Positions 1 to 64,000 of a DNA stretch of 64,000 nt are shown here, one piece after another. Each line of letters starts with the position of its first letter. Position 1 is the stretch's first letter. Both the position numbers and the translations under genes were made by a program. The notes under the pieces were generated by a model. The model saw only the letters and a program-made list of their open reading frames with translations. It made no database searches and was not told the origin of the DNA. The stretch is from Bacilli bacterium (GTDB lineage Bacteria; Bacillota_I; Bacilli_A; RF39; UBA660): the NCBI GenBank assembly GCA_017428485.1, contig JAFRQT010000044.1, positions 1-64,000 of the forward strand, read 5' to 3'.

Positions 1-1
1 A

Positions 2-1504
2 TGGAAGATAAGGACATATAAAATTACTTATAATTTAAATGGAGGAAGTAGTGGTCAAACAGGAAGTTTAAGTGTAACTTATAATGGAACATTACCAACA
101 ATAAGTAAGAGTAGACCAACAAGAAGTGGGTATACATTTAAAGGTTGGTATGATAATACTGATTATACAAAAGGAAAACAATACTATAATGAAAATAATG
201 TAGCAGTAAGAAATTATGATAAGACTTCAAATTTAACTCTATATGCTGGATGGAGTAAAGTAGTAGTAGTACAAACATATCAAGTAACATTTAATATAAA
301 TGGAGGGGTCGGAACAACACCCGGAAGAGTAAATGCAGTACTTGGAAGTGCAATGCCAAGTATAATAGCAAATGTACCAACAAGAAGTGGATATACATTT
401 ATGGGCTGGTATGATAATGCTAACTATACAAAGGGTACTCAATATTATACAAACAAAAATGCATCTGCAAGATTATATGATAAATTAAATGGGATAACAT
501 TATATGCAGGATGGAAAGAGAATATATATACAATAAGTTTTAATGCAAATAATGGAAGTGGAGGACAAAGTGCAAGTATAAAAGTAAAGCCGAATGAAAC
601 ACTACCTAGCATAAGTAAAACGAAACCAACAAGAAGTGGATATACATTTATGGGCTGGTATGATAATAAAGATTATACAAAAGCTACTCAATATTATAAA
701 GCAGATTGTACACCAACAAAGACATACCAAGTAAATAAAAACTTATCATTATATGCTGGATGGAAAGAAAGTTCTTATGCAAGTGTTAATTATAGTAATT
801 TTAAGTGGACATACTATAAAAAAAGAACTGGCCCTGCTGCTAGTTACAATTCTAATATTAATTCTTATGCTATATGGGCTCCAGAAAATATAAATGATTT
901 AAATGGAGTTTCATTACCACTCATTGTTTGGTTACATGGTAGTGAAGAGACCATGGATAAAGCTAACGAAAGAGCATTCTTAAAAAGTGGATTGTTGAAA
1001 GTAATGACTGACTGGAATACATATAACTTAGATCCAGTTCCTGCGATTATAGTTGCACCACAATCTACTGGATGGTGGGCTACAGGGACAGCTAATAGTG
1101 ATTCAATAAGAGCATTAATTAGATATGCAACTGATTATTATAAAATAGATACTAATAAAATAGTATTTATGGGGCATTCTATGGGTGGCTATGGTGTTGT
1201 TGAAGTATCTTGGGGTATGAAAGATATTCAATTCTATAGCATAGTAATAATGAGTGCTAGAAAATCAAATTATATGGGTAAAGATGGACAAGAGTTTTAT
1301 TCTAAGCAAAAATTAAGAGGATATGGTGAAAGTCAAGATATGGGTGCTTTCCTTTCATGGGCTAATCAGTCTAATAATTATACTTATTATAAAGGCGTAG
1401 ATCATGGTAAGATACCTCAAAAAGCTATGACAGATGATACTAATGGAGATAAAGTATCTGATTTAATGACTTGGTTATTCGGAGAAGATGCAAAAATAAA
1501 ATAA
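2..1504 (+). CDS. InlB-repeat surface esterase (5' partial)
   Basis: The frame is open from base 2, so the gene begins left of the window; the internal ATG at 353 is not its start. The visible 500 residues hold at least three InlB B-repeats (Flg_new; GYTFxGWYDN and LYAGW signatures). An alpha/beta-hydrolase domain follows from about residue 260: oxyanion-type LIVWLHGSEE, nucleophile elbow GHSMGG and a late His in VDHGKIP. This resembles PHB-depolymerase/feruloyl-esterase-like secreted hydrolases. It is probably cell-surface or secreted; the signal peptide would be outside the window. The substrate is unknown. The stop codon lies inside a strong terminator hairpin. Confidence 0.85.
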   Translation, partial: WKIRTYKITYNLNGGSSGQTGSLSVTYNGTLPTISKSRPTRSGYTFKGWYDNTDYTKGKQYYNENNVAVRNYDKTSNLTLYAGWSKVVVVQTYQVTFNINGGVGTTPGRVNAVLGSAMPSIIANVPTRSGYTFMGWYDNANYTKGTQYYTNKNASARLYDKLNGITLYAGWKENIYTISFNANNGSGGQSASIKVKPNETLPSISKTKPTRSGYTFMGWYDNKDYTKATQYYKADCTPTKTYQVNKNLSLYAGWKESSYASVNYSNFKWTYYKKRTGPAASYNSNINSYAIWAPENINDLNGVSLPLIVWLHGSEETMDKANERAFLKSGLLKVMTDWNTYNLDPVPAIIVAPQSTGWWATGTANSDSIRALIRYATDYYKIDTNKIVFMGHSMGGYGVVEVSWGMKDIQFYSIVIMSARKSNYMGKDGQEFYSKQKLRGYGESQDMGAFLSWANQSNNYTYYKGVDHGKIPQKAMTDDTNGDKVSDLMTWLFGEDAKIK

Positions 1505-1531
1505 TGTCATTTTATGACATTATTTTTATTT
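1501..1531 (+). terminator. rho-independent terminator after the esterase gene
   Basis: A 10-bp perfect stem, ATAATGTCAT (1501-1510) with ATGACATTAT (1514-1523), is followed by a T-rich tail. It overlaps the stop codon of the upstream gene. Confidence 0.85.
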
Positions 1532-1561
1532 TAGGTGTGTTAAATTATATTTGGTGATATA

Positions 1562-1744
1562 ATGTTAAGGGTAAAAGTAATAGATGAAAATCATGAAAAG
1601 GATTTAGAGAGGAATATAAATAATTTCTTAATGAATGAGAATTATGATATAATAGATATACAGTTTAGAACTGCTGTATCAATATTTAGTGAAGAGCAAA
1701 TTTATTGTTTTTCTGCGATGATACTATATAAAGATAAGGAGTAG
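1562..1744 (+). CDS. Cse60-like sporulation protein
   Basis: This is a 60-residue protein. The start MLRVKVIDE and the stretch SEEQIYCFSAMILY match the small Bacillus sporulation protein family Cse60 as I remember it, including the usual length of about 60 residues. The biochemical role of that family is not known. It lies 1 bp upstream of the flippase start and is probably co-transcribed. The RBS is poor (TTTGGTGATATA ahead of the ATG). Presence of this family suggests a spore-forming ancestry. Confidence 0.65.
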   Translation: MLRVKVIDENHEKDLERNINNFLMNENYDIIDIQFRTAVSIFSEEQIYCFSAMILYKDKE

Positions 1745-1745
1745 T

Positions 1746-3386
1746 ATGAAAAAAAATACATTCGTTGAAGGAACTATATTTGCATCATTGGCATTTTTAA
1801 TTATTAAAATACTTGGTGCTGTATATGTTATACCTTTTTATGCAATTGTTGGAACTTTAGGTGGAGCTTTATACTCTTATGCATATACAGTTTATAGTTT
1901 AATAGTAAACGTATGTACTATAGGTATACCTAATGCTATTAGTAAAATAGTTAGTGAATATAACACTTTAGAGATGTATGAAGCTAAAGAAAGAACACTA
2001 AAAATAGGAAATAAAATAATTTTTGTAATGTCTACTATTTTATTCTTGATAATGTTTATTTTTGCAAAACAAATTGCTTTTATATTTATAGGTGATTTAG
2101 ATTCATCTGGTAATTCTATAGAGGATGTTGTTTTAGTTATAAGAGCAATATCATTTTGTATATTAATTATTCCATATTTAGCTATAAAAAAAGGATATTT
2201 ACAAGGTCAAAAGTATGTTACAGCTAGTTCAAACAGTGAAGTTATAGAGCAAGTCGTAAGAGTAGCAATAATTATTATTGGATCATATTTAGCTATAAAT
2301 GTATTTAAGTTAAAAACAAGTATGGGTGTTGCCGTAGCGGTATTTGGAGCTTTTGTAGCAGGACTTGTTGCATTTATATATTTACAAATCAAAATTAAAA
2401 GAAATAAAGAAAACTTTAATTTACCTAAAGAAGGGGTAAAAGATAAAGTTGAAAATAAAACAATATTTAAAAAGATAGTAGCATTTAGTATTCCTCTTAT
2501 GATTATATCTATTAGTACTGATGTGTATTGTATGACAGATTTGTCTCTTGTTATAAGAGGCCTTACTTATTTAGGATATAATGCCGCGACTGCTGAAACT
2601 ATTGCAAGTATTATATCTACTTGGGCAATGAAAATATGCTTAATAGTAAATGCAATTACTTTAGGACTTAGTATAAATATTATTCCTCATATGGTGTCTA
2701 ATTATATTAAAAAAGATTATAAAGCAATCAACAATCAATTTATTAGATCAATAGGTATTGCCTTAGCAGTAGGACTTCCAATGACTGTTGGAATTAGTAT
2801 ATTGTCACATGAATTATACACAGTATTCTATGGAGCAAGTGAATATGGTGGTATTATCTTAAGATTATTACCATTTGCAATATTCATCAGTAATACTAAC
2901 TTAGTTATAAATAGTGTACTTCAAAGTTTAAGTAAATATAAAGTTATATATTTGAGTACTATTAGCGGACTTGCTGTTAATGCAATATTAGATATACCTT
3001 TAATGATACTTTGTAGTAAGATAGGAATTTATACATATTATGGAGCTATTTTTGCAACATTAATTGGTTCTTCATTATCTGTATTTATATCATTAAGAGC
3101 ATTAAAGAAAACAATGAACTTTGAATATAAAGGAATACTTAAAATAATATTAAAACAATTATTACCATTAACATCTATGATAATTACTGTGTTAACTATT
3201 CAATACTTTATAAAAGATTTATTTATAGGTGGAAGACTTATATCATTAATACCTTGCTTGATTTGCGCTATAGTCGGAGCAATAGTGTATGGAATCATAA
3301 GTTATAAGACTGGTTTATTGCATGAGGTGTTTGGAGAAGAGTATTTAAATTCAATATTAAGAAAGTTAAAATTAAAAAAGATTTAA
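1746..3386 (+). CDS. SpoVB/MurJ-like polysaccharide flippase
   Basis: This 546-residue integral membrane protein has about 14 hydrophobic segments and starts MKKNTFVEGTIFASLAFLIIKILGAVYVIPFY, typical of the MOP/MATE superfamily PST branch (SpoVB, MurJ, YtgP). Members flip lipid-linked glycans such as lipid II across the membrane. The GAxYSYAYxxYSLxxxxxxxGIPNAISKxVSEY region is a hallmark of Firmicute SpoVB/YtgP proteins. The start is supported by AAGGAGT 7 bases upstream. It ends in a terminator shared with the convergent gene. The exact lipid substrate cannot be decided. Confidence 0.85.
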   Translation: MKKNTFVEGTIFASLAFLIIKILGAVYVIPFYAIVGTLGGALYSYAYTVYSLIVNVCTIGIPNAISKIVSEYNTLEMYEAKERTLKIGNKIIFVMSTILFLIMFIFAKQIAFIFIGDLDSSGNSIEDVVLVIRAISFCILIIPYLAIKKGYLQGQKYVTASSNSEVIEQVVRVAIIIIGSYLAINVFKLKTSMGVAVAVFGAFVAGLVAFIYLQIKIKRNKENFNLPKEGVKDKVENKTIFKKIVAFSIPLMIISISTDVYCMTDLSLVIRGLTYLGYNAATAETIASIISTWAMKICLIVNAITLGLSINIIPHMVSNYIKKDYKAINNQFIRSIGIALAVGLPMTVGISILSHELYTVFYGASEYGGIILRLLPFAIFISNTNLVINSVLQSLSKYKVIYLSTISGLAVNAILDIPLMILCSKIGIYTYYGAIFATLIGSSLSVFISLRALKKTMNFEYKGILKIILKQLLPLTSMIITVLTIQYFIKDLFIGGRLISLIPCLICAIVGAIVYGIISYKTGLLHEVFGEEYLNSILRKLKLKKI

Positions 3387-3402
3387 TTTATTAAATCTTT
3401 TT
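3375..3402. terminator. bidirectional terminator
   Basis: A 12-bp stem, AAAAAGATTTAA (3375-3386) and TTAAATCTTTTT (3391-3402), with loop TTTA separates two convergent genes and has U-tracts in both directions. Confidence 0.85.
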
Positions 3403-4862
3403 TATTTAAAATAAGCAATTGTAACTCCAATTATTAGAGATATACTTATTACCATACATAGTATAAAGAATAATAATGGTTTATTAACATAAGCAGCTGC
3501 TGATTTCTTTTTTAATTTTGGTCCTTTTTCTTGAAGTTCACTATTAATTTTTTGAAGTTCATCAACTCCAACTTCTTCAGCAATTCTTTCGGCTTCTTTT
3601 TCTTCGCCTTGTTGTTTTGCTTCTTCTATTAAAGCTGCTTTTAAATCACGTAATTCTTCTAATGAAAGTTTATTATTTTCAGCATTTTCCATTATAGAAT
3701 CTATTTGTTCTTGATCAAGAGGATTTTCTTTTACAAGACTTGCATCTGATACTGGATTAATATCTTCTGGACCCAATGCTGTAGTTTCTTCTTCTTGTTT
3801 ACCACTAACAGTTGCTTCAATTCCTTCACCTTTGGTATGTGCTTCAACTACTTCTTTTGTTTCAGGAAGAACAAATGTATCAGCATCTTCATTAAATACT
3901 ACTTTTCCATCATTTATTTTTTCTTTAAATTTACCACTCTGATTAACAAATTCAGTTTGCTTTACTTTATCTGGATTAATTTTTCTTTCATCTAGTTCAT
4001 CATCTAAAGGCATTTCTCCAAATTTTTGTTTTAATTCTTCAAATACTTTTTTAGAATCTATTGATTCACCTTTTTTAGTTTTAGCAAATTCACGTCTATA
4101 TATATCAGATAATGCATAGTTATCATCAACATTTAATATATGAGTAACATTATATTCATCTGTATATTTAACTTTTCTTTTACCATTTGTATATATTATT
4201 TGAAGAACTCCGTCTATAGCAAATTCTTTATTCATTTGTTCTAATTCTTCTTGACTACCAATCTCTTGTTTTTTTAGTTCTTCTTCTTTTTTCTTTTGTT
4301 CTTCTAAATCTTCAGGAGCTATTCCTTTTGATTTGGTTATTTCTACAGCATTATTGATATATTCATCAATTGCATAATTGTCATTTAATTCAGTTATTTC
4401 ATCTAAATCTGCTGCTTCTAAAATCTCTATTGCATTACTTGTAAATGTCATATAGTCTAATTTGTTATTTAGAACTCTATATATTTCTAGAACCATTGCT
4501 AAATCTTCTTTATTATCTGGATCTATTTTAAAATCTACATCATTTGCTTTAGCTATTTCTAAAGCATAGAATTCTATAAGACCGTTTTCTAAATGTTCAC
4601 CATAAATAACATCTTTATAATTACCTTTTGATACCTCCACATTTAATTCACAAACAACGCTTATAATATCATATAGCATATTACGTATGATATCGCATTT
4701 AGCATCATTCTCAGTTAATTTTTCATCATTATAATCTATATTTGAATAGTCATTATTTGTTAATAAAACGACAGAACTTTCTGGTAAGAATTTTTGAAAT
4801 CTAAAAATAATATATTTCTTGATGACTGTTTCAAATTCCTTTAGTCTTTCCTTAGATATCAT
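3402..4862 (-). CDS. tail-anchored charged protein of unknown function
   Basis: About 486 residues. I prefer the ATG at 4862 because GGAGG sits 7 bases upstream; an in-frame ATG at 4886 has no RBS. No signal peptide is present. The body is highly charged and rich in Glu/Lys, with a predicted coiled-coil around the EEQKKKEEELKKQE stretch and more Glu-rich helix near the end. One hydrophobic segment (PLLFFILCMVISISLIIGV) sits at the extreme C terminus after KKK. This topology means the bulk lies in the cytoplasm, tethered by a tail anchor. I do not recognise the family. It diverges from rplI. Confidence 0.8.
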   Translation of the reverse strand: MISKERLKEFETVIKKYIIFRFQKFLPESSVVLLTNNDYSNIDYNDEKLTENDAKCDIIRNMLYDIISVVCELNVEVSKGNYKDVIYGEHLENGLIEFYALEIAKANDVDFKIDPDNKEDLAMVLEIYRVLNNKLDYMTFTSNAIEILEAADLDEITELNDNYAIDEYINNAVEITKSKGIAPEDLEEQKKKEEELKKQEIGSQEELEQMNKEFAIDGVLQIIYTNGKRKVKYTDEYNVTHILNVDDNYALSDIYRREFAKTKKGESIDSKKVFEELKQKFGEMPLDDELDERKINPDKVKQTEFVNQSGKFKEKINDGKVVFNEDADTFVLPETKEVVEAHTKGEGIEATVSGKQEEETTALGPEDINPVSDASLVKENPLDQEQIDSIMENAENNKLSLEELRDLKAALIEEAKQQGEEKEAERIAEEVGVDELQKINSELQEKGPKLKKKSAAAYVNKPLLFFILCMVISISLIIGVTIAYFK

Positions 4863-4982
4863 ACCCATGCCTCCATATTCTTTCATTATAAGTATATAAT
4901 AATTTTCACACTTTTACAACTTTTATTTTATCAACTCATATGTTATAATATATTTACATTATTAGTGGAGGTGAAATCTATA

Positions 4983-5420
4983 ATGAAAGTAATATTCATA
5001 AAAGATGTAAGGGGCCAAGGTAAAAAAGATGATATTAAGGAAGTAAAAGATGGTTATGCTAAATACTTGATATCTTCAGGATCAGCTGTACCATATACTT
5101 CCACAAGTATGAATGTACTAAATAAGCAGATTGATAAAAGACGTGAAGAAGAAGCAAAATTAATTGCTGAATGTAATAAAATAAAAGATAAACTTAAAGG
5201 GAAAAAGATAACTTTTAAAGTAAAAACTGGAAAAGATGACAAAGTATTTGGAAGTATTAGTACTAAACAAATTAGTGAGGAACTTTCAAAACTAGGATTT
5301 GATATAGACAAGAAGAAAATATCTAGTGATGTTGAAATTAATTCACTAGGAACTCATGAAGTAACAATAACACTTCATAAAGAAGTAATATTTAAAATTG
5401 ATGTAATATTAACAAAATAA
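4983..5420 (+). CDS. rplI: 50S ribosomal protein L9
   Basis: 145 residues starting MKVIFIKDVRGQGKKDDIKEVKDGYAKYLI, the diagnostic N-terminal domain of L9, then the long central helix (DKRREEEAKLIAECNKIKDKL) and the C-terminal domain (GKDDKVFGSISTKQI). L9 binds 23S rRNA and affects reading-frame maintenance. The start is the ATG at 4983, with GTGGAGGTGA upstream; an upstream GTG at 4965 lies inside that RBS. It is followed 12 bp later by dnaB, the usual Firmicute order. Confidence 0.97.
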   Translation: MKVIFIKDVRGQGKKDDIKEVKDGYAKYLISSGSAVPYTSTSMNVLNKQIDKRREEEAKLIAECNKIKDKLKGKKITFKVKTGKDDKVFGSISTKQISEELSKLGFDIDKKKISSDVEINSLGTHEVTITLHKEVIFKIDVILTK

Positions 5421-5432
5421 TAAGGAGTACTG

Positions 5433-6776
5433 ATGGCAAGAAAAGAACCTCAAAATTTAGATGCTGAAATATCAGTATTAGGATGTGGATTTTTAGAAAA
5501 AAATGCACTTGATAAAATCATGGATGAAGTAAGCGATGATATGTTTTATAGTGAAGCAAACAGATTAATCTATAAAACAATGAAAGATCTACATATTAAT
5601 AATATTCCAGTTGATGCACAAACTGTATGTAATGAACTAGATAAAAGCAAATCATTATCTAAAGTAGGTGGAGTAGAATATATTACTGAAATAATTAATT
5701 CTGTGCCATCAACTGCTAATTTAAGTTACTATATTAATATTATTTTTGAAAAAGCTGTTTTACGTAATTTAATAGCCAAAAGTACTAAAATACAAGAAGA
5801 TTGTTATGAAGAAAAAGATAATGTAGTAGATATAGTAGAAAACGCAGAAAGAAATATATTAAGTGTATATAATGACAAGTTAGGAAGAGATATTCAAAAA
5901 ATACAAGATGTTCTTCCTGAAGTTCAAAAGACAATTGAGGCATTATCAGAATCAAAGGAAGAGTTTACTGGTATAAGAACTGGTTATTATGATTTCGATA
6001 ATATGACACGTGGTCTTCAAAAGAAACAAGTAATTATTATCGCAGGGCGTCCAGGTTGTGGAAAAAGTGCCTTTGCATTAAATATCGGTTTGAATGCCGC
6101 TATTCAAGGTAAAAAGAGTGTTGCATTATTCTCACTTGAAATGGGTGTTGAAGAAATTGCAAAAAGAATGTTTGGATGTGTAGGTAAAATAGATGGAGAT
6201 GTTCTTAAAAGCGGTAAACTAAAAAATACTGACTGGAAGAGATGGAATGAAGCAATGAGTGAACTTTCAGATACAAAGTTCTATATAGATGATTCTGGTG
6301 GTCTTACAGTTAGTGAAATTAGACGTAAATGTAGAAAATTAAAGAATTCAGATGATGGATTAGATTTAGTTATTATAGATTACTTACAATTATTATCAAG
6401 TTCAGCTAAATATGCGGGACAAAGAGTTCAAGAAGTAAGTGAAATAAGTAGAGATATTAAAAAACTTGCCATGGAACTTGATATTCCAGTAATTGCACTT
6501 GCGCAATTATCAAGAAGTGTTGAGCAAAGAAAAGGTGAAGATAGTAAACCAAGACTATCTGATTTAAGAGAATCTGGTTCAATTGAACAAGATGCCGATA
6601 TTGTACTTTTCTTACATAGTGATGAATATGGAAAATATGATGGAAATGTTAATAGAAAAGTAGAATTATTGGTTGCAAAACATAGGGCAGGTTCTACTGG
6701 AACAGTTAATCTATTATTTAAAATGAATACTGGTTCATTTGATAATTATATGAGTGGTGATGATAGCAATGAATAA
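5433..6776 (+). CDS. dnaB: replicative DNA helicase DnaB
   Basis: 447 residues, full length for the family. The N-terminal helical domain contains PQNLDAEISVLGCGFLEKNALDKIMDEV. The C-terminal RecA-like domain has Walker A GRPGCGKS near residue 205, FSLEMG, Walker B-type DLVIIDYLQLL, AQLSRSVEQR and SDLRESGSIEQDAD. It is the hexameric helicase that unwinds DNA at the chromosomal fork (dnaC in Bacillus nomenclature). The start has AAGGAG 7 bases upstream. The 3' end overlaps the start of the peptidase gene by 8 bp. Confidence 0.97.
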   Translation: MARKEPQNLDAEISVLGCGFLEKNALDKIMDEVSDDMFYSEANRLIYKTMKDLHINNIPVDAQTVCNELDKSKSLSKVGGVEYITEIINSVPSTANLSYYINIIFEKAVLRNLIAKSTKIQEDCYEEKDNVVDIVENAERNILSVYNDKLGRDIQKIQDVLPEVQKTIEALSESKEEFTGIRTGYYDFDNMTRGLQKKQVIIIAGRPGCGKSAFALNIGLNAAIQGKKSVALFSLEMGVEEIAKRMFGCVGKIDGDVLKSGKLKNTDWKRWNEAMSELSDTKFYIDDSGGLTVSEIRRKCRKLKNSDDGLDLVIIDYLQLLSSSAKYAGQRVQEVSEISRDIKKLAMELDIPVIALAQLSRSVEQRKGEDSKPRLSDLRESGSIEQDADIVLFLHSDEYGKYDGNVNRKVELLVAKHRAGSTGTVNLLFKMNTGSFDNYMSGDDSNE

Positions 6777-8223
6777 GGATAAATATTCAATTTCCTCTAT
6801 TTTGCTTGGAATTTTTTTTGCTGTGCTTGTAATATATTTAGGTTTTACTTTCGAACCACGTGAAAAAAAAGTTAATTCATATTATCAAGTATATTTAGGC
6901 GGACAAAAAATTGGACTTATTAAATCTAAAGATGAACTTTATGATTTAATTGATGAAGAACAAAAAGAGATAAAAAATTATTATAATGTTAATAAAGTAT
7001 ACCCACCTAGTGGATTAGAAGTAAAAAAAGTATTAACTTATAAGACTAATGTTATTACTGCTAAAGAAGTATATAATGAGATTAAGGATTTAGATCCATT
7101 TACTATAGAAGGTTATGAAGTATCAGTAACTCAAGAAAATAATAAAAAACTAAAGTTCTATATTTTAAATAAAGAGGACTTGGATGTTGCAGTAAGAAAT
7201 ACAATTACCTCATTCTTGAACGAAGAAGAGTATGATGCGTATTTAAGTAATACTCAAAAAGATATTAAAGATGATGGAATGGAAATAACAGATGTATATT
7301 TTGATCAAGCAGTAACAATCAAAAAAGCATATATCTCTACTGAAAAAGAGATTATTACAGATTCAGATGTTTTAAGTAGATATTTCTTATTTGGTAAAAC
7401 TGAAATAACAGATACATATAAAGTAAAAGCTAGTGATACAATTGAAAGTATTGCTGAAAAAAATAAATTAGGTGTACCAGATTTCTTAATTGCTAATCCT
7501 TCAATCAGAAGTGAAAAAGCATTACTTGCTGAAGGACAAGAAGTTAATGTAGCACCTATTAATCCAGTTGCGGATATTGTAGTTGATTCTTATCAAACTG
7601 AAACGCAAATAGTAAAATATGAATCAAAGACCCAATTAGACAAATCCTTAAGTGCAACTGAAAGATTTGTTAAACAAAAAGGATCTAATGGTGTATCTAA
7701 AGTTGTTTTCGCAACACATGAAGTTAATGGACAAATTGTTAATACAAAATTAGTATCAGAAGATGTAATCACTCCAGCAGTAGATGAAATAATTGTGGTG
7801 GGTGCTAAAAATGTTGTATATGTTGGTAATTCAACATTCTGGGCATGGCCAACAACAAAACCATATAGAATTTCATCTTATTATGGATGGAGAGTTCACC
7901 CAATTCAACATATTCAAAAATTCCATACTGGTGTAGATATTACTGGTACTAAATCTAGAGATATTTATGCAATTCAAGATGGAACAGTAGAGTCATCTTC
8001 ATATAGCGGATCTATGGGTAATTATATAACAATAGATCATCACAATGGTTATACTTCTACATACATGCATTTAAAAACTAAAATAGCAAAAGTAGGCCAA
8101 GAAGTAGAGAAAGGTGAAAAGATTGGAATAATGGGATGTACTGGTTCTTGTACAGGTACACACCTTCACCTAACTATTTATAAAAATGGTGAAAGAATTA
8201 ATCCACTTGACTTATATAAATAA
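6769..8223 (+). CDS. membrane-anchored M23 peptidoglycan endopeptidase with LysM-like and G5 domains
   Basis: About 484 residues; the ATG at 6769 is chosen because GTGGTGA lies 8 bases upstream. An N-terminal membrane anchor (ILLGIFFAVLVIYLGFTF) is followed by an unassigned domain. A LysM-like segment (DTYKVKASDTIESIAEKNKL) and a G5-like domain (near residues 285-345) come next, then a C-terminal M23 metallopeptidase. Visible zinc ligands are in FHTGVDI and the HLHL motif near the end. It probably cleaves peptide cross-links in the cell wall. It overlaps the rlmH start by one base (TAATG), so the two are translationally coupled. Confidence 0.92.
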   Translation: MNKDKYSISSILLGIFFAVLVIYLGFTFEPREKKVNSYYQVYLGGQKIGLIKSKDELYDLIDEEQKEIKNYYNVNKVYPPSGLEVKKVLTYKTNVITAKEVYNEIKDLDPFTIEGYEVSVTQENNKKLKFYILNKEDLDVAVRNTITSFLNEEEYDAYLSNTQKDIKDDGMEITDVYFDQAVTIKKAYISTEKEIITDSDVLSRYFLFGKTEITDTYKVKASDTIESIAEKNKLGVPDFLIANPSIRSEKALLAEGQEVNVAPINPVADIVVDSYQTETQIVKYESKTQLDKSLSATERFVKQKGSNGVSKVVFATHEVNGQIVNTKLVSEDVITPAVDEIIVVGAKNVVYVGNSTFWAWPTTKPYRISSYYGWRVHPIQHIQKFHTGVDITGTKSRDIYAIQDGTVESSSYSGSMGNYITIDHHNGYTSTYMHLKTKIAKVGQEVEKGEKIGIMGCTGSCTGTHLHLTIYKNGERINPLDLYK

Positions 8224-8660
8224 TGATAAAGATATTATGCGTTGGTAAAATAAAAGAAAATTATCTAAATGACTTTATTAATGATTATAAACTTCGAATA
8301 TCAAAGTATTCCAAAATAGAAATAGTTGAATTAAAAGATAGTAACATTAATAAAGAAAGTGAAGAATTATTAAAAAATATTAATGAAAAAGACTTTAATA
8401 TAATAATGGATATTAAAGGTAAAAAATATAATTCAGTAGAATTTTCTAATTTAATAGATAATACTTTTGTAAAGGGATACTCTACAATTACATTTATAAT
8501 TGGTGCTTCTGATGGGGTAACAGAAGAGGTAAAAAATAAATGTAATTTAAGAATTTCTTTTTCTGATATGACATTTCCCCATGGAGTATTTAGATGTATT
8601 CTGTTAGAACAAATATATAGATCATTTAAGATATTAAATAATGAAAGTTATCACAAATAG
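8223..8660 (+). CDS. rlmH: 23S rRNA (pseudouridine1915-N3)-methyltransferase RlmH
   Basis: 145 residues, slightly short of the usual 155-160. It starts MIKILCVGKIKENYLNDFINDY and has the SPOUT-fold knot signature FIIGASDGV followed by SDMTFPHGVFRCILLEQIYRSFKI. It methylates pseudouridine 1915 in helix 69 of 23S rRNA using SAM. The C terminus lacks the common YH(K/R) extension beyond ESYHK, which here is the end. Its stop codon falls in the loop of a strong terminator. Confidence 0.95.
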   Translation: MIKILCVGKIKENYLNDFINDYKLRISKYSKIEIVELKDSNINKESEELLKNINEKDFNIIMDIKGKKYNSVEFSNLIDNTFVKGYSTITFIIGASDGVTEEVKNKCNLRISFSDMTFPHGVFRCILLEQIYRSFKILNNESYHK

Positions 8661-8673
8661 TGATAACTTTTTT
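8644..8673 (+). terminator. terminator overlapping the rlmH 3' end
   Basis: An 11-bp perfect stem, AAAGTTATCAC (8644-8654) with GTGATAACTTT (8660-8670), loop AAATA, then T's. The rlmH stop codon is inside it. Confidence 0.9.
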
Positions 8674-8693
8674 AATTAAAAATATTATTTAAT

Positions 8694-9878
8694 ATGTGGA
8701 TTATTTTAACTATATATTTATTAATAATAGCTATATATTTTAGTATCAAATTAAAATTTAAAAACTTTAAAATTAATATAAAGGAACTATTTAAAAGAGA
8801 TAAAACATCATTATTCTTAACACTAGGTACTAAAATTGGAGTTGGTTCAATAATCGGAACTACTTCTTCCATATTAATTGGGGGTTTTTCATCTGTTATA
8901 TGGATAATTCTTTTTTCTTTTATTTTCTCATCAATCATTTATTATGAAAGTTATTATGGAAATAAATATAAAAAAAATAATAATAATGAATATGTAGGTG
9001 GACCTTATTTTATTTTTAAATATGGTCTTAATGATAAGGTACTTGCAATAATATCATTAATTCTATTAATTATTCTATATTCATTTTTATTTCAAATGAT
9101 TCAATTTAATACTATTAGTTATGCATTAATTAATTATTTAAATATATCTAAAACAATAATAATTATAGTTAGTTCAATTATTTTATTTATTACATTATCA
9201 TTATCAGTAAAAAATATATTAAATTTAATGAATAAAATAGTTCCATATATGTGTTTATTATTTATAGTAACTTCCCTATATATAATATTAAAAAATATAA
9301 ATTTATTAAATATAGAATTATTCATAAAAGATATAACTAATATTAAAAGTATTCTATGTGGATTAGTAATAGGTATTAAAAGAAGTATATTTATGAATGA
9401 AACTTTAATTGGAACTACTAGTACTACTTCTGCTAGTGATAAAAATAATATAGAAGTATCTATTAAATATCAAATATTAAGTACTTATTTTATATCAATA
9501 ATTATTACATTATTAGTTACATTTTTATTACTAGTTTATTTAAATGAAAATACAATAATTACTGATTATAATGAATTATTATTTAATATATTTAATACTA
9601 ATAAATATGGAGCATTATTCTTAATAATAATTTATATTTTATTTGGATTTACTACTGTACTTAGTGGATATTATATTGGAATAAATAATATTGAGTATTT
9701 AACTAATAAAAAAATATATTTAATAATATTTAAAATTCTTTTTATTATTTCTTGTGTATTTGGGATAATTCTTAATAATAATTATATTTGGAAATATACA
9801 GATATATTTATTTTCATTATGATAATTATTAATTCTTATAGTATAATAAAATTAGTGATGTTTTATGATAGGAAATGA
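8694..9878 (+). CDS. AGCS-family sodium:amino-acid (alanine/glycine) symporter
   Basis: 394 residues, about 10 membrane segments. The family signature is recognisable: GTKIGVGSIIGTTSSILIGGFSSVIWI corresponds to the GxGNxxGVATAIxxGGPGAxFW region, and VGGPYFIFKYGL to the GGPMYYI motif. It probably imports alanine or glycine with Na+. It is shorter and much more Ile/Asn-rich than typical AGCS members (about 450 residues). No clear RBS precedes the ATG at 8694, which follows the terminator by only 20 bases. It overlaps ung by 14 bp. Confidence 0.75.
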   Translation: MWIILTIYLLIIAIYFSIKLKFKNFKINIKELFKRDKTSLFLTLGTKIGVGSIIGTTSSILIGGFSSVIWIILFSFIFSSIIYYESYYGNKYKKNNNNEYVGGPYFIFKYGLNDKVLAIISLILLIILYSFLFQMIQFNTISYALINYLNISKTIIIIVSSIILFITLSLSVKNILNLMNKIVPYMCLLFIVTSLYIILKNINLLNIELFIKDITNIKSILCGLVIGIKRSIFMNETLIGTTSTTSASDKNNIEVSIKYQILSTYFISIIITLLVTFLLLVYLNENTIITDYNELLFNIFNTNKYGALFLIIIYILFGFTTVLSGYYIGINNIEYLTNKKIYLIIFKILFIISCVFGIILNNNYIWKYTDIFIFIMIIINSYSIIKLVMFYDRK

Positions 9879-10533
9879 TTGGGATACAGTATTAAAAAGT
9901 GTATGGGAAAGTCCTAACTTTAATAAATTTATGGATAAAGTAAAAGAAGAATACAAAAAATATACTTGTTATCCAGAATTTAATAATATATTTAATGCTC
10001 TTAAATTAACTCCTTATAGTAAAGTAAAAGTAGTTATAATTGGACAAGATCCATACCATGGAGAAGGGGAAGCTCATGGGCTTTCATTTAGTGTTCAAAA
10101 GGGTGTTAAATTACCTCCAAGTCTTCAAAATATATTTAAAGAATTAAATGATGACTTAGGAATTAAAAATGGAAGTTGCGGAGATTTAACTCCATGGGCT
10201 AAAGAAGGGGTACTTTTATTGAATAGTATATTGTCTGTTAGAAAAGATAGCCCTCTTTCTCATAAGGATTTAGGATGGCAATTACTTACTGATCATATTA
10301 TTAAATTAATTAATTTAAAAAAAGAACCTGTAGTATTTATTTTATGGGGGAGTTTTGCAAAGAGTAAAAAACAGTTTATAACAAATAAAAATCATTTGGT
10401 ATTAGAAAGTACTCATCCTAGTCCATTCTCAGCATATAGTGGATTCTTTGGTAGTAAACCATTTTCTAAAACAAATGAATTCTTAAAAAAGAATAAAATA
10501 AAAGAAGTGAATTTCACACTTCCAAGTCATTAG
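9865..10533 (+). CDS. ung: uracil-DNA glycosylase
   Basis: 222 residues, full length. Family 1 UDG motifs are present: the water-activating motif GQDPYHG near residue 60, LLLNSILSVR, the WGSFAKSKK region and the DNA-intercalation loop HPSPFSAYSGF. It removes uracil from DNA in base-excision repair. The start overlaps the symporter end, and the 3' end overlaps the convergent lemA-like gene by 20 bp. Confidence 0.97.
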   Translation: MIGNDWDTVLKSVWESPNFNKFMDKVKEEYKKYTCYPEFNNIFNALKLTPYSKVKVVIIGQDPYHGEGEAHGLSFSVQKGVKLPPSLQNIFKELNDDLGIKNGSCGDLTPWAKEGVLLLNSILSVRKDSPLSHKDLGWQLLTDHIIKLINLKKEPVVFILWGSFAKSKKQFITNKNHLVLESTHPSPFSAYSGFFGSKPFSKTNEFLKKNKIKEVNFTLPSH

Positions 10534-11071
10534 TATATTCACTTTCTATTTCTTTACCATCTAGTAAAGATTTAGGTTTATATCTTTTAATTAGAGATAC
10601 TATATTATATGGTATCTTTTTAATTATATTATTGTATTCTAAAGTATACTTATTATAAAAAGTTCTAAGAGATATAAGATGTAATTCATTTTCATTATAT
10701 TCTTCAATTACTTCTTTAAAGCTCTTTACTTCTCGTACCTTTTTATTATCTTCTTTTATTTCAATTATTTCTTTATAACATTTATTAAATAACTCTTCAC
10801 TTTTAATATTTGACATTTCATCTATTTTTATTTTCTTAATATCATCAAATACTTTACTATGTGTTTTGTATCTATTTTCAACGATATTAATCATTCTTAC
10901 AATAATATTATATTTATTTTTAATATTACTATTATATTCAGTTTCAGATTGATCTAATCTTTTCAATAATAAATTAATTCTTTCATTAAAATATTTAAAT
11001 AGTATTATAGATAAACCAATTAAAACAACTAAAATACATAATATTAATAGAATTAAATTAATAGGTTTCAT
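10514..11071 (-). CDS. LemA-family membrane protein
   Basis: 185 residues with one N-terminal membrane helix (LILLILCILVVLIGLSIILF) and a long helical body. The spacing of KNKYNIIVRMINIVENRYKTH, the ENELHLISLRTFYNKYTLEYN stretch and the following KKIPYNIVSLI matches the LemA fold (YNxxVxxxPxxxxA near the C terminus). The function of LemA proteins is poorly understood. AGGA lies upstream of the start. It is convergent with ung and overlaps its 3' end. Confidence 0.7.
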   Translation of the reverse strand: MKPINLILLILCILVVLIGLSIILFKYFNERINLLLKRLDQSETEYNSNIKNKYNIIVRMINIVENRYKTHSKVFDDIKKIKIDEMSNIKSEELFNKCYKEIIEIKEDNKKVREVKSFKEVIEEYNENELHLISLRTFYNKYTLEYNNIIKKIPYNIVSLIKRYKPKSLLDGKEIESEYTNDLEV

Positions 11072-11160
11072 ATTATCACATCCTAATAGTTATTATATCA
11101 TAAATTTATTTGTTAGTATATTTATTATGTGATGAATTAAATCCATTATAACTTTTATAT

Positions 11161-11499
11161 TTATTTTGCATATATTATTTCTTCATCAAATTCCACAAAA
11201 TCTACATATATCATTAATATTAAATAATATTTATTATTTTCAATATCATTTATTATTAAATTATCTCTTCCGGCATGTTCAATTATTCCGGAAAATATTC
11301 TATCTCTCCATTCATTAGAATCAGAAAAAGAAGCATGTACTCTTACATTTTTTCCAATATTATTTCTTAATATATTTTCTATATAACTTTGTTCCATAGG
11401 ATAATCTTTATTATATTCATTTACATTAAAAGTAGGACTACTAGATTGACGTTCAAAATCATTTATAAAAACTGGAGTTTTATAATAACTTCCATTCAT
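11161..11499 (-). CDS. GerQ-like spore coat protein
   Basis: 112 residues. The C-terminal half, with SYIENILRNNIGKNVRVHASF, FSGIIEHAGRDNLIINDI and YYLILMIYVDFVEFDEEI, lines up well with GerQ (YwdL). In Bacillus GerQ is a coat protein cross-linked by transglutaminase and needed for the cortex-lytic enzyme CwlJ. The N-terminal part is low-complexity, as usual for the family. The start has AGGAGATGA upstream. It supports spore formation or recent loss of it. Confidence 0.8.
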   Translation of the reverse strand: MNGSYYKTPVFINDFERQSSSPTFNVNEYNKDYPMEQSYIENILRNNIGKNVRVHASFSDSNEWRDRIFSGIIEHAGRDNLIINDIENNKYYLILMIYVDFVEFDEEIIYAK

Positions 11500-11601
11500 T
11501 AATTATCATCTCCTATATATAATTAATGAAAAAGACTATAAAAGGTGATTAAATATTTTATTTTATTGTTAAATCATTTATAATTATAGTGGAGGTATTT
11601 T

Positions 11602-12153
11602 ATGATAAAAGTAGGAGTATCTAATCATCATGTACATTTAAATGAAGAATCATTAAAAGCATTATTCGGAGAGAATTATGAATTAACTGTAAAAAGACCA
11701 TTAAATCAAAAATATCAATTTGCAGCAGAAGAAACAGTTACTTTAGTCAAAAATAATAAGACTTTAGAACATATTCGTGTAGTTGGACCATTAAGAAGTT
11801 ATACTCAAGTTGAATTATTAGATAAAGATAATGAATATTTTGGTATTAATGCACCTGTTAGAAAAAGTGGAGATTTAAAGGGTAGTGAAACTATCGATAT
11901 TATTGGACCTAATGGTACATATCATGCGGTAGAGTCAACTATAGTATCCGATACTCATATTCATATGAGTGCAGAAGATTTAATTACTTTTAATAGACAT
12001 AATGATGAAGTGGTTAAAATTAATTGTAAAGGTATAATAGTTGATGATGTACATATTAAATCAGATGACACTTGTGTTCTAGAGATGCATATTAATAAAG
12101 ATATTGCAGAACGTTTGGGTATAGAAACTGGGGATGAAATAGAGATATGTTAA
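11602..12153 (+). CDS. pduL: PduL-type phosphate propanoyl/acetyltransferase
   Basis: 183 residues. It begins KVGVSNHHVHLNEESLKALFG and contains the His-rich metal-binding signatures of PduL phosphotransacylases (SNHHVHL early and SDTHIHMSAEDL late). PduL interconverts acyl-CoA and acyl-phosphate, feeding acetate kinase-type ATP synthesis. No microcompartment genes are nearby, so a role in ordinary acetate metabolism is the simpler reading. The RBS GTGGAGGT is 7 bases upstream. It overlaps the ABC ATPase start by 7 bp. Confidence 0.92.
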   Translation: MIKVGVSNHHVHLNEESLKALFGENYELTVKRPLNQKYQFAAEETVTLVKNNKTLEHIRVVGPLRSYTQVELLDKDNEYFGINAPVRKSGDLKGSETIDIIGPNGTYHAVESTIVSDTHIHMSAEDLITFNRHNDEVVKINCKGIIVDDVHIKSDDTCVLEMHINKDIAERLGIETGDEIEIC

Positions 12154-13046
12154 AAGTAGAACATGTTACAAAATACTATGGAGATTTTAGAGCAGTAAAT
12201 GATTTATCATTTGAAATTCATGAAGGAGAAATATTTGGACTATTAGGTGTAAATGGTGCTGGTAAAACTACGACATTTAGAATGATAATGGGTTTACTTG
12301 ATAAAACTGATGGAGAAATAACATTAGATGATAAGCCAATAGATTATAATGTTACTGATAAAATAGGATTTCTAACTGAAGAAAGAAGTTTACTTCCAAA
12401 TAAAACTGTTTTAGAACAAGCTATATTTTACTCAGCTTTAAAAGGTATGGATGATAAAACTATAGAAGAAAAGTTAGATGAATATTTAGAAAAATTTAAA
12501 ATATCAGAATATAAAAATAAAAAGATAAAAGAATTATCTAAAGGTAATCAACAAAAAATACAATTTATTATTAGTATATTAAATGAACCAAAACTATTAA
12601 TATTAGATGAACCATTTAGTGGACTAGATCCTATAAATGTAGAAATGTTTAAAAAAGAAATATTAAGACTTAAAAAGAACAATACTATGATTATATTTTC
12701 ATCTCATATGATGGAACATATAGAGTATTTTTGTGATTCATTAGTTATATTAGTAAAAGGTAATACTGTTTTAAAAGGTAAATTAACTGATATTAAAAAG
12801 GATTATAGAAAAAAGAATATTAAAGTTAAAGCTGATTTAGATATAGATGAGATTAAATCTATTAAAGGTGTATTAGATATAGAAAAGAATAAAGATGAAT
12901 ATACTATTAAAATAGAAAATGAAAGTATAGTAGATGATGTATTTAAAAAAGTATCTAAATATAAAAATGTAAATAAGTTTGTAGTTGAAGAACCAACTTT
13001 AAATGAAATATTTGTAAGTAAAGTAGGTGAAGAATATGAGAAATAA
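12147..13046 (+). CDS. ABC transporter ATP-binding protein (ABC-2 exporter, NatA-like)
   Basis: 299 residues. Walker A is GVNGAGKTT near residue 35, the Q-loop region is GFLTEERSLLPNKTVLEQ, the signature is LSKGNQQK near residue 130, Walker B is LLILDEPFSGLDP near 150, and the H-loop is SSHMMEH. The C-terminal extra domain is typical of Na+/drug/antibiotic ABC-2 exporters. It is translationally coupled to both pduL and the permease. Confidence 0.95.
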   Translation: MLKVEHVTKYYGDFRAVNDLSFEIHEGEIFGLLGVNGAGKTTTFRMIMGLLDKTDGEITLDDKPIDYNVTDKIGFLTEERSLLPNKTVLEQAIFYSALKGMDDKTIEEKLDEYLEKFKISEYKNKKIKELSKGNQQKIQFIISILNEPKLLILDEPFSGLDPINVEMFKKEILRLKKNNTMIIFSSHMMEHIEYFCDSLVILVKGNTVLKGKLTDIKKDYRKKNIKVKADLDIDEIKSIKGVLDIEKNKDEYTIKIENESIVDDVFKKVSKYKNVNKFVVEEPTLNEIFVSKVGEEYEK

Positions 13047-14367
13047 ATTTGCATTTTTAACAAAAGATAGTATTAAAAAGAAAGTATGTACTAAATCATT
13101 TAAAATAGTAAATATAGTACTATTTATAATAATAGTAGGACTTCTAAACTTAGATAGTATTGTTAAATCATTTGGTGGAGACTTTGAAAATGAAGTTAAT
13201 ATTAAAGTAATAGATGATGCAGAAGTTTATAATGGTTTAGAAGTATTACTTAAAAACAGTTACTTTGATGTATTAGATAGTTATAATGCTAAAGTAGAGA
13301 AAAGTGATAAAACATTAGAAGAATTAGAAAATGAAATAAAAGAAGATGAATCATCAGATATAATAATAAGAATAAATAAAGATAAAGAAACTGTATTTAA
13401 TGCAGATATTATTTCATATGAATATGTAGATGCACTATTATATCAAAATATAATTAATGCATTAAATACTATAAAAGTAAATGAAGCAATGAAATTATCT
13501 AATATTAGCGAGGAAACACTTGCTAAAATATATGAAAATATTAATGTTAATAGAGTTCTATTAAATGAAGATTTAGATGAAAATAAAGAATTAATGGAAC
13601 AAATAGGTGGAGTAATAATAATTATATTTATAGTTCCATTCTTTATATTAATTGTACTTATTGTTCAAATGATAGGTGCAGAAATAAATGAAGAAAAAAG
13701 AACTAAATCTATGGAAATTATTATTTCAAGTGTACCAGCTAAAACACATTTCTTAGCAAAACTAACCGCTGCGAATGCATTTGCAATATTGCAAGGATTA
13801 TTATTAATTGTATATGTAATAATTGGAGTAATAGCAAGAGCAATGACTACATCACTTCCAGATATTTCTTCAGTAGCAGGAGCAGGTGTAGATGCAGGTA
13901 CAGTAAGTAATTATATAACAATGTTCTTACAAAGTGATGTTGCTAGTAGATTATTAATTGGAATTCCATTCTTTATAATATTGATTATATTAAGTTTCTT
14001 TGCATATTCATTATTTATTGGAGTGCTTGCGAGTGTAACAACAAGTATGGAAGACTATCAACAAATACAAACTCCTGTAATGATATTCTTAATGATAGGT
14101 TATTATTTAGCAATATATGCATCAGTATATCAAGGAGCTGCATTTATTAAGATAGCTGCATATATACCATTCATTTCAGGAATACTTGCTCCAGTTATGT
14201 ATTCACTTGGACAAATGACTATTTATGGATTAATAATCTCAATAGTAATACTAGCTATTACATGTTATTTATTCTATAAATATGGTCTAAAAATATATAA
14301 AGATGGAATACTAAATTATCAATCAAGTAATCTATGGCAAAAAATGTTTAAGTCATTAAAAAATTAA
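13036..14367 (+). CDS. ABC-2 type permease (NatB/YhaP-like)
   Basis: 443 residues. One membrane helix near the N terminus is followed by a large external domain (about residues 45-190), then five or six C-terminal helices. The EINEEKRTKSMEIIISSVPA motif is characteristic of ABC-2 permeases. The ATG at 13036 is chosen because GTAGGTGA sits 5-9 bases upstream; a GTG at 13027 lies in that RBS. It pairs with the preceding ATPase to form an exporter, substrate unknown. It is the last core gene before the accessory region. Confidence 0.93.
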   Translation: MRNKFAFLTKDSIKKKVCTKSFKIVNIVLFIIIVGLLNLDSIVKSFGGDFENEVNIKVIDDAEVYNGLEVLLKNSYFDVLDSYNAKVEKSDKTLEELENEIKEDESSDIIIRINKDKETVFNADIISYEYVDALLYQNIINALNTIKVNEAMKLSNISEETLAKIYENINVNRVLLNEDLDENKELMEQIGGVIIIIFIVPFFILIVLIVQMIGAEINEEKRTKSMEIIISSVPAKTHFLAKLTAANAFAILQGLLLIVYVIIGVIARAMTTSLPDISSVAGAGVDAGTVSNYITMFLQSDVASRLLIGIPFFIILIILSFFAYSLFIGVLASVTTSMEDYQQIQTPVMIFLMIGYYLAIYASVYQGAAFIKIAAYIPFISGILAPVMYSLGQMTIYGLIISIVILAITCYLFYKYGLKIYKDGILNYQSSNLWQKMFKSLKN

Positions 14368-14377
14368 AAAATCTTCA

Positions 14378-14407
14378 TTGACAACAAACTTAAATTCATT
14401 ATATAAT
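14378..14407 (+). promoter_or_regulatory. sigma-A type promoter
   Basis: A consensus -35 TTGACA (14378-14383) and -10 TATAAT (14402-14407) with 18-bp spacing. No ORF starts within the next 340 bases, so it should drive a non-coding transcript. Confidence 0.7.
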
Positions 14408-14412
14408 TAAAT

Positions 14413-14510
14413 TGACATAGAGATATGTCACGAATACTTTACGAAACATTGTGGAGTATTCAACCAAAACCCCCTGAAGAGGCCATGAATCAAAGTGGCC
14501 TCATTTATTT
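14413..14510 (+). ncRNA. candidate small structured RNA at the element 1 left boundary
   Basis: Directly after the promoter come three hairpins: TGACATA/TATGTCA (14413-14430, GAGA tetraloop), GAATACT/AGTATTC (14432-14461) and a terminator-like GAGGCCA/TGGCCTC (14479-14502) followed by ATTTATTTTG. The single-stranded linker between hairpins 2 and 3 contains the CCCCCTGAAG sequence that recurs at the other element boundaries. I do not recognise a known RNA family. If the element inserted here, the third hairpin belongs to the element. Confidence 0.45.
14470..14479. other. left attachment-site core (attL)
   Basis: CCCCCTGAAG; the 9-mer CCCCTGAAG recurs at 33422 and 45713, exactly at the other two edges of the accessory DNA. 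Each copy is followed by a G/A-rich stretch. The true core may be longer or shifted. Confidence 0.5.
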
Positions 14511-14559
14511 TGCCCTAAAATAGGGGGATTGGGGCGATTAGTATAATTAGTAAAATGGC

Positions 14560-14582
14560 TCTGGGTGACATTTAGGTGACAT
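14560..14582. repeat. arm-type integrase repeats, left end of element 1
   Basis: Two direct GGTGACAT copies 11 bp apart, inside TCTGGGTGACAT. Nearly the same block occurs at 33292-33314 beside the integrase-proximal end. Position and spacing fit tyrosine-integrase arm sites. Confidence 0.55.
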
Positions 14583-14585
14583 TTT

Positions 14586-14656
14586 AAATCTAAGGTGGAT
14601 TTCAAAGTGAATACAAAATGAAAGTATATAGAGTAGTATATTTATATTGTTTTATT
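14586..14656. repeat. imperfect direct repeat flanking the restriction cassette (left copy)
   Basis: It begins AAATCTAAGGTGGATTTCAA and contains TAGTATATTTATATTGTTTT. A related copy begins directly after the stop codon of the DUF262 gene (22494). Together the copies bracket the hsdMSR-DUF262 cargo. Confidence 0.5.
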
Positions 14657-14712
14657 AAAATAATTGTGATAAATATATGAAACAAATTGAGTATAAAAAC
14701 AGGCAATTGGTA

Positions 14713-14721
14713 TGATATAAT
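14713..14721 (+). promoter_or_regulatory. extended -10 promoter of the hsd operon
   Basis: TGATATAAT, 32 bases before the hsdM start; the same extended -10 appears before the DUF262, fic, dpnM and other genes here. Confidence 0.6.
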
Positions 14722-14752
14722 TATTATAGAATGATTTTTAGGGAGTGAAGTT

Positions 14753-16339
14753 ATGAATAAAGAGCAAGAAAGAGAGAATCTCCATAAGACTATATGGAAG
14801 ATAGCAAATGAACTTAGAGGTTCTGTTGATGGATGGGATTTTAAGCAATATGTTTTAGGGTTGTTATTCTATAGATTTATATCAGAAAATATAGAAAATT
14901 ACATTAATGAAATTCAAAGAAAAGCTGGAAAAGAGGGCTTTGAATATAGAAACTTATCTGATGATATGGCAATAAATGCAAAATCTCAGTTATTGGAGGA
15001 GAAGGGGTTCTTTATACTTCCTAGTGAATTGTTTTGCAATGTTAGAAAAACTGCAAAAAACAATGATAATTTAAATGTTGTTTTAGCAAATATATTCGAT
15101 AATATTGAATCATCAGCAAGGGGGACAGCATCAGAAGAAGATGTTAAAGGTCTATTTGATGACTTTGATGTTAAAAGTAATAAACTTGGAAATACAGTAG
15201 AAGAAAGAAACGATAAATTATCAAAGATGTTAGATTCTATTGGTAATTTACAACTTGGTGATTATCAAAGTAATACTATAGATGTTTTTGGGGATGCATA
15301 TGAGTTTTTAATGACTATGTATGCTTCTAGTGCTGGAAAATCAGGTGGGGAATTCTTTACGCCACAAGAAGTTGGTGAACTATTAGCTAAGATAGTAATT
15401 GAAGATAAGAAAGAAGTAAATAAAGTATATGATCCATGTTGTGGGTCAGGAGGACTTCTTCTTAAGTTTGCAAAGATTTTAGGAAAAGAAAATGTTAAAC
15501 AGGGGTTCTATGGACAAGAATTAAATATAACTACTTATAATTTAGCTAGGATAAATATGTTCTTACATGATATAAATTATAATAATTTTAATATAGCGAG
15601 AGAGGATACTTTAATTCATCCTATGCATTGGGATGATGAACCTTTTGATGCAATAGTATCAAATCCTCCTTATTCTATTAGTTGGGCAGGAAAAACAAAT
15701 CCTATTTTAATAAATGACGCTAGGTTTGCACCTGCGGGTGTTTTAGCTCCTCCTGGAAATGCTGATTTTGCATTTTTAATGCACATGTTATCATGGTTAT
15801 CACCAAGAGGTACTGCAGCTGTTGTTGTATTTCCAGGAATATTATATCGTGGTGGGGCAGAGCAAAAGATAAGACAATATATGGTTGATAATAATTTTAT
15901 AGATTGCATTATTCAATTACCACCTAATATATTCTTTCAAACACCAATTGCAACTGCTATTATGGTGATGAAGAAGAATAAAACTGATAATAATATTCTA
16001 TTTATTGATGCAAGTGATGATTTTGTAAAAAATCCAGATAAAATGAAAAATGGAAATAATTCAAATAAATTATCTGATGAAAATATTAAAAATATATATA
16101 AATTAGTTAAAAATAGAGAGTCTGTGGAAGGCAAAGCATATTTAGCTACTTATGATGAAATCAAAGAGAATGAGTATACTATATCTGTTAATACATATTT
16201 AAAAACTATTATTCAAGAAGAGATAATAAATATAGTTGAATTAAATGAAAGAATAGGCGAAATAGTTAAAAAGCAAGAACAAACTAGAAAAGAATTGGAT
16301 CAAATCATTAAAGAATTGGAGATTGACTATTATGAATAG
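14753..16339 (+). CDS. hsdM: type I restriction-modification system, DNA methyltransferase subunit HsdM
   Basis: 528 residues. N-terminal helical domain, then GEFFTPQEVGELLAKIV, the SAM-binding motif DPCCGSGG at residue 227 and the catalytic motif NPPYS at residue 304 (N6-adenine methyltransferase). It ends with a coiled helix that contacts HsdS. Together with HsdS it forms the M2S1 methylase protecting host DNA. RBS GGGAGTGAAG upstream. First gene of the hsdM-hsdS-hsdR operon, with 8-bp overlap to hsdS. Confidence 0.96.
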   Translation: MNKEQERENLHKTIWKIANELRGSVDGWDFKQYVLGLLFYRFISENIENYINEIQRKAGKEGFEYRNLSDDMAINAKSQLLEEKGFFILPSELFCNVRKTAKNNDNLNVVLANIFDNIESSARGTASEEDVKGLFDDFDVKSNKLGNTVEERNDKLSKMLDSIGNLQLGDYQSNTIDVFGDAYEFLMTMYASSAGKSGGEFFTPQEVGELLAKIVIEDKKEVNKVYDPCCGSGGLLLKFAKILGKENVKQGFYGQELNITTYNLARINMFLHDINYNNFNIAREDTLIHPMHWDDEPFDAIVSNPPYSISWAGKTNPILINDARFAPAGVLAPPGNADFAFLMHMLSWLSPRGTAAVVVFPGILYRGGAEQKIRQYMVDNNFIDCIIQLPPNIFFQTPIATAIMVMKKNKTDNNILFIDASDDFVKNPDKMKNGNNSNKLSDENIKNIYKLVKNRESVEGKAYLATYDEIKENEYTISVNTYLKTIIQEEIINIVELNERIGEIVKKQEQTRKELDQIIKELEIDYYE

Positions 16340-17579
16340 AATTCAAAAATTGATAAATGATTTGTGTCCAAATGGAGTTCCATATAAAAAATTAAAGGAT
16401 ATTGGTGATACTTTCACAGGATTAAATGGAAAGAGAAAAGAGGACTTTTCAAAAGGGAATTGTAAGTACATTACTTATACAAATATTTATAATAATCCTT
16501 CCATAGATTTAAATCAAAATGATTATGTGTATATAAAAGTTAATGAAAAACAAAACACTTTAAGATATGGAGATATTTTAATAACTGGTTCATCTGAAAA
16601 CATGGAAGATAGTGGTATGATTTCAGTTGTATGTGAAGAACCAAAAGAAAATGTATATTTGAATAGTTTTTGTTTTGGATTAAGGCCAAATGAAGAATAT
16701 TCAAAAAAACTATTTCCTGGATTTTCAAAGCATATATTTAGAAGTAACTTCTTTAGAAAACAGATTCTTCAATGTTCTTTTGGGGTTACAAGATATAATT
16801 TAAATAAGAAAAAATTTATGGAATTGACTATACCAATTCCACCTATAGATGTTCAAAAAGAAATAGCAAAAGTACTTGATAAGTTTGGCGAGCTAGAAGC
16901 GGAGCTAGAAGCGGAGCTAGAAGCGAGGAAAAGTCAATATGAGTTTTGGCGTGAAAAATTGTTTGATGATTCTGAAGCAAAGCAATATCAATTGGAAGAA
17001 TTATTTAATTTGAAAAATGGATTTACCCCATCAAAAGCTAATGATAGTTTTTGGACTAATGGGATAATACCTTGGTTTAGAATGGAAGATTTAAGAGAAA
17101 ATGGTAGAATACTTAATGATGCTATTCAGCACATTACAATAGAAGCAACAAAAGGAAATATAATGCCAGAGAATTCGATTATAGTATCAACTTCTGCTAC
17201 AATAGGGGAGCATGCGTTATTAACCTGTAAATCTTTATCGAATCAAAGGTTTACATATTTGGTATTAAAGGATTCTTTTAAAGATGTTGTTGATATGAAA
17301 TATATATATTATCATTGTTTCTTGTTAGATAAGTATTGTTTACACATTTTGAATCAAGGTAATTTTGCATCAATTGATATGAAAGCTTTCAAGAAATATA
17401 TATTTAATATTCCTACTATAGAAAAGCAGAAAAAAATTGTAGATATATTAGATAAGTTTGACAAATTAGTTAATGATATATATGAAGGCCTACCAGCAGA
17501 AATTAAATTTAGAAGAAAACAATATAAGTATTATAGAGATGAATTATTGAGCTTTAAGGAGTTGGTGGTTAATGAGTAA
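16332..17579 (+). CDS. hsdS: type I restriction-modification system, specificity subunit HsdS
   Basis: About 415 residues. There are two target-recognition domains (residues about 15-175 and 220-375), each followed by a conserved helical spacer (PIPPIDVQKEIAKVLDKF and NIPTIEKQKKIVDILDKF). The central spacer contains ELEA repeated three times from residue 187, encoded by perfect 12-bp repeats. In EcoR124-type systems a different copy number of such a repeat changes the DNA sequence recognised. GGAG 10 bases upstream supports the ATG at 16332 over the TTG at 16323. It overlaps hsdR by 8 bp. Confidence 0.93.
   Translation: MNRIQKLINDLCPNGVPYKKLKDIGDTFTGLNGKRKEDFSKGNCKYITYTNIYNNPSIDLNQNDYVYIKVNEKQNTLRYGDILITGSSENMEDSGMISVVCEEPKENVYLNSFCFGLRPNEEYSKKLFPGFSKHIFRSNFFRKQILQCSFGVTRYNLNKKKFMELTIPIPPIDVQKEIAKVLDKFGELEAELEAELEARKSQYEFWREKLFDDSEAKQYQLEELFNLKNGFTPSKANDSFWTNGIIPWFRMEDLRENGRILNDAIQHITIEATKGNIMPENSIIVSTSATIGEHALLTCKSLSNQRFTYLVLKDSFKDVVDMKYIYYHCFLLDKYCLHILNQGNFASIDMKAFKKYIFNIPTIEKQKKIVDILDKFDKLVNDIYEGLPAEIKFRRKQYKYYRDELLSFKELVVNE
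16890..16925 (+). repeat. three tandem 12-bp repeats in hsdS
   Basis: Three perfect copies of GAGCTAGAAGCG, in frame, encoding ELEA x3 in the inter-domain helix. Gain or loss of a copy preserves the frame but changes the spacing between the two recognition domains. Confidence 0.9.
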
Positions 17580-20500
17580 TGTTAGTATAATGAGTGAAAA
17601 TGATAATTCTACTGTATTGACAGATTATCAAGGTTTAAATAGAACAGCAACCTTTTATCAAAGTGAAGAAGAACTTGAAAAGGAGTTAATAAAGACACTT
17701 GTTGAGCAGGGATATGAATATATTATTCTTAATAGTGAAGATGAATTGATTCTTAATTTAAGAAGGCAAATTGAAAAACTGAATAATTTTGTGTTTACAG
17801 ATGGTGAATGGGATAGATTCTTTACAACAGTAATAGCAAATAAAAATGATTATATAGTTGAAAAGACACGACTAATTCAAGATGATTATATCCAAACTTT
17901 TGAATTTGATAATGGGAAAGTCGACAATATCAAGCTAATAGACAAAAAGAATGTTCATAACAATAGTGTTCAAGTTATAAACCAATATGTGAATGATTCT
18001 GGTACATATAGTAATAGATATGACGTTACTATATTAGTTAATGGTTTTCCTTTAGTTCATTGTGAACTAAAAAGAAGAGGAGTAAACTTAAGAGAAGCAT
18101 TTAATCAAATTGTTAGATATGATAGAGATTCTTTCTGGTCTGGTAATGGATTATTTAATTACATACAGATATATGTTATAAGTAATGGTACTTTAACAAA
18201 GTATTATTCAAATACTACTAGAGAATATCATTTAAATAATAAAGAATTGAAAAAGTCTAATTCATATGAGTTTACATCATATTGGGCAGATCAAAAGAAT
18301 AAAGGTATTACTGATTTGATAGATTTTGCTAAAACATTTTTAACAAAGCATACTTTATTAAATGTTTTGACAAAGTATTGTGTTTTTACATCAGAGCAAG
18401 ATTTACTAGTTATGAGGCCATATCAAATTGTTGCTACTGAAAAGATATTAAATAGAATAAACATTGCATATAATAATAAGTTTTATGGAACAATTAAAGC
18501 AGGTGGATATATATGGCATACAACTGGATCAGGTAAGACACTAACTTCATTCAAAACATCTATATTAGCAAGTAAATTACCATTTATAGATAAAGTACTA
18601 TTTGTAGTAGATAGAAAAGATTTAGACTATCAGACAATGAAAGAGTATGATAGGTTTAAAGAAGGATGTGCAAATAGTAATACAAGTACAAAAGTATTAG
18701 AAGAGCAATTAAATGATCCAAATGCAAAAATTATTATTACTACAATTCAAAAATTATCTGGATTTGTAAAAAAGAATATTGATTCTGATGTATATAATAA
18801 AGATGTTGTATTTATATTTGATGAATGTCATAGGTCTCAATTTGGCGAAATGCATTCAACAATTGTTAAAAAGTTTAAAAAGTATTACATATTTGGATTT
18901 ACAGGAACACCAATCTTTCCTGAGAATGCCCAAAAGGTTAATGGTATTCCAGAAACAACTGAGCAAGTATTTGGTGATAGGTTGCATACTTATACAATAG
19001 TAAATGCTATTGCTGATAAGAATGTGTTGCCTTTTAGATATGAATTTGTTCAAAGAGTGGATATTAAAGATGGTGTTGTTGATGAAAAAGTTTATTCTAT
19101 AGATGAGGAAAAGGCATTTGATAATCCAGCTAGAATAATGAAGGTTACAGACTATATTATTAAACACTTTAGTACAAAAACTAAAACTAATGAATCATAT
19201 TTGCATTCTTCGTTAGATAATGTAGTAGATGTTGCTAAAAGAAAAGGAATAAAAGAAATAAAGTCAAAGAAAAATGTTAATGGCTTTAATTCAATCTTTG
19301 CAACTTCAAATATTCAAATGGCAAAAGAATATTATGAGGAATTCAAAAGGCAACAAAAGGAACTTAATACTAGTTTAAAAATAGCACTTATATATTCTTA
19401 TGGTGTTAATGGTGAAGATGGTGTTATAGATGAGAATTCTGAAACAACTGAAGCATTAAGCATTGATGATAGAAGGTTTTTGGATGACGCCATTGTAGAT
19501 TATAATAAAATGTTTGGTACATCCTATGATACATCGAGTGACAGATTTCAAAACTATTATAGAGATGTATCATTAAGAATGAAAAATAGAGAAATAGATA
19601 TATTGATAGTTGCTAACATGTTCTTAACAGGATTTGATGCTAAAACACTAAATACGCTTTGGGTTGATAAGAATCTTAAATGGCATGGTCTTATTCAGGC
19701 ATTTTCAAGAACAAATAGAATCCTAAATAGTGTAAAAACTTTTGGAAACATTGTATCTTTTAGAAATTTAGAAGATAGACTTAATGAAGCTCTAGCAAAG
19801 TTTGGTGATGAAAATGCTAGAGGAATTGTATTGCTAAGGCCATATAAAGATTATTACTATGGATATCAAGATGATAATGGAAAACAATTTGAAGGATATA
19901 AATCATTGATTGAAAAAATGCAATCAACATTTGTTCCCGGAGAAATCCCAATGGGTGAATCACTTCAAAAAGAATATATTAAATTGTATGGAATGATATT
20001 AAAAGTAACAAATATATTATCGGCATTTGATCAATTTAAAGACGAAGAACTATTAACAGAGAGAGATAAACAAGACTATCAAAGTGTATATATAGATTTG
20101 TACAATGATTTTAGGAATAAAGCAAAACATGATAAGAAGGATATAACTGATGACATAGTATTTGAAATGGAATTGGTTAAATCAATTGAAGTTAATATTG
20201 ATTATATACTTGGTTTGGTTAAAAAATATCATGATAGTCGTATGGAAGATAAAGAAGTTCTTGTTACTATTAATAAAGCTATTATGGCTAGTCCAGATTT
20301 AAGAAACAAGAAGGATTTAATCATGGCTTTTATTGAATCATTAGACGTTGATTCAGATGTTTATTCAGATTTTGAAAACTTTATGAACAGCAAAAAGAAA
20401 GAAGAACTTGATAAAATAATAAGTGAAGAAAGTTTAGATGAAGAACAAACTTATAGATTTATTGAAAGAGCATTTGAACAAGGTAAAGTAGAAACGAATG

Positions 20501-20640
20501 GAACTGAGATATCTAATTTATTGCCTGCTATGGATATGTTTTCTATAGACAATGATAGACAGAAAAAGAAGAATGTTGTTATAGATAAACTGATGGATTT
20601 CTTTGATAAGTTTTTCAATATAACTGGCAATAGAATGTAA
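17572..20640 (+). CDS. hsdR: type I restriction-modification system, restriction/translocase subunit HsdR
   Basis: 1022 residues, full length. The N-terminal PD-(D/E)XK nuclease is seen as the Asp-containing NRYDVTILVNG strand and HCELKRRG (Glu at 165, Lys at 167). The SF2 translocase has Walker A TGSGKT near 318, DECHRSQ near 417, GFTGTPI and the late helicase motif QAFSRTNRI. The C-terminal helical region docks on the methylase. It cuts unmethylated DNA after translocation. It shares the operon with hsdM/hsdS and is followed by a strong terminator. Confidence 0.96.
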   Translation: MSNVSIMSENDNSTVLTDYQGLNRTATFYQSEEELEKELIKTLVEQGYEYIILNSEDELILNLRRQIEKLNNFVFTDGEWDRFFTTVIANKNDYIVEKTRLIQDDYIQTFEFDNGKVDNIKLIDKKNVHNNSVQVINQYVNDSGTYSNRYDVTILVNGFPLVHCELKRRGVNLREAFNQIVRYDRDSFWSGNGLFNYIQIYVISNGTLTKYYSNTTREYHLNNKELKKSNSYEFTSYWADQKNKGITDLIDFAKTFLTKHTLLNVLTKYCVFTSEQDLLVMRPYQIVATEKILNRINIAYNNKFYGTIKAGGYIWHTTGSGKTLTSFKTSILASKLPFIDKVLFVVDRKDLDYQTMKEYDRFKEGCANSNTSTKVLEEQLNDPNAKIIITTIQKLSGFVKKNIDSDVYNKDVVFIFDECHRSQFGEMHSTIVKKFKKYYIFGFTGTPIFPENAQKVNGIPETTEQVFGDRLHTYTIVNAIADKNVLPFRYEFVQRVDIKDGVVDEKVYSIDEEKAFDNPARIMKVTDYIIKHFSTKTKTNESYLHSSLDNVVDVAKRKGIKEIKSKKNVNGFNSIFATSNIQMAKEYYEEFKRQQKELNTSLKIALIYSYGVNGEDGVIDENSETTEALSIDDRRFLDDAIVDYNKMFGTSYDTSSDRFQNYYRDVSLRMKNREIDILIVANMFLTGFDAKTLNTLWVDKNLKWHGLIQAFSRTNRILNSVKTFGNIVSFRNLEDRLNEALAKFGDENARGIVLLRPYKDYYYGYQDDNGKQFEGYKSLIEKMQSTFVPGEIPMGESLQKEYIKLYGMILKVTNILSAFDQFKDEELLTERDKQDYQSVYIDLYNDFRNKAKHDKKDITDDIVFEMELVKSIEVNIDYILGLVKKYHDSRMEDKEVLVTINKAIMASPDLRNKKDLIMAFIESLDVDSDVYSDFENFMNSKKKEELDKIISEESLDEEQTYRFIERAFEQGKVETNGTEISNLLPAMDMFSIDNDRQKKKNVVIDKLMDFFDKFFNITGNRM

Positions 20641-20645
20641 TATTA

Positions 20646-20672
20646 AAAAGCTCGTAGAAAATACGAGCTTTT
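20646..20672 (+). terminator. terminator of the hsd operon
   Basis: An 11-bp stem, AAAAGCTCGTA with TACGAGCTTTT (20646-20656 / 20662-20672), loop GAAAA. Confidence 0.9.
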
Positions 20673-20673
20673 A

Positions 20674-20682
20674 TGATATAAT
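20674..20682 (+). promoter_or_regulatory. extended -10 promoter of the DUF262 gene
   Basis: TGATATAAT immediately after the hsd terminator and 19 bases before the start codon; the 5' leader must be very short. Confidence 0.6.
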
Positions 20683-20700
20683 TAAAATGGTGATTAATAA

Positions 20701-22494
20701 ATGGCAAAGTTTGATGTAAATAATGTTAGTGTAGAAACTCTATTAGGCTATGTAAAAGATGGAACAATAGCTATTCCAGAAATACAAAGACCTTTCGTAT
20801 GGGATACTACTAAGGTGAGGGATTTAATAGACTCTTTATATAGAGAATACCCAGTAGGGTATATTATTACTTGGAAGAGTCCAGATGTAAAATTAAAAGA
20901 TGGTTCTGCTTCTGAGGGTAAACAAATACTAATAGATGGACAGCAAAGAATTACTGCATTAACTGCTGCTCTTTTAGGAAGAGAAATATTAGATGATAAT
21001 TATAAGAAGAAAAGAATTAAAATAGCATTTAATCTCCAAACAGAAGAGTTTCAAACAAATAACCCAGCCATAGAAAAACAAGAAGAATGGATACCAGATA
21101 TTTCAGAAGTTATGAAACCAGGATTTAACTCATTTGAATTTGTTAAAAACTACGCGGATAAGTTTGGTTTGGAAGCAAATGAAATCGGTACTAAACTTAC
21201 AAAATTACAATCAATTAAAAATGTTATGATTGGTCGTATAGAGTTAGGATCAATGTTGGATATAGAAACTGTTACAGAAATATTTGTAAGAATCAATTCA
21301 GCTGGAGTTATATTATCTCAAGCAGACTTTGCTATGAGTAAGATTAGTGTTAATGAAAAATATGAAGGTAATGATATAAGAAAGACTATCGATTACTTCT
21401 GCCATTTTGCAAAAACACCAGTTGACTATGAAAATATTAAAAACAATGATATAGCATTCAGTCAAAAGGATATATTTAATAAAATTACTTGGATTAAAGA
21501 TAAGAATGAAGAGTTATACTTACCTAATTATGTTGATGTTTTAAGAGTTGCATTTACATACAAGTTCAGAAGAGGTAAACTTCAAGATTTAGTTAGTTTA
21601 CTATCTGGTAGAGATTTTGAAACTAGGGAGTATAGAGAAGATATTGTAGAAGAAAGTTATAATAAATTATATGAAGGTGTTAGACAATTTGTAAGTCAGA
21701 CAAACTTTGAAAGATATGTTATGATTTTGAAGTCTGCTGGTATAATTGATGAATCTCTTGTACGTTCACAAAATGTTATTAACTTTGGTTATATTTTATA
21801 CCTATTGTTACGTGAGAAGGATATAGCACCAGACTTAATTGAAAAGTTAGTTAGAAGATGGGTAATTATGTCAATAATAACCCAAAGATACACATCATCT
21901 CCAGAATCTCAATTTGATTTAGATATTAGAAGATTAAATGAAGCTGAAGATATAGTTCAATACATAAAAGATGAAGAAGAAAGAGAATTAAATGAAACAT
22001 TCTGGGATAATATACTTGTTGAGAGATTTAATACATCAGTTGCAAGTTCTCCATATTGGAAGACATATTTAATAGCTCAAATTAAATTAAACGATAGAGC
22101 CTTCTTATCAAGAGATATTACTGTTAAGACATTGATAGAAGGAAGAGGTGATGTTCACCATATATTCCCTAAAGACTATCTTCAAAAGAATGGTAAGGAT
22201 AATAGAACAATCTATAATCAAATTGCTAACTTTGCAATGTTGCAATCTGAAATAAACATCCAAATTAGTAACAAATCTCCATATGATTATATGAAAGAGG
22301 TTAAAGAACAATGCAATGGTGCTAATCATGTATATGGTGCAATAGAAAGTATGGATGATTTGAAATACAATATGGAAGAAAATTGTATACCACAAAACTT
22401 TGTTGATATGAAAATAGATGATTATGAAGAATTCTTAAAACAAAGAAGAATACTTATGGCTGCTAAGCTTAAAAAGTATTATTATTCATTATAA
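20701..22494 (+). CDS. GmrSD-like DUF262/DUF1524 nuclease
   Basis: 597 residues. The N-terminal DUF262 (ParB-like nucleotidase fold) has IPEIQRPFVWD and the hallmark IDGQQR near residue 80. The C-terminal DUF1524 HNH-type nuclease has GDVHHIFPKDYL near residue 480 and the later IANFAMLQSEINIQISNKSP. The GmrSD/BrxU family restricts phage DNA with modified bases using NTP-stimulated cleavage. It sits directly after the type I system under its own promoter, which makes a two-system cargo: one cuts unmodified DNA, the other probably modified DNA. Confidence 0.85.
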   Translation: MAKFDVNNVSVETLLGYVKDGTIAIPEIQRPFVWDTTKVRDLIDSLYREYPVGYIITWKSPDVKLKDGSASEGKQILIDGQQRITALTAALLGREILDDNYKKKRIKIAFNLQTEEFQTNNPAIEKQEEWIPDISEVMKPGFNSFEFVKNYADKFGLEANEIGTKLTKLQSIKNVMIGRIELGSMLDIETVTEIFVRINSAGVILSQADFAMSKISVNEKYEGNDIRKTIDYFCHFAKTPVDYENIKNNDIAFSQKDIFNKITWIKDKNEELYLPNYVDVLRVAFTYKFRRGKLQDLVSLLSGRDFETREYREDIVEESYNKLYEGVRQFVSQTNFERYVMILKSAGIIDESLVRSQNVINFGYILYLLLREKDIAPDLIEKLVRRWVIMSIITQRYTSSPESQFDLDIRRLNEAEDIVQYIKDEEERELNETFWDNILVERFNTSVASSPYWKTYLIAQIKLNDRAFLSRDITVKTLIEGRGDVHHIFPKDYLQKNGKDNRTIYNQIANFAMLQSEINIQISNKSPYDYMKEVKEQCNGANHVYGAIESMDDLKYNMEENCIPQNFVDMKIDDYEEFLKQRRILMAAKLKKYYYSL

Positions 22495-22566
22495 AATCTA
22501 AAGGTGATTTCAAAGGTTTCTACAAATGAATAGAAGTATGCTAGTATATTTCTATTCTTTTAATTT
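22494..22566. repeat. imperfect direct repeat flanking the restriction cassette (right copy)
   Basis: AAATCTAAAGGTGATTTCAA aligns with 14586 onward, and TAGTATATTTCTATTCTTTT with the later part of the left copy; roughly three quarters identical by eye. Confidence 0.5.
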
Positions 22567-22753
22567 GAACAAATGAAAAAAGTAGGTGCAAAAAGTTTTT
22601 TAAAAATATTTAAAAGAGGGGTTGTCTTTTTCAAAAAAGGCTGTTACTATGTGAGTAGTAAAGGTTAAAAGCCCTTACTAATTGGTTTCGTGACCCATTA
22701 TATTTCTTTATAAAATGATTGTTATTGAATGAAGGGGTATAAGGGACACTCCA

Positions 22754-22833
22754 AATAAAATGTAGTTTATAGACCTTCCCTAGATAGCATATGGAGACTA
22801 CAACAAGATAGGTAAGATCTACGGACAATATTA
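22754..22833 (+). ncRNA. structured motif, copy 1
   Basis: It starts AATAAAATGTAGTTTA and ends CGGACAATATTA. Between these are the paired segments TAGA/TCTA (22770-22773 / 22818-22821), TT/AA (22776-22777 / 22814-22815) and CCTA/TAGG (22779-22782 / 22809-22812). A second copy with different but still pairing bases lies 118 bp downstream. Confidence 0.55.
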
Positions 22834-22839
22834 TTAAAA

Positions 22840-22865
22840 ATATCATACAAAATGTTGTGTGATAT
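22840..22865. repeat. AT-rich hairpin between the two motif copies
   Basis: ATATCATACA and TGTGTGATAT form a 10-bp stem (one G-T pair) around loop AAATGT. There is no T-run after it, so it is not a typical terminator. Confidence 0.6.
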
Positions 22866-22871
22866 GATAAC

Positions 22872-22955
22872 AATAAAATGTAGTTTAATCGCCCATTCCT
22901 ACATTAACCAAATGTGAAGTACAGCGAGAGTAGGTATGCACGACGGACAATATTA
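22872..22955 (+). ncRNA. structured motif, copy 2
   Basis: The same boundary sequences as copy 1. The paired segments are TCG/CGA (22889-22891 / 22941-22943), CAT/ATG (22894-22896 / 22936-22938) and CCTAC/GTAGG (22898-22902 / 22930-22934). All three helices keep pairing despite base changes. The apical part has a further possible stem ACATT/AATGT. It is followed by hairpin ATATTATG/CATAATAT. Confidence 0.55.
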
Positions 22956-23162
22956 TGTTATCATAATATCTGCATTCCGCTACGGTTACTAACCACCATC
23001 ATTACTACTACAACCGCCACTACTAAAATCACTATTAAAGAAATCATTACTAATATCAATAATAACATTAACAACAAAAGCACAGAAAGAACTAATAAAG
23101 AAACAGAAGCAAACATTACACAGAAAAAGAATGAATCGTGTTATAAGAAGTAACACATAGAG

Positions 23163-23192
23163 CAGAGATTGAAACACATCTCTGTTTTCTTT
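23163..23192 (+). terminator. terminator closing the non-coding region
   Basis: CAGAGAT (23163-23169) and ATCTCTG (23178-23184) followed by TTTTCTTTT. It implies a transcript from the structured region ends here. Confidence 0.75.
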
Positions 23193-23261
23193 TGCACTTA
23201 ATTCTGAATCAGTAATATCAAGCACACATTCTGTGTTCACATAATAGGTGGAGGATGCATT

Positions 23262-23285
23262 ATGAGTGATTTTAGACCACCGTAA
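23262..23285 (+). CDS. candidate 7-codon leader peptide
   Basis: ATG AGT GAT TTT AGA CCA CCG TAA encodes MSDFRPP. It is preceded by a strong Shine-Dalgarno (GGTGGAGG) 7 bases upstream, better than that of the next gene. The Arg-Pro-Pro-stop ending is the sort of sequence that slows ribosomes. It may regulate the ssb operon that begins 40 bases later, or be chance. Confidence 0.35.
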   Translation: MSDFRPP

Positions 23286-23325
23286 AATGTTAGCAACAAG
23301 TTAATGTGATGAAACGGAGTTAATT

Positions 23326-23625
23326 ATGAATGAAGAAACATTAAACAAGTTGAAGAAAGAGTTCTTTAAACAACTAATTGCAACATATGTTGCAAAAACT
23401 ATAGATTTAGAGTTTAGAACATATGGCAATGAAAGAAGTAGAAGTTATAACTGTATATTTCATAGTTGTTTAAACAATTACAAACTTAACAAACAAGATA
23501 GAGAAGCAGTATTTGATTCTGTAGATCAGATACTACTTAATCAATATGAATTATTGATAGCTAACGCTGGTAGAAATGAAAGTTTATACCTAGTTGATTT
23601 AAAGAAGGAGGATATAACATGTTAA
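23326..23625 (+). CDS. hypothetical protein, first gene of the ssb operon
   Basis: 99 residues, starting MNEETLNKLKKEFFKQLIATYVAKTIDLEF. It is predicted mostly helical, without membrane segments or motifs I recognise. CGGAG sits 8 bases before the start. The 3' end overlaps ssb by 7 bp, and that coupling suggests a role in element replication or maintenance. Confidence 0.75.
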   Translation: MNEETLNKLKKEFFKQLIATYVAKTIDLEFRTYGNERSRSYNCIFHSCLNNYKLNKQDREAVFDSVDQILLNQYELLIANAGRNESLYLVDLKKEDITC

Positions 23626-23963
23626 ATCAAGTAGTAATAGCAGGAAGGCTAACTGGAGATCCAGTAGTAGAGGAAGTTGATGGAGGTAAGAAAGTTAGTT
23701 CAATCACAGTTGCAGTACCAAGAAGTTATAAGAATGTTGATGGTACTTATGATACTGACTTTATTAAGTGTACTTTATGGGGCGGCATTGCAGAAAATAC
23801 AGCAGAATATTGTAAGAAGGGTGATATAGTTGGTGTTAAAGGAAGAATTCAGACATCTAGTTATGAAACAGATAGTGGAGAAAGAAGATATGTTATGGAG
23901 GTTGTTGCAGAAAAGATTTCATTCCTTTCATCTAGAAAGGAAGATGAAAATGAAGAAGATTAG
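23619..23963 (+). CDS. ssb: single-stranded DNA-binding protein
   Basis: 114 residues, an OB-fold: MLNQVVIAGRLTGDPVV, ITVAVPRSYKN, DFIKCTLWGGIAENTAEYCKKGDIVGVKGRI, then SFLSSRKEDENEED. The acidic tail is very short and lacks the DDIPF-type tip that recruits host repair enzymes. It is therefore likely an element-encoded SSB used for its own replication or transfer. RBS AAGGAGG. It overlaps the following gene by 14 bp. Confidence 0.92.
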   Translation: MLNQVVIAGRLTGDPVVEEVDGGKKVSSITVAVPRSYKNVDGTYDTDFIKCTLWGGIAENTAEYCKKGDIVGVKGRIQTSSYETDSGERRYVMEVVAEKISFLSSRKEDENEED

Positions 23964-24195
23964 CAATAAGGAATTGCAAAATAGAATTGCATCTAATATT
24001 TTACATTATATGGAAAAGGGTAATGTTACTATTGATGATTTGGTTTCTATAACAAAGATTAGTAATCAAAGGTTAAGTAATATACTTAATACTAGTATTC
24101 CTACTACGATAAAGATTAAAGAATTATATTATATATCAGTTGTATTAGGTGTGAGTGTAGATAAGTTAATTTATGGGGAAAATGAAAATGTTTGA
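23950..24195 (+). CDS. small helix-turn-helix protein
   Basis: 81 residues from the ATG at 23950, chosen because AAGGA lies 9 bases upstream. The segment GNVTIDDLVSITKISNQRLSNILN followed by LYYISVVLGVSVDKLIYGE has the shape of an XRE-type DNA-binding domain. It overlaps both neighbours (ssb and the AAA+/M41 gene) and so belongs to a tightly coupled operon. It may be the operon regulator. Confidence 0.7.
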   Translation: MKKISNKELQNRIASNILHYMEKGNVTIDDLVSITKISNQRLSNILNTSIPTTIKIKELYYISVVLGVSVDKLIYGENENV

Positions 24196-25438
24196 TAATA
24201 TTATAGGTTATGATGAAACTAAGAAAACATTGAAAATGTTAGTTGATGTACTTAATAATACTAAGAAGTATAAAGAGATAGGTTCTACTATACCGCATGG
24301 CTTATTCATTCATGGTAGGCCTGGAGTAGGCAAAACAACATTTGTTGAAGCTCTATTAAAAGGATTGAATAGGAAATCATTTGTTGTTAGAAAGAACAAG
24401 TCAGATGGTGATTTTATAAATTATATGAGTGATGTATTTGATGAAGCAAAGAATAGTCAACCAGCTGTTATTCTTTTAGATGATTTAGATAAATATTCAG
24501 AAACAAGTGATTCAAAAAATAATGAAGAATTTGTTGCAGTTCAATCACTAATAGATAATGTTAAAAATGATGATATATTTGTAATAGCAACAGCAAATGA
24601 TAGGTCATGTTTGCCTGACTCTTTAACTAGATCTGGTAGATTTGATATTATTATAGAATTATTCATTCCTCATGATGAGGATAAATTAAAAATATTTAAT
24701 TATTATTTAAGTAATAAGAAGGTTGATAAGAATATCAATGTAAAGAGAATCGTTGATATTTTAATTAGTGCAACTTGTGCTGATTTAGAGAAAGTTTGTA
24801 ATCAAGCTGGACTATATGCTAAATATAATAATAAGGATTCTATAGGTATGGATGAACTAATAAAAGCATCACTTGAGTTAACTTATGGTTCAAACATTGA
24901 TGATAACGATAAGTATCCAAACTATAATATAAATATAGCTTATCACGAAGCTGGGCATGCTTTAATAGCTGAATTATTTGAGCCAGAATCAGTTAGGTTT
25001 GTTACAATTTGCAAATCAAATACTACAAAAGGATTTACAATTTATAAAAATAATGACTATTATTATTGTGATATTAAGTATATGGAGTATAGGGTCAAAT
25101 CATTGTTAGCAGGAAAGGCTGCAATAGAAGTTGTTTATAATAGTTGTGATGTTGGTTCAAGTGATGATTTAAGTAGAGCATTTAATGTTGTAGATAGATT
25201 CTTTGATGATTATTGTATGGATGGCTTTGATGGATATATCAAGAATCCTCATGAAGTATCAGAAAGTACAAAAGACGCTAAAGATAATAAGATTAGGGTT
25301 TTACTAACAAAGTATTATCAAGAAGTAAAAGAATTGCTTATTGAACATAGAACTGAGTTAGATAACATTGCACATAGTTTAAATGATAAGAAAATACTAT
25401 TTCAAGATGAAATAAAGGACATTTTGAAAATGTCATAA
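24188..25438 (+). CDS. soluble FtsH-like AAA+ ATPase with M41 peptidase domain
   Basis: About 416 residues. AAA+ module: Walker A GRPGVGKTT near residue 43, Walker B VILLDDLDKY, and the second-region SLTRSGRFD with an arginine finger. Peptidase module: HEAGHALIAE near residue 253 (zinc-binding HExxH) and a downstream SSDDLSRAF that could give the third ligand Asp. Unlike cellular FtsH there is no transmembrane N-terminal part, and the protein is about 200 residues shorter. Likely an energy-dependent protease for element or regulator turnover. GGGGA supports a start at 24188; ATGs at 24173 and 24182 are alternatives. Confidence 0.85.
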   Translation: MFDNIIGYDETKKTLKMLVDVLNNTKKYKEIGSTIPHGLFIHGRPGVGKTTFVEALLKGLNRKSFVVRKNKSDGDFINYMSDVFDEAKNSQPAVILLDDLDKYSETSDSKNNEEFVAVQSLIDNVKNDDIFVIATANDRSCLPDSLTRSGRFDIIIELFIPHDEDKLKIFNYYLSNKKVDKNINVKRIVDILISATCADLEKVCNQAGLYAKYNNKDSIGMDELIKASLELTYGSNIDDNDKYPNYNINIAYHEAGHALIAELFEPESVRFVTICKSNTTKGFTIYKNNDYYYCDIKYMEYRVKSLLAGKAAIEVVYNSCDVGSSDDLSRAFNVVDRFFDDYCMDGFDGYIKNPHEVSESTKDAKDNKIRVLLTKYYQEVKELLIEHRTELDNIAHSLNDKKILFQDEIKDILKMS

Positions 25439-25499
25439 AGTGGTTAATTTTTGTCATAAAGTATAATTTCAAGATTATAATATACAGATTATGACAAAA
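25431..25499. repeat. TGTCATAA repeats, direct and inverted
   Basis: TGTCATAAAG occurs at 25431 and 25452. An inverted copy TTATGACAAAA at 25489-25499 forms an 11-bp arm pair with TTTTGTCATAA at 25449-25459. It is a possible protein-binding site downstream of the AAA+/M41 gene. Confidence 0.4.
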
Positions 25500-25520
25500 T
25501 ATTGATATTTAACGACAAAA

Positions 25521-25550
25521 AAAGACACACAAATAAGTGTGTCTTTGAAT
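25521..25550. terminator. terminator between convergent genes
   Basis: A 10-bp perfect stem, AAAGACACAC / GTGTGTCTTT (25521-25530 / 25537-25546), loop AAATAA. Confidence 0.85.
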
Positions 25551-25559
25551 TTTGTAAGA

Positions 25560-25883
25560 CTAGTTTTTATTTGAAAGTCCATCTATTACCATTTGTATTG
25601 CATCTTTATCTTTATCACTTAGTCTATAATAATTTTCAATCATACTATTATCATTTCCTATTAAATAATCTATAGAACATCCAAGTACTTTTGCAAGTCT
25701 TTGAGCAACATCAAGAGATGGAACACGAGTACCGGACTCATAGTAAGTTATACTTTGTTGAGATACTTCTGCTTCCATAGCGAGTTTGACCTGTGTATAG
25801 CCTTTTTCTTCTCTTGCTTTTTGAAGATTTTTAAACCATACTTTATCAGAACCAGCTGGAACAAATCTTATTTTATTAGGCAT
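25560..25883 (-). CDS. XRE-family transcriptional regulator
   Basis: 107 residues. A classical Cro/CI helix-turn-helix spans about residues 18-75 (LQKAREEKGYTQVKLAMEAEVSQQSITYYESGTRVPSLDVAQRLAKVLGCSIDYLIG), with a short C-terminal helical tail. It is probably a repressor controlling element genes. It diverges from the thioredoxin-like gene, and an inverted repeat ACATAGA...TCTATGT lies between the two start sites. Confidence 0.9.
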   Translation of the reverse strand: MPNKIRFVPAGSDKVWFKNLQKAREEKGYTQVKLAMEAEVSQQSITYYESGTRVPSLDVAQRLAKVLGCSIDYLIGNDNSMIENYYRLSDKDKDAIQMVIDGLSNKN

Positions 25884-25906
25884 ATTACCACCTCAAGTAT
25901 CATTTT

Positions 25907-25941
25907 ACATAGAAAGCAAGGCAACAACTTTTACTCTATGT
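25907..25941. promoter_or_regulatory. candidate operator between divergent genes
   Basis: ACATAGA (25907-25913) and TCTATGT (25935-25941) form a 7-bp inverted repeat in the divergent promoter region. The rightward -10 is about TATACT at 25953-25958. It is the natural binding site for the XRE protein encoded alongside. Confidence 0.5.
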
Positions 25942-25982
25942 GGTAATTTGTGTTATACTATGAATATAGGAGGATAACTAAT

Positions 25983-26828
25983 ATGAAAGAAAATGCAAAT
26001 AAGAGAGTAAATAAAAAAGGAAAATCTCCAATTTGGTTAATAATAGGTGCTATTGTTGTTGGTGTTGTTGGTCTACTGCTATTTCAACCTAAGTCCACAT
26101 CAAATAATACAAATAACGATAAAGACAATAGCAATAATAGTTATTTAAATACTCAAAATTATAATTTGGCAAGTAGATGTGCTAAAGATGCAGCGGCAAG
26201 GTATGGCATAAGTAATTGTTCTTCTTTTGAACAGATTGGAAATAATTTTAGTTATGTTTATAGGTGTGGTAGGGGAGTAACTGGTGCTAATTATATTTTA
26301 ATAGAAAATGAAGGATTTAAGGCTTATATAAGTGATTACTTAGTTGGGTCTGGTGAATGCTATGGCTTTAATGACACAGAAGATCACAGCAGTATAGGTG
26401 ATAATAACAAAGTAAATATTTATAAAGAAATAACAGTTGATTTATCAAAATATTATACAAGTAATTTAAAAAAAATATTAAAAGACCATAGAATATCAAT
26501 TGCAAAAGATGATTACAAAGAAACCAATAATCAGATTACAATTTATTTGTTTTATAATGATACATGTCCACATTGTATAAACTTTATTAAGTTTTTAAAT
26601 TCAATTTTGAATGGTTATGGGGAGTATTTTAAACTAGTTTCATTTAATGTCTCTGATACAGATAGTATGGATTTATTTTTAAATGTTACTGAAACAACAG
26701 GTAATGATGGACATATTCCTTTTATAATTATAGGAGATTATGTGCATGTTGGATATTCAAGTTCTGATGATAAAGAAATAAAATCAGCAATAATTATGGC
26801 ATATAATGAATTGAACGAGGACAAATAA
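25983..26828 (+). CDS. membrane-anchored protein with thioredoxin-like CPHC domain
   Basis: 281 residues. The start at 25983 is supported by ATAGGAGGATAA. One N-terminal membrane helix (SPIWLIIGAIVVGVVGLLLF) and an Asn/Ser-rich linker are followed by an extracellular part with several Cys. A C-terminal thioredoxin-fold domain carries the redox motif DTCPHCINF and a cis-Pro-like segment GHIPFIIIGD. It probably acts on disulfides outside the membrane. Its position opposite the XRE regulator suggests controlled expression. Target unknown. Confidence 0.75.
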   Translation: MKENANKRVNKKGKSPIWLIIGAIVVGVVGLLLFQPKSTSNNTNNDKDNSNNSYLNTQNYNLASRCAKDAAARYGISNCSSFEQIGNNFSYVYRCGRGVTGANYILIENEGFKAYISDYLVGSGECYGFNDTEDHSSIGDNNKVNIYKEITVDLSKYYTSNLKKILKDHRISIAKDDYKETNNQITIYLFYNDTCPHCINFIKFLNSILNGYGEYFKLVSFNVSDTDSMDLFLNVTETTGNDGHIPFIIIGDYVHVGYSSSDDKEIKSAIIMAYNELNEDK

Positions 26829-26853
26829 GGCATGTTAATAAATATGCCTTTTA
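26827..26853 (+). terminator. terminator after the thioredoxin-like gene
   Basis: A 7-bp stem AAGGCAT / ATGCCTT (26827-26833 / 26844-26850), then TTA. Confidence 0.65.
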
Positions 26854-27010
26854 GTGTATCTTAACAATATAAATAGTATTAAATAAAAGAAATGCTTGTT
26901 TTTACATTTTCTCTGTGGTATCTTTGTCACGTAAAAGGAAGGGAAAATTATAATTGATTTTATATTTTTCATATATAACCTTTGATTTAATATTTGGGAG
27001 AGTGACGAAT

Positions 27011-27607
27011 ATGATTTATGGGTATGCAAGATGCAGTACAAATGAAAATATGCAAGATATTACTAGACAACATCGTGAGTTGGAAAAAATGGGTGTTAAA
27101 AAAGAGAATATTTATTCTGAATATGAGAGTGGTACAAAAATAGAAAGAGTTCAACTAAATAAAATGTTAAGCATTGTTCAAAAAGGAGATACGATTGCTT
27201 GTACTGAAGCATCTCGTATTACAAGATCAATTAAACAATTATTGGAAATATTAGAGTTAGCAAAACAAAAGAGAATTAAATTGATTCTGGGTTCATTTGT
27301 TGTAGATTTTACCAATGATGTTGATCCTATGACATTAGCGGTTGTTCAATTGATGGGAGTATTTAGTGAGTTGGAAAGGAATATTATTAGTGAAAGAGTA
27401 AAATCTGGTATGGAAAATGCTCGTGCAAAAGGTAAGCAAATAGGAAGAAGAATAGTAACACTTGATGATATACCTGAGAGGTTTAAAGAGTTTTATCATT
27501 TATACAAAGAAAAAAGAATAACAAAAGAAATGCTAGCTGATTTTTGCAAAATTAGTTATCCAACATGCCTTAAATATGTGAAAATGATAGAAAATAATAA
27601 GGAATAG
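27011..27607 (+). CDS. small serine recombinase (resolvase/invertase family)
   Basis: 198 residues. GGGAGAGTGA upstream supports the ATG at 27011. It starts MIYGYARCSTNENM with the catalytic Ser in the ARCST motif, followed by the conserved EASRITRS, QLMGVFSELERNIISERVKSGMENARAKGKQIGRR and a C-terminal helix-turn-helix. The short size marks it as a resolvase/invertase, not a large integrase. It may resolve multimers of the element or invert a segment. Confidence 0.92.
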   Translation: MIYGYARCSTNENMQDITRQHRELEKMGVKKENIYSEYESGTKIERVQLNKMLSIVQKGDTIACTEASRITRSIKQLLEILELAKQKRIKLILGSFVVDFTNDVDPMTLAVVQLMGVFSELERNIISERVKSGMENARAKGKQIGRRIVTLDDIPERFKEFYHLYKEKRITKEMLADFCKISYPTCLKYVKMIENNKE

Positions 27608-27624
27608 AATAATTATTCCTTATT
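27596..27624. terminator. bidirectional terminator
   Basis: AATAAGGAATA / TATTCCTTATT (27596-27606 / 27614-27624) between the recombinase gene and the convergent gene. Confidence 0.8.
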
Positions 27625-28713
27625 TTTAATATCATCAAGATATTCACTATAGAGTCTTTGTAAGTGTGATTTCGTTTCTTTATCTTTGGGTTGAAGATTT
27701 CTAATTTCATTTGCTAGTTTTATATTACACTTGTTAATATTATTTTTAAGTTCGTCATACATAGTTCTTAAAGTATGCTCATACTTATTACTAGATAATC
27801 TTCGCAATTCTTTTTTACAATCATCACAGTAAATCTTTTTGTATTTAGGGGTACTTAGAAATGTTTGTCTATCCATATCATTATCAACAATATTCTTCAA
27901 ACATCTAGCGCACTTTCTAAAACCAACATAATTATGTACATCATTATATTGGTCAAAAGAGTAGGAAGTTCTAGAAGAAATATTGTTTTGTAATACTTCA
28001 AATGCAAATGCAAATATATTAGGTGTTACTGTAATGGGAATTACATTGTTATCAAGTCTAAGTATTTCCAAGTTAAAAATTGATATTTTATGATGTGGCA
28101 TGGAATAAATATTGGCATAATCTATGACAGTATCTAAAATATCAGAATCAGTTGTATCACGATGTATAGATAATGCTTCATATATATCTTTATATTCATC
28201 ATATCCACTAGACATTTTTTCAAACGCAGTGTGAAGCATAAAAATGAATAGGCTATGATTGATTAATGGTGATAAAGGTATTCCTTCAACACCTATATAT
28301 CTTATAGGGAAGAATCTTTGCGGAATAAAACAATAAGTATAGTTATTTATAAAATCTTGGCATATATCCTTTATTTCAGAAAAATGTTCAGTAATATTTT
28401 TTTCAGAAACAATATGAACAATTGAATTTTCAAATGTCTGTGGAATTTGCCATGTTTTTTCAATAAAAAGAATATTTGATTTAAAAGCATTGTATAATTG
28501 TTTCCCAAACATAATTACATCTTTGAAAAAATCATATTCATCCATTTCAGCATAAAAATTGTCGCGATAATTATGATCTTTAATAGGAATGATTGTTTTC
28601 ATTCCTTTTTTATTATTTGAAAACTCATATGAAACGATAAGTGGAAATGGGCCATATAGTTTTCCACAACCATATTCAATATTGTTTTTAGTATATAATT
28701 CTTTACATTTCAT
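27613..28713 (-). CDS. hypothetical protein with C-terminal zinc-ribbon-like motif
   Basis: 366 residues from the ATG at 28713 (GGAGG 10 bases upstream; a TTG at 28737 is possible). The first 280 residues are not recognised. Near residue 285 there is CARCLKN followed about 30 residues later by YCDDCKKELRR, a two-CxxC zinc knuckle, then a basic helical tail. This could be a nucleic-acid-binding protein. It is the only long leftward gene in the replication part of element 1. Confidence 0.75.
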   Translation of the reverse strand: MKCKELYTKNNIEYGCGKLYGPFPLIVSYEFSNNKKGMKTIIPIKDHNYRDNFYAEMDEYDFFKDVIMFGKQLYNAFKSNILFIEKTWQIPQTFENSIVHIVSEKNITEHFSEIKDICQDFINNYTYCFIPQRFFPIRYIGVEGIPLSPLINHSLFIFMLHTAFEKMSSGYDEYKDIYEALSIHRDTTDSDILDTVIDYANIYSMPHHKISIFNLEILRLDNNVIPITVTPNIFAFAFEVLQNNISSRTSYSFDQYNDVHNYVGFRKCARCLKNIVDNDMDRQTFLSTPKYKKIYCDDCKKELRRLSSNKYEHTLRTMYDELKNNINKCNIKLANEIRNLQPKDKETKSHLQRLYSEYLDDIKNKE

Positions 28714-28841
28714 CTCCGATAAACCTCCGACAATCAATTAACTGAATTATATCATAAAAAGAGAGAAAATGGAATCACAAAAAAGGAAAAGGGCCTATGA
28801 ATATTTAATTCCGTTTTTTGTAAAGAAAGAGGAGATTATAT

Positions 28842-29696
28842 ATGAAAAAGAAAGAAAACTATTTGTTAATGGTACATGATGAACTATTCAATGATTTAGT
28901 TGCTCCTGTTGAGCAAAATAATAAAAAAGAGAACAAAACTAAAGTGGAATTAACCAAAAATTCATCTATGTTTACAGTTCATGAATTATTTTTGCTATCA
29001 ATACTAATAGATTATAGACTTAAAAATCCGGAACCTGATACACCAATTGCTTTAAGTTATATACATAAGAAATATAGAGGTAAACGTATTGGCAAAACAA
29101 GGGTAATGAGTGAATCAGATTTAAATGCATATGTTAAAGCTTTAAATGGATTACAGATGAAAAAAGTAAATTTATATATCGGAAAGACTAGAAACAAATA
29201 TCATCTAAGTAATAAAGAAATAAGATATGGAAGGTTATTTACTATAACAAGTATATCTAGAATGCCTAATGGTGATTACACATTCACTTATGATTTAGGA
29301 AACTATGGAGAAATACTAAGTTTAAGTAAAAGGTATTCTGACATGGTACCAATAGATTTGATAAAGATACCTTATAAACAAAATATTAAATTGTATATAG
29401 CAATGTATCTTTCAAGACTAATCTTTATAAATCAAAGAATGGGAAAGAAAGAGCTTACTGTTACAACAGAAAGCATAATGAAAAGAATTAGAATACATGA
29501 TAAAGATGGAAATGATATGGGAACTACATTATATAGGTTAATGAATGAAAAGAACCTTTCAAAGTATTCTAAAGAAAGACTATTTTGGAGCTATTTATTA
29601 GTAGTTCTTGAATTGCTCAAAGTAAAAGGCTCTATATATGATTATTCATTTCCAGAAGAGCATAGTTGGAAATGTCATATCATTATAAAAAAATAG
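28842..29696 (+). CDS. probable replication initiator (RepA-like)
   Basis: 284 residues. MFTVHELFLLSILIDYRLKNP and SYIHKKYRGKRIGKTRVMSESDLNAYVKALNGLQMKKVNLYIG look like a winged-helix DNA-binding domain, and a second basic helical domain follows. Initiators of this type sit beside DnaB-like helicases in integrative elements. The assignment rests mostly on context and the winged-helix shape. RBS AGAGGAGA. Confidence 0.5.
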   Translation: MKKKENYLLMVHDELFNDLVAPVEQNNKKENKTKVELTKNSSMFTVHELFLLSILIDYRLKNPEPDTPIALSYIHKKYRGKRIGKTRVMSESDLNAYVKALNGLQMKKVNLYIGKTRNKYHLSNKEIRYGRLFTITSISRMPNGDYTFTYDLGNYGEILSLSKRYSDMVPIDLIKIPYKQNIKLYIAMYLSRLIFINQRMGKKELTVTTESIMKRIRIHDKDGNDMGTTLYRLMNEKNLSKYSKERLFWSYLLVVLELLKVKGSIYDYSFPEEHSWKCHIIIKK

Positions 29697-29769
29697 CAGA
29701 TGGATGAAAATATTTTCCATTTGAAATAATTGAATAATTAGAAACCCCTATAAATAGGGAAATAGGAAA

Positions 29770-29833
29770 GGAGGAAGGGTGTCAATATTATAATATATAA
29801 TTCATTAGAGAAAATTGGCACCCCGAAAATATG
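29770..29833 (+). promoter_or_regulatory. hairpin-bridged ribosome binding site
   Basis: AAAGGAGGAA (GGAGG at 29770-29774) lies 56 bases before the ATG at 29831, too far to work directly. Between them GGGTGTCAA (29777-29785) pairs with TTGGCACCC (29815-29823) in a 9-bp stem, including one G-T pair. Folding leaves 9 bases between GGAGG and ATG. No other RBS is present. Confidence 0.65.
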
Positions 29834-31423
29834 GAAAAGAAAAAAGAAAAGAAATTAGTAAGTTATATATTTGAAGGTAGAACTATGTTAGCACTTGCTC
29901 TACTACAAATAGATAATAAAAAAGAATATTTAGAAAGAATATTAGAGATAAAACATTTACCACCAAGTGAAAGAGAATTATGGGTAAAATTGAAGGAAAG
30001 GTATGATATTACTGGAGAAATTGTTAGAAGAGATCTTTATAGTATATTTGGATATAATAGAGTAAATTATAATACAATACGTTTATTATTTGATACAGAT
30101 GTTAATGAAGAAATAGACAAATATTTAAGTTACTATGAAAATGTGATGAGAGGTGCAGATATATATGAAACGCTTTCTGTTTGTAGAAACAAGCTTTTAG
30201 AAGATGCAAGAATTGATGCAACTATTTTATTAGAAAAGATATTTAGTCTTTCAAAAGATAAGTCAACACAAGGTGATGCATTAAAAAATCTAGAAAAGTC
30301 TTATGATGAAGAAGTTGATAAAACAAAAATATCAACATGTATAAAAAAAATAGATGATAGAAATGCTACATTCAGAAAAGGAACAGTTAATGCAATAATG
30401 GGATATACTGGTTCATACAAAACTCTATATTGCACAAATGTTTCATATGAAGCAATAAGAAACAAATTAAATGTATGCTATATTTCACTGGAAATAAGTA
30501 GAAATGAAATGTATTATAATTTTCTTTCTAGATATTCCAATGAAGAAACATTTGATAGGAAAATAAGCCATTCAGATATGAAATTCAAAGAATTGTCTTT
30601 AGATGATAAAGATTATTTATTTCATACAATTGTACCAGCATTTGAGGAACTATCAAAACATCTTGTAATAATTGATGAAACTGATTTTAAGTCAAATAAT
30701 TCAATTGCTTTCGATGAAATATTTAGAAGAGTTGAAAGAGGTTTTATTGAGTTTACAGGAAAGGGTGTTGATATGGTAGTAATAGACCATTTGAACTTAT
30801 TAAAGTTCAATGATTCTAATGGTACAAATGACTATAGTAAAGTTAATCATTGGATGTCATATTTTAGACGTAACTGTAAGAACTTTATTATGAGACATAA
30901 GCAAATATGCATATTAGTTGCAGTTCAAAGTAGTAGGGATGGATATGAAAAAGCAAAACACAATGATGGTTCATACTCATTAACAGGAGCTGCTGAGGGA
31001 AATGAAATAGAGAGATCATCTGAAAATGTATTAGCAATATATTCAGATAGTGATTTGAAAGAAAAAATGCAAGCAAAAATACAGATAATAAAGGGAAGAA
31101 ACTGTGGGGAGATGGAATACCCAGAGATAATATCTGTAAATCCTAAATACTATATAGTATCTGATTATAACGAATCAGATGAAAACCAAAATGAAAACCA
31201 GATTATAGATGTTGGCAAAGTTAAATATGATGAAGCAGATACTATATCTCATGAGGAACCAAACAATATGAATAATCAGTCAAAGATAGTTTTGACGGAA
31301 GAGAAAAGAGAACAGTTATCTAAACTAGGGGTTAATCTATCAGATAACTCTGTTGAAATTCAGAATCAGTATGATGAAGAATCAGATAATAAGATAATAA
31401 ATGAAGGGGGAGATTTAAAATGA
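29831..31423 (+). CDS. DnaB-like helicase (RecA-fold ATPase)
   Basis: 530 residues. The C-terminal half matches the DnaB/RecA core: Walker A-like GYTGSYKT near residue 195, CYISLEISRNEM, VDMVVIDHLNLL, CILVAVQSSRDG and SLTGAAEGNEIERSSENVLAI. The Walker A Gly-Lys-Thr has the variant Ser-Tyr-Lys-Thr. The N-terminal 170 residues are unlike chromosomal DnaB and may bind the element initiator. The C-terminal 90 residues are acidic and Asn-rich. It overlaps the DUF3173 gene by 4 bp. Confidence 0.85.
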   Translation: MEKKKEKKLVSYIFEGRTMLALALLQIDNKKEYLERILEIKHLPPSERELWVKLKERYDITGEIVRRDLYSIFGYNRVNYNTIRLLFDTDVNEEIDKYLSYYENVMRGADIYETLSVCRNKLLEDARIDATILLEKIFSLSKDKSTQGDALKNLEKSYDEEVDKTKISTCIKKIDDRNATFRKGTVNAIMGYTGSYKTLYCTNVSYEAIRNKLNVCYISLEISRNEMYYNFLSRYSNEETFDRKISHSDMKFKELSLDDKDYLFHTIVPAFEELSKHLVIIDETDFKSNNSIAFDEIFRRVERGFIEFTGKGVDMVVIDHLNLLKFNDSNGTNDYSKVNHWMSYFRRNCKNFIMRHKQICILVAVQSSRDGYEKAKHNDGSYSLTGAAEGNEIERSSENVLAIYSDSDLKEKMQAKIQIIKGRNCGEMEYPEIISVNPKYYIVSDYNESDENQNENQIIDVGKVKYDEADTISHEEPNNMNNQSKIVLTEEKREQLSKLGVNLSDNSVEIQNQYDEESDNKIINEGGDLK

Positions 31424-31668
31424 ATTACATAGAAATGGCTAATATCGCATCCAAAGTATGGATTAATTCAAATGACATCATGAAAATATGTCATTGCGGG
31501 AAAAATACTGCAATTAAAATTAGACAAGATATAGAAAAATCTATTACTAAAAGTGGCAAACTGGTTCCGCCATCAATGGTGAAATATGTCCCAACGAAAT
31601 TAGTGCTAGACTATATTGGTTTAGATGAAAACTATATCTTTGAGATGGCAACAAAGATCAAAGAATAG
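31420..31668 (+). CDS. DUF3173 protein, probable excisionase
   Basis: 82 residues. VWINSNDIMKICHCGKNTAIKIRQDIEKSI is a helix-turn-helix of the kind in DUF3173, a family that lies next to tyrosine integrases in Gram-positive integrative elements. RBS AAGGGGGAGA. It overlaps the helicase gene (ATGA) and precedes the integrase by 9 bp. A second, diverged relative lies at 45262-45510. Confidence 0.75.
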   Translation: MNYIEMANIASKVWINSNDIMKICHCGKNTAIKIRQDIEKSITKSGKLVPPSMVKYVPTKLVLDYIGLDENYIFEMATKIKE

Positions 31669-31677
31669 GAGGTTATC

Positions 31678-32778
31678 ATGGCTATAAGAGAAGTTCAAAA
31701 AAGTGAACAAACAAAAGATGGAAGAAAATGGGTATATGAAATTAGATATAATGGTAAAAGAATTAAATCAAAGAAGTATATTACAAAAGCTGAAGCTAAA
31801 GAAGCATTGATTGAATTCTATAAAGAGAAAGATAAAGTTAATAATCAATCTATGATGACTCTAGGTGACTTATTTGAAGAACACTACAATTATCAAAAAG
31901 ATAAGGTTAAACGTACAACATTAACCAATTATGGTAAAAAGATAAAACACTTTGATTCAATAAAATCAATAAAACTCGATAAACTAAATATACATGATAT
32001 CGAGAGATGGAAAAAAGAAATCAATAGTAAAGGTCTAGCAACAAGAACAAAAAATGATTTAATGAAATATCTTAAAAGTGCTTTGAACTTTGGAACTAAA
32101 TGGTATGATTATAACTTTGTATCTATGTATAATAAAATGAGTAATTTTACTGATCCAAATGAAATGCCACATGAAATGCTATTCTATACCTATGAAGAGT
32201 TTAAACAATTTATAAGTGTAGAAGATGATTTGAAATTTAAAACATTATTTGAGACATTATATTATTGTGGGTTACGTAGAGGAGAACTTAGAGGACTATC
32301 ATGGGATTGTATAGACTTCGATAGAGAAGAATTATTTATTAAGCAGAATGTTGTTAATACTGAGGGAGATAGAGGGTATTGGTATTTAACTACGCCCAAA
32401 ACAAAATCTAGCATTAGACAAGTGCCAATACCTCGTATTCTTTTAAAGGACTTAAAAGAGTTAAAAGAAAAAGAAAAGTCATACTATGGATTTAACGATA
32501 AATGGTTTGTATTTGGGGATATAAATCCTATACATCCATATATATTGAGTAAACGAAAAAACAATAATGCCGCAAAAGCAGGTGTTAAACAAATAAGAAT
32601 ACATGACTTTAGGCATAGTTGTGCATCATTACTTATTAACAATGGAGCCAGCATTGTTATGGTTTCAAAATATCTTGGCCATACCAAAACAGATGAAACA
32701 TTAAATACATATTCACATATGTTTAGAAATAAACTCGATGATATAGTTAATACAATAAATAAATTAGATGGTGAGTAG
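31678..32778 (+). CDS. int: tyrosine integrase
   Basis: 366 residues. The N-terminal arm-binding domain has RKWVYEIRYNGKRIKSKKYITKAEAKEAL. A core-binding SAM-like domain spans about residues 65-155. The catalytic domain has Arg at 200 (YYCGLRRGEL), His-x-x-Arg at 309-312 (HDFRH), GHT near 335 and nucleophile Tyr near 345 (NTYSH). It is complete and probably active. It integrates and excises element 1, with arm repeats and a putative core site immediately to the right. RBS AGGAGG. Confidence 0.96.
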   Translation: MAIREVQKSEQTKDGRKWVYEIRYNGKRIKSKKYITKAEAKEALIEFYKEKDKVNNQSMMTLGDLFEEHYNYQKDKVKRTTLTNYGKKIKHFDSIKSIKLDKLNIHDIERWKKEINSKGLATRTKNDLMKYLKSALNFGTKWYDYNFVSMYNKMSNFTDPNEMPHEMLFYTYEEFKQFISVEDDLKFKTLFETLYYCGLRRGELRGLSWDCIDFDREELFIKQNVVNTEGDRGYWYLTTPKTKSSIRQVPIPRILLKDLKELKEKEKSYYGFNDKWFVFGDINPIHPYILSKRKNNNAAKAGVKQIRIHDFRHSCASLLINNGASIVMVSKYLGHTKTDETLNTYSHMFRNKLDDIVNTINKLDGE

Positions 32779-32806
32779 AAAGAGTTAGACAAGACTGACT
32801 CTTTTA
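32779..32806 (+). terminator. terminator after int
   Basis: AAAGAGT / ACTCTTT (32779-32785 / 32798-32804) followed by T and AT-rich sequence. Confidence 0.7.
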
Positions 32807-32875
32807 TAATGTAATAATATTGCTAATAAAGATAATTAGAAATGTGTGATATAATAGTCAATAGGAGTTGATAAG

Positions 32876-33256
32876 ATGATCAGTAGTATTGATGAATTTA
32901 AAAAAAAGTATCCAAAATCTGCGATTGTTAATTATGATGTAGCAGAAGTACATGGCTATGGATTGTGTTTTAAAATTAGAGGAACAATTGAAAAGTTCAG
33001 AAAAGATAAAGGCAAATATATAACATATCCGCAAATACAGCCATATTCTAAATTAACAACTGATTATAAATTATTTATAATAAAAAATAATAAAATGTAT
33101 GAACTTGAAAATGGCAATATAGAAAATACGTATCATATTAAAAATGAGATTGTTAACATAAATCTAAATATATTTACTGATATTTTTTATATATCAAAGA
33201 GTAAACATAAAGAACCTAAGATAATAGATGAGCCTATTTATACTATCTATGAATAA
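32876..33256 (+). CDS. hypothetical protein at the right end of element 1
   Basis: 126 residues, predicted mixed alpha/beta, without motifs I recognise (starts MISSIDEFKKKYPKSAIVNYDVAEVHGYGLCFKIRG). It has its own TGATATAAT -10 at about 32849 and RBS ATAGGAG. It lies between int and the arm repeats, a common spot for late-acquired cargo. Confidence 0.7.
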   Translation: MISSIDEFKKKYPKSAIVNYDVAEVHGYGLCFKIRGTIEKFRKDKGKYITYPQIQPYSKLTTDYKLFIIKNNKMYELENGNIENTYHIKNEIVNINLNIFTDIFYISKSKHKEPKIIDEPIYTIYE

Positions 33257-33279
33257 GTTATTAAAAATGCTAGTATGCC

Positions 33280-33314
33280 ATAGGTGACAATTCTGGGTGA
33301 CATCTGGGTGACAT
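33280..33314. repeat. arm-type integrase repeats, right end of element 1
   Basis: Three GGTGACA copies at about 33282, 33296 and 33307; the last two form TCTGGGTGACA twice. The matching pair sits at 14560-14582 near the left end. Confidence 0.55.
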
Positions 33315-33320
33315 AATTAT

Positions 33321-33350
33321 AAAAATTAGTCAAAAGACTAATTTTTTTAT
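33321..33350 (+). terminator. terminator-like hairpin inside the element boundary
   Basis: ATTAGTC / GACTAAT (33325-33331 / 33336-33342) followed by seven T's. Confidence 0.75.
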
Positions 33351-33420
33351 TGATTGCAATTGCCCATAAATACTGGGATTGTAAAAATAGGTAAACATAG
33401 GTAAAAGGCATTTTGGGATG

Positions 33421-33430
33421 CCCCCTGAAG
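33421..33430. other. middle attachment-site core (junction of elements 1 and 2)
   Basis: CCCCCTGAAG, identical over 10 bases to 14470-14479, and sharing 9 bases with 45713-45721. Confidence 0.5.
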
Positions 33431-33452
33431 GAGCCGAAAGGCTCCATTTTTG
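33430..33452 (+). terminator. GNRA-loop terminator at the element junction
   Basis: GGAGCC (33430-33435), GAAA loop, GGCTCC (33440-33445), then ATTTTTG. It takes the same place relative to the CCCCTGAAG core as the hairpin at 14479-14502. Confidence 0.8.
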
Positions 33453-33456
33453 TTTG

Positions 33457-33900
33457 TTTTTATGCTATTTTAGTCCATTTGAGGTCTAAGATGTGCTATA
33501 AAGGTTTAATAAAGTCCATTTTTGAACTACTTTTTGGGTGGTGGAGAGCATTTTAAATCAGTTTTTTTATGCTAAAAAAGTCATTTAAAAGCCAAAATAT
33601 TCTAAAATGTGCTAAAAAAAGCATAGGTATAAAACACTCCACTAGGAGAGAACTTTTTTAAATACATAAAATTTTGAAATTCTAGATAAAATATGGGAAA
33701 ACTTCATCTTTAATAAAAAAATAAATGGTTTTCAAACACCATTTTGCATACTATTTTTTAAAATAACACTTTTTCGTATATAAATAATATAGAGCATTCA
33801 AACTAAGCGATAATTGAAGTTTATTGTAATTTATGATATACTAATAATACTTTTAAAACTATTACAATTATTATTGTATAGTTTTTTATTTGGAGGAATT
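33457..33900. other. left end of element 2, non-coding
   Basis: No gene seen in about 440 bases. It contains four degenerate copies of a TRTGCTA motif (about 33461, 33492, 33570 and 33608), two of them followed by GTCCATTT or GTCATTT. A GTGGTGGAG block lies near 33538. Related sequences occur inverted near 45583-45650 at the other end. No clear promoter precedes the AbiTii pair apart from AT-rich sequence. Confidence 0.4.
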
Positions 33901-34050
33901 ATGTTTAATAATAATATAAGTGGAGATAATAACAAAATTAAAATTAATCAAAAAAATGAAAAAGATAGCAAAATAGTTATTGATATTATTGTTGGATTAA
34001 TAGTTACAGTAATAGGAGGAATTATTTTGTATCTAATAATAGGAGGTTAA
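33901..34050 (+). CDS. small single-pass membrane protein paired with AbiTii
   Basis: 49 residues starting at the ATG at 33901, which has TTTGGAGGAA upstream. The N-terminal NNNISGDNNKIKIN stretch is followed by one hydrophobic segment (IVIDIIVGLIVTVIGGIILYLII). Two bases separate it from the next gene, so the two are co-translated. Small membrane partners often serve as effectors in abortive-infection systems; that role is inference. Confidence 0.7.
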   Translation: MFNNNISGDNNKIKINQKNEKDSKIVIDIIVGLIVTVIGGIILYLIIGG

Positions 34051-34052
34051 AT

Positions 34053-34673
34053 ATGAATAGTTTAGTATTAGATTTTGAAAATAAGGTAAATGATAACAAA
34101 TATTCAATAACTGATTTATTGCGTCATTGCTTGATTATAGCACGAAAATTAAAACAACAGGAATTTGTTGAGTGGATTTACAATGAACTAAATGGATATG
34201 AAAACAAAGAGGTGCCATCATACAGAAAAATACCTTTAAATATCAAATTTTTAAATCCATATTATGGATGGTGTCCATATGTTGTAACTCAAAAAGAGGT
34301 TTGCGATAATTTGAGTCATATGCCTATTAAAATTACGATATCAGAAATTGAAGAAACAACTAGGGAAAAAGACAATGATATTATAAGGTTTAGTGTTCCT
34401 GGAGAATTAAAAAAAAGTCTAATTAATACAGTAGAATTTGAAACTGATTTTTGTTATGAGGGCAGTAGAATTTCAATGATTAAAATCATAGACGCTGTTA
34501 AAAATGAAATGTTAAATTGGATTTTATCATTAGAAGAAAATGGAATAATTGATGAAAATAATAAATTTAATAATAACCAAATCAAAAAGGCTAATAAAGT
34601 TACGTCGCAAATAATTAATAATTTTTATGGAGATAAAAATAGTATAGATTTAAGTCAAATTATAAATAAATAA
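34053..34673 (+). CDS. AbiTii-domain protein
   Basis: 206 residues. ITDLLRHCLIIARKLKQQEFVEWIYNELNGYENKEVPSYRKI matches the AbiTii domain of abortive-infection proteins as I know it. The middle part is unassigned. The C terminus VTSQIINNFYGDKNSIDLSQI carries a GDxNxI motif echoed in the small partner (SGDNNKI). Likely an antiphage protein acting with the membrane partner. RBS AGGAGG. Confidence 0.65.
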   Translation: MNSLVLDFENKVNDNKYSITDLLRHCLIIARKLKQQEFVEWIYNELNGYENKEVPSYRKIPLNIKFLNPYYGWCPYVVTQKEVCDNLSHMPIKITISEIEETTREKDNDIIRFSVPGELKKSLINTVEFETDFCYEGSRISMIKIIDAVKNEMLNWILSLEENGIIDENNKFNNNQIKKANKVTSQIINNFYGDKNSIDLSQIINK

Positions 34674-34796
34674 AATACAAAAAAGAGAGTGATTATATTA
34701 TGCTTAGGCAGGAGAAAGTATTTAATAGTTTTTAAGGTTATTAAAAATATAGGCATAAATATTTATTATTTTCTTTAAATGAATTAGTTATTGATT

Positions 34797-34826
34797 AAGA
34801 CGCAAAAATATGATATAATGCGTCTT
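34797..34826. promoter_or_regulatory. fic promoter with palindromic operator
   Basis: AAGACGCA (34797-34804) and TGCGTCTT (34819-34826) form an 8-bp inverted repeat enclosing the -10 TGATATAAT (34811-34819). The fic start is 14 bases further on. The same octamer recurs downstream of the gene. Confidence 0.7.
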
Positions 34827-34839
34827 AGGAGTGAAGATT

Positions 34840-35952
34840 ATGAAACCATATATTGCTAAAAAGCTACCTTTCAATGAAGAAATTAATTATAATGAAATTA
34901 CAAAACAGTTGTTGAAGACAAACGCAAGCGTTTCTAAATTTGATGGAATGTTAGGCGAAACAAGTATTAATAAAGAATTATTTTTAAATCCACTAACCAA
35001 AAAGGAAGCTGTATTAAGTTCAAAAATTGAAGGTACACAAGCAACTTTAACAGAATTTTTAGAAATCGAAGTAGAAGATGGGAAAAATTCCACACAATCA
35101 AAATATGACGATTTTATAGAAATATCTAATTACAATAAAGCAATAGCATATGCTGAAGATGAATTAAATGAAAAGAATAGAATAACATTATGGATGATTA
35201 GAAATATTCATAAAATATTATTAACAGGAGCAAGAGGAAAGGATAAAAATCCAGGTGAATTTAGGAATGATCAAAATTGGATAGGCAAACCTGGAAGTCC
35301 TATTGAAGAAGCAATATTTATTCCTGTAGCGCCAGAACATCTTATGGAATCTTTAGAAAATTTAGAAGAATATATATCTAATTATGATGAACAATCTGCT
35401 TTAGTTCAAGCTGCAATTATTCATGTTCAATTTGAAAAAATTCATCCGTTTAAAGATGGTAATGGAAGAATAGGAAGAATGCTAATCCCACTTTTCTTAT
35501 ATTATAAAGGATTAATAAGCAGACCAGTCATTTATATTAGTGAATACTTAGAAGAAAATAGAGATGAATATTATGATAAATTGAATTCTGTAGAAGGCGA
35601 TTTAGGTTGGAAGGATTGGATTTTGTTTTTTCTTAAAGCAGTGGAAGCACAAGCTGATAAAAATATAGGAAAAATTAGAGAATTACAAAAACTATATGAA
35701 GAATATAAAGTCATTATTGGAGAAATTCTAAATACTAAAAATAGTATTTATATATTAGATTCATTATTTCAACATCCAATATGTAAAAGTTCAACTATAT
35801 ATGAATCTGTTAGTAGTAAAACAGATATAGATTCTAGTACTATAGATCGTTATATTAAAAAATTGGTTGAAAATGGAATATTAATTCCAGAACAGGATAA
35901 AGATAGACATAAAAAATATTATTTTAAAAAATTGATAGATATTATACAATAA
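34840..35952 (+). CDS. Fic-domain protein with N-terminal self-inhibitory helix and C-terminal winged helix
   Basis: About 370 residues. N-terminal Fic_N domain; inhibitory-helix motif SSKIEGT near residue 60; catalytic loop HPFKDGNGRIGR near residues 201-212, all consensus residues present, so AMP transfer is expected. The C-terminal region (SSTIYESVSSKTDIDSSTIDRYIKKLVENGIL) looks like a winged helix-turn-helix. Start chosen at 34840 (AGGAGTGAAG upstream). Palindromic AAGACGCA sites on both sides suggest the protein binds its own DNA. Confidence 0.9.
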   Translation: MKPYIAKKLPFNEEINYNEITKQLLKTNASVSKFDGMLGETSINKELFLNPLTKKEAVLSSKIEGTQATLTEFLEIEVEDGKNSTQSKYDDFIEISNYNKAIAYAEDELNEKNRITLWMIRNIHKILLTGARGKDKNPGEFRNDQNWIGKPGSPIEEAIFIPVAPEHLMESLENLEEYISNYDEQSALVQAAIIHVQFEKIHPFKDGNGRIGRMLIPLFLYYKGLISRPVIYISEYLEENRDEYYDKLNSVEGDLGWKDWILFFLKAVEAQADKNIGKIRELQKLYEEYKVIIGEILNTKNSIYILDSLFQHPICKSSTIYESVSSKTDIDSSTIDRYIKKLVENGILIPEQDKDRHKKYYFKKLIDIIQ

Positions 35953-35956
35953 TTAT

Positions 35957-36046
35957 AAGACGCATCTATGCAGTTTATATAAAAATAAGACGCAAATAAT
36001 TCAAAAAATGCGTCTTATTTTTATCTATGGCGCAAATGTGCGTCTT
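35957..36046. promoter_or_regulatory. cluster of AAGACGCA sites downstream of fic
   Basis: AAGACGCA at 35957 and 35987, and its complement TGCGTCTT at 36009 and 36039. The pair 35987/36009 makes a hairpin that may also terminate fic transcription. Confidence 0.65.
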
Positions 36047-36110
36047 ATAGTATAAGGGGGTTTTGGTTGAATATTACTCAAAGTAAAAAACGAAATGAAC
36101 TAAACAAGAA

Positions 36111-36139
36111 CAAAAATCAACCAAAAAGGTTGATTTTTG
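36111..36139. terminator. terminator-like hairpin
   Basis: A 12-bp stem, CAAAAATCAACC / GGTTGATTTTTG (36111-36122 / 36128-36139). Confidence 0.75.
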
Positions 36140-36162
36140 CCGCTATATGTGTTATTATTTAA

Positions 36163-36186
36163 TTGACCGATAGATATATAGGTCAA
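36163..36186. promoter_or_regulatory. operator of the XRE-ImmA pair
   Basis: TTGACC (36163-36168) and GGTCAA (36181-36186) form a perfect inverted repeat 17 bases before the XRE start, a good place for autorepression. Confidence 0.5.
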
Positions 36187-36202
36187 AGAAAGAGGAATTA
36201 AT

Positions 36203-36565
36203 ATGGAAAGAGATAGTAGAAAATTAAGTATTTTGCTTAAAAAGATTAGAATTAATAATGGAGAAATGTTAATGGATATGGCAAATAAACTTAATATTTC
36301 TTCTACTTTCTTATCAGCCATTGAGAATGGCAAAAAGAAAGTTCCAGATGATTTTAAAGATAAGTTGTGCTCTAACTATTCTTTAACTACAGATGAAATT
36401 AAAGAATTAAATGAAGGTATTGTTATTAATAATGATAAAGTGGGTTTAACTTTATCTGAATTGTCTGGCCCTAAAAAAGAGTTAGCAATATCACTTGGAA
36501 GGGCATTTGATACTTTATCAGATGAGGCAGTTGATGAATTGTTAAATATTATAAGTAAGGAGTAA
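36203..36565 (+). CDS. XRE-family regulator/antitoxin
   Basis: 120 residues. N-terminal helix-turn-helix (LLKKIRINNGEMLMDMANKLNISSTFLSAIENGKKKVP). The C-terminal region ends LGRAFDTLSDEAVDELLNIISKE. It lies 6 bp upstream of an ImmA/IrrE-type peptidase gene, the usual antitoxin-toxin or repressor-antirepressor pairing. RBS AAGAGGAA. Confidence 0.88.
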   Translation: MERDSRKLSILLKKIRINNGEMLMDMANKLNISSTFLSAIENGKKKVPDDFKDKLCSNYSLTTDEIKELNEGIVINNDKVGLTLSELSGPKKELAISLGRAFDTLSDEAVDELLNIISKE

Positions 36566-36571
36566 ATTATT

Positions 36572-37087
36572 ATGAGCAGCAAAGATTTTATATGTGATCC
36601 ACAAAGCAGAGAAGATTTTAGAAAGTTTGCTAAAGCAATTAGGAGAAGATACGGATATGATAAAGAATTATATTTTCCTATTGAAAAATTATTTGATCAA
36701 ATATCTGTAGATTTTGATTTTGAATATGAACTTGTTGATGACAGTGAGTTTAAACCAAATGAATTTGCAATAACAGCTTTAAATGAGAATAAAGTATATT
36801 TTAAGGCTTCACTATATGAAAAAGCCATGAAAGGTGATGGATTCGGTAGAATGACACTGGCACATGAACTGGAACATATATTATCGTTTAAATTATTTGG
36901 TATTCAACTATATAGAAAGATTCATCCTAATGATAAAGCTTATAAAGATCCAGAATGGCATGCTAAATGTTTTGGTGGGGAACTACTTATGAATTATGAA
37001 TTGACTAGTGAACTATCTGTAGAAGAAATAGTTAATAAATGTGGTGTAACAGTTGATGCTGCAACTTACAGAGTATATAAGTATTAA
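36572..37087 (+). CDS. ImmA/IrrE-family metallopeptidase
   Basis: 171 residues. The zinc motif HELEH (in TLAHELEHIL) is near residue 93, with a downstream Glu-rich ECFGGELLMNY-type helix (here KCFGGELLMNYEL). Related proteins cleave XRE repressors (ImmA) or act as toxins. Being second in a two-gene operon with an XRE protein supports that. Confidence 0.88.
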   Translation: MSSKDFICDPQSREDFRKFAKAIRRRYGYDKELYFPIEKLFDQISVDFDFEYELVDDSEFKPNEFAITALNENKVYFKASLYEKAMKGDGFGRMTLAHELEHILSFKLFGIQLYRKIHPNDKAYKDPEWHAKCFGGELLMNYELTSELSVEEIVNKCGVTVDAATYRVYKY

Positions 37088-37229
37088 TAATAGGCATCTT
37101 GGTTAGTATAAGTCCAAAAAAAGAGGCGTTTACACACCCCAAAAACAAATATTATATTTGTCTCGCATAACAATTATAACATATGTTTTAAAAAAAGTAA
37201 AAATATTGCCTCGGAAAGTGGTGAAAAAC

Positions 37230-37451
37230 ATGAATAATTATTATTTGAATATGAATGATCAATCTAATGGAGACCACGAAATACATAAAGAAAGTTGCTA
37301 CTATTACTATATGTATAAAGGTGGTTATAATTTTGAATTGTTAGGAGCATTTTCAACTGAATTTGAAGCAATAAGATATGCTAGAAGAAAATATCCATAT
37401 TTAAGAATTGATGGCTGTGCATATTGTTGTCCTAGTATTCATCAAAAATAA
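37230..37451 (+). CDS. small Cys/His-rich protein, probable metal binder
   Basis: 73 residues from the ATG at 37230 (AGTGGTGA upstream). HEIHKESC near the start and DGCAYCCPSIHQ at the end give four Cys and several His, consistent with one zinc site. The middle LGAFSTEFEAIRYARRKYP is helical. I recall similar short proteins with an H..C and DGC.CC pattern paired with tiny basic proteins in accessory DNA. No function is known to me. First of three tightly linked small genes. Confidence 0.7.
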   Translation: MNNYYLNMNDQSNGDHEIHKESCYYYYMYKGGYNFELLGAFSTEFEAIRYARRKYPYLRIDGCAYCCPSIHQK

Positions 37452-37466
37452 TGAGGAGGTTTAATT

Positions 37467-37592
37467 ATGAAAAATAAAATTCGAACATCTAAGAAAGTTG
37501 CAAGCAAAGCAAGCAGTCAATTAAGAAGTAAAAGAACTACAAAAACTACGAAAAGTGTTGCTGGTAGTGCATTAAGAAATAGGAGTAGGTAG
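37467..37592 (+). CDS. 41-residue basic Ser/Thr/Lys/Arg-rich protein
   Basis: ATG at 37467 with a strong GAGGAGG upstream; the product is almost only K, R, S, T, A (for example TSKKVASKASSQLRSKRTTK). It looks like a small nucleic-acid-binding or inhibitory peptide. It overlaps the next gene by one base (TAGTG) and follows the zinc-type gene by 15 bp, so the three form an operon. Confidence 0.7.
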   Translation: MKNKIRTSKKVASKASSQLRSKRTTKTTKSVAGSALRNRSR

Positions 37593-37915
37593 TGAGTAAA
37601 AGAAAAACAAATGAGTTTATAAATATGCTTTTTTGTATTGTATTCTTGATATCTTTTATTGGATTTAAAGACACTATCCAGTTAATATATGAAACATTAA
37701 AAAATATTAATATAATTACACAACAATTATTTTCGTCTTCAGTCTTAAGTATTATTTTTAAATATGTTATTACTTTTCCAATAGTTGGAATAATACTAGT
37801 TAAAATAAATGTTTCAAAAGGAAAGACAGGACATTATATTGGTAAAATTCTTTATTTTATAATTGGATATATTGTAGCATTCTTACTAGATGTTTGTGCA
37901 AAAATTATCTTTTAA
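37592..37915 (+). CDS. small integral membrane protein (three helices)
   Basis: 107 residues beginning at a GTG. Hydrophobic segments are at about residues 10-25, 45-68 and 82-105. No signal peptide or recognised family. It is last in the trio of small genes and is closed by a terminator. As third gene beside a small zinc protein and a basic peptide in a defence island, it could be a membrane-damaging effector; that is inference. Confidence 0.7.
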   Translation: MSKRKTNEFINMLFCIVFLISFIGFKDTIQLIYETLKNINIITQQLFSSSVLSIIFKYVITFPIVGIILVKINVSKGKTGHYIGKILYFIIGYIVAFLLDVCAKIIF

Positions 37916-37945
37916 AAACCTAGATTATTAAATATCTAGGTTTTT
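37915..37945. terminator. bidirectional terminator
   Basis: AAAACCTAGAT / ATCTAGGTTTT (37915-37925 / 37934-37944), between convergent genes. Confidence 0.85.
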
Positions 37946-38445
37946 TATTTGAAATCAATCTTTTTATCTAAATCATATAGTTTAAAGCAAATTTGATCGT
38001 AGTATTCGTTTAATAACAAAAATAGTTCATAACATTTTCCATAATAATCTTTTGACTCAGTTTTAATATTTCGAATATTTTTAATTTCAAATATTTTATG
38101 AACAATCTTATTTCTTATTTTTTTAATATCATTTAAGTATAGAGTAATAGTATCTTTATTTAGTTCTTCTATAGCAAATTGTTTATAATATTCAATTAAG
38201 ACTCCAAATGTTGCTTTTTCAAAATCAATATTAAGTTTTACTTTATTTGGCCATAATTTTGCTTTTATAAATCCTATACTTACTATAATTACTTCTTTTA
38301 AAAGTTGCTCTATTATCTGATTATAAATTAGAATACCACCAATTACTTCAGATGTTTTACTACTTTTTTCACAGTCCATAGCGATGTTTAAAAGATATAA
38401 TTTTCTTTCTTCTCTATAATCTTTTTCCCATTCTTTATTTTTCAT
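37945..38445 (-). CDS. HEPN-like protein
   Basis: 166 residues, all-helical. The segment LNDIKKIRNKIVHKIF contains RNKIVH, the Rx4H signature of HEPN ribonucleases, preceded by a helix pair with YNQIIEQLLKEVI. HEPN proteins act as RNA-cleaving toxins or as helper domains in defence systems. No clear partner gene is adjacent on the same strand. Confidence 0.6.
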   Translation of the reverse strand: MKNKEWEKDYREERKLYLLNIAMDCEKSSKTSEVIGGILIYNQIIEQLLKEVIIVSIGFIKAKLWPNKVKLNIDFEKATFGVLIEYYKQFAIEELNKDTITLYLNDIKKIRNKIVHKIFEIKNIRNIKTESKDYYGKCYELFLLLNEYYDQICFKLYDLDKKIDFK

Positions 38446-38584
38446 CTATTTAACAATTTCATCCATAAGTATCACCTTTATATATTATACTATTTATATT
38501 GATTATACTATTATTATCTTTTCTATTTAAAATCATTATTATGGTATAATTATATTGTGTATTTTAGCAGATTTGGAGGAATCT

Positions 38585-39376
38585 ATGAGAAAAAGTATTT
38601 TTGACTTAGAAATTAGAGTCGATATTGAAAAAGAATTTAAGAATATAAAAAGCATATTATTTGAAGGAGATGCAATATATTATAGTGGTATTTGGTATAA
38701 TTTATATAGTTTTTTTAATAATGAAATATTTCCAGTTTGGAAAAATAAGGGTATGTTTATTGATTTTGACGATTTTCTAGATAAACTGAATATTGATTTT
38801 AATTCAAATAATTGTGATGAGAGCAGTTTTTTATATTTGGTTGAAGTTTTAATAAATTTGTGGTCTAAAGCAATAGAAATTTTAGATTTTGATGATAATT
38901 TAAACAGTAAAAGAGTTATTGGATACATGCAACTTAGTTTACCTAAAATAATTGAAAAACTTAATTATGAAGTTGTTGGAAGTAAAAGTAGATATACACT
39001 TTCAAAAAGAGATGCTGATGTGGATTCAGTTTTAGATTTGGTTCCTTCTGATTGTTCAACTTTATTATTAGAATATAATGACATTAGAAGTAATGATATT
39101 GATATAAAAAAAGATATATTAAAAAAGCTAGATTTGTTTATAGAGGATAATAAAAATGAATATAAATCATTAGATAATGTTACATATAATACTGTTCAAA
39201 TTATAGTAAATAAAATGGGAATAAATCATCCTATTAAAGAAGAACCATTTAAATCTTTAACAGGTGATGAATTGCTGGAATGGTATGATAAGTGTTTTAA
39301 ATTAATGCTACATTTAATTAGAAGAAAAGAAGTTAGTACAATTAACAATCAATGTAAAGCATTTATAAAAGAATAG
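38585..39376 (+). CDS. hypothetical defence-island protein
   Basis: 263 residues from the ATG at 38585 (TTGGAGGAA upstream). Acidic and helical. No motif I recognise; LTGDELLEWYDKCFKLMLHLIRRKEV near the end is helical and amphipathic. A TATAAT lies at about 38546. It is followed 11 bp later by a truncated DUF2075 gene. Confidence 0.65.
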   Translation: MRKSIFDLEIRVDIEKEFKNIKSILFEGDAIYYSGIWYNLYSFFNNEIFPVWKNKGMFIDFDDFLDKLNIDFNSNNCDESSFLYLVEVLINLWSKAIEILDFDDNLNSKRVIGYMQLSLPKIIEKLNYEVVGSKSRYTLSKRDADVDSVLDLVPSDCSTLLLEYNDIRSNDIDIKKDILKKLDLFIEDNKNEYKSLDNVTYNTVQIIVNKMGINHPIKEEPFKSLTGDELLEWYDKCFKLMLHLIRRKEVSTINNQCKAFIKE

Positions 39377-39387
39377 GTGAATGAAGT

Positions 39388-39588
39388 ATGTTAGTATATG
39401 AAGGAATTAAATCAGAGTTTATTAATGATGTTAATTTAAATATGATTGTTAATAAGATATATGAAAGATATAGAAAGTTTTTTGGTAGAACAACAGAATC
39501 TCAATTAAATTCATGTAAGAATTCTATGCAATATATGAGAGGTGTTTTGGATGATAAAGAAATACCTAATAATGCATTAAAAATCTAA
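39388..39588 (+). pseudogene. truncated DUF2075 gene (N-terminal fragment)
   Basis: 66 residues, starting MLVYEGIKSEFINDVNLNMIVNKIYERYRKFFGRTTESQ and continuing NSMQYMRGVLDDKEIPNNA. This matches the N-terminal start of DUF2075 (P-loop helicase/nuclease) proteins, which are normally 600 residues or more. The frame stops where the intact family goes on (DDAGVAIE-like), and a terminator follows at once. It is most likely a remnant. Confidence 0.55.
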
Positions 39589-39612
39589 AAGTCAGATATG
39601 AATCTGACTTTT
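39587..39612 (+). terminator. terminator before the DpnII operon
   Basis: AAAAGTCAGAT / ATCTGACTTTT (39587-39597 / 39602-39612). Confidence 0.9.
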
Positions 39613-39616
39613 ATTA

Positions 39617-39625
39617 TGATATAAT
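39617..39625 (+). promoter_or_regulatory. extended -10 promoter of the DpnII operon
   Basis: TGATATAAT right after the terminator and 21 bases before the methyltransferase start. Confidence 0.6.
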
Positions 39626-39645
39626 TAATAAAGAGGGTGGTTAAT

Positions 39646-40497
39646 ATGATAAAAGGAAAACCATTTGTTAAATGGGCAGGTGGAAAAAGACAAATACTAG
39701 ATAAATTACTAAAATATGTTCCGTATGAATTTGAAACTTATTATGAACCATTTGTAGGTGGTGGTGCTTTATTATTTGAATTATCACCAAAAAGAGCAGT
39801 TATCAATGATTTTAATAAAGAATTAATCAATGTCTATAAAGTTTTATGTGATGAAAATAAATTTAAAAAAATGTGTTCTGTATTAAATAATTATGAAGCT
39901 AATCATAGTGAAGAATTCTTTTACGAAATAAGAAATAAAGATAGAAAAAAAGCAATGTTTAAAAGATTATCAGATTATACCAGAGCCGCAAGGACTATAT
40001 ATTTAAATAAAGCATGTTTTAATGGCTTATATAGAGTTAATAGTAAAAACGAGTTTAATGTACCTTTTGGGAAAAAATCAAAAGTAAATACATATGAAGG
40101 TAATAATCTTATCACTGTTAGTAATTATTTAACTATGAATGATATTAAAATATTGTGTGTTGATTTTGAAGAATCAGTAAAGGATGCTAAAAAAGGAGAT
40201 TTTATATATTTTGATCCACCTTATGATTCTGATACATCAACATTTAATAGTTATACAGAAGATGGATTTGGAAAAGAGGAACAAAAAAGGCTTGCTAAAG
40301 TATATAAAGAATTATCAGGCAGAGGATGCTATGTTATGCTTTCTAATCATAATACATCATTAGTTAATGAATTGTATAAAGATTTCAATATTCATATTAT
40401 TGAAGCTAAGAGAAATATAAATTCAAATGGTAAAAAGAGAGGAAAGGTTGAAGAAGTTATCATTACTAATTATGATAGGGAGCAACAACCGCGATAA
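39646..40497 (+). CDS. dpnM: DpnM-type adenine methyltransferase (GATC)
   Basis: 283 residues from the ATG at 39646 (GAGGGTGG upstream). D12-class alpha-type N6-adenine methyltransferase: FVKWAGGKRQILDKLL at the N terminus (SAM motif I), YEPFVGGGALLF, NKACFNGLYRVNSKNEFNVPFG, and catalytic DPPYDSDT at residue 190. It methylates GATC in duplex DNA, protecting against DpnII. First gene of a six-gene operon. Confidence 0.94.
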   Translation: MIKGKPFVKWAGGKRQILDKLLKYVPYEFETYYEPFVGGGALLFELSPKRAVINDFNKELINVYKVLCDENKFKKMCSVLNNYEANHSEEFFYEIRNKDRKKAMFKRLSDYTRAARTIYLNKACFNGLYRVNSKNEFNVPFGKKSKVNTYEGNNLITVSNYLTMNDIKILCVDFEESVKDAKKGDFIYFDPPYDSDTSTFNSYTEDGFGKEEQKRLAKVYKELSGRGCYVMLSNHNTSLVNELYKDFNIHIIEAKRNINSNGKKRGKVEEVIITNYDREQQPR

Positions 40498-40513
40498 AAA
40501 TCAGGGGTAGTAT

Positions 40514-42292
40514 ATGATTGAAGAAAAAATAGATTTAGTTAAAATTAAAGACCTTTTAGACAATTATTTTATAAAGTTGCCATCATTTCAAAGAGCTTAT
40601 ACATGGGGTAAAAAAGAGATTGTACAATTTTTAAAAGATATAGAAAAATTCTCATCTAGAGAAAGATATTTTATTGGTAATATTTTTTGCTATTCCAATA
40701 ATCATAAAGACTTAAGTATAATTGATGGTCAGCAAAGAATTACTACATTATACTTAATGTTAAATGCTATTAGATTAATAGATGAAGTAAAATTTAAAAA
40801 GCTTGATATTGATTTTTTTGAAGGCAGTACTTCTAAATTTGATACAGTTGAGGCATCACCTTTTTGTCATTATTTGTTTGATGATGATAGTATTATTGAT
40901 ATACATGATTCTTTGTTGAAAGAACAAACAAATGATTTTACAAAAGTAAATTTATTTTATTGTCAAAAGTATATACATGAATATTTGATTAAACATACGT
41001 TTATAATAAAAAACATTGATAAAATTATTGGTAATTTAGAAATGGTATTAATTTTTTGTAAAAATATTTCTTTTGGATATCAAATATTTGAAAATATAAA
41101 TTCTAAAGGTCAACCATTGAATAATGCTGATTTGATTAAAACTGCCTTTTTTAATAGAATAAGAGATAGACGTGGTGAAAATGAATTTTACTCTTTTAAA
41201 TATAATGCTTGGAAAGAAATTGAAAGAAATTTTTATGTAAATATATCATCGTCAGATGATTTAGAAAAAATAGGAAAAAAGAACGTTAAAGCACTTGCTA
41301 ATTTTCATCAATTGTTTGCATATTATAATCAACTGAAATTTGGAAAAAAACATAGTAGAAATTCAAGAAAATTGTATAGTGATTATGTTTTAAAATTAGA
41401 CGATATGACTCAAAGTGAATTAAAAAATGAATTAGATAAGATTCTTGAATTATCAAAATCTTATAACTATATTTTGAATCCTTTTGATAATGCTATACCC
41501 ACTATAGAAAGCGTTCAGCATAATATAATATTTCTCAATTTCTTAGGTATTAAATTGTATATACCATTTGCTATAGCATTAATAAACAAATTATATGAAG
41601 GTAGATATAGAAATAATAAGAATGATATAAAAAAGCTATTTTGTAAGCTTTCAATTTTTCATTTTGTATTTAATACATTATTTAGTATGAAACCATCTTT
41701 AATAGAGTCTAAATATAATTCATTAGCTCATAAAATATATGTCGAAGATATAATCTTTAGAGAAATAAAAAAAGAAATTAATGAAATTTCATGTGATATT
41801 ATTGAATCTCAAATAGGAACCGACCCCGACTCTTGCTATGAAATGTATTTAAAAGGATTAAACAAAATTTTGTTTACAGTTGATAGAGCAGGTACATCAG
41901 TTCATAAAGAAAAGGGTTATAAGAAATTTAAGGATTCTTTACAAATTTCATGTCTATTAGGCATGTTTGAACAATACTTAAAAAATGACTATTCTAATAT
42001 ACCAACAATAGATTCTGTTGAACATATATCATGTTTAAAAGATGAAGGTAAAAATAATATTAATAATTTTCTTATTTTTAATTTTTTGCCACTTGAAAGA
42101 GAAATTAACAATGAATGTGAAGATAAAATTCTTAAAGATAAGATTGATTTATACAGAAACAGCAATTATAAATTGACAAAAAAATTCTGTGAATTATTTG
42201 ATGAGTATGATGGTAACGAAAAAATGTTAAATGAAAGATGGAAAAAAGAAATTATCACAATTTTAGTTTCTATTTTAAAAAAAGATATATAA
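40514..42292 (+). CDS. DUF262/DUF1524 nuclease inside the DpnII operon
   Basis: 592 residues. N-terminal DUF262: LPSFQRAYTWGKKEIVQFLKDIE and IIDGQQRITTLYLML near residue 75. The C-terminal segment with SVEHISCLKD, NFLIFNFLPLEREIN and YRNSNYKLTKKF fits a DUF1524 HNH domain. It is quite different from the DUF262 protein at 20701. Its place between two DNA methyltransferases of a DpnII system, 16 bp after the first and 17 bp before the second, is unusual. Confidence 0.82.
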   Translation: MIEEKIDLVKIKDLLDNYFIKLPSFQRAYTWGKKEIVQFLKDIEKFSSRERYFIGNIFCYSNNHKDLSIIDGQQRITTLYLMLNAIRLIDEVKFKKLDIDFFEGSTSKFDTVEASPFCHYLFDDDSIIDIHDSLLKEQTNDFTKVNLFYCQKYIHEYLIKHTFIIKNIDKIIGNLEMVLIFCKNISFGYQIFENINSKGQPLNNADLIKTAFFNRIRDRRGENEFYSFKYNAWKEIERNFYVNISSSDDLEKIGKKNVKALANFHQLFAYYNQLKFGKKHSRNSRKLYSDYVLKLDDMTQSELKNELDKILELSKSYNYILNPFDNAIPTIESVQHNIIFLNFLGIKLYIPFAIALINKLYEGRYRNNKNDIKKLFCKLSIFHFVFNTLFSMKPSLIESKYNSLAHKIYVEDIIFREIKKEINEISCDIIESQIGTDPDSCYEMYLKGLNKILFTVDRAGTSVHKEKGYKKFKDSLQISCLLGMFEQYLKNDYSNIPTIDSVEHISCLKDEGKNNINNFLIFNFLPLEREINNECEDKILKDKIDLYRNSNYKLTKKFCELFDEYDGNEKMLNERWKKEIITILVSILKKDI

Positions 42293-42309
42293 TATAGGAG
42301 GATAAATCT

Positions 42310-43077
42310 TTGAAGAAAAAGTATTATTACGAAGATAATGATTTCAAGTTAATTTTAGGCGATTCATTAAAAGAATTAAAAAAAATCAAAAAGAATAGTG
42401 TAGATATGATTTTTGCAGATCCTCCATATTTTCTATCTGGTGATGGTATATCTTGTAGTGGTGGAAAAATGGTTCCCGTTAAAAAGGGAGTTTGGGATAA
42501 AAAAATTGGCATTGAAGAAAAACATCAATTTAATAGAAAATGGATAAGGTTATGCTATAACATATTGAAAAATGAAGGAACTATTTGGATAAGTGGAACT
42601 CTTCATAATATATATTCAATTGGTATGGCACTTGAGCAAGAAAGATTTAAAATAATTAATAATATTACATGGAAAAAGTTAAACCCTCCACCAAATATTA
42701 GTTGCAGATATTTTGTTCACTCAACTGAAACAATATTATGGGCAAAAAAAGATATTAAGAAAGCTAAACATAAATTTAATTATCAATTAATGAAAGAATT
42801 AAATGGTGGTAAACAGGCGAAAGATGTATGGGAATCGTCTTTAACTAAACCAAGTGAAAAGAAATGTGGAAAACATCCTACACAAAAACCTATGGTTATA
42901 CTAGAAAAAATAATATTGGCTAGTACTGATGAAGGTGATTTAATACTTGATCCTTTTAACGGAAGCGGTACTACTGGTATTGTTGCAAATAAATTAAAAA
43001 GAAAATATATAGGAATAGATATGGAAAAAAAATATTTAGACTTAACTATTAGAAGAAAGGAGAGCGCTGATGATTGA
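42310..43077 (+). CDS. dpnA: DpnA-type adenine methyltransferase
   Basis: 255 residues starting at a TTG (42310) with a perfect ATAGGAGGAT upstream. Beta-class order: catalytic DPPYFLSGDG near residue 37 first, then SAM-binding DPFNGSGTTG near residue 214. DpnA also methylates GATC on single-stranded DNA, which protects incoming DNA during natural transformation in Streptococcus. Overlaps the next gene by 8 bp. Confidence 0.92.
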   Translation: MKKKYYYEDNDFKLILGDSLKELKKIKKNSVDMIFADPPYFLSGDGISCSGGKMVPVKKGVWDKKIGIEEKHQFNRKWIRLCYNILKNEGTIWISGTLHNIYSIGMALEQERFKIINNITWKKLNPPPNISCRYFVHSTETILWAKKDIKKAKHKFNYQLMKELNGGKQAKDVWESSLTKPSEKKCGKHPTQKPMVILEKIILASTDEGDLILDPFNGSGTTGIVANKLKRKYIGIDMEKKYLDLTIRRKESADD

Positions 43078-43441
43078 TAATGAATTAGAAAAAATAGGCA
43101 AATTAGTTAAAGAGTTAGCAAAAAATAAAATCGATAATGATACAAAACAAGGGGAGGATTTACTAAATAGATGCTTAATACATCATAAAAAAAATGACTG
43201 TGATAGTACTCATCAAAATGATGTAAAAGGTTTTATTTCTAGAATTGATATAGAGTATGCTACATTTTTAAAAATTTTTGCAAAGTCAAAAAATCTTAAT
43301 GTAATTAATAAAAAGGTACCTGTTGATTGCAGAACTATAGAGTTTTATGTGGAAATGCTTCAGAATATAAAGAACATAAAGGATACTGCAGAAAGAATCG
43401 AAAATGGTGAAAAAATATTAAAAGGAGGTAAAAATGGCTAG
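43070..43441 (+). CDS. hypothetical protein in the DpnII operon
   Basis: 123 residues, helical, not recognised (LEKIGKLVKELAKNKIDNDTKQGEDLLNRC at the start). It overlaps dpnA by 8 bp and dpnB by 8 bp, so it is translated as part of the operon. It could be a control or accessory protein for the endonuclease; no helix-turn-helix is evident. Confidence 0.75.
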   Translation: MIDNELEKIGKLVKELAKNKIDNDTKQGEDLLNRCLIHHKKNDCDSTHQNDVKGFISRIDIEYATFLKIFAKSKNLNVINKKVPVDCRTIEFYVEMLQNIKNIKDTAERIENGEKILKGGKNG

Positions 43442-44288
43442 AAATTTTAATGAATGGTTGAGTAAATTTAAAACAAGTATATCAGATTATACTTATTATG
43501 TTGATTTTGAAAAAATTTATAAGAATGTAGATAAAGTAAAAGTAGAACTTAATATTTTAAATTCCTTAATTGGTAGTAAAAATATTGAAGAAGAATTTCA
43601 AAATATATTAATTAAATATCCTGAAACTTTAGAATGCATTCCATTATTACTTGCAGTGCGTTCAAGAGAAATATTTGTTAAAGATGAAATAAATGAATAC
43701 TTATTTAAGTTTGATAAAATGGTTTATTCTATGAAAGATTATATTAGATTTATGAAAGAAAGTGGCCTATTTGACTTGTTACAAAATCATATTATAAATA
43801 ACTTGCATGATTATGTTTTAGGTATAGAAGTTGGTCTCGACTCAAATGGAAGAAAAAATCGTGGTGGGCATCTAATGGAAAACATAGTTGAATCATATAT
43901 AATTAAATCGGGTTATAAAAAAGATGTTAATTATTTCAAAGAAATGTATTTAAAGGACATAGAAAAGAGATGGAATTTAGACTTGTGCGAAATGTCTGGA
44001 AATAATACATCAACAAAAAGGTTTGATTTTGTTATTAAAACTGATAAACAAGTATATGTAATAGAAACTAATTTTTATTCTAGTGGTGGCTCAAAATTAA
44101 ATGAAACTGCTAGAAGTTATAAGATGTTAGCACAGGAATCTAAAAAAGTTGATGGAGTAACATTTATTTGGTTTACTGATGGGACTGGTTGGAATAGTGC
44201 TAGAAAGAATCTTGAAGAAACATTTAATGAATTAGAAACAATGTATAATATTGATGACCTTGAAAATGGTGTAATGGATAATTTGTAA
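43434..44288 (+). CDS. dpnB: type II restriction endonuclease DpnII (GATC)
   Basis: 284 residues, the right length for DpnII/MboI. The family block GLDSNGRKNRGGHLMENIVE is near residue 140. The PD-(D/E)XK-like core is seen as KRFDFVIKTDKQVYVIETNFY (Asp near 198, Glu near 211). It should cut unmethylated GATC. Strong RBS AAAGGAGGTA. Its neighbours dpnM and dpnA provide the protecting methylation. Confidence 0.92.
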   Translation: MARNFNEWLSKFKTSISDYTYYVDFEKIYKNVDKVKVELNILNSLIGSKNIEEEFQNILIKYPETLECIPLLLAVRSREIFVKDEINEYLFKFDKMVYSMKDYIRFMKESGLFDLLQNHIINNLHDYVLGIEVGLDSNGRKNRGGHLMENIVESYIIKSGYKKDVNYFKEMYLKDIEKRWNLDLCEMSGNNTSTKRFDFVIKTDKQVYVIETNFYSSGGSKLNETARSYKMLAQESKKVDGVTFIWFTDGTGWNSARKNLEETFNELETMYNIDDLENGVMDNL

Positions 44289-44317
44289 AATCGATAATTA
44301 TTGTGGAGGAAGAGATA

Positions 44318-45250
44318 ATGAATATAGGAAAACTAAAAGAAGTTGATATAAGAAATTTATGGAAAAATGAAGAACGTGATTTTTCAACTTGGCTAGCAAA
44401 AGAAGAAAATATAGAATATTTGAATAACATACTTGGCTTAAATTTAACAGATATAAGAAGAGAAGAACACGTTGGTTCTTTTGAATGTGATATTTTTGCA
44501 AAAGATGAAACGAGCGATACAAATGTTATTATTGAAAATCAACTAGAGAATTCTGATCATAACCATTTAGGAAAAATAATTACCTATGCATCTGGCTTAA
44601 ATGCTAATGTGGTCGTGTGGATAGTTAGAAGAGCAAGAGAAGAACATAGGAGCGCTATTGAATGGTTGAATAATAATACAAATGATGATATAAATTTCTT
44701 TTTAATAGAATTACATGCATATTCAATTGGAAGCTCTGATCCGGCACCAATGTTTGAGGTTATTGAAAAACCAAATGAATTTATCAAGAATCATAAAAAT
44801 ACAAGCATAGGTAATAATGAAAAAATAATGAATAGAGCTAGAACTGAATGTTTAGAATTTTGGACATTGTTTAATGAGACCCTAGAAAATAGAGGTAAAC
44901 CATTTAATGTTAGAAAAGCTACGCCTCATCATTGGTATGATGTCGCTATAGGATCAAGTAAAAGTCATATTGCTATTGAATTAGTAAATTCAGATAATTT
45001 AATCAGAATTGGATTGTATATGAAAAATGATTATGAATTTTTTGATAAATTATTTGAGAACAAGGAAAACATAGAAAGAGATCTAGGACTAAAGTTGGAC
45101 TGGGATAGGGAATGCTCAGGATTAGTAAGCCGAATCAAATATAATTTAAAAGGATTAAATTATAATGACCATTCAAATTATGAAGAATTAATAAATTCAT
45201 CAATAACTATAGCTAATAAAATGCAAAAGACATTTAAAAAGTATTTATAA
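44318..45250 (+). CDS. DUF4268 / PD-(D/E)XK nuclease-like protein
   Basis: 310 residues from the ATG at 44318 (GTGGAGGAAG upstream). The N-terminal nuclease-like fold has VGSFECDIFAKDE and NVIIENQLENSDHNHLGKIITYA, giving the D...ExQ core of a PD-(D/E)XK variant. The C-terminal DUF4268 block has EFWTLFNETLENRGKPFNVRKATPHHWYDVAIGSS. Common in restriction loci. Last gene of the DpnII operon and closed by a terminator. Confidence 0.8.
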   Translation: MNIGKLKEVDIRNLWKNEERDFSTWLAKEENIEYLNNILGLNLTDIRREEHVGSFECDIFAKDETSDTNVIIENQLENSDHNHLGKIITYASGLNANVVVWIVRRAREEHRSAIEWLNNNTNDDINFFLIELHAYSIGSSDPAPMFEVIEKPNEFIKNHKNTSIGNNEKIMNRARTECLEFWTLFNETLENRGKPFNVRKATPHHWYDVAIGSSKSHIAIELVNSDNLIRIGLYMKNDYEFFDKLFENKENIERDLGLKLDWDRECSGLVSRIKYNLKGLNYNDHSNYEELINSSITIANKMQKTFKKYL

Positions 45251-45277
45251 AATCACAAGAATTAATCTTGTGATTTT
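45249..45277. terminator. bidirectional terminator
   Basis: A 12-bp stem, AAAATCACAAGA / TCTTGTGATTTT (45249-45260 / 45266-45277), between the DpnII operon and the convergent DUF3173 gene. Confidence 0.9.
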
Positions 45278-45510
45278 TCTGTGAATAAATCTAAATATTT
45301 TTTATCAATGCATAGTTTTTTTACTACAAAACTTGTTGGTACTTTGTATGTTGGTACTGAGTATCCCATACTTTTTAGTTCATCAGTAATTTGATTTTTG
45401 ATTCTTCTTGCTTGTAGTTTTCCAACTCCAGCAAGCTTTTTAATGTCTTCAGTTGAGCACCATTGTTTTGATATTATTTTGAGTATTTCTTCATTTGTAA
45501 TTTGTTTCAT
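45262..45510 (-). CDS. orphan DUF3173 protein
   Basis: 82 residues. ILKIISKQWCSTEDIKKLAGVGKLQARRIKNQITDEL is the same helix-turn-helix type as the protein at 31420. In element 1 this family is followed by the integrase, but here the gene points the other way and no integrase exists. It sits about 200 bases inside the right attachment core, so it marks the end of a second element. RBS AAAGGAA. Confidence 0.75.
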   Translation of the reverse strand: MKQITNEEILKIISKQWCSTEDIKKLAGVGKLQARRIKNQITDELKSMGYSVPTYKVPTSFVVKKLCIDKKYLDLFTEKSQD

Positions 45511-45797
45511 TATTGGTTTTTCCTTTCTTTTTTTGGGTTCCTTCCGTTGAACACTGATGTTGGTTTAAAGAATGTGAAAATTCTCCACCACTCAGTCCAC
45601 CACTAAATTTGTGGTTTTCTACGGAATATCAGAGCGCATTTTAGCATATAGTAGATTTGCAATTTCCTATAATAGCAGAGACTAGCTTAAAAGACACACG
45701 ACGGAGGGCTTGCCCCTGAAGAGAGCATATGTTTAATTATTTATTCATTTTTATTTCTATTTTTATGTTAAAATATTAGTGTAGGGGAAGTGATAGT
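45511..45797. other. right end of element 2 and chromosome junction
   Basis: No gene seen. CTCCACCACT (45583-45592) and GTCCACCACT (45595-45604) form a direct repeat; the reverse complement of this block occurs at the left end (33536-33546). GCATTTTAGCATA near 45636 matches left-end motifs in inverse orientation. GGGCTTGCCC forms a small hairpin just before the CCCCTGAAG core. Confidence 0.45.
45712..45721. other. right attachment-site core (attR)
   Basis: GCCCCTGAAG, sharing CCCCTGAAG with 14471-14479 and 33422-33430. Core chromosomal genes resume 80 bases later. Confidence 0.5.
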
Positions 45798-46433
45798 ATG
45801 AAAGGTATTATTGATGAATTAAAAAGTGAACTTGGTTCTGTTACATTAGTTGCAGTTAGTAAAACTAAAAGTAATGAAGATATAATGAAAGTGTATGATT
45901 TAGGAGTTAGGGATTTTGGAGAGAATTATGTTCAAGAATTAGTTTCTAAAATGGACACGTTACCTCAAGATATTAAATGGCATATGATAGGGCATTTACA
46001 AACTAATAAAGTAAAAGAACTTGTTAAAAGAAATATTTATTTAATTGAATCTGTTGATTCTATTAAATTAGCTAAAGAAATAAATAAAGAAGCAATTAAG
46101 AATAATAAAGTAGTTAATATTCTAATAGAAGTTAAAATATCTAATGATATAAATAAAACTGGATGTAGTGTTGAAGACTTAGATTATTTAATTAATGAAG
46201 CAAATAATTTATCTAATATTAAGTTACTTGGTCTTATGTGTATAGCGCCTTTAACTGATGATGAAGATAAAATAAGAAGTTCATTTAAGGAAATGAAAAA
46301 AATAAAAGATAAATATAAATTAGAATTATTATCTATGGGTATGAGTAGTGATTATAGGGTAGCTATAGAAGAGGGAAGTAATATAGTTAGAATAGGTACT
46401 AAAATATTTGGTGAAAGGAATTATAATAGGTGA
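45798..46433 (+). CDS. YggS/YlmE-family PLP homeostasis protein
   Basis: 211 residues, a little shorter than usual. TLVAVSKTKSNEDIMKVYDLGVRDFGENYVQEL contains the PLP-binding Lys (AVSKTK). WHMIGHLQTNKVKEL, VKISNDINKTGCS, LLGLMCIAPL and LSMGMSSDYRVAIEEGSNIVRIGTKIFGER are all diagnostic. It binds PLP as a TIM barrel and buffers vitamin B6 and amino-acid pools. RBS AGGGGAAG. Confidence 0.95.
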   Translation: MKGIIDELKSELGSVTLVAVSKTKSNEDIMKVYDLGVRDFGENYVQELVSKMDTLPQDIKWHMIGHLQTNKVKELVKRNIYLIESVDSIKLAKEINKEAIKNNKVVNILIEVKISNDINKTGCSVEDLDYLINEANNLSNIKLLGLMCIAPLTDDEDKIRSSFKEMKKIKDKYKLELLSMGMSSDYRVAIEEGSNIVRIGTKIFGERNYNR

Positions 46434-46448
46434 TTATTATTTGATTTA

Positions 46449-46607
46449 ATGTTTAATGATAATAAAGGTGAAAACAAAGATAATAAAACACATGAAGATT
46501 GGGAAGAAGAAAAGGAAAAATTAATTAAAGAAGAAAAATATGATGAATATAATTTTGAAGAAGAAGAACTAGAAGAAGATGATTACTATTATGAGGATGA
46601 TAAATAA
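46449..46607 (+). CDS. small acidic protein
   Basis: 52 residues, very acidic (EEEELEEDDYYYEDD near the end), starting MFNDNKGENKDNK. It follows the YggS gene by 15 bp. The RBS is weak (AGGTGA 17 bases upstream). Possibly a real small protein in an operon with yggS, possibly chance. Confidence 0.4.
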   Translation: MFNDNKGENKDNKTHEDWEEEKEKLIKEEKYDEYNFEEEELEEDDYYYEDDK

Positions 46608-46676
46608 TATATATAAAAAATTGATTATGGTTTTTTTATTGTGAATTTGCTATAATAATCAGCCGAGGTGGTTTTG

Positions 46677-47855
46677 ATGAATTTATTATTACCCAATCAA
46701 AATGAATTAAAGCCTGTTAAAAATAATAGTTTATTTTATGACTGTGGTTTTAATGAGGATTTTAATAAATTATCATTTAAAACTAAATTACAAGTGTTAT
46801 GCGATATAGTTCGACAGAGTATTTATCCTTGTGGTAAACCTAATCCTGATAATGATTTAACTACAATGACCGGTAATTGTTATACATCATCATTTATTCT
46901 TATGGATTATTTAAAACAATTAGGACTAGGAAAAAATCATAGATGTGTACTTGCTAGAAAAAGATCTTTTGATTTAGATGAAGTAACAACTATACATGTA
47001 GTATTGCTTGTCGATTACAATGGGCATACTTATCAAGTTGATTCATCACCTTTTCCTGGCTATAAGTATGGTAGCGTTGATGATATAACTTTTAACAAAA
47101 TATATGATGAGTATGTTTTAATTGATGAAAATATTAATAGTTTATTAAACAAATTTAGGAAAATAATATGTGATGAAAGCTACGTTAATGTTGAAGAATG
47201 CATTAAATTATGTGAAGTATTAACTGATTATCCAATATTAAAAGGATATGCAGCTCTTGCTTTGAAGTGTGTTAAAAGGCGTATAAAAAATGAAAATTGT
47301 AAAACTAAAATACAATCCATTATAAATAATATTAAGCCATATAACTCTTTGAATGGTGATATGGCTAATGCTGTTAGAGAAAGATTAAATTTGGAATATG
47401 GAGTCTGGTATAGTGAATTAAATGATTTGATTAGTAGTAAAAGTAATTATAAAAGGCAGTTAGAATTATTAACATGGATTAATCAAGAAAATCGCTGGTA
47501 TAACAAGTCTAAAGTGCCACAATATAATATAAATGGGCAAAATTATAGGTTGTCTTCTTTTACTCCTAGATTCATGCTAGATAATCACCTATTTTGTATT
47601 ATTAACGATAAAAATAATAATAATGATTGTGTTCTTAGTTACACTTGTGACTACTCTGACAAAACTGGCATTATTCCATTTGATTATACTGGCTCTGCTC
47701 ATGTTGAGTTGTTTGATAGAAAAGTAAAAACTGATGCATTATATACTTCAAGCAATTGCGTTGAAAGTTCATTATATTTTCTTAGTGGATTTCCTTATGA
47801 AATGGTTATGAATAAATTTATGTATCCTAATCCACGATTAATCAAAAAATCTTGA
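46677..47855 (+). CDS. transglutaminase/arylamine N-acetyltransferase-like Cys-His-Asp protein
   Basis: About 392 residues from the ATG at 46677 (CGAGGTGG upstream). A papain-like triad can be read: Cys in TGNCYTSSFILMDYL near residue 75, His in TTIHVVLLVDYNG near 110, and Asp in TYQVDSSPFPGYKYG near 122. The order and spacing resemble arylamine NATs and bacterial transglutaminase-like folds. The remaining 260 residues are not recognised. It directly precedes the phosphatase/glycosyltransferase operon and may process its product. Confidence 0.6.
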   Translation: MNLLLPNQNELKPVKNNSLFYDCGFNEDFNKLSFKTKLQVLCDIVRQSIYPCGKPNPDNDLTTMTGNCYTSSFILMDYLKQLGLGKNHRCVLARKRSFDLDEVTTIHVVLLVDYNGHTYQVDSSPFPGYKYGSVDDITFNKIYDEYVLIDENINSLLNKFRKIICDESYVNVEECIKLCEVLTDYPILKGYAALALKCVKRRIKNENCKTKIQSIINNIKPYNSLNGDMANAVRERLNLEYGVWYSELNDLISSKSNYKRQLELLTWINQENRWYNKSKVPQYNINGQNYRLSSFTPRFMLDNHLFCIINDKNNNNDCVLSYTCDYSDKTGIIPFDYTGSAHVELFDRKVKTDALYTSSNCVESSLYFLSGFPYEMVMNKFMYPNPRLIKKS

Positions 47856-47880
47856 CAATTGTTATTTGTTCTATTATAAT
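47852..47880 (+). promoter_or_regulatory. consensus sigma-A promoter of the glycosyltransferase operon
   Basis: TTGACA (47852-47857), 17-bp spacer, TATAAT (47875-47880): a perfect consensus that overlaps the end of the upstream gene. About 50 bases of leader follow before the next start codon. Confidence 0.8.
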
Positions 47881-47937
47881 ATCTTCAAATATTTTATGAA
47901 GTTGTTTTTGCAGTAAAAAAATGATGGAGTTATAGTT

Positions 47938-48642
47938 ATGGAAAAAAATAGTTTTATTATTTTAAGACATGGATATGATGATCATAGTTATATTGACGGA
48001 AAAAATGACACCCCACTTATCTCTCGTGGAATAAAAGAATCCACTGCTGCTGCGGCAAAATTAGCTAGTTTAGTTGCGGTTAGAGATACGATCATTAGAT
48101 ATTCAACAAAACAAAGAGCTCATCAAACAGCAGAAATGATTAAACACGCTTTAGAAGAAAAAAGTATTAATTGTAAATGTATAGAAGACTTTGGATTAAC
48201 AGAATTATTCCAAGGGGTTTTTAATTTCAACGGTTTAACTCATGAAGAAAGAGGTCAATTCTTACATAATTGTTGGGTAGATTTTGAAAAATGTAGAGCA
48301 GAGGGGAATATTTACCATCGATTTGGTCAAAATCAAGATAGAAGTGTAATTTTAGAACTTGGCGAAAATCATGCTGAATGGTCAGTTAGAATTGCCCAAG
48401 GTTTTTTGCATATAATAAATGATCTTGAAAATAATAAGCAGTCTATCAATGTTACTCATAGAGGAGCAACTTTCGAAATAGATAGATTAGTTCAACTGGC
48501 TAATGGACAAATACCAATGAGAGAAGTGGAACAATATGAGGCAGTATGGATGCCATATTGCCAAGATTACTCATTCCATATAGATAATTTAGATAAAGCA
48601 AAAAGTTTAGTATACAAATATATTGATTCAAGGAGTAAATAA
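47938..48642 (+). CDS. histidine phosphatase superfamily protein
   Basis: 234 residues. Catalytic RHG in IILRHGYDDHSY, STKQRAHQTAEMI (the S..R..QTA element) and the second His in NVTHRGATFEI. ELFQG corresponds to the acid/base Glu region. It is expected to dephosphorylate a small molecule, perhaps a sugar phosphate made by the adjoining enzymes. First gene after the consensus promoter; it overlaps the next start by one base (TAATG). Confidence 0.85.
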   Translation: MEKNSFIILRHGYDDHSYIDGKNDTPLISRGIKESTAAAAKLASLVAVRDTIIRYSTKQRAHQTAEMIKHALEEKSINCKCIEDFGLTELFQGVFNFNGLTHEERGQFLHNCWVDFEKCRAEGNIYHRFGQNQDRSVILELGENHAEWSVRIAQGFLHIINDLENNKQSINVTHRGATFEIDRLVQLANGQIPMREVEQYEAVWMPYCQDYSFHIDNLDKAKSLVYKYIDSRSK

Positions 48643-49733
48643 TGAAAATTATTATTAATCAGCCTAGGGCGTCATATTTTGTTGGTGGAGCTGAAATGAT
48701 CTCATTTGATCACGCTATTAATATGTTAAAATTGAATAATGAAGTTTATTTCTTTACCATTGATCCTAAAAGCATAGGATTAAAATATTCTATTCAATTT
48801 GAAAAATTTTATAGAAATTATAGTGATCAAATACATATCATACAAATTAATCAAGACTCTAGAGTCAAATACATTTATGATATTGAACCTGGTGAAGATA
48901 GATGTAGATGGAATGTTGAATCAATGTTTTATAATCAAAAATTATATGATTACTTAAATGATCATAATGATAAATATGATGTAATATTCTCTTATTATAA
49001 TTTAGATTCTGTATTCATTCCAAGAAATAAAATTGGTAAAAATGTATTATATTTATGTGGAATACCTAGAAGCCAAAATGATTTTCAAGGTAGTTTTTTA
49101 TATGCATATGATAAAATAATAGCAATTTCTAAAGAAGTTAAAGAATCATGGAAGAAATATGCTAAAAATGGAATAGATGTTATTTCTACCGGAGTAGATT
49201 GCGATAGGTTTTCTTTAAAAGAGTATAAAGATAGTAGTACTATTAATTTATTATTTGTTGGTAGATTAATAAGTAGAAAAAATATAGACATGATTATCAA
49301 ATCATATAAAAAGTTGTATAATAAATATGATATTAAACTAACTATAGTTGGCGATGGACCTGATAGAAAAAGATTGGAGCGAATTTTTGATAAGTGTATA
49401 TTCACTGGTGTGGTTGCTAATACTGAAGATTATTATAAAAATGCAGATATTTTTGTTACTCCATCTAAATTTGGAGAAGGACTTCAGGGAACTATTTTAG
49501 AAGCAATGAGCTGTGGTTTAACTATAGTTGCTACTAACACTAAAATTAATAATAGGCTTCTTTCTAATAACAGGGGATTTTTATGTGAGCCAGAAGTTAA
49601 TTCAATAGTGGAAGCAATTAAAAATGCAATTAATGCAAACAGAAAGTCAATCGCTTCTAAAAATCATAAATATGTTGTTGATAAGTATAGTTGGTTAATT
49701 AAAACAAAAGAGTTATTGGAGGTTTTAAAATGA
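48642..49733 (+). CDS. GT4-family glycosyltransferase
   Basis: 363 residues, GT-B fold. The N-terminal part binds the acceptor (INQPRASYFVGGAEMISFDHAINML). The C-terminal nucleotide-sugar domain has LLFVGRLISRKNIDMIIKSYKKL, LTIVGDGPDRKRLE, YYKNADIFVTPSKFGEGLQGTILEAMSCGLTIVAT with the E-x7-E motif. Donor and acceptor unknown. Overlaps the next gene by 4 bp. Confidence 0.9.
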   Translation: MKIIINQPRASYFVGGAEMISFDHAINMLKLNNEVYFFTIDPKSIGLKYSIQFEKFYRNYSDQIHIIQINQDSRVKYIYDIEPGEDRCRWNVESMFYNQKLYDYLNDHNDKYDVIFSYYNLDSVFIPRNKIGKNVLYLCGIPRSQNDFQGSFLYAYDKIIAISKEVKESWKKYAKNGIDVISTGVDCDRFSLKEYKDSSTINLLFVGRLISRKNIDMIIKSYKKLYNKYDIKLTIVGDGPDRKRLERIFDKCIFTGVVANTEDYYKNADIFVTPSKFGEGLQGTILEAMSCGLTIVATNTKINNRLLSNNRGFLCEPEVNSIVEAIKNAINANRKSIASKNHKYVVDKYSWLIKTKELLEVLK

Positions 49734-51310
49734 ATTTAATATTTTTAAGACATGGAGAAGCTACAGATAATGTAAAAGAAATTATTTCTGATAGAGAAAT
49801 ATATTTCTCAGTATTAACAGAAGCAGGAATTGAAACAGTAAAAGAATCTATTAAGGGTTTACCAGATAAAATAGATAAGATGTATGTTTCACCATTTCCA
49901 AGGACAATACAGACAGCTAATTTAGTTTATAAACATTATCCTAAATGTGAAGTAATTATTGAAAATAGATTACATGAGATATATCATGGAAAATACACTG
50001 GGCTTAAAAATAATGAAGATTTAGATAATATTAGGATACGACAAATTGGAGGAGACTATTTCGTTAGATTTGGGCAATATGGTGAAAATAAATATGAAAT
50101 AGAGGAAAGATTAAGTAATTTTTTAGTTGATGTATATAACAATAATATGTCTTATAGTACTGTTTTAATAGTATCACATGGATCAATCACTTCATATATG
50201 AAGAGACTTCTTAGTATAAAGTCTCCCCATATTCAAACTGGTAAAATGGAGAGGTTTGATGATGTGGATTTTTCTCATTTATTTAAATACATTAGAAAAC
50301 TAAAAAGTATTAAAAACAAATGTATTAAAGATAGAATTAATATTATTAATAATCTTAGTATATGTGATATTACTAAAAAGAATTTAATTAAACTTTGTAA
50401 AAAAGAATTTAATTGTATTGAATTTCCAGATGATTATTTTAATTCATTAATTGATGGGTTTGCTACTAACAATTTAAAGCAAATAAGTGATGGTCATTTT
50501 GATAATGGAACTATATTAATATGTTTTTACAATAATAGTTCAAATCTTATCGATTTGTTTATGAATCATTATATTAGTCTTGGTATTAAAAATTATGTAT
50601 TAATTGATAATAATTCAACAGATAATTCAACTGAGTTATATAAAAAGTATTCCAAGAAAGCTAATATATCTTTTTGGAAAATTACTGATAAATTTAACTG
50701 TAATAGTATGAGCGGATGGAAACAAAGAATAATGGATTATTATGGGATTAATCGTGGATATATTACTGTTGATGCGGATGAATTATTAATATATAAAGAT
50801 TATAAAACAATTAAGTTTGATGAATTTGTTAAAAAGCAAAAGGCTAAATGTTTGAAAACAATGATGTTGGATGTATATAGCAAAGAAGGTTTATATAAGG
50901 GGACTCTTGAAGATTATAAATATGTAGATAAAGGTACATATAAAGTTAGTGAGAGAAAACCATATGGTGTTCGTTTTTATGGTGGACCAAGAAGTAGAAT
51001 GTTTGGAATAAATCCTAGTTTACAAAAAATACCATATATGTTTTATACAGGAAAAGAAACATATGTTAATGATCATTATTATTATCCATTTGATGTTAAT
51101 AATAAAGCATTATTTTGTACATATTTGTTACATTATAAATTTTTACCCGAAGATAAAGAAAAGTATGAATTGTTTGTAAAAGATGAAAGACATTGGAATA
51201 ATTCAAGTGAATATAAAGCATATAACAAAGTGTCAAAAAATGATAAAAATGCAACTTTTTATGATGAAAATATTTCAATAAGACTCGAGGATATAGATTA
51301 TAAGTTTTAG
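49730..51310 (+). CDS. histidine phosphatase-glycosyltransferase fusion
   Basis: 526 residues with two catalytic domains. Residues 1 to about 190 are a histidine phosphatase (IFLRHGEATDN, SPFPRTIQTANLVY, ELHEIYHGK-type Glu, second His in VSHGSITSYM). Residues about 250-500 are a GT92/GT2-like glycosyltransferase (LIDLFMNHYISLGIKNYVLIDNNSTDNS and DADE metal site in ITVDADELLIYK). I do not know this fusion from a characterised protein. It supports a reaction in which phosphate removal and sugar transfer act on the same intermediate. Confidence 0.82.
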   Translation: MNLIFLRHGEATDNVKEIISDREIYFSVLTEAGIETVKESIKGLPDKIDKMYVSPFPRTIQTANLVYKHYPKCEVIIENRLHEIYHGKYTGLKNNEDLDNIRIRQIGGDYFVRFGQYGENKYEIEERLSNFLVDVYNNNMSYSTVLIVSHGSITSYMKRLLSIKSPHIQTGKMERFDDVDFSHLFKYIRKLKSIKNKCIKDRINIINNLSICDITKKNLIKLCKKEFNCIEFPDDYFNSLIDGFATNNLKQISDGHFDNGTILICFYNNSSNLIDLFMNHYISLGIKNYVLIDNNSTDNSTELYKKYSKKANISFWKITDKFNCNSMSGWKQRIMDYYGINRGYITVDADELLIYKDYKTIKFDEFVKKQKAKCLKTMMLDVYSKEGLYKGTLEDYKYVDKGTYKVSERKPYGVRFYGGPRSRMFGINPSLQKIPYMFYTGKETYVNDHYYYPFDVNNKALFCTYLLHYKFLPEDKEKYELFVKDERHWNNSSEYKAYNKVSKNDKNATFYDENISIRLEDIDYKF

Positions 51311-51327
51311 AAAAATGGAGGTATTAA

Positions 51328-52818
51328 ATGAAACATCTGATATTAAATGGTAAAAACAAAGTCAAAAGTATTGTTAGTTATTTAATTACACGCGAATCCT
51401 TACCTAAAATTCAAAGAAGACTTAATATTTATCCTTTAGATGATTCTTTTCAAATTGAAATAATAGATAATATTATTAAATATAGAAAAGAAGGCAGAAC
51501 TAAGCAAATATATATAAAAAATAAAAATATTAAGACATTTCTAAAAATGTTAGATGATAATCAAGATTATTACATTAACGATATAACAATATTATTATTT
51601 AAGAGTGTATCAGTGCTATTTAATACATTCCATGGTACGATTATTTCTACTGATAATGATGAATTATGTAAAGAATTAGAAGAAAAATTTGATCTTGTAC
51701 ATTATGATAATATTAATGAACATAAAGTTAATATTAAAAGAACAAAAGAGAAATTATTTGATGAGATTGGTAACTTAAATGGTAAAATTAAACAATATGG
51801 TTTAAAAACAGGATTAGATTTACGTTCTGTTAGTAATTCAATTAAAATAAGATTATCTAATATGTCTAATGATTACTCGTATTTAGAGGAATACTATAAG
51901 TTTATTACAAATTATGATTTATTAACATATAAACCTTTTAATAAGAAAAAATATTCTATAGATAATATGAGTATTATAATTCCTGTATATAATCAAGACG
52001 TATCATACACATTGTTATCAATACAAGGACAAGATTTAACTAAAGAAGAGAAATCTAAATTACAAGTTATTATAGTTAATGATGGATCAAAAAATGATGT
52101 AAATGCAGATATTGAAAAAGTAAGAAATAAATTGGATTATGAATTAGAAATAGTATCATTTGGACAAAATATGGGACTTTCTAACGCTAGAAATGTTGGA
52201 TATGCAATTAGTAAGTATGATAAGATACTATTTATGGATTCCGATATTGTTCTTAGTAAAGATTATATATACGATATGAATATCAGAATGCAAATAGTTC
52301 CTAATGCTATATTTACTTGTATGAGAAAAAACATTGAAAACACATCAGATATTCTTATTGAAAAAAATTTACTTAAAGGAATTCCCACATGTTCTGATTT
52401 TGATGATAGTAGGGTAATTACTAAAGGAAAAGAATATCATATTGGATGCGATAGTTCTTATATTGGTGAAGAAATATCAGTTTTAGATGATACTGATTAT
52501 TTTAAAGAATTAAGTTTTGGCTCACAAGTTGAAATATATAATATTTCTACTGTAGTTGCAGGACATAATATGGCTGTTAATAAAAACCTTATTAAAAGTG
52601 AAAAACCATTCAATCCTAGATTTAAAGGTTGGGGGATGGAAGATGCATATTTTTCAGCTAAATTGATAGCTGATGGGTGTTATGTAATACCTGTTTTATC
52701 TTCTTGTGTATATCACATTAATCATCCTCCTAGAAGCGGAAGCAATAAACAGAAAAATAAGGAAGCATTAGCAAATTATCAACTATATAATGAACTTTTG
52801 AACCAAGTTTGGGAATAA
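51328..52818 (+). CDS. GT2-family glycosyltransferase with N-terminal extension
   Basis: 496 residues. The first 200 are unassigned. The GT-A domain has MSIIIPVYNQDVSYTLLSIQGQDL, VIIVNDGSKNDVN, GQNMGLSNARNVGYAIS and the metal motif FMDSDIVLS. A C-terminal block FKGWGMEDAYFSAKL is the galactosyltransferase-type WGxED signature, implying a Gal/GalNAc-like transfer. RBS ATGGAGGT. Ends in a terminator; last of the four-gene run from 47938. Confidence 0.88.
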   Translation: MKHLILNGKNKVKSIVSYLITRESLPKIQRRLNIYPLDDSFQIEIIDNIIKYRKEGRTKQIYIKNKNIKTFLKMLDDNQDYYINDITILLFKSVSVLFNTFHGTIISTDNDELCKELEEKFDLVHYDNINEHKVNIKRTKEKLFDEIGNLNGKIKQYGLKTGLDLRSVSNSIKIRLSNMSNDYSYLEEYYKFITNYDLLTYKPFNKKKYSIDNMSIIIPVYNQDVSYTLLSIQGQDLTKEEKSKLQVIIVNDGSKNDVNADIEKVRNKLDYELEIVSFGQNMGLSNARNVGYAISKYDKILFMDSDIVLSKDYIYDMNIRMQIVPNAIFTCMRKNIENTSDILIEKNLLKGIPTCSDFDDSRVITKGKEYHIGCDSSYIGEEISVLDDTDYFKELSFGSQVEIYNISTVVAGHNMAVNKNLIKSEKPFNPRFKGWGMEDAYFSAKLIADGCYVIPVLSSCVYHINHPPRSGSNKQKNKEALANYQLYNELLNQVWE

Positions 52819-52843
52819 AAGATGATTTGTATGCATCTTTTAT
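52817..52843 (+). terminator. terminator of the glycosyltransferase operon
   Basis: AAAAGATG / CATCTTTT (52817-52824 / 52834-52841) followed by ATTTT. Confidence 0.75.
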
Positions 52844-52892
52844 TTTAAAATAAATGAAAAAGAATATTTTAATAATATAAAGGAGTAAAAAA

Positions 52893-54002
52893 ATGCTAGT
52901 AAGAAACAATTATAATGAATGCATAACTAATTTTGCTTGTTCAATAAGAAAATTTTTTGGATTGGATTATAAACATAATACATTAGAATATGTTGATAAA
53001 ATATTGAAAGATTATAATCCTAAAAATGTAGTTACTATTTTGTGTGATGGAATGGGTTATAATATAATGAATAGAATGTTAGAAAAGGACTCATTTCTAA
53101 TTAAGAATAGAATAAAAGCGATTACAACTGTATTTCCTGCAACTACCGTGGCAGCTACAACAGCAGTAATGACTGGTCTTAACCCTGTTGAAAGTGGAAT
53201 GCTAGGCTGGGATATGTATTATAAAGATATTGATAAAATAATTAGTGTAATTAATAATACTGAGAAAGGCGATCCTTCTCGAACTCCATTACAAGAGGCA
53301 AAAGAGTTTAATGATAAATACATGATTAGAAAATCAATCAGTGAAGAAATTAATGAGAAAACGAATTTTAAAGGGTATAATTTACTTCCTTTTGGTAAAG
53401 ATAAATATTTAACTTTGGACGAAATGTTTAATAACATAGAGTATTTGTGTGCTCTTGATGGCAAAAAGTATATATATGCTTATGATAGAGATCCTGATCA
53501 CATGATGCATGAAATTGGTTCTGATAAAGAAGAGATAAAAGAGATTGTTAATGATTTAAATAATAGGATAGAAGAGTTAAGCAAAAAATTGAAGGATACA
53601 ATTATATTTGTATTGGCAGACCATGGGCATTTAAATGTAGAAAATATATTTTTAAAGGATTATCCAGATGTAGAAGAGTGTTTGCTTAGAAACACATCAC
53701 TTGAGCCACGAGCTGTAAATTTTTTTATCAAACCCAGAATGAAAAAACAATTTGAACGACTATTTAATAAATATTTTAGTCATGATTTTGATTTGTATAG
53801 AATGAAAGATGTTATTGATTCTAAACTTTTTGGTGATGGAGAAGAAAATAAAATATATAGAGAGTCTTTAGGAGACTTCTTAGCAATCGGAAAGTCTAAC
53901 AAAACAATTCTTTGCGATGGAAGTATACCATTTGTTTCTCAACACGCTGGATATACAGATGATGAAATATTTATTCCATTAATTGTTATTAAAACTAAGT
54001 AA
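52893..54002 (+). CDS. type I phosphodiesterase/alkaline-phosphatase superfamily protein
   Basis: 369 residues. TILCDGMGYNIMNRML holds the first metal Asp. FPATTVAATTAVMTGLNPVESGMLGWDMYY holds the nucleophile Thr and the family block. DRDPDHMMHEIG and VLADHGHLNV supply later metal ligands, and a His occurs in FVSQHAGYTDDEIFIPL. There is no signal peptide, so it works in the cytoplasm. The family hydrolyses phosphodiesters or transfers phospho-groups. RBS AAAGGAG. It may remove nucleotide or phospho-linked groups from the cluster product. Confidence 0.88.
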   Translation: MLVRNNYNECITNFACSIRKFFGLDYKHNTLEYVDKILKDYNPKNVVTILCDGMGYNIMNRMLEKDSFLIKNRIKAITTVFPATTVAATTAVMTGLNPVESGMLGWDMYYKDIDKIISVINNTEKGDPSRTPLQEAKEFNDKYMIRKSISEEINEKTNFKGYNLLPFGKDKYLTLDEMFNNIEYLCALDGKKYIYAYDRDPDHMMHEIGSDKEEIKEIVNDLNNRIEELSKKLKDTIIFVLADHGHLNVENIFLKDYPDVEECLLRNTSLEPRAVNFFIKPRMKKQFERLFNKYFSHDFDLYRMKDVIDSKLFGDGEENKIYRESLGDFLAIGKSNKTILCDGSIPFVSQHAGYTDDEIFIPLIVIKTK

Positions 54003-54023
54003 AGAATATATACTGGAGACATT

Positions 54024-54488
54024 ATGAAATTTGAGATAAATAGAATTAAAAAAGAAGATTTCTTAAAATTAAAAGAAGAAAATATTATGTTTATAACTAA
54101 TCCTGGAAGAATGGGTGATGAAGATGGATCAACATTCATTGTGAAACAAGATAATGAATTTATTATTTATAGAATAAGTGGATGGTTATATGGAAATGAA
54201 GATGATGGTATCTCTTTAGACGATGCTTTAAAACAATTTCCTAAATGGCATGATGCATGGGATAATAGCAATAATGAAGAATATAAAGGAAAATATAAAT
54301 ATCTATATATGGGTTTTGGTAATGGTCTGTCGGTTGATAATTCAATATTTAATGAATTTAAACCTTATTTAGATAAAAAAGCCTTAAAATATTTGGAAGG
54401 AAAAGATGATAAAGAAAGTTTAAAATATTCAGCTATATTTAATACTTGGAAAGAGGCTTTAATTGATATGATAAATAATAGAAAATAG
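54024..54488 (+). CDS. hypothetical protein
   Basis: 154 residues, acidic, cytoplasmic. MFITNPGRMGDEDGSTFIVKQDNEFIIYRISGWLYG near residues 22-57 looks like a beta-rich domain, and the end is helical. Not recognised. RBS CTGGAGA and 21-bp spacing to the phosphodiesterase gene suggest co-transcription. Confidence 0.75.
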   Translation: MKFEINRIKKEDFLKLKEENIMFITNPGRMGDEDGSTFIVKQDNEFIIYRISGWLYGNEDDGISLDDALKQFPKWHDAWDNSNNEEYKGKYKYLYMGFGNGLSVDNSIFNEFKPYLDKKALKYLEGKDDKESLKYSAIFNTWKEALIDMINNRK

Positions 54489-54550
54489 GGTTGTTTATTT
54501 TTTAGATGGCATAATTTGGGCAAAAAAATATTCTTTATATAAGTTATAAA

Positions 54551-54590
54551 AAAAAAGCAAATAAATTGTTAATTTTTATTTGTTTTTTTA
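54551..54590 (+). terminator. terminator before the giant surface-protein gene
   Basis: AAGCAAATAAA pairs with TTTATTTGTTT around an AT-rich loop, followed by a run of seven T's. Confidence 0.65.
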
Positions 54591-54633
54591 TTAAAAAATT
54601 GTTATAATTTATATTAGAAAATGAGGATAGTAA

Positions 54634-57600
54634 ATGAAGAAGGTTTTTTTGAGAAAAATTTTGTTAGTTATATTTGGAATTAGTTTTATACTATCTTCTT
54701 TTAATGTTGGGAAAATACTAGCGGCAGAACCTACATTTGAATTGTCTAATGCTGTAATAGAAAGTAAATCTGATGGAGTAGATGCTAGTATAGAAAGTTT
54801 CAGTAATAATAAATTAATAACTGATACTACTTTCCATAAAGTGGATGATTATGTTAAGTATAAATTAACTATTAAAAATACATCTAAAACAAAATATAAA
54901 TTAGTGTTATTAGATGATAGTAATACTAATGATAATGTTACTTATGAATATAATTATGACAAAGATGAGTATATATTAGAAAATGACACTATGGATGTAT
55001 TATTGATAGTGACATATAAAAAAGGTATTACTCAAATAAATCAAAGGACACAAGATCAAGAAGTTAAAATATTGTTTTATTTAGAAGATGAAGAAGGAAA
55101 TACTTATGAAGAAACAATAACAAATAATCCTAAAACTAATGATAATATTTTAATTTATATTATTACTGCAATAACATCTTTAATATTAATTGTACTAATA
55201 GCATTTAGAAAAAAATTATCTAAATTATTTGCTTTCTTATTGTTAATAGTACCTATAGCTATTAATGCATTATCGCCAAGTTTAATAATTGTATTAAGAA
55301 ATAATACTAATTTACTTGATAAAATGGTTGTTTATAGTGATGTAGATGGGGAAAGCCAAGCAGTATTAGTTGATTATAATACAGCATATGAAAGACCAAA
55401 AGATCCTGAAAAAACTGGTTATGTATTTGATAATTGGTATATTGGGGATCAAGTTTATAATTTTGATGAACCACTAACTGATGATATTAATTTAACTGCT
55501 AAATTTAATATTATTAATTACAATATAAATTATGAATTAGATGATGGTATTGTAAGCGATAATCCAAGTACATACAATGTAGAAACAGAAACATTTACAT
55601 TAAATAATCCAACTAAAGAAGGATATGTATTCTTAGGATGGAGTGAAAATGATAGTAGTGATTTAAGTACTAAAGTCACTATTAATAAAGGTAGTACAGG
55701 AGATAAAACTTTTAAAGCTCATTTTGAAGCCGGTGATGCAACTCCATATACAGTAAAGCATAAATATAAAAAGCTAGATGGAACATATGATGAAGAGGTG
55801 GAAAATTTAGTTGGAGTAACTGATAGTGAAATAACAGTTGCTATAAAACATAAGTATGGTTTTGTAGATCCAACTTTAAAATCTTTAAAAATTACATCAG
55901 ATGGGCAATCATATATAGAATATGAATATGAAAGAGAAGAGTATGAATTAACTCTTGAGAATAGTGAAAATATTGATAGTACATTTACTTCTGGTAAATA
56001 TTTATATGAAACTGAGATATCTTTGATGGCTAAAACATTAGACAATTATAATTTTGTAAAATGGTCAAATAATGAAACGTCAAAAAATATCAAATTTAAT
56101 ATAACAGAGGATACAACTATAGGCCCAATTTATCAAGTAAAGCAATATACTGTTTCATTTGATGGACAAGGTGGAAGTACTCCAGAAGACATAATAAAAG
56201 ATTATAATTCATCTATTGGAACATTACCAACAAGTGAAAAAGAAAACTATATATTTGATGGATGGTATACTGAGGCAACTGGTGGAACTAAGATAAATAG
56301 TGATACCAAGGTATTAGGAGACGTAACATATTATGCTCATTGGTTAAAGTCAATTGCACTTGCTACAGTTACTCCAACAAATATTATTATTAATAGAGGT
56401 CAATCATCAAAAATAAATGTTTCTAATGTGGATGAAGAATACACATTTAAATCAAATAATATTGGAGTTGTAACTGTTGATGAAAGTGGAATGGTTTCAT
56501 CAGTAGGTAAAGGAACAACAACAATTACTGTTAAAGGAACAACATCAGGAAAAACTAGAACAGTTAATGTAACTGTAAATGCATTAAAATTTATGGTTCA
56601 CTTTAATTCACTAGGAGGAACTAGTGTTGAAGACATTGAAAAAGAAGAAAATACAACTTTAGGAAATCTACCAACAACAGAAAAAGAAAACTATATATTT
56701 GATGGATGGTATACTGAAGAAACTGGCGGAACAAAGATAAATAGTGATACTGAAGTGGTGGAGGAAGTAACATATTATGCACATTGGTTAAAATCAATGG
56801 CACTAGCTACAGTTACTCCTGAAAGTATTACCTTAGAGAAACCTCAAACAACTACAATTGCTGTAACAAATGTGGATGAGGAATATACATTTAAATCAAA
56901 TAATACTGGAGTAGCAACTGTTGATGAAAACGGATTGGTTTCATCTGTAGGTAAAGGAACAACAACAATAACTATTACGGGAACAACATCAGGAAAAATT
57001 AAAACAGTTAATGTAACTGTAAATGCACTAAAGTGTGCAGTTAGTTTCGATTCACAAGGTGGAACAAGCGTAGATAGTATAGAAAAAGAGGAAAATGAAA
57101 CTATAGGAACTTTACCAACAAGTGAAAAAGAAAATTATATATTTGATGGATGGTATACAAGTGCTGAAGGTGGTACAAAAATCACAGAAAATACTATGGT
57201 AACTGGTTCAGTGACATATTATGCACATTGGTTAAGATCAGTTGCTCTTGCAACAGTTACTCCTGAAAGTATTACTTTAACAAGAGGAGAAACCGCTACA
57301 ATAAGCGTAACAGATGTAGATGAAGAATATACAATAACATCAAATAAAGTAGGAATAGCAACTGTTGAAAATAATGTAGTAACAGCAGTAGCAAAAGGAT
57401 CAGCAACTCTTACAGTTAGAGGTAATGTATCAAATAAAACTAAGACAGTTGCTGTAACAGTAAATCCAATAATATATACAATCAGTTTTGATTCACAAGG
57501 TGGAACTGAAGTTGAAGATATAGAAAGAGAAGAAAATACTGCAATTGGAACATTACCAACAACAGAAAAAGAAAATTATATATTTGATGGATGGTATACA

Positions 57601-60600
57601 GCTCTAACTGGTGGAAAAAGAATTTATAGTCAAACAGGTGTAACTGAAGCAACTACATATTATGCACATTGGTTAAAATCAATTGCACTTGCGGATATAA
57701 CTCCAACAAGTATTAGTATTAATAATGGTCAATCAGCAAAAATAAATGTTTCTAATGTTGATGAATCATATACATTTACATCTAATGATGAAGATGTTGC
57801 AACTGTTGATGAAAATGGAATTGTTTCATCAGTAGGAATGGGAACAACAACAATTACAATAAGAGGTACTGTTTCAAATAAAATTAGAGAAGTTAATGTT
57901 ACCGTAAATGCTCAAAAGTTTGTCATTAGCTTTGATTCACAAGGTGGAACTGAAGTTGAAGATATAGAAAGAGAAGAGAATGCTGCAATTGGAACATTAC
58001 CAACAAGTGAAAAAGAAAATTATATATTTGATGGATGGTATACAAGTGCTGAAGGTGGTACAAAAATCACAGAAAATACTATGGTAACTGGTCCAGTGAC
58101 ATATTATGCTCATTGGTTAAGAACAGTTGCTCTTGCAACAGTTACTCCTGAAAGTATTACTTTAACAAAAGGAGAAACCGCTACAATAAGCGTAACAGAT
58201 GTAGAAGAAGAATATACAATAACATCAAATAAAATAGGAATAGCAACTGTTGAAAATAATGTAGTAACAGCAGTAGCAAAAGGATCAGCAACTCTTACAA
58301 TTAGGGGTACTGTATCAAATAAAACAAAGACGGTTGATGTAACAGTAAATCCAATAATGTATACAATTAGCTTTAATTCTCATGGTGGAACTGAAGTAGA
58401 AGATATACAAAGAGAAGAAAATACTGCAATTGGAACATTACCTACAATTGAAAGAGAAGATTACATATTTGATGGATGGTATACAAGTGAAACTGGTGGA
58501 ACTAAGATAACTAGTTCAACATTAGCTAAAGGAAATGTGACTTATCATGCACAATGGTTAAAATCAGTTGCACTTGCAACAGTATCACCACAAAGTATTA
58601 CTTTAACAAGAGGAGAAACTACTACAATAAGTGTTACTGGTGTAGATGAAGAATACACACTAACTTCAAATAATGAAAGAATAGCAATAGTTGAAGATAA
58701 TGTAGTAACAGCAGTAGCAAAAGGAACAACAACTATTTCTATTAATGGTGCAGTATCAAATAAAACTAAGGCAGTTAATACAACAATAAATCCAATAATG
58801 TATACAATCAGTTTTGACTCACAAGGCGGAACTGAGGTTGAAGATATAGAAGGAGAAGAGAATACTGCAATTGGAGCATTACCAACAACAGAAAAAGAAA
58901 ACTATATATTTGCTGGATGGTATACAGCTCCAACTGGTGGAACTAAAATCTATAATCAAACAGACGTAACTGGAACAACAACATATTATGCGCATTGGTT
59001 AAAATCAGTTGCTCTAGCAACTATTACACCAGAGAGTATAAGCTTAATAATAGGGCAAACTACTACAATAAGTGTAACAGGTGCAGATGAAGAATATACT
59101 ATAACTTCAAATAATGAAGAAGTAGCAACTGTTGAAAATAATGTAGTAACAGCAGTAGCAAAAGGAACAACAACCCTTACGGTTAGAGGTACTGTATCAA
59201 ATAAAACTAAGACAGTTAATGTAACTATTACAACAGGAGCGCATACAGTAACATTTGACCCTCGTGGCGGAAGCAGTGTAGAGGATATAGAAGTTGAAGA
59301 TGATGCTGCAATTGGAACACTACCAACAAGTGAAAAAGAAAATTATGAATTAATTGGATGGTATACAAGTGCAAATGGTGGAACTAAGATAACTAGTTCA
59401 ACTAAAATAACAGATGATGTAACATATTATGCACATTGGAATCAAATTGATTTAGATTTAACTAAAGTATTCTATATTCCTGGTTCTTGTACATTTAATG
59501 GAAGTGCAACTGCTTCTCAAGTAGGAAATATAACAAGTGATTCTCCACAAGGATGTGTAAGTACAATTAATCCTAGTGGAAATGATATTGATTATACTGA
59601 TGTAAAATATATTGATTCTCAAATATCATTATTTAGTACTGATAATTTTGAAAAAGATTTTGAATTAGGATTTACTCTAAATGAATTCATAAGAGATGAT
59701 ACAGTTAATACACAATCTACAATTGTTAACTCAAAATTAGAAAATTCAACTGAAAAATATCCTGGATTTGTTATTAGAAGAAATACAAATAAATTTGAAT
59801 TAACTGAAAGATTTGGTAATGATACATATGCAGCACAATTTGTATACGCTGCAGGAATGAATATTAGAGTATCTAGACAAGATGGAGTAATTTTCTATTC
59901 AATAGATGGCGGAAAATGGATTAGCTTACAAAGTATAAAGTCTTATGATAAGAGATTTAATTTAACTACATGGTTTGGGGCTATGTCAAAAGAAACAAAT
60001 ATGGCTTCTACTGGAGAAGGTTCTACTGCAGATAGATATTTCAAAGGAAATATTTCAAATGTTTATATTAAGTTAGAAACAGGAAGTGCAACAAAGCATA
60101 CAGTTACATTTGATCCAAAAGGTGGATCAGCAATATTTACTTCTAAACAAGTTAAAGATGGTAATAAGATTTTCGGACTTCCAACAGCAACAAGAAATAA
60201 TATGGAATTAGAAGGATGGTATACTGATGAAACATATACAACTAAAGTTACAGAAGATACTATTATCAATGAGGATGTAACATTTGTTGCTAAATGGAAG
60301 GGATTAAATGCTATAGCAAGAGTAGATGATACAGAATTTATTTCTCTTCAAGATGCTATTGATTCTACTCGTGGTAGTGAAACAAAGAAAGTAATTACCA
60401 TACTTGAAGATTTAACTATAACTGAAAAATTAACAATACACTCTGATAATAATATAGAATTTGATTTACAAAATAATACTCTTACTAGTACAAAAGTATC
60501 AATTTTTGAAAATTATGGTATTCTTACTATTAAGAATGGTACATTAATTAATAATGGAGCAAAACCATATTATTCAATAAACAATAAGTCTACTGGAGTA

Positions 60601-61194
60601 GTTTATATAACTGGTGGTACATTTAGGGCTACTAAAGAAAATGCTATTTCAAATGATGGTAGAATGGAAATATCAGGTGGAAATATAATCGGAACAGCAG
60701 ACGCAGCTCCTATTAATAATAATACTGATGGAATTCTAATAGTAAGTGGTGGTTCTATAGTTGCAACAAGTGAAAATAAAGGTCAAGCTATTTACAATGA
60801 TGGTGGAACTGTAACAATAACGGATGGTGCTTACTTAGAAAATAATTCTACAAATAGAGCAGCACTTCATAATAATGTAGGAACTGTCAATATATTAGGT
60901 GGAACTATCATTGCTAAGAATTATTCAGCAGCATTAAATAGTGATACTATGATTATTGGGGATAATTCTGATCCTATTAACATTACATCACCTGTATTAC
61001 AAGGTAAAACTTATGGATTAGAAATTGCTTCAGGTAAAACTGTAACGGTATATGATGGTATATTTAAAGGCATTACTAGTGCCATAAATGATTTAAGTAA
61101 AGTAACACATAATACTAACGTAGATTTCAATACTACAAATACTGAAACAATAGGTGATAATACATATAATGTTGCTTACTTAGAAGAACAATAA
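54634..61194 (+). CDS. giant repeat surface protein (Big_2 / InlB B-repeats, LamG-like and beta-helix C terminus)
   Basis: 2186 residues. Signal peptide at 1-31 (cleavage near ILAAEP), then an extracellular domain. A sorting-like NPKTND (165-170) with hydrophobic helix 172-191, RKK, and a second helix 199-221 follow. Two degenerate InlB repeats come next. Eight units alternate an InlB B-repeat (ENYIFDGWYT...YYAHW) with Big_2-like Ig domains (ALATVTPESITL...VNVTV), period about 147 residues. Then a LamG-like domain (about 1606-1815), another InlB repeat and a beta-helix of GGT/GGS turns (about 1895-2186). There is no C-terminal anchor, so the membrane hairpin near the N terminus must hold it. 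Likely an adhesin. Confidence 0.9.
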   Translation: MKKVFLRKILLVIFGISFILSSFNVGKILAAEPTFELSNAVIESKSDGVDASIESFSNNKLITDTTFHKVDDYVKYKLTIKNTSKTKYKLVLLDDSNTNDNVTYEYNYDKDEYILENDTMDVLLIVTYKKGITQINQRTQDQEVKILFYLEDEEGNTYEETITNNPKTNDNILIYIITAITSLILIVLIAFRKKLSKLFAFLLLIVPIAINALSPSLIIVLRNNTNLLDKMVVYSDVDGESQAVLVDYNTAYERPKDPEKTGYVFDNWYIGDQVYNFDEPLTDDINLTAKFNIINYNINYELDDGIVSDNPSTYNVETETFTLNNPTKEGYVFLGWSENDSSDLSTKVTINKGSTGDKTFKAHFEAGDATPYTVKHKYKKLDGTYDEEVENLVGVTDSEITVAIKHKYGFVDPTLKSLKITSDGQSYIEYEYEREEYELTLENSENIDSTFTSGKYLYETEISLMAKTLDNYNFVKWSNNETSKNIKFNITEDTTIGPIYQVKQYTVSFDGQGGSTPEDIIKDYNSSIGTLPTSEKENYIFDGWYTEATGGTKINSDTKVLGDVTYYAHWLKSIALATVTPTNIIINRGQSSKINVSNVDEEYTFKSNNIGVVTVDESGMVSSVGKGTTTITVKGTTSGKTRTVNVTVNALKFMVHFNSLGGTSVEDIEKEENTTLGNLPTTEKENYIFDGWYTEETGGTKINSDTEVVEEVTYYAHWLKSMALATVTPESITLEKPQTTTIAVTNVDEEYTFKSNNTGVATVDENGLVSSVGKGTTTITITGTTSGKIKTVNVTVNALKCAVSFDSQGGTSVDSIEKEENETIGTLPTSEKENYIFDGWYTSAEGGTKITENTMVTGSVTYYAHWLRSVALATVTPESITLTRGETATISVTDVDEEYTITSNKVGIATVENNVVTAVAKGSATLTVRGNVSNKTKTVAVTVNPIIYTISFDSQGGTEVEDIEREENTAIGTLPTTEKENYIFDGWYTALTGGKRIYSQTGVTEATTYYAHWLKSIALADITPTSISINNGQSAKINVSNVDESYTFTSNDEDVATVDENGIVSSVGMGTTTITIRGTVSNKIREVNVTVNAQKFVISFDSQGGTEVEDIEREENAAIGTLPTSEKENYIFDGWYTSAEGGTKITENTMVTGPVTYYAHWLRTVALATVTPESITLTKGETATISVTDVEEEYTITSNKIGIATVENNVVTAVAKGSATLTIRGTVSNKTKTVDVTVNPIMYTISFNSHGGTEVEDIQREENTAIGTLPTIEREDYIFDGWYTSETGGTKITSSTLAKGNVTYHAQWLKSVALATVSPQSITLTRGETTTISVTGVDEEYTLTSNNERIAIVEDNVVTAVAKGTTTISINGAVSNKTKAVNTTINPIMYTISFDSQGGTEVEDIEGEENTAIGALPTTEKENYIFAGWYTAPTGGTKIYNQTDVTGTTTYYAHWLKSVALATITPESISLIIGQTTTISVTGADEEYTITSNNEEVATVENNVVTAVAKGTTTLTVRGTVSNKTKTVNVTITTGAHTVTFDPRGGSSVEDIEVEDDAAIGTLPTSEKENYELIGWYTSANGGTKITSSTKITDDVTYYAHWNQIDLDLTKVFYIPGSCTFNGSATASQVGNITSDSPQGCVSTINPSGNDIDYTDVKYIDSQISLFSTDNFEKDFELGFTLNEFIRDDTVNTQSTIVNSKLENSTEKYPGFVIRRNTNKFELTERFGNDTYAAQFVYAAGMNIRVSRQDGVIFYSIDGGKWISLQSIKSYDKRFNLTTWFGAMSKETNMASTGEGSTADRYFKGNISNVYIKLETGSATKHTVTFDPKGGSAIFTSKQVKDGNKIFGLPTATRNNMELEGWYTDETYTTKVTEDTIINEDVTFVAKWKGLNAIARVDDTEFISLQDAIDSTRGSETKKVITILEDLTITEKLTIHSDNNIEFDLQNNTLTSTKVSIFENYGILTIKNGTLINNGAKPYYSINNKSTGVVYITGGTFRATKENAISNDGRMEISGGNIIGTADAAPINNNTDGILIVSGGSIVATSENKGQAIYNDGGTVTITDGAYLENNSTNRAALHNNVGTVNILGGTIIAKNYSAALNSDTMIIGDNSDPINITSPVLQGKTYGLEIASGKTVTVYDGIFKGITSAINDLSKVTHNTNVDFNTTNTETIGDNTYNVAYLEEQ
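56146..59430 (+). repeat. eight-unit tandem coding repeat of about 441 bp
   Basis: Units start near 56146, 56590, 57034, 57475, 57919, 58360, 58801 and 59245. The segments 57126-57440 and 58008-58322 differ at only a handful of positions, although they are two units apart. Confidence 0.85.
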
Positions 61195-61224
61195 AAAAGA
61201 GATAAAATAAATTATCTCTTTTTT
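61193..61224. terminator. bidirectional terminator
   Basis: A 13-bp stem, AAAAAAGAGATAA / TTATCTCTTTTTT (61193-61205 / 61212-61224), loop AATAAA. Confidence 0.9.
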
Positions 61225-61239
61225 AATTTGAATATTAGT

Positions 61240-61302
61240 CTAGGAACATCCACATAAAGTGATTAATAATGTTATCAACAATAATAATTTAGTGCTTTTC
61301 AT
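61240..61302 (-). CDS. candidate 20-residue lipoprotein-like peptide
   Basis: ATG at 61302 (minus strand) with AGGAG 7 bases upstream. The product starts MKSTKLLLLI and ends ITLCGCS: a complete lipoprotein signal peptide with lipobox LCGC and almost nothing after the modified Cys. It is closed by the bidirectional terminator. It resembles very small lipoproteins such as entericidin-type peptides only in layout. Confidence 0.45.
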   Translation of the reverse strand: MKSTKLLLLITLLITLCGCS

Positions 61303-61419
61303 ACTGTCTCCTATTATTTATTATAAGAAATAATGATAGTTGAGAAAATGTTTTTTATTAAGTAATAAAAACACCTTATAATTAGTTCCTTAGTTTGATA
61401 TAATCATATTGGTGATGCA

Positions 61420-61986
61420 ATGAAATTTGATAGAATAGATAGTCCACAAGAACTGTTAAAATATATGGATATGAATATTAAGTATGGTTTTGTTGGCAAA
61501 AATGGACGAAAGTATTTCAATCAATTCTCTGAGGAATGGAATGACTGGTATGAACAATGTATAGTGCAGACTGGAGAGGAAATGCTAAAAAGTGGTATAG
61601 GTACTTGTTGGGATCAAGTTGAATTAGAAAGATTATGGTTTGAAAAAAATAATTATGAAATAAAAACAATTTTTATTTGGTTTGAAGTAAATTATGAAAA
61701 TAATTATCCAACTCATACCTTTCTATTGTTTAAAAAAAACAACAAATGGTATTGGTTTGAACATGCATTTGAAAGTTATAAAGGAATACATCAATTTGAT
61801 AATATACAAGAAGCAATCGATTATGTTATTACAAAACAATTAGAATATGCCGTTAAGAATAATATTGCTAAATTAGAAGACAAGAAATTAATTGTAGCTT
61901 ATGAATATACCAAATTAGAAAAACCAATAGGTGTAGATGAGTATTTTAAACATGTAACAAGTGGCATAAATTTAAAAAAAGAATAG
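61420..61986 (+). CDS. transglutaminase-like Cys-His protein
   Basis: 188 residues. SGIGTCWDQVELERLWFEKN holds a candidate nucleophile Cys near residue 68. YPTHTFLLFKKNNKWYWFEHAFES holds the His near 98 and an acidic partner about 16 residues on (Glu in FEHAF). This is the circular order of a transglutaminase/papain-like fold. No signal peptide. Extended -10 TGATATAAT at about 61397 and RBS TTGGTGATG. Substrate unknown. Confidence 0.65.
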   Translation: MKFDRIDSPQELLKYMDMNIKYGFVGKNGRKYFNQFSEEWNDWYEQCIVQTGEEMLKSGIGTCWDQVELERLWFEKNNYEIKTIFIWFEVNYENNYPTHTFLLFKKNNKWYWFEHAFESYKGIHQFDNIQEAIDYVITKQLEYAVKNNIAKLEDKKLIVAYEYTKLEKPIGVDEYFKHVTSGINLKKE

Positions 61987-62001
61987 ATAATCTATTCTTT
62001 T
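61977..62001. terminator. bidirectional terminator
   Basis: AAAAGAATAGA / TCTATTCTTTT (61977-61987 / 61991-62001), overlapping the ends of both convergent genes. Confidence 0.85.
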
Positions 62002-62564
62002 TCTATTCCTGCTAAAAACAATAACATGGATAATACCATAAAAATATAATATAAACCATTATGATTTAAATAACTCAGTTCTAATTTGCTTAACATAATT
62101 ATTCCACCAATAAATTGAGATGTTATACCGAGTAAAAAATATTTTTTACTTTTTTTGTTACTTTTAATTATTTTGTATGTGCATATTATTAATGCTAATA
62201 AGACATATAGTGTAAATGTTAAGATAAAGTTTAATCCAAAATGTATTTCTACTAACATTAGAATTGATAATAATATTGAAAATATAATTAAATGTTTGAT
62301 TTTATAATTTAAAAATATTATTAAAAATGTATTTATTGTTAAAGTAAAGAATATAGCAAGTATTAACCATAAAATTATATTTGCACTAATAGTCATTATA
62401 AAGCCATATATTATTGTTCCTAAAAAAGAATCTATTGATACAAATAAATAGAATAGTTTCCATAAAGTATTATTTTTAATTTTAAAAAAACCATAAATAC
62501 TTACTATAAATATAAATACATTTGTTATAGCAGTAGTTAATTCAAATCCACTTGTTAGATGCAT
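61992..62564 (-). CDS. integral membrane protein of unknown function
   Basis: 190 residues from the ATG at 62564 (GGTGA 5 bases upstream; ATG at 62576 is possible). About six membrane helices, very Ile/Leu-rich, no signature I can assign. It ends inside the shared terminator. Confidence 0.75.
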   Translation of the reverse strand: MHLTSGFELTTAITNVFIFIVSIYGFFKIKNNTLWKLFYLFVSIDSFLGTIIYGFIMTISANIILWLILAIFFTLTINTFLIIFLNYKIKHLIIFSILLSILMLVEIHFGLNFILTFTLYVLLALIICTYKIIKSNKKSKKYFLLGITSQFIGGIIMLSKLELSYLNHNGLYYIFMVLSMLLFLAGIEKE

Positions 62565-62638
62565 ATCATTCACCATGAATAATTATAACATAAAATAATC
62601 ACTTTGGTTTCAGTCCCTTTATATTGAATAATAATTGT

Positions 62639-62667
62639 AAAAGCATAATAAAAATTATGCTTTTTAA
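62639..62667 (+). terminator. orphan terminator-like hairpin upstream of the last gene
   Basis: An 11-bp stem, AAAAGCATAAT (62639-62649) / ATTATGCTTTT (62654-62664), followed by T then AA. No rightward gene ends just before it. A TATGATAAAATT -10-like box lies after it. Confidence 0.7.
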
Positions 62668-62721
62668 TTTGATATAAAAAAATTTGTATGATAAAATTAA
62701 TAAGAGGATATAGGTATAATT

Positions 62722-64000
62722 ATGGGTATAGACACAAAGAAAAATAAAAAAGAAGTTGAACCTGATTTTTTTAATCCGGAAGTAAGAAAAGCAATTAATG
62801 AACTTAAGAATGTTTTTGCATACAAAAAAAATAAAATGATTTATACCGAAAAAACTCAAGCACAGGCTAGTGCTGCTTTAATAAAATTATGCGATTTGTT
62901 AGATATTTTTAATAAATTTTATAGAGATGAATCAAGAATAATAGCAGAAGAATTAACTTATTATGATAGTACTACTAAAAAAAGAGTAAAATTAATTGAT
63001 ATTGATAAGAACAGATTTACTAGTATACTTGATAAGAATAATATGCTTACTTGTTTAAAGTCTTTAGCTCTATCTAACAAAATAGCACATATATTTGATG
63101 TACCAATATTATCAAGAAGAGATTCTATTGCTGAATTATATAATCAATATCATTCTGATATGGTACTTAATCCTAAACAAATTACTTTTTATCCATCTTT
63201 TGATACGGTTTTTCCAAGTATTAATACTAAACATTTATACAATATTATTTTTGATGAAAATGATAGTATAACAGCTTTGATAAGAAGTATTAAAGATGTT
63301 CAATCAGACGTTAAAAATGCAAAACAACAAAAGAAAGAAGGAATATTAAGACGTTTAAATATTCCAATTGATTATCGTAATGTTGAAAGAACTAATTCAA
63401 TTATTAAAAGAATAAGTTTGCAAAGAGTAGTTGATTCTTGGATATATATGACTTATAAAGAAGGGCAATCATTATTAAAATCAAAAAATAGTATGTTCTT
63501 AGTTAAAAATAATTATATAGCAATGACTGCTCAATTATTAACTAGTAAATTAAAAGGCATTAATTATGAATTAATTGAAACTCCATCTTCTAGTTTGAGT
63601 AGTGATTTTAGAAATCTATTAATAATTGATGATACAGATTTATCATATTATGTAGAAGTACATATGCCTAATTATCTTGCAGAATTATTACAAGTTAAAT
63701 GTGGAATTGTTAAAAGCCCAACAAGGAAAACAAAACATGCTAAAGCAACAGGGGTGTATGTTAAAGATGAAGATGAAGTTAATAGACTTAGTAAATTTAT
63801 AAGCACTATGCCAAGTGGAAAAACTGAAAGAGCTGAAGTAATTACTAGAGAAAGTAAAACTGCTGAAGAGAATAAAGCAGAGTCATATGAATATGAAATT
63901 AATGAATTAGTAACTAGCTCAGATTTGTTTGAAGGCTTTTTATCTAAATTGGGCAATTATGATGAAATAATAAAACAAAATCAATCAATAATATTTAATA
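62722..64000 (+). CDS. long hypothetical protein (3' partial)
   Basis: Open frame of 426 codons from the ATG at 62722 (AAGAGGATAT upstream) to the window edge with no stop. It starts MGIDTKKNKKEVEPDFFNPEVRKAINELKNVF; helical, cytoplasmic, charged, rich in Lys/Asn/Ile. A segment NPKQITFYPSFDTVFPS and a Ser-rich TPSSSLSSDFRNLLIIDDTD are visible. I do not recognise the family. The 62599-62859 reading frame on the other strand is only its shadow. Confidence 0.85.
   Translation, partial: MGIDTKKNKKEVEPDFFNPEVRKAINELKNVFAYKKNKMIYTEKTQAQASAALIKLCDLLDIFNKFYRDESRIIAEELTYYDSTTKKRVKLIDIDKNRFTSILDKNNMLTCLKSLALSNKIAHIFDVPILSRRDSIAELYNQYHSDMVLNPKQITFYPSFDTVFPSINTKHLYNIIFDENDSITALIRSIKDVQSDVKNAKQQKKEGILRRLNIPIDYRNVERTNSIIKRISLQRVVDSWIYMTYKEGQSLLKSKNSMFLVKNNYIAMTAQLLTSKLKGINYELIETPSSSLSSDFRNLLIIDDTDLSYYVEVHMPNYLAELLQVKCGIVKSPTRKTKHAKATGVYVKDEDEVNRLSKFISTMPSGKTERAEVITRESKTAEENKAESYEYEINELVTSSDLFEGFLSKLGNYDEIIKQNQSIIFN

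Follow-up and report, generated by a model that had tools for sequence, protein, structure and literature searches.

What is the tandem structured motif at positions 22754–22955 of the window, i.e., of the whole 64,000-nucleotide stretch of DNA analysed here, and what could it do at the head of a group of replication genes? The comparisons described below show that the motif does not stand alone as a repeat but is a piece from the middle of a longer noncoding unit. We suggest that this unit is most likely a leader RNA that acts in cis, for which processive antitermination is probably the best specific guess.

Two related copies within the window

Copy 1 (22754–22833) and copy 2 (22872–22955), both on the plus strand, have identical flanks of 16 nt (22754–22769 and 22872–22887) and 12 nt (22822–22833 and 22944–22955), exactly as the first-pass annotation had described. 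Neither flank has an exact third occurrence in the window, and no further copy of the paired motif was found in the window's own genome. The exact pattern matched once in the genome contigs, inside a coding sequence (AraC-like by inspection), which was judged to be chance. In viral contigs the motif patterns gave no matches, or matches that were also judged to be chance.

The three inner helices originally proposed are all present, i.e., TAGA/TCTA, CTT/AAG and CCTA/TAGG in copy 1 and TCG/CGA, CAT/ATG and CCTAC/GTAGG in copy 2. Of the 14 closing positions, 11 are paired in each interior, while the mean of the shuffles is about 6.3 (p = 0.0012 for copy 1 and p = 0.0009 for copy 2), so that the pairing is above chance at about 0.001 in each. 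However, taken alone the interiors have an ordinary folding energy (p = 0.39 for copy 1 and p = 0.19 for copy 2) and the proposed helices of copy 2 have a probability of only ~0.01 in the full-length ensemble. The earlier claim of strong covariation between the copies was thus overstated, although the helices do pair beyond chance.

As the flanks of copy 1 pair with each other, this copy makes up a single long, imperfect hairpin whose helices have probabilities of ~0.6–0.93 in the predicted full-length ensemble, where it is the only copy to form such a hairpin (p about 0.9). The favoured pairing in copy 2 is instead between CGGACAATATTATG and CATAATATctgcatTCCG just downstream (probability 0.91–0.98). 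Copy 2 is placed in a predicted three-way junction (22880–22983) whose order of parts is shared with modules in the homologues. The junction consists of P1 (GTAG/CTAC, 22880–22883 with 22980–22983), the variable hairpin P2 (22889–22943) and P3 (CGGA/TCCG, 22944–22947 with 22976–22979, extended by 22950–22957 with 22962–22969). In the full-length ensemble P3 has a probability of 0.91–0.98, while P1 and P2 are both at ~0–0.01. For the local stretch, the junction form closed by GTAG/CTAC is 0.3 kcal/mol costlier than the best fold, and the proposed copy 2 helices likewise lie only 0.3 kcal/mol above it. The AT-rich hairpin noted after each copy is found at 22840–22865 (pair probability ~0.9–1.0) and at 22950–22969.

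A noncoding unit ahead of a small gene and ssb

The copies lie within a noncoding transcription unit (22622–23193, plus strand) of ~530 nt, which runs from a promoter through a folded 5' domain and an unstructured, G-poor tail to a terminator. The predicted promoter (22622–22650) has a TTGTCT box, a 17-nt spacer and an extended -10 box, TGTTACTAT. We infer that the RNA is transcribed in vivo and starts at about 22657, giving a transcript of ~530 nt (22657–23190) bracketed by promoter and terminator; the fold of the whole region has a z-score of -3.8. Helix H1 (22658–22666 paired with 22670–22678) stands at its very beginning. After the junction comes the conserved TTACTAACC (22986–22994), and then the tail (22995–23162), which is low in G and whose folding energy is not below that of shuffles. 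Counted from TTACTAACC, the G content is 9.6% in the window.

The unit ends in an intrinsic terminator, CAGAGAT-tgaaacac-ATCTCTG-TTTTCTTTT (23163–23193, pair probability 0.83–1.0), which begins 208 bases beyond the motif, in good agreement with the 210 bases first estimated. A simple terminator scan missed it, probably because the greedy stem extension consumes its T run. A T/N-rich ORF in the window was not taken as a gene, since the homologues have no open frame through the RNA or the tail. No ORF is conserved in the homologues, nor did they reveal a conserved reading frame that would represent a leader peptide.

It had been stated that ssb comes next. In fact, a gene for a 99-aa protein (23326–23625, plus strand) is the first after the terminator; it precedes ssb (23619–23963, plus strand; Pfam PF00436, E = 1.6e-27) and overlaps it. 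The element SSB belongs to the ordinary bacterial family. For the 99-aa protein no Pfam, PHROGs or NCBIfam family scores above threshold; its predicted structure consists mainly of helices (pLDDT 81), matches no solved fold significantly and shows no recognised RNA-binding fold.

Further downstream on the plus strand are a conserved replication-region protein of 284 aa and a DnaB-like helicase of the element (together 28842–31423; DnaB_C E = 8e-16), as well as the tyrosine integrase (31678–32778, Pfam PF00589). The 284-aa protein (28842–29693) is 58% identical to a 285-aa protein of another element, the one in genome G246; its predicted structure was of too low quality and was left out. Between ssb and this region, 24173–25438 encodes an FtsH-like protein (421 aa, AAA plus M41 protease) that is shorter than the family's housekeeping FtsH. 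Its relatives (56% identical) are confined to G354 and G270, where they have other genes around them. A link between this gene and the RNA was rejected, as these relatives sit elsewhere without the RNA. Far from the unit, at 54634–61194, lies a very large predicted surface protein of 2186 aa with many near-identical internal repeats.

Homologous units in two other elements

The RNA unit also precedes the same 99-aa/ssb-type gene pair in two other elements, carried by the genomes G246 and G256, out of about 385 further family genomes. Relatives of the 99-aa protein itself are restricted to the same two (36% identity in G246 and 33% in G256; 2 of 372 family genomes searched besides the window's), and are always located behind the RNA. 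Both elements show a promoter with identical spacing, hairpins, TTACTAACC, a tail with 1–4% G, a terminator, a 101-aa gene and ssb. A covariance model built on the first 79 positions and searched against 386 genomes recovers the same three genomes at E below 1e-20. There are no convincing further matches among the 386; on inspection, the best three of the weak ones (E from 4e-6 to 0.01) resemble coding or unrelated sequence.

It is precisely at the -35 box that the sequence becomes conserved. Between the two homologous units (L038 and L039), the identity is 0.53–0.65 upstream and jumps to 0.82–0.88 from this box onward. The promoter spacing and the TG extension are also found in both, and the promoter is listed by the promoter scan in L040. 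The window copy has an identity of 0.73 to the homologues over the first 60 bases and is at background level in plain identity thereafter, so that the rest of the comparison is one of architecture. This common architecture consists of a variable hairpin, CGG, a second hairpin, TTACTAACC, the G-poor tail and the terminator. The order P2-CGG-P3-TTACTAACC is seen in L038 and in both L039 modules, in which TTACTAACC is identical to that of the window. Folding exceeds that of shuffles in the 5' domains (z from -1.8 to -3.6) but not in the tails, and the G content from TTACTAACC is 1.3% in L038 and 4.2% in L039.

Several helices appear to be kept while their sequence changes. For H1, 96% of the cells are paired over the three homologues and four of the nine pairs carry changes in both partners; the observed value is reached by 15 of 500 shuffles, and slid controls are 26–59% paired. 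A hairpin stands directly before CGG in all five modules (two in the window, one in L038 and two in L039), the sequences of which are unrelated except for the similar pair L038 and the first L039 module (L039a). The chance of the closing helix is 0.01–0.11 per module, with a joint chance of ~7e-7 if four modules are taken as independent, in post hoc tests. P3 is weaker, with a joint chance of ~0.003, also post hoc. The modules were compared without a MAFFT alignment, as MAFFT could not align them for the pair count. The count of G-T versus A-C changes (12 to 1) was left unused since it is circular, the helices having been chosen by RNA rules. The terminator stem is altered and yet paired, CAGGAGA/TCTCCTG in L038 and CAGGAGA/TCTTCTG in L039.

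Judged from these comparisons, conservation across the three elements extends to the predicted promoter, the terminator and the architecture. The expectation that homologues would preserve the pairing thus holds for the place of the hairpin, directly before CGG; however, the hairpin is shorter and unrelated in sequence, and the 80-base tandem copy is unique to the window. L038 may in addition form an H-type pseudoknot, according to its predicted fold.

Known families do not account for the unit. With Rfam 15, no family in the window reaches the gathering threshold, none that is relevant appears up to E = 10 in either homologue or the region around the unit in the window, and the related loci gave only a tRNA. 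The literature searches made here turned up no description of the unit. Together with the conserved promoter and terminator and the covarying helices, this supports the original view of a structured RNA that matches no known riboswitch.

The G246 element is ~15.5 kb long and is inserted in uvrB, with a 107-aa fragment at the left and the full uvrB at the right. The right end supplies a divergent 5' segment that gives a full uvrB of 649 aa, and the insertion therefore seems to restore its target gene. The left copy, cut to 107 aa, is at L040 10074–10397 and the right one at L070, about 5690–7640. The element encodes ssb, PcfK, PcfJ, DnaB-like helicases, tyrosine recombinases and the 285-aa protein, and its RNA promoter is ~0.5 kb from the left junction. 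Attachment repeats were not found in the window, and the position of the left end is known from G246 only. No DNA similarity was found in plasmids and phages, and viral contigs gave no relatives of the element proteins, except one false match to a phage protein.

More distant elements, reached through the 284-aa protein, contain similarly arranged noncoding units (L088 and L092), with a promoter-like box, hairpins, a tail with 0–1 G per 60 bases and a 3' hairpin with a common loop. The look-alike units are at about 14400–14860 of L088 (minus strand), 5225–5540 of L092 and about 15640–16180 of L089 (minus strand), and share the loop of the 3' hairpin (AAAGTTAAAA-like). None of the three matches the window RNA by sequence or covariance model. 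As the model does not detect them, they are treated as suggestive only.

Possible functions of the RNA

We suggest that the motif is the middle of a structured leader RNA of ~530 nt heading an early operon (the 99-aa gene, ssb and replication genes), and tentatively, at somewhat less than an even chance, that this leader is a processive antiterminator acting in cis. In this mechanism; (i) the RNA would be transcribed from its own promoter and, while being made, fold into several hairpins and at least one three-way-junction module, with the second module duplicated or half-duplicated in the window, (ii) its 3' part would be an unstructured G-poor stretch followed by the intrinsic terminator before the first gene, and (iii) the RNA would act in cis on RNA polymerase, so that only polymerases started at this promoter pass the terminator at 23163 and later ones, while stray host transcription would be stopped there. 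Conservation from the -35 box, covariation in H1, P2 before CGG and the changing yet paired terminator stem argue for a leader, as does the position of the RNA before the 99-aa/ssb pair in three of three elements. Against it count that there are only three homologues and that the window RNA is at background identity past 60 nt. Classical attenuation is unlikely, as no antiterminator strand with a complement of at least 6 bases to the terminator arm lies upstream in any of the three units; there is one 5-base match in L039.

Very few RNA antiterminators are known from mobile elements. The nearest precedent in function is canT of Tn916, which was not described until 2024; this RNA of 341–452 nt acts in cis as a processive antiterminator and is required for transcription past terminator T1, close to the element's left end (PMC11658703). 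Both are multi-hairpin RNAs of several hundred nt near the end of a Gram-positive integrative element, with a terminator ahead of a DNA-processing operon. The window unit lies, as canT does, near the element end and upstream of a terminator before an operon, with the left end taken from G246 only. However, canT is situated toward the right end and becomes active only once the element has excised, while here the promoter, the RNA and the terminator directly adjoin one another at the operon's start. The authors of canT found its structure hard to interpret from predictions alone (PMC11658703). A family with conserved helices from uncultured bacteria would let covariation reveal the active structure.

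In pLS20 and its relatives an RNA antiterminator and a small protein (the conAn1/conAn2 pair) stand together at the very start of the operon, a likeness by description, as far as it is outlined in PMC8955417; the RNA studied here is likewise followed by a small conserved protein. By the same outline, the pLS20 operon exceeds 30 kb and contains more than 20 terminators, whereas few further terminators occur within the operon studied here, which counts against antitermination. The put sites of HK022 are likewise nascent RNA hairpins downstream of an early promoter (PMC9378689), and are again likened by description only; put is ~70 nt with two stem-loops and one site per early operon.

A bolder version of the antitermination model would make the RNA a new class of large structured RNA at the head of replication operons. 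A protein (SSB, RNA polymerase or the 99-aa protein) would land on its nearly G-free tail, and the RNA would have the 99-aa protein as its partner in a two-part antitermination. We consider this version doubtful, and a G-free tail has to our knowledge no known role in antitermination.

A stable large noncoding RNA that acts in trans or forms an RNP, in the manner of ROOL, GOLLD or the PLE satellite transcript, is also a rather unlikely explanation. Such an RNA would always stop at the terminator, and the downstream genes would be transcribed separately. The unit has its own promoter and terminator, a length of 320–540 nt, several hairpins, the possible L038 pseudoknot and a disordered segment; large ornate RNAs of phages and prophages are of similar size and have a disordered linker (ROOL/GOLLD, PMC12286853), and abundant noncoding RNAs are known from satellites (PMC7567579). 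However, it has no Rfam match to ROOL/GOLLD-type families, is not near tRNAs, has no antisense targets beyond chance and is tied to the start of one operon, at the head of replication genes.

The single-strand origin proposed at first reading, or a transfer origin, is less likely still, and nothing specific favours it, while the RNA half of that proposal is supported. The hairpins would then fold in single-stranded DNA and the promoter would prime synthesis near ssb. Folded hairpins and a promoter are the features expected of a lagging-strand origin (sso), and the unit is the longest noncoding stretch of an element with replication genes and ssb. Such sites are present in ICEs such as ICEBs1 and Tn916 (PMC4595007, PMC11658703). 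Against this, the conserved terminator and the G-poor tail are not needed for an origin, and no relaxase was recognised among the proteins scanned. Should either a trans-acting RNA or such an origin be the answer, the unit would still be a new type of element at the head of a replication module.

It is very unlikely that the unit is an autogenous leader, in which the SSB of the element or the 99-aa protein binds the folded domain, spreads along the tail and controls the operon, as T4 gp32 controls its own mRNA. The layout fits, with a folded domain and then 140–180 nt of unfolded G-poor RNA directly upstream of the 99-aa gene and ssb, but a terminator separates tail and genes, the SSB is an ordinary one and the 99-aa protein lacks a recognised RNA-binding fold. 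A functionless AT-rich spacer with a local duplication is just as improbable, as the conserved promoter and terminator and the covarying helices in three elements contradict it, although the energy of the motif interiors is ordinary and the model search of whole genomes gave three clear matches with weak, chance-like ones below.

Two minor observations concern short sequences in the units. GCTCTTA, which we take to be identical to the core of lambda boxA, occurs in the first P3 strand of L038 (about 1204–1215) and of L039 (minus strand), and is absent from the window copies. Between the terminator and the first gene, at about 23200–23220, ATTC(T/A)GA(A/T)TCAG is conserved in all three elements and is possibly an operator or a second promoter.
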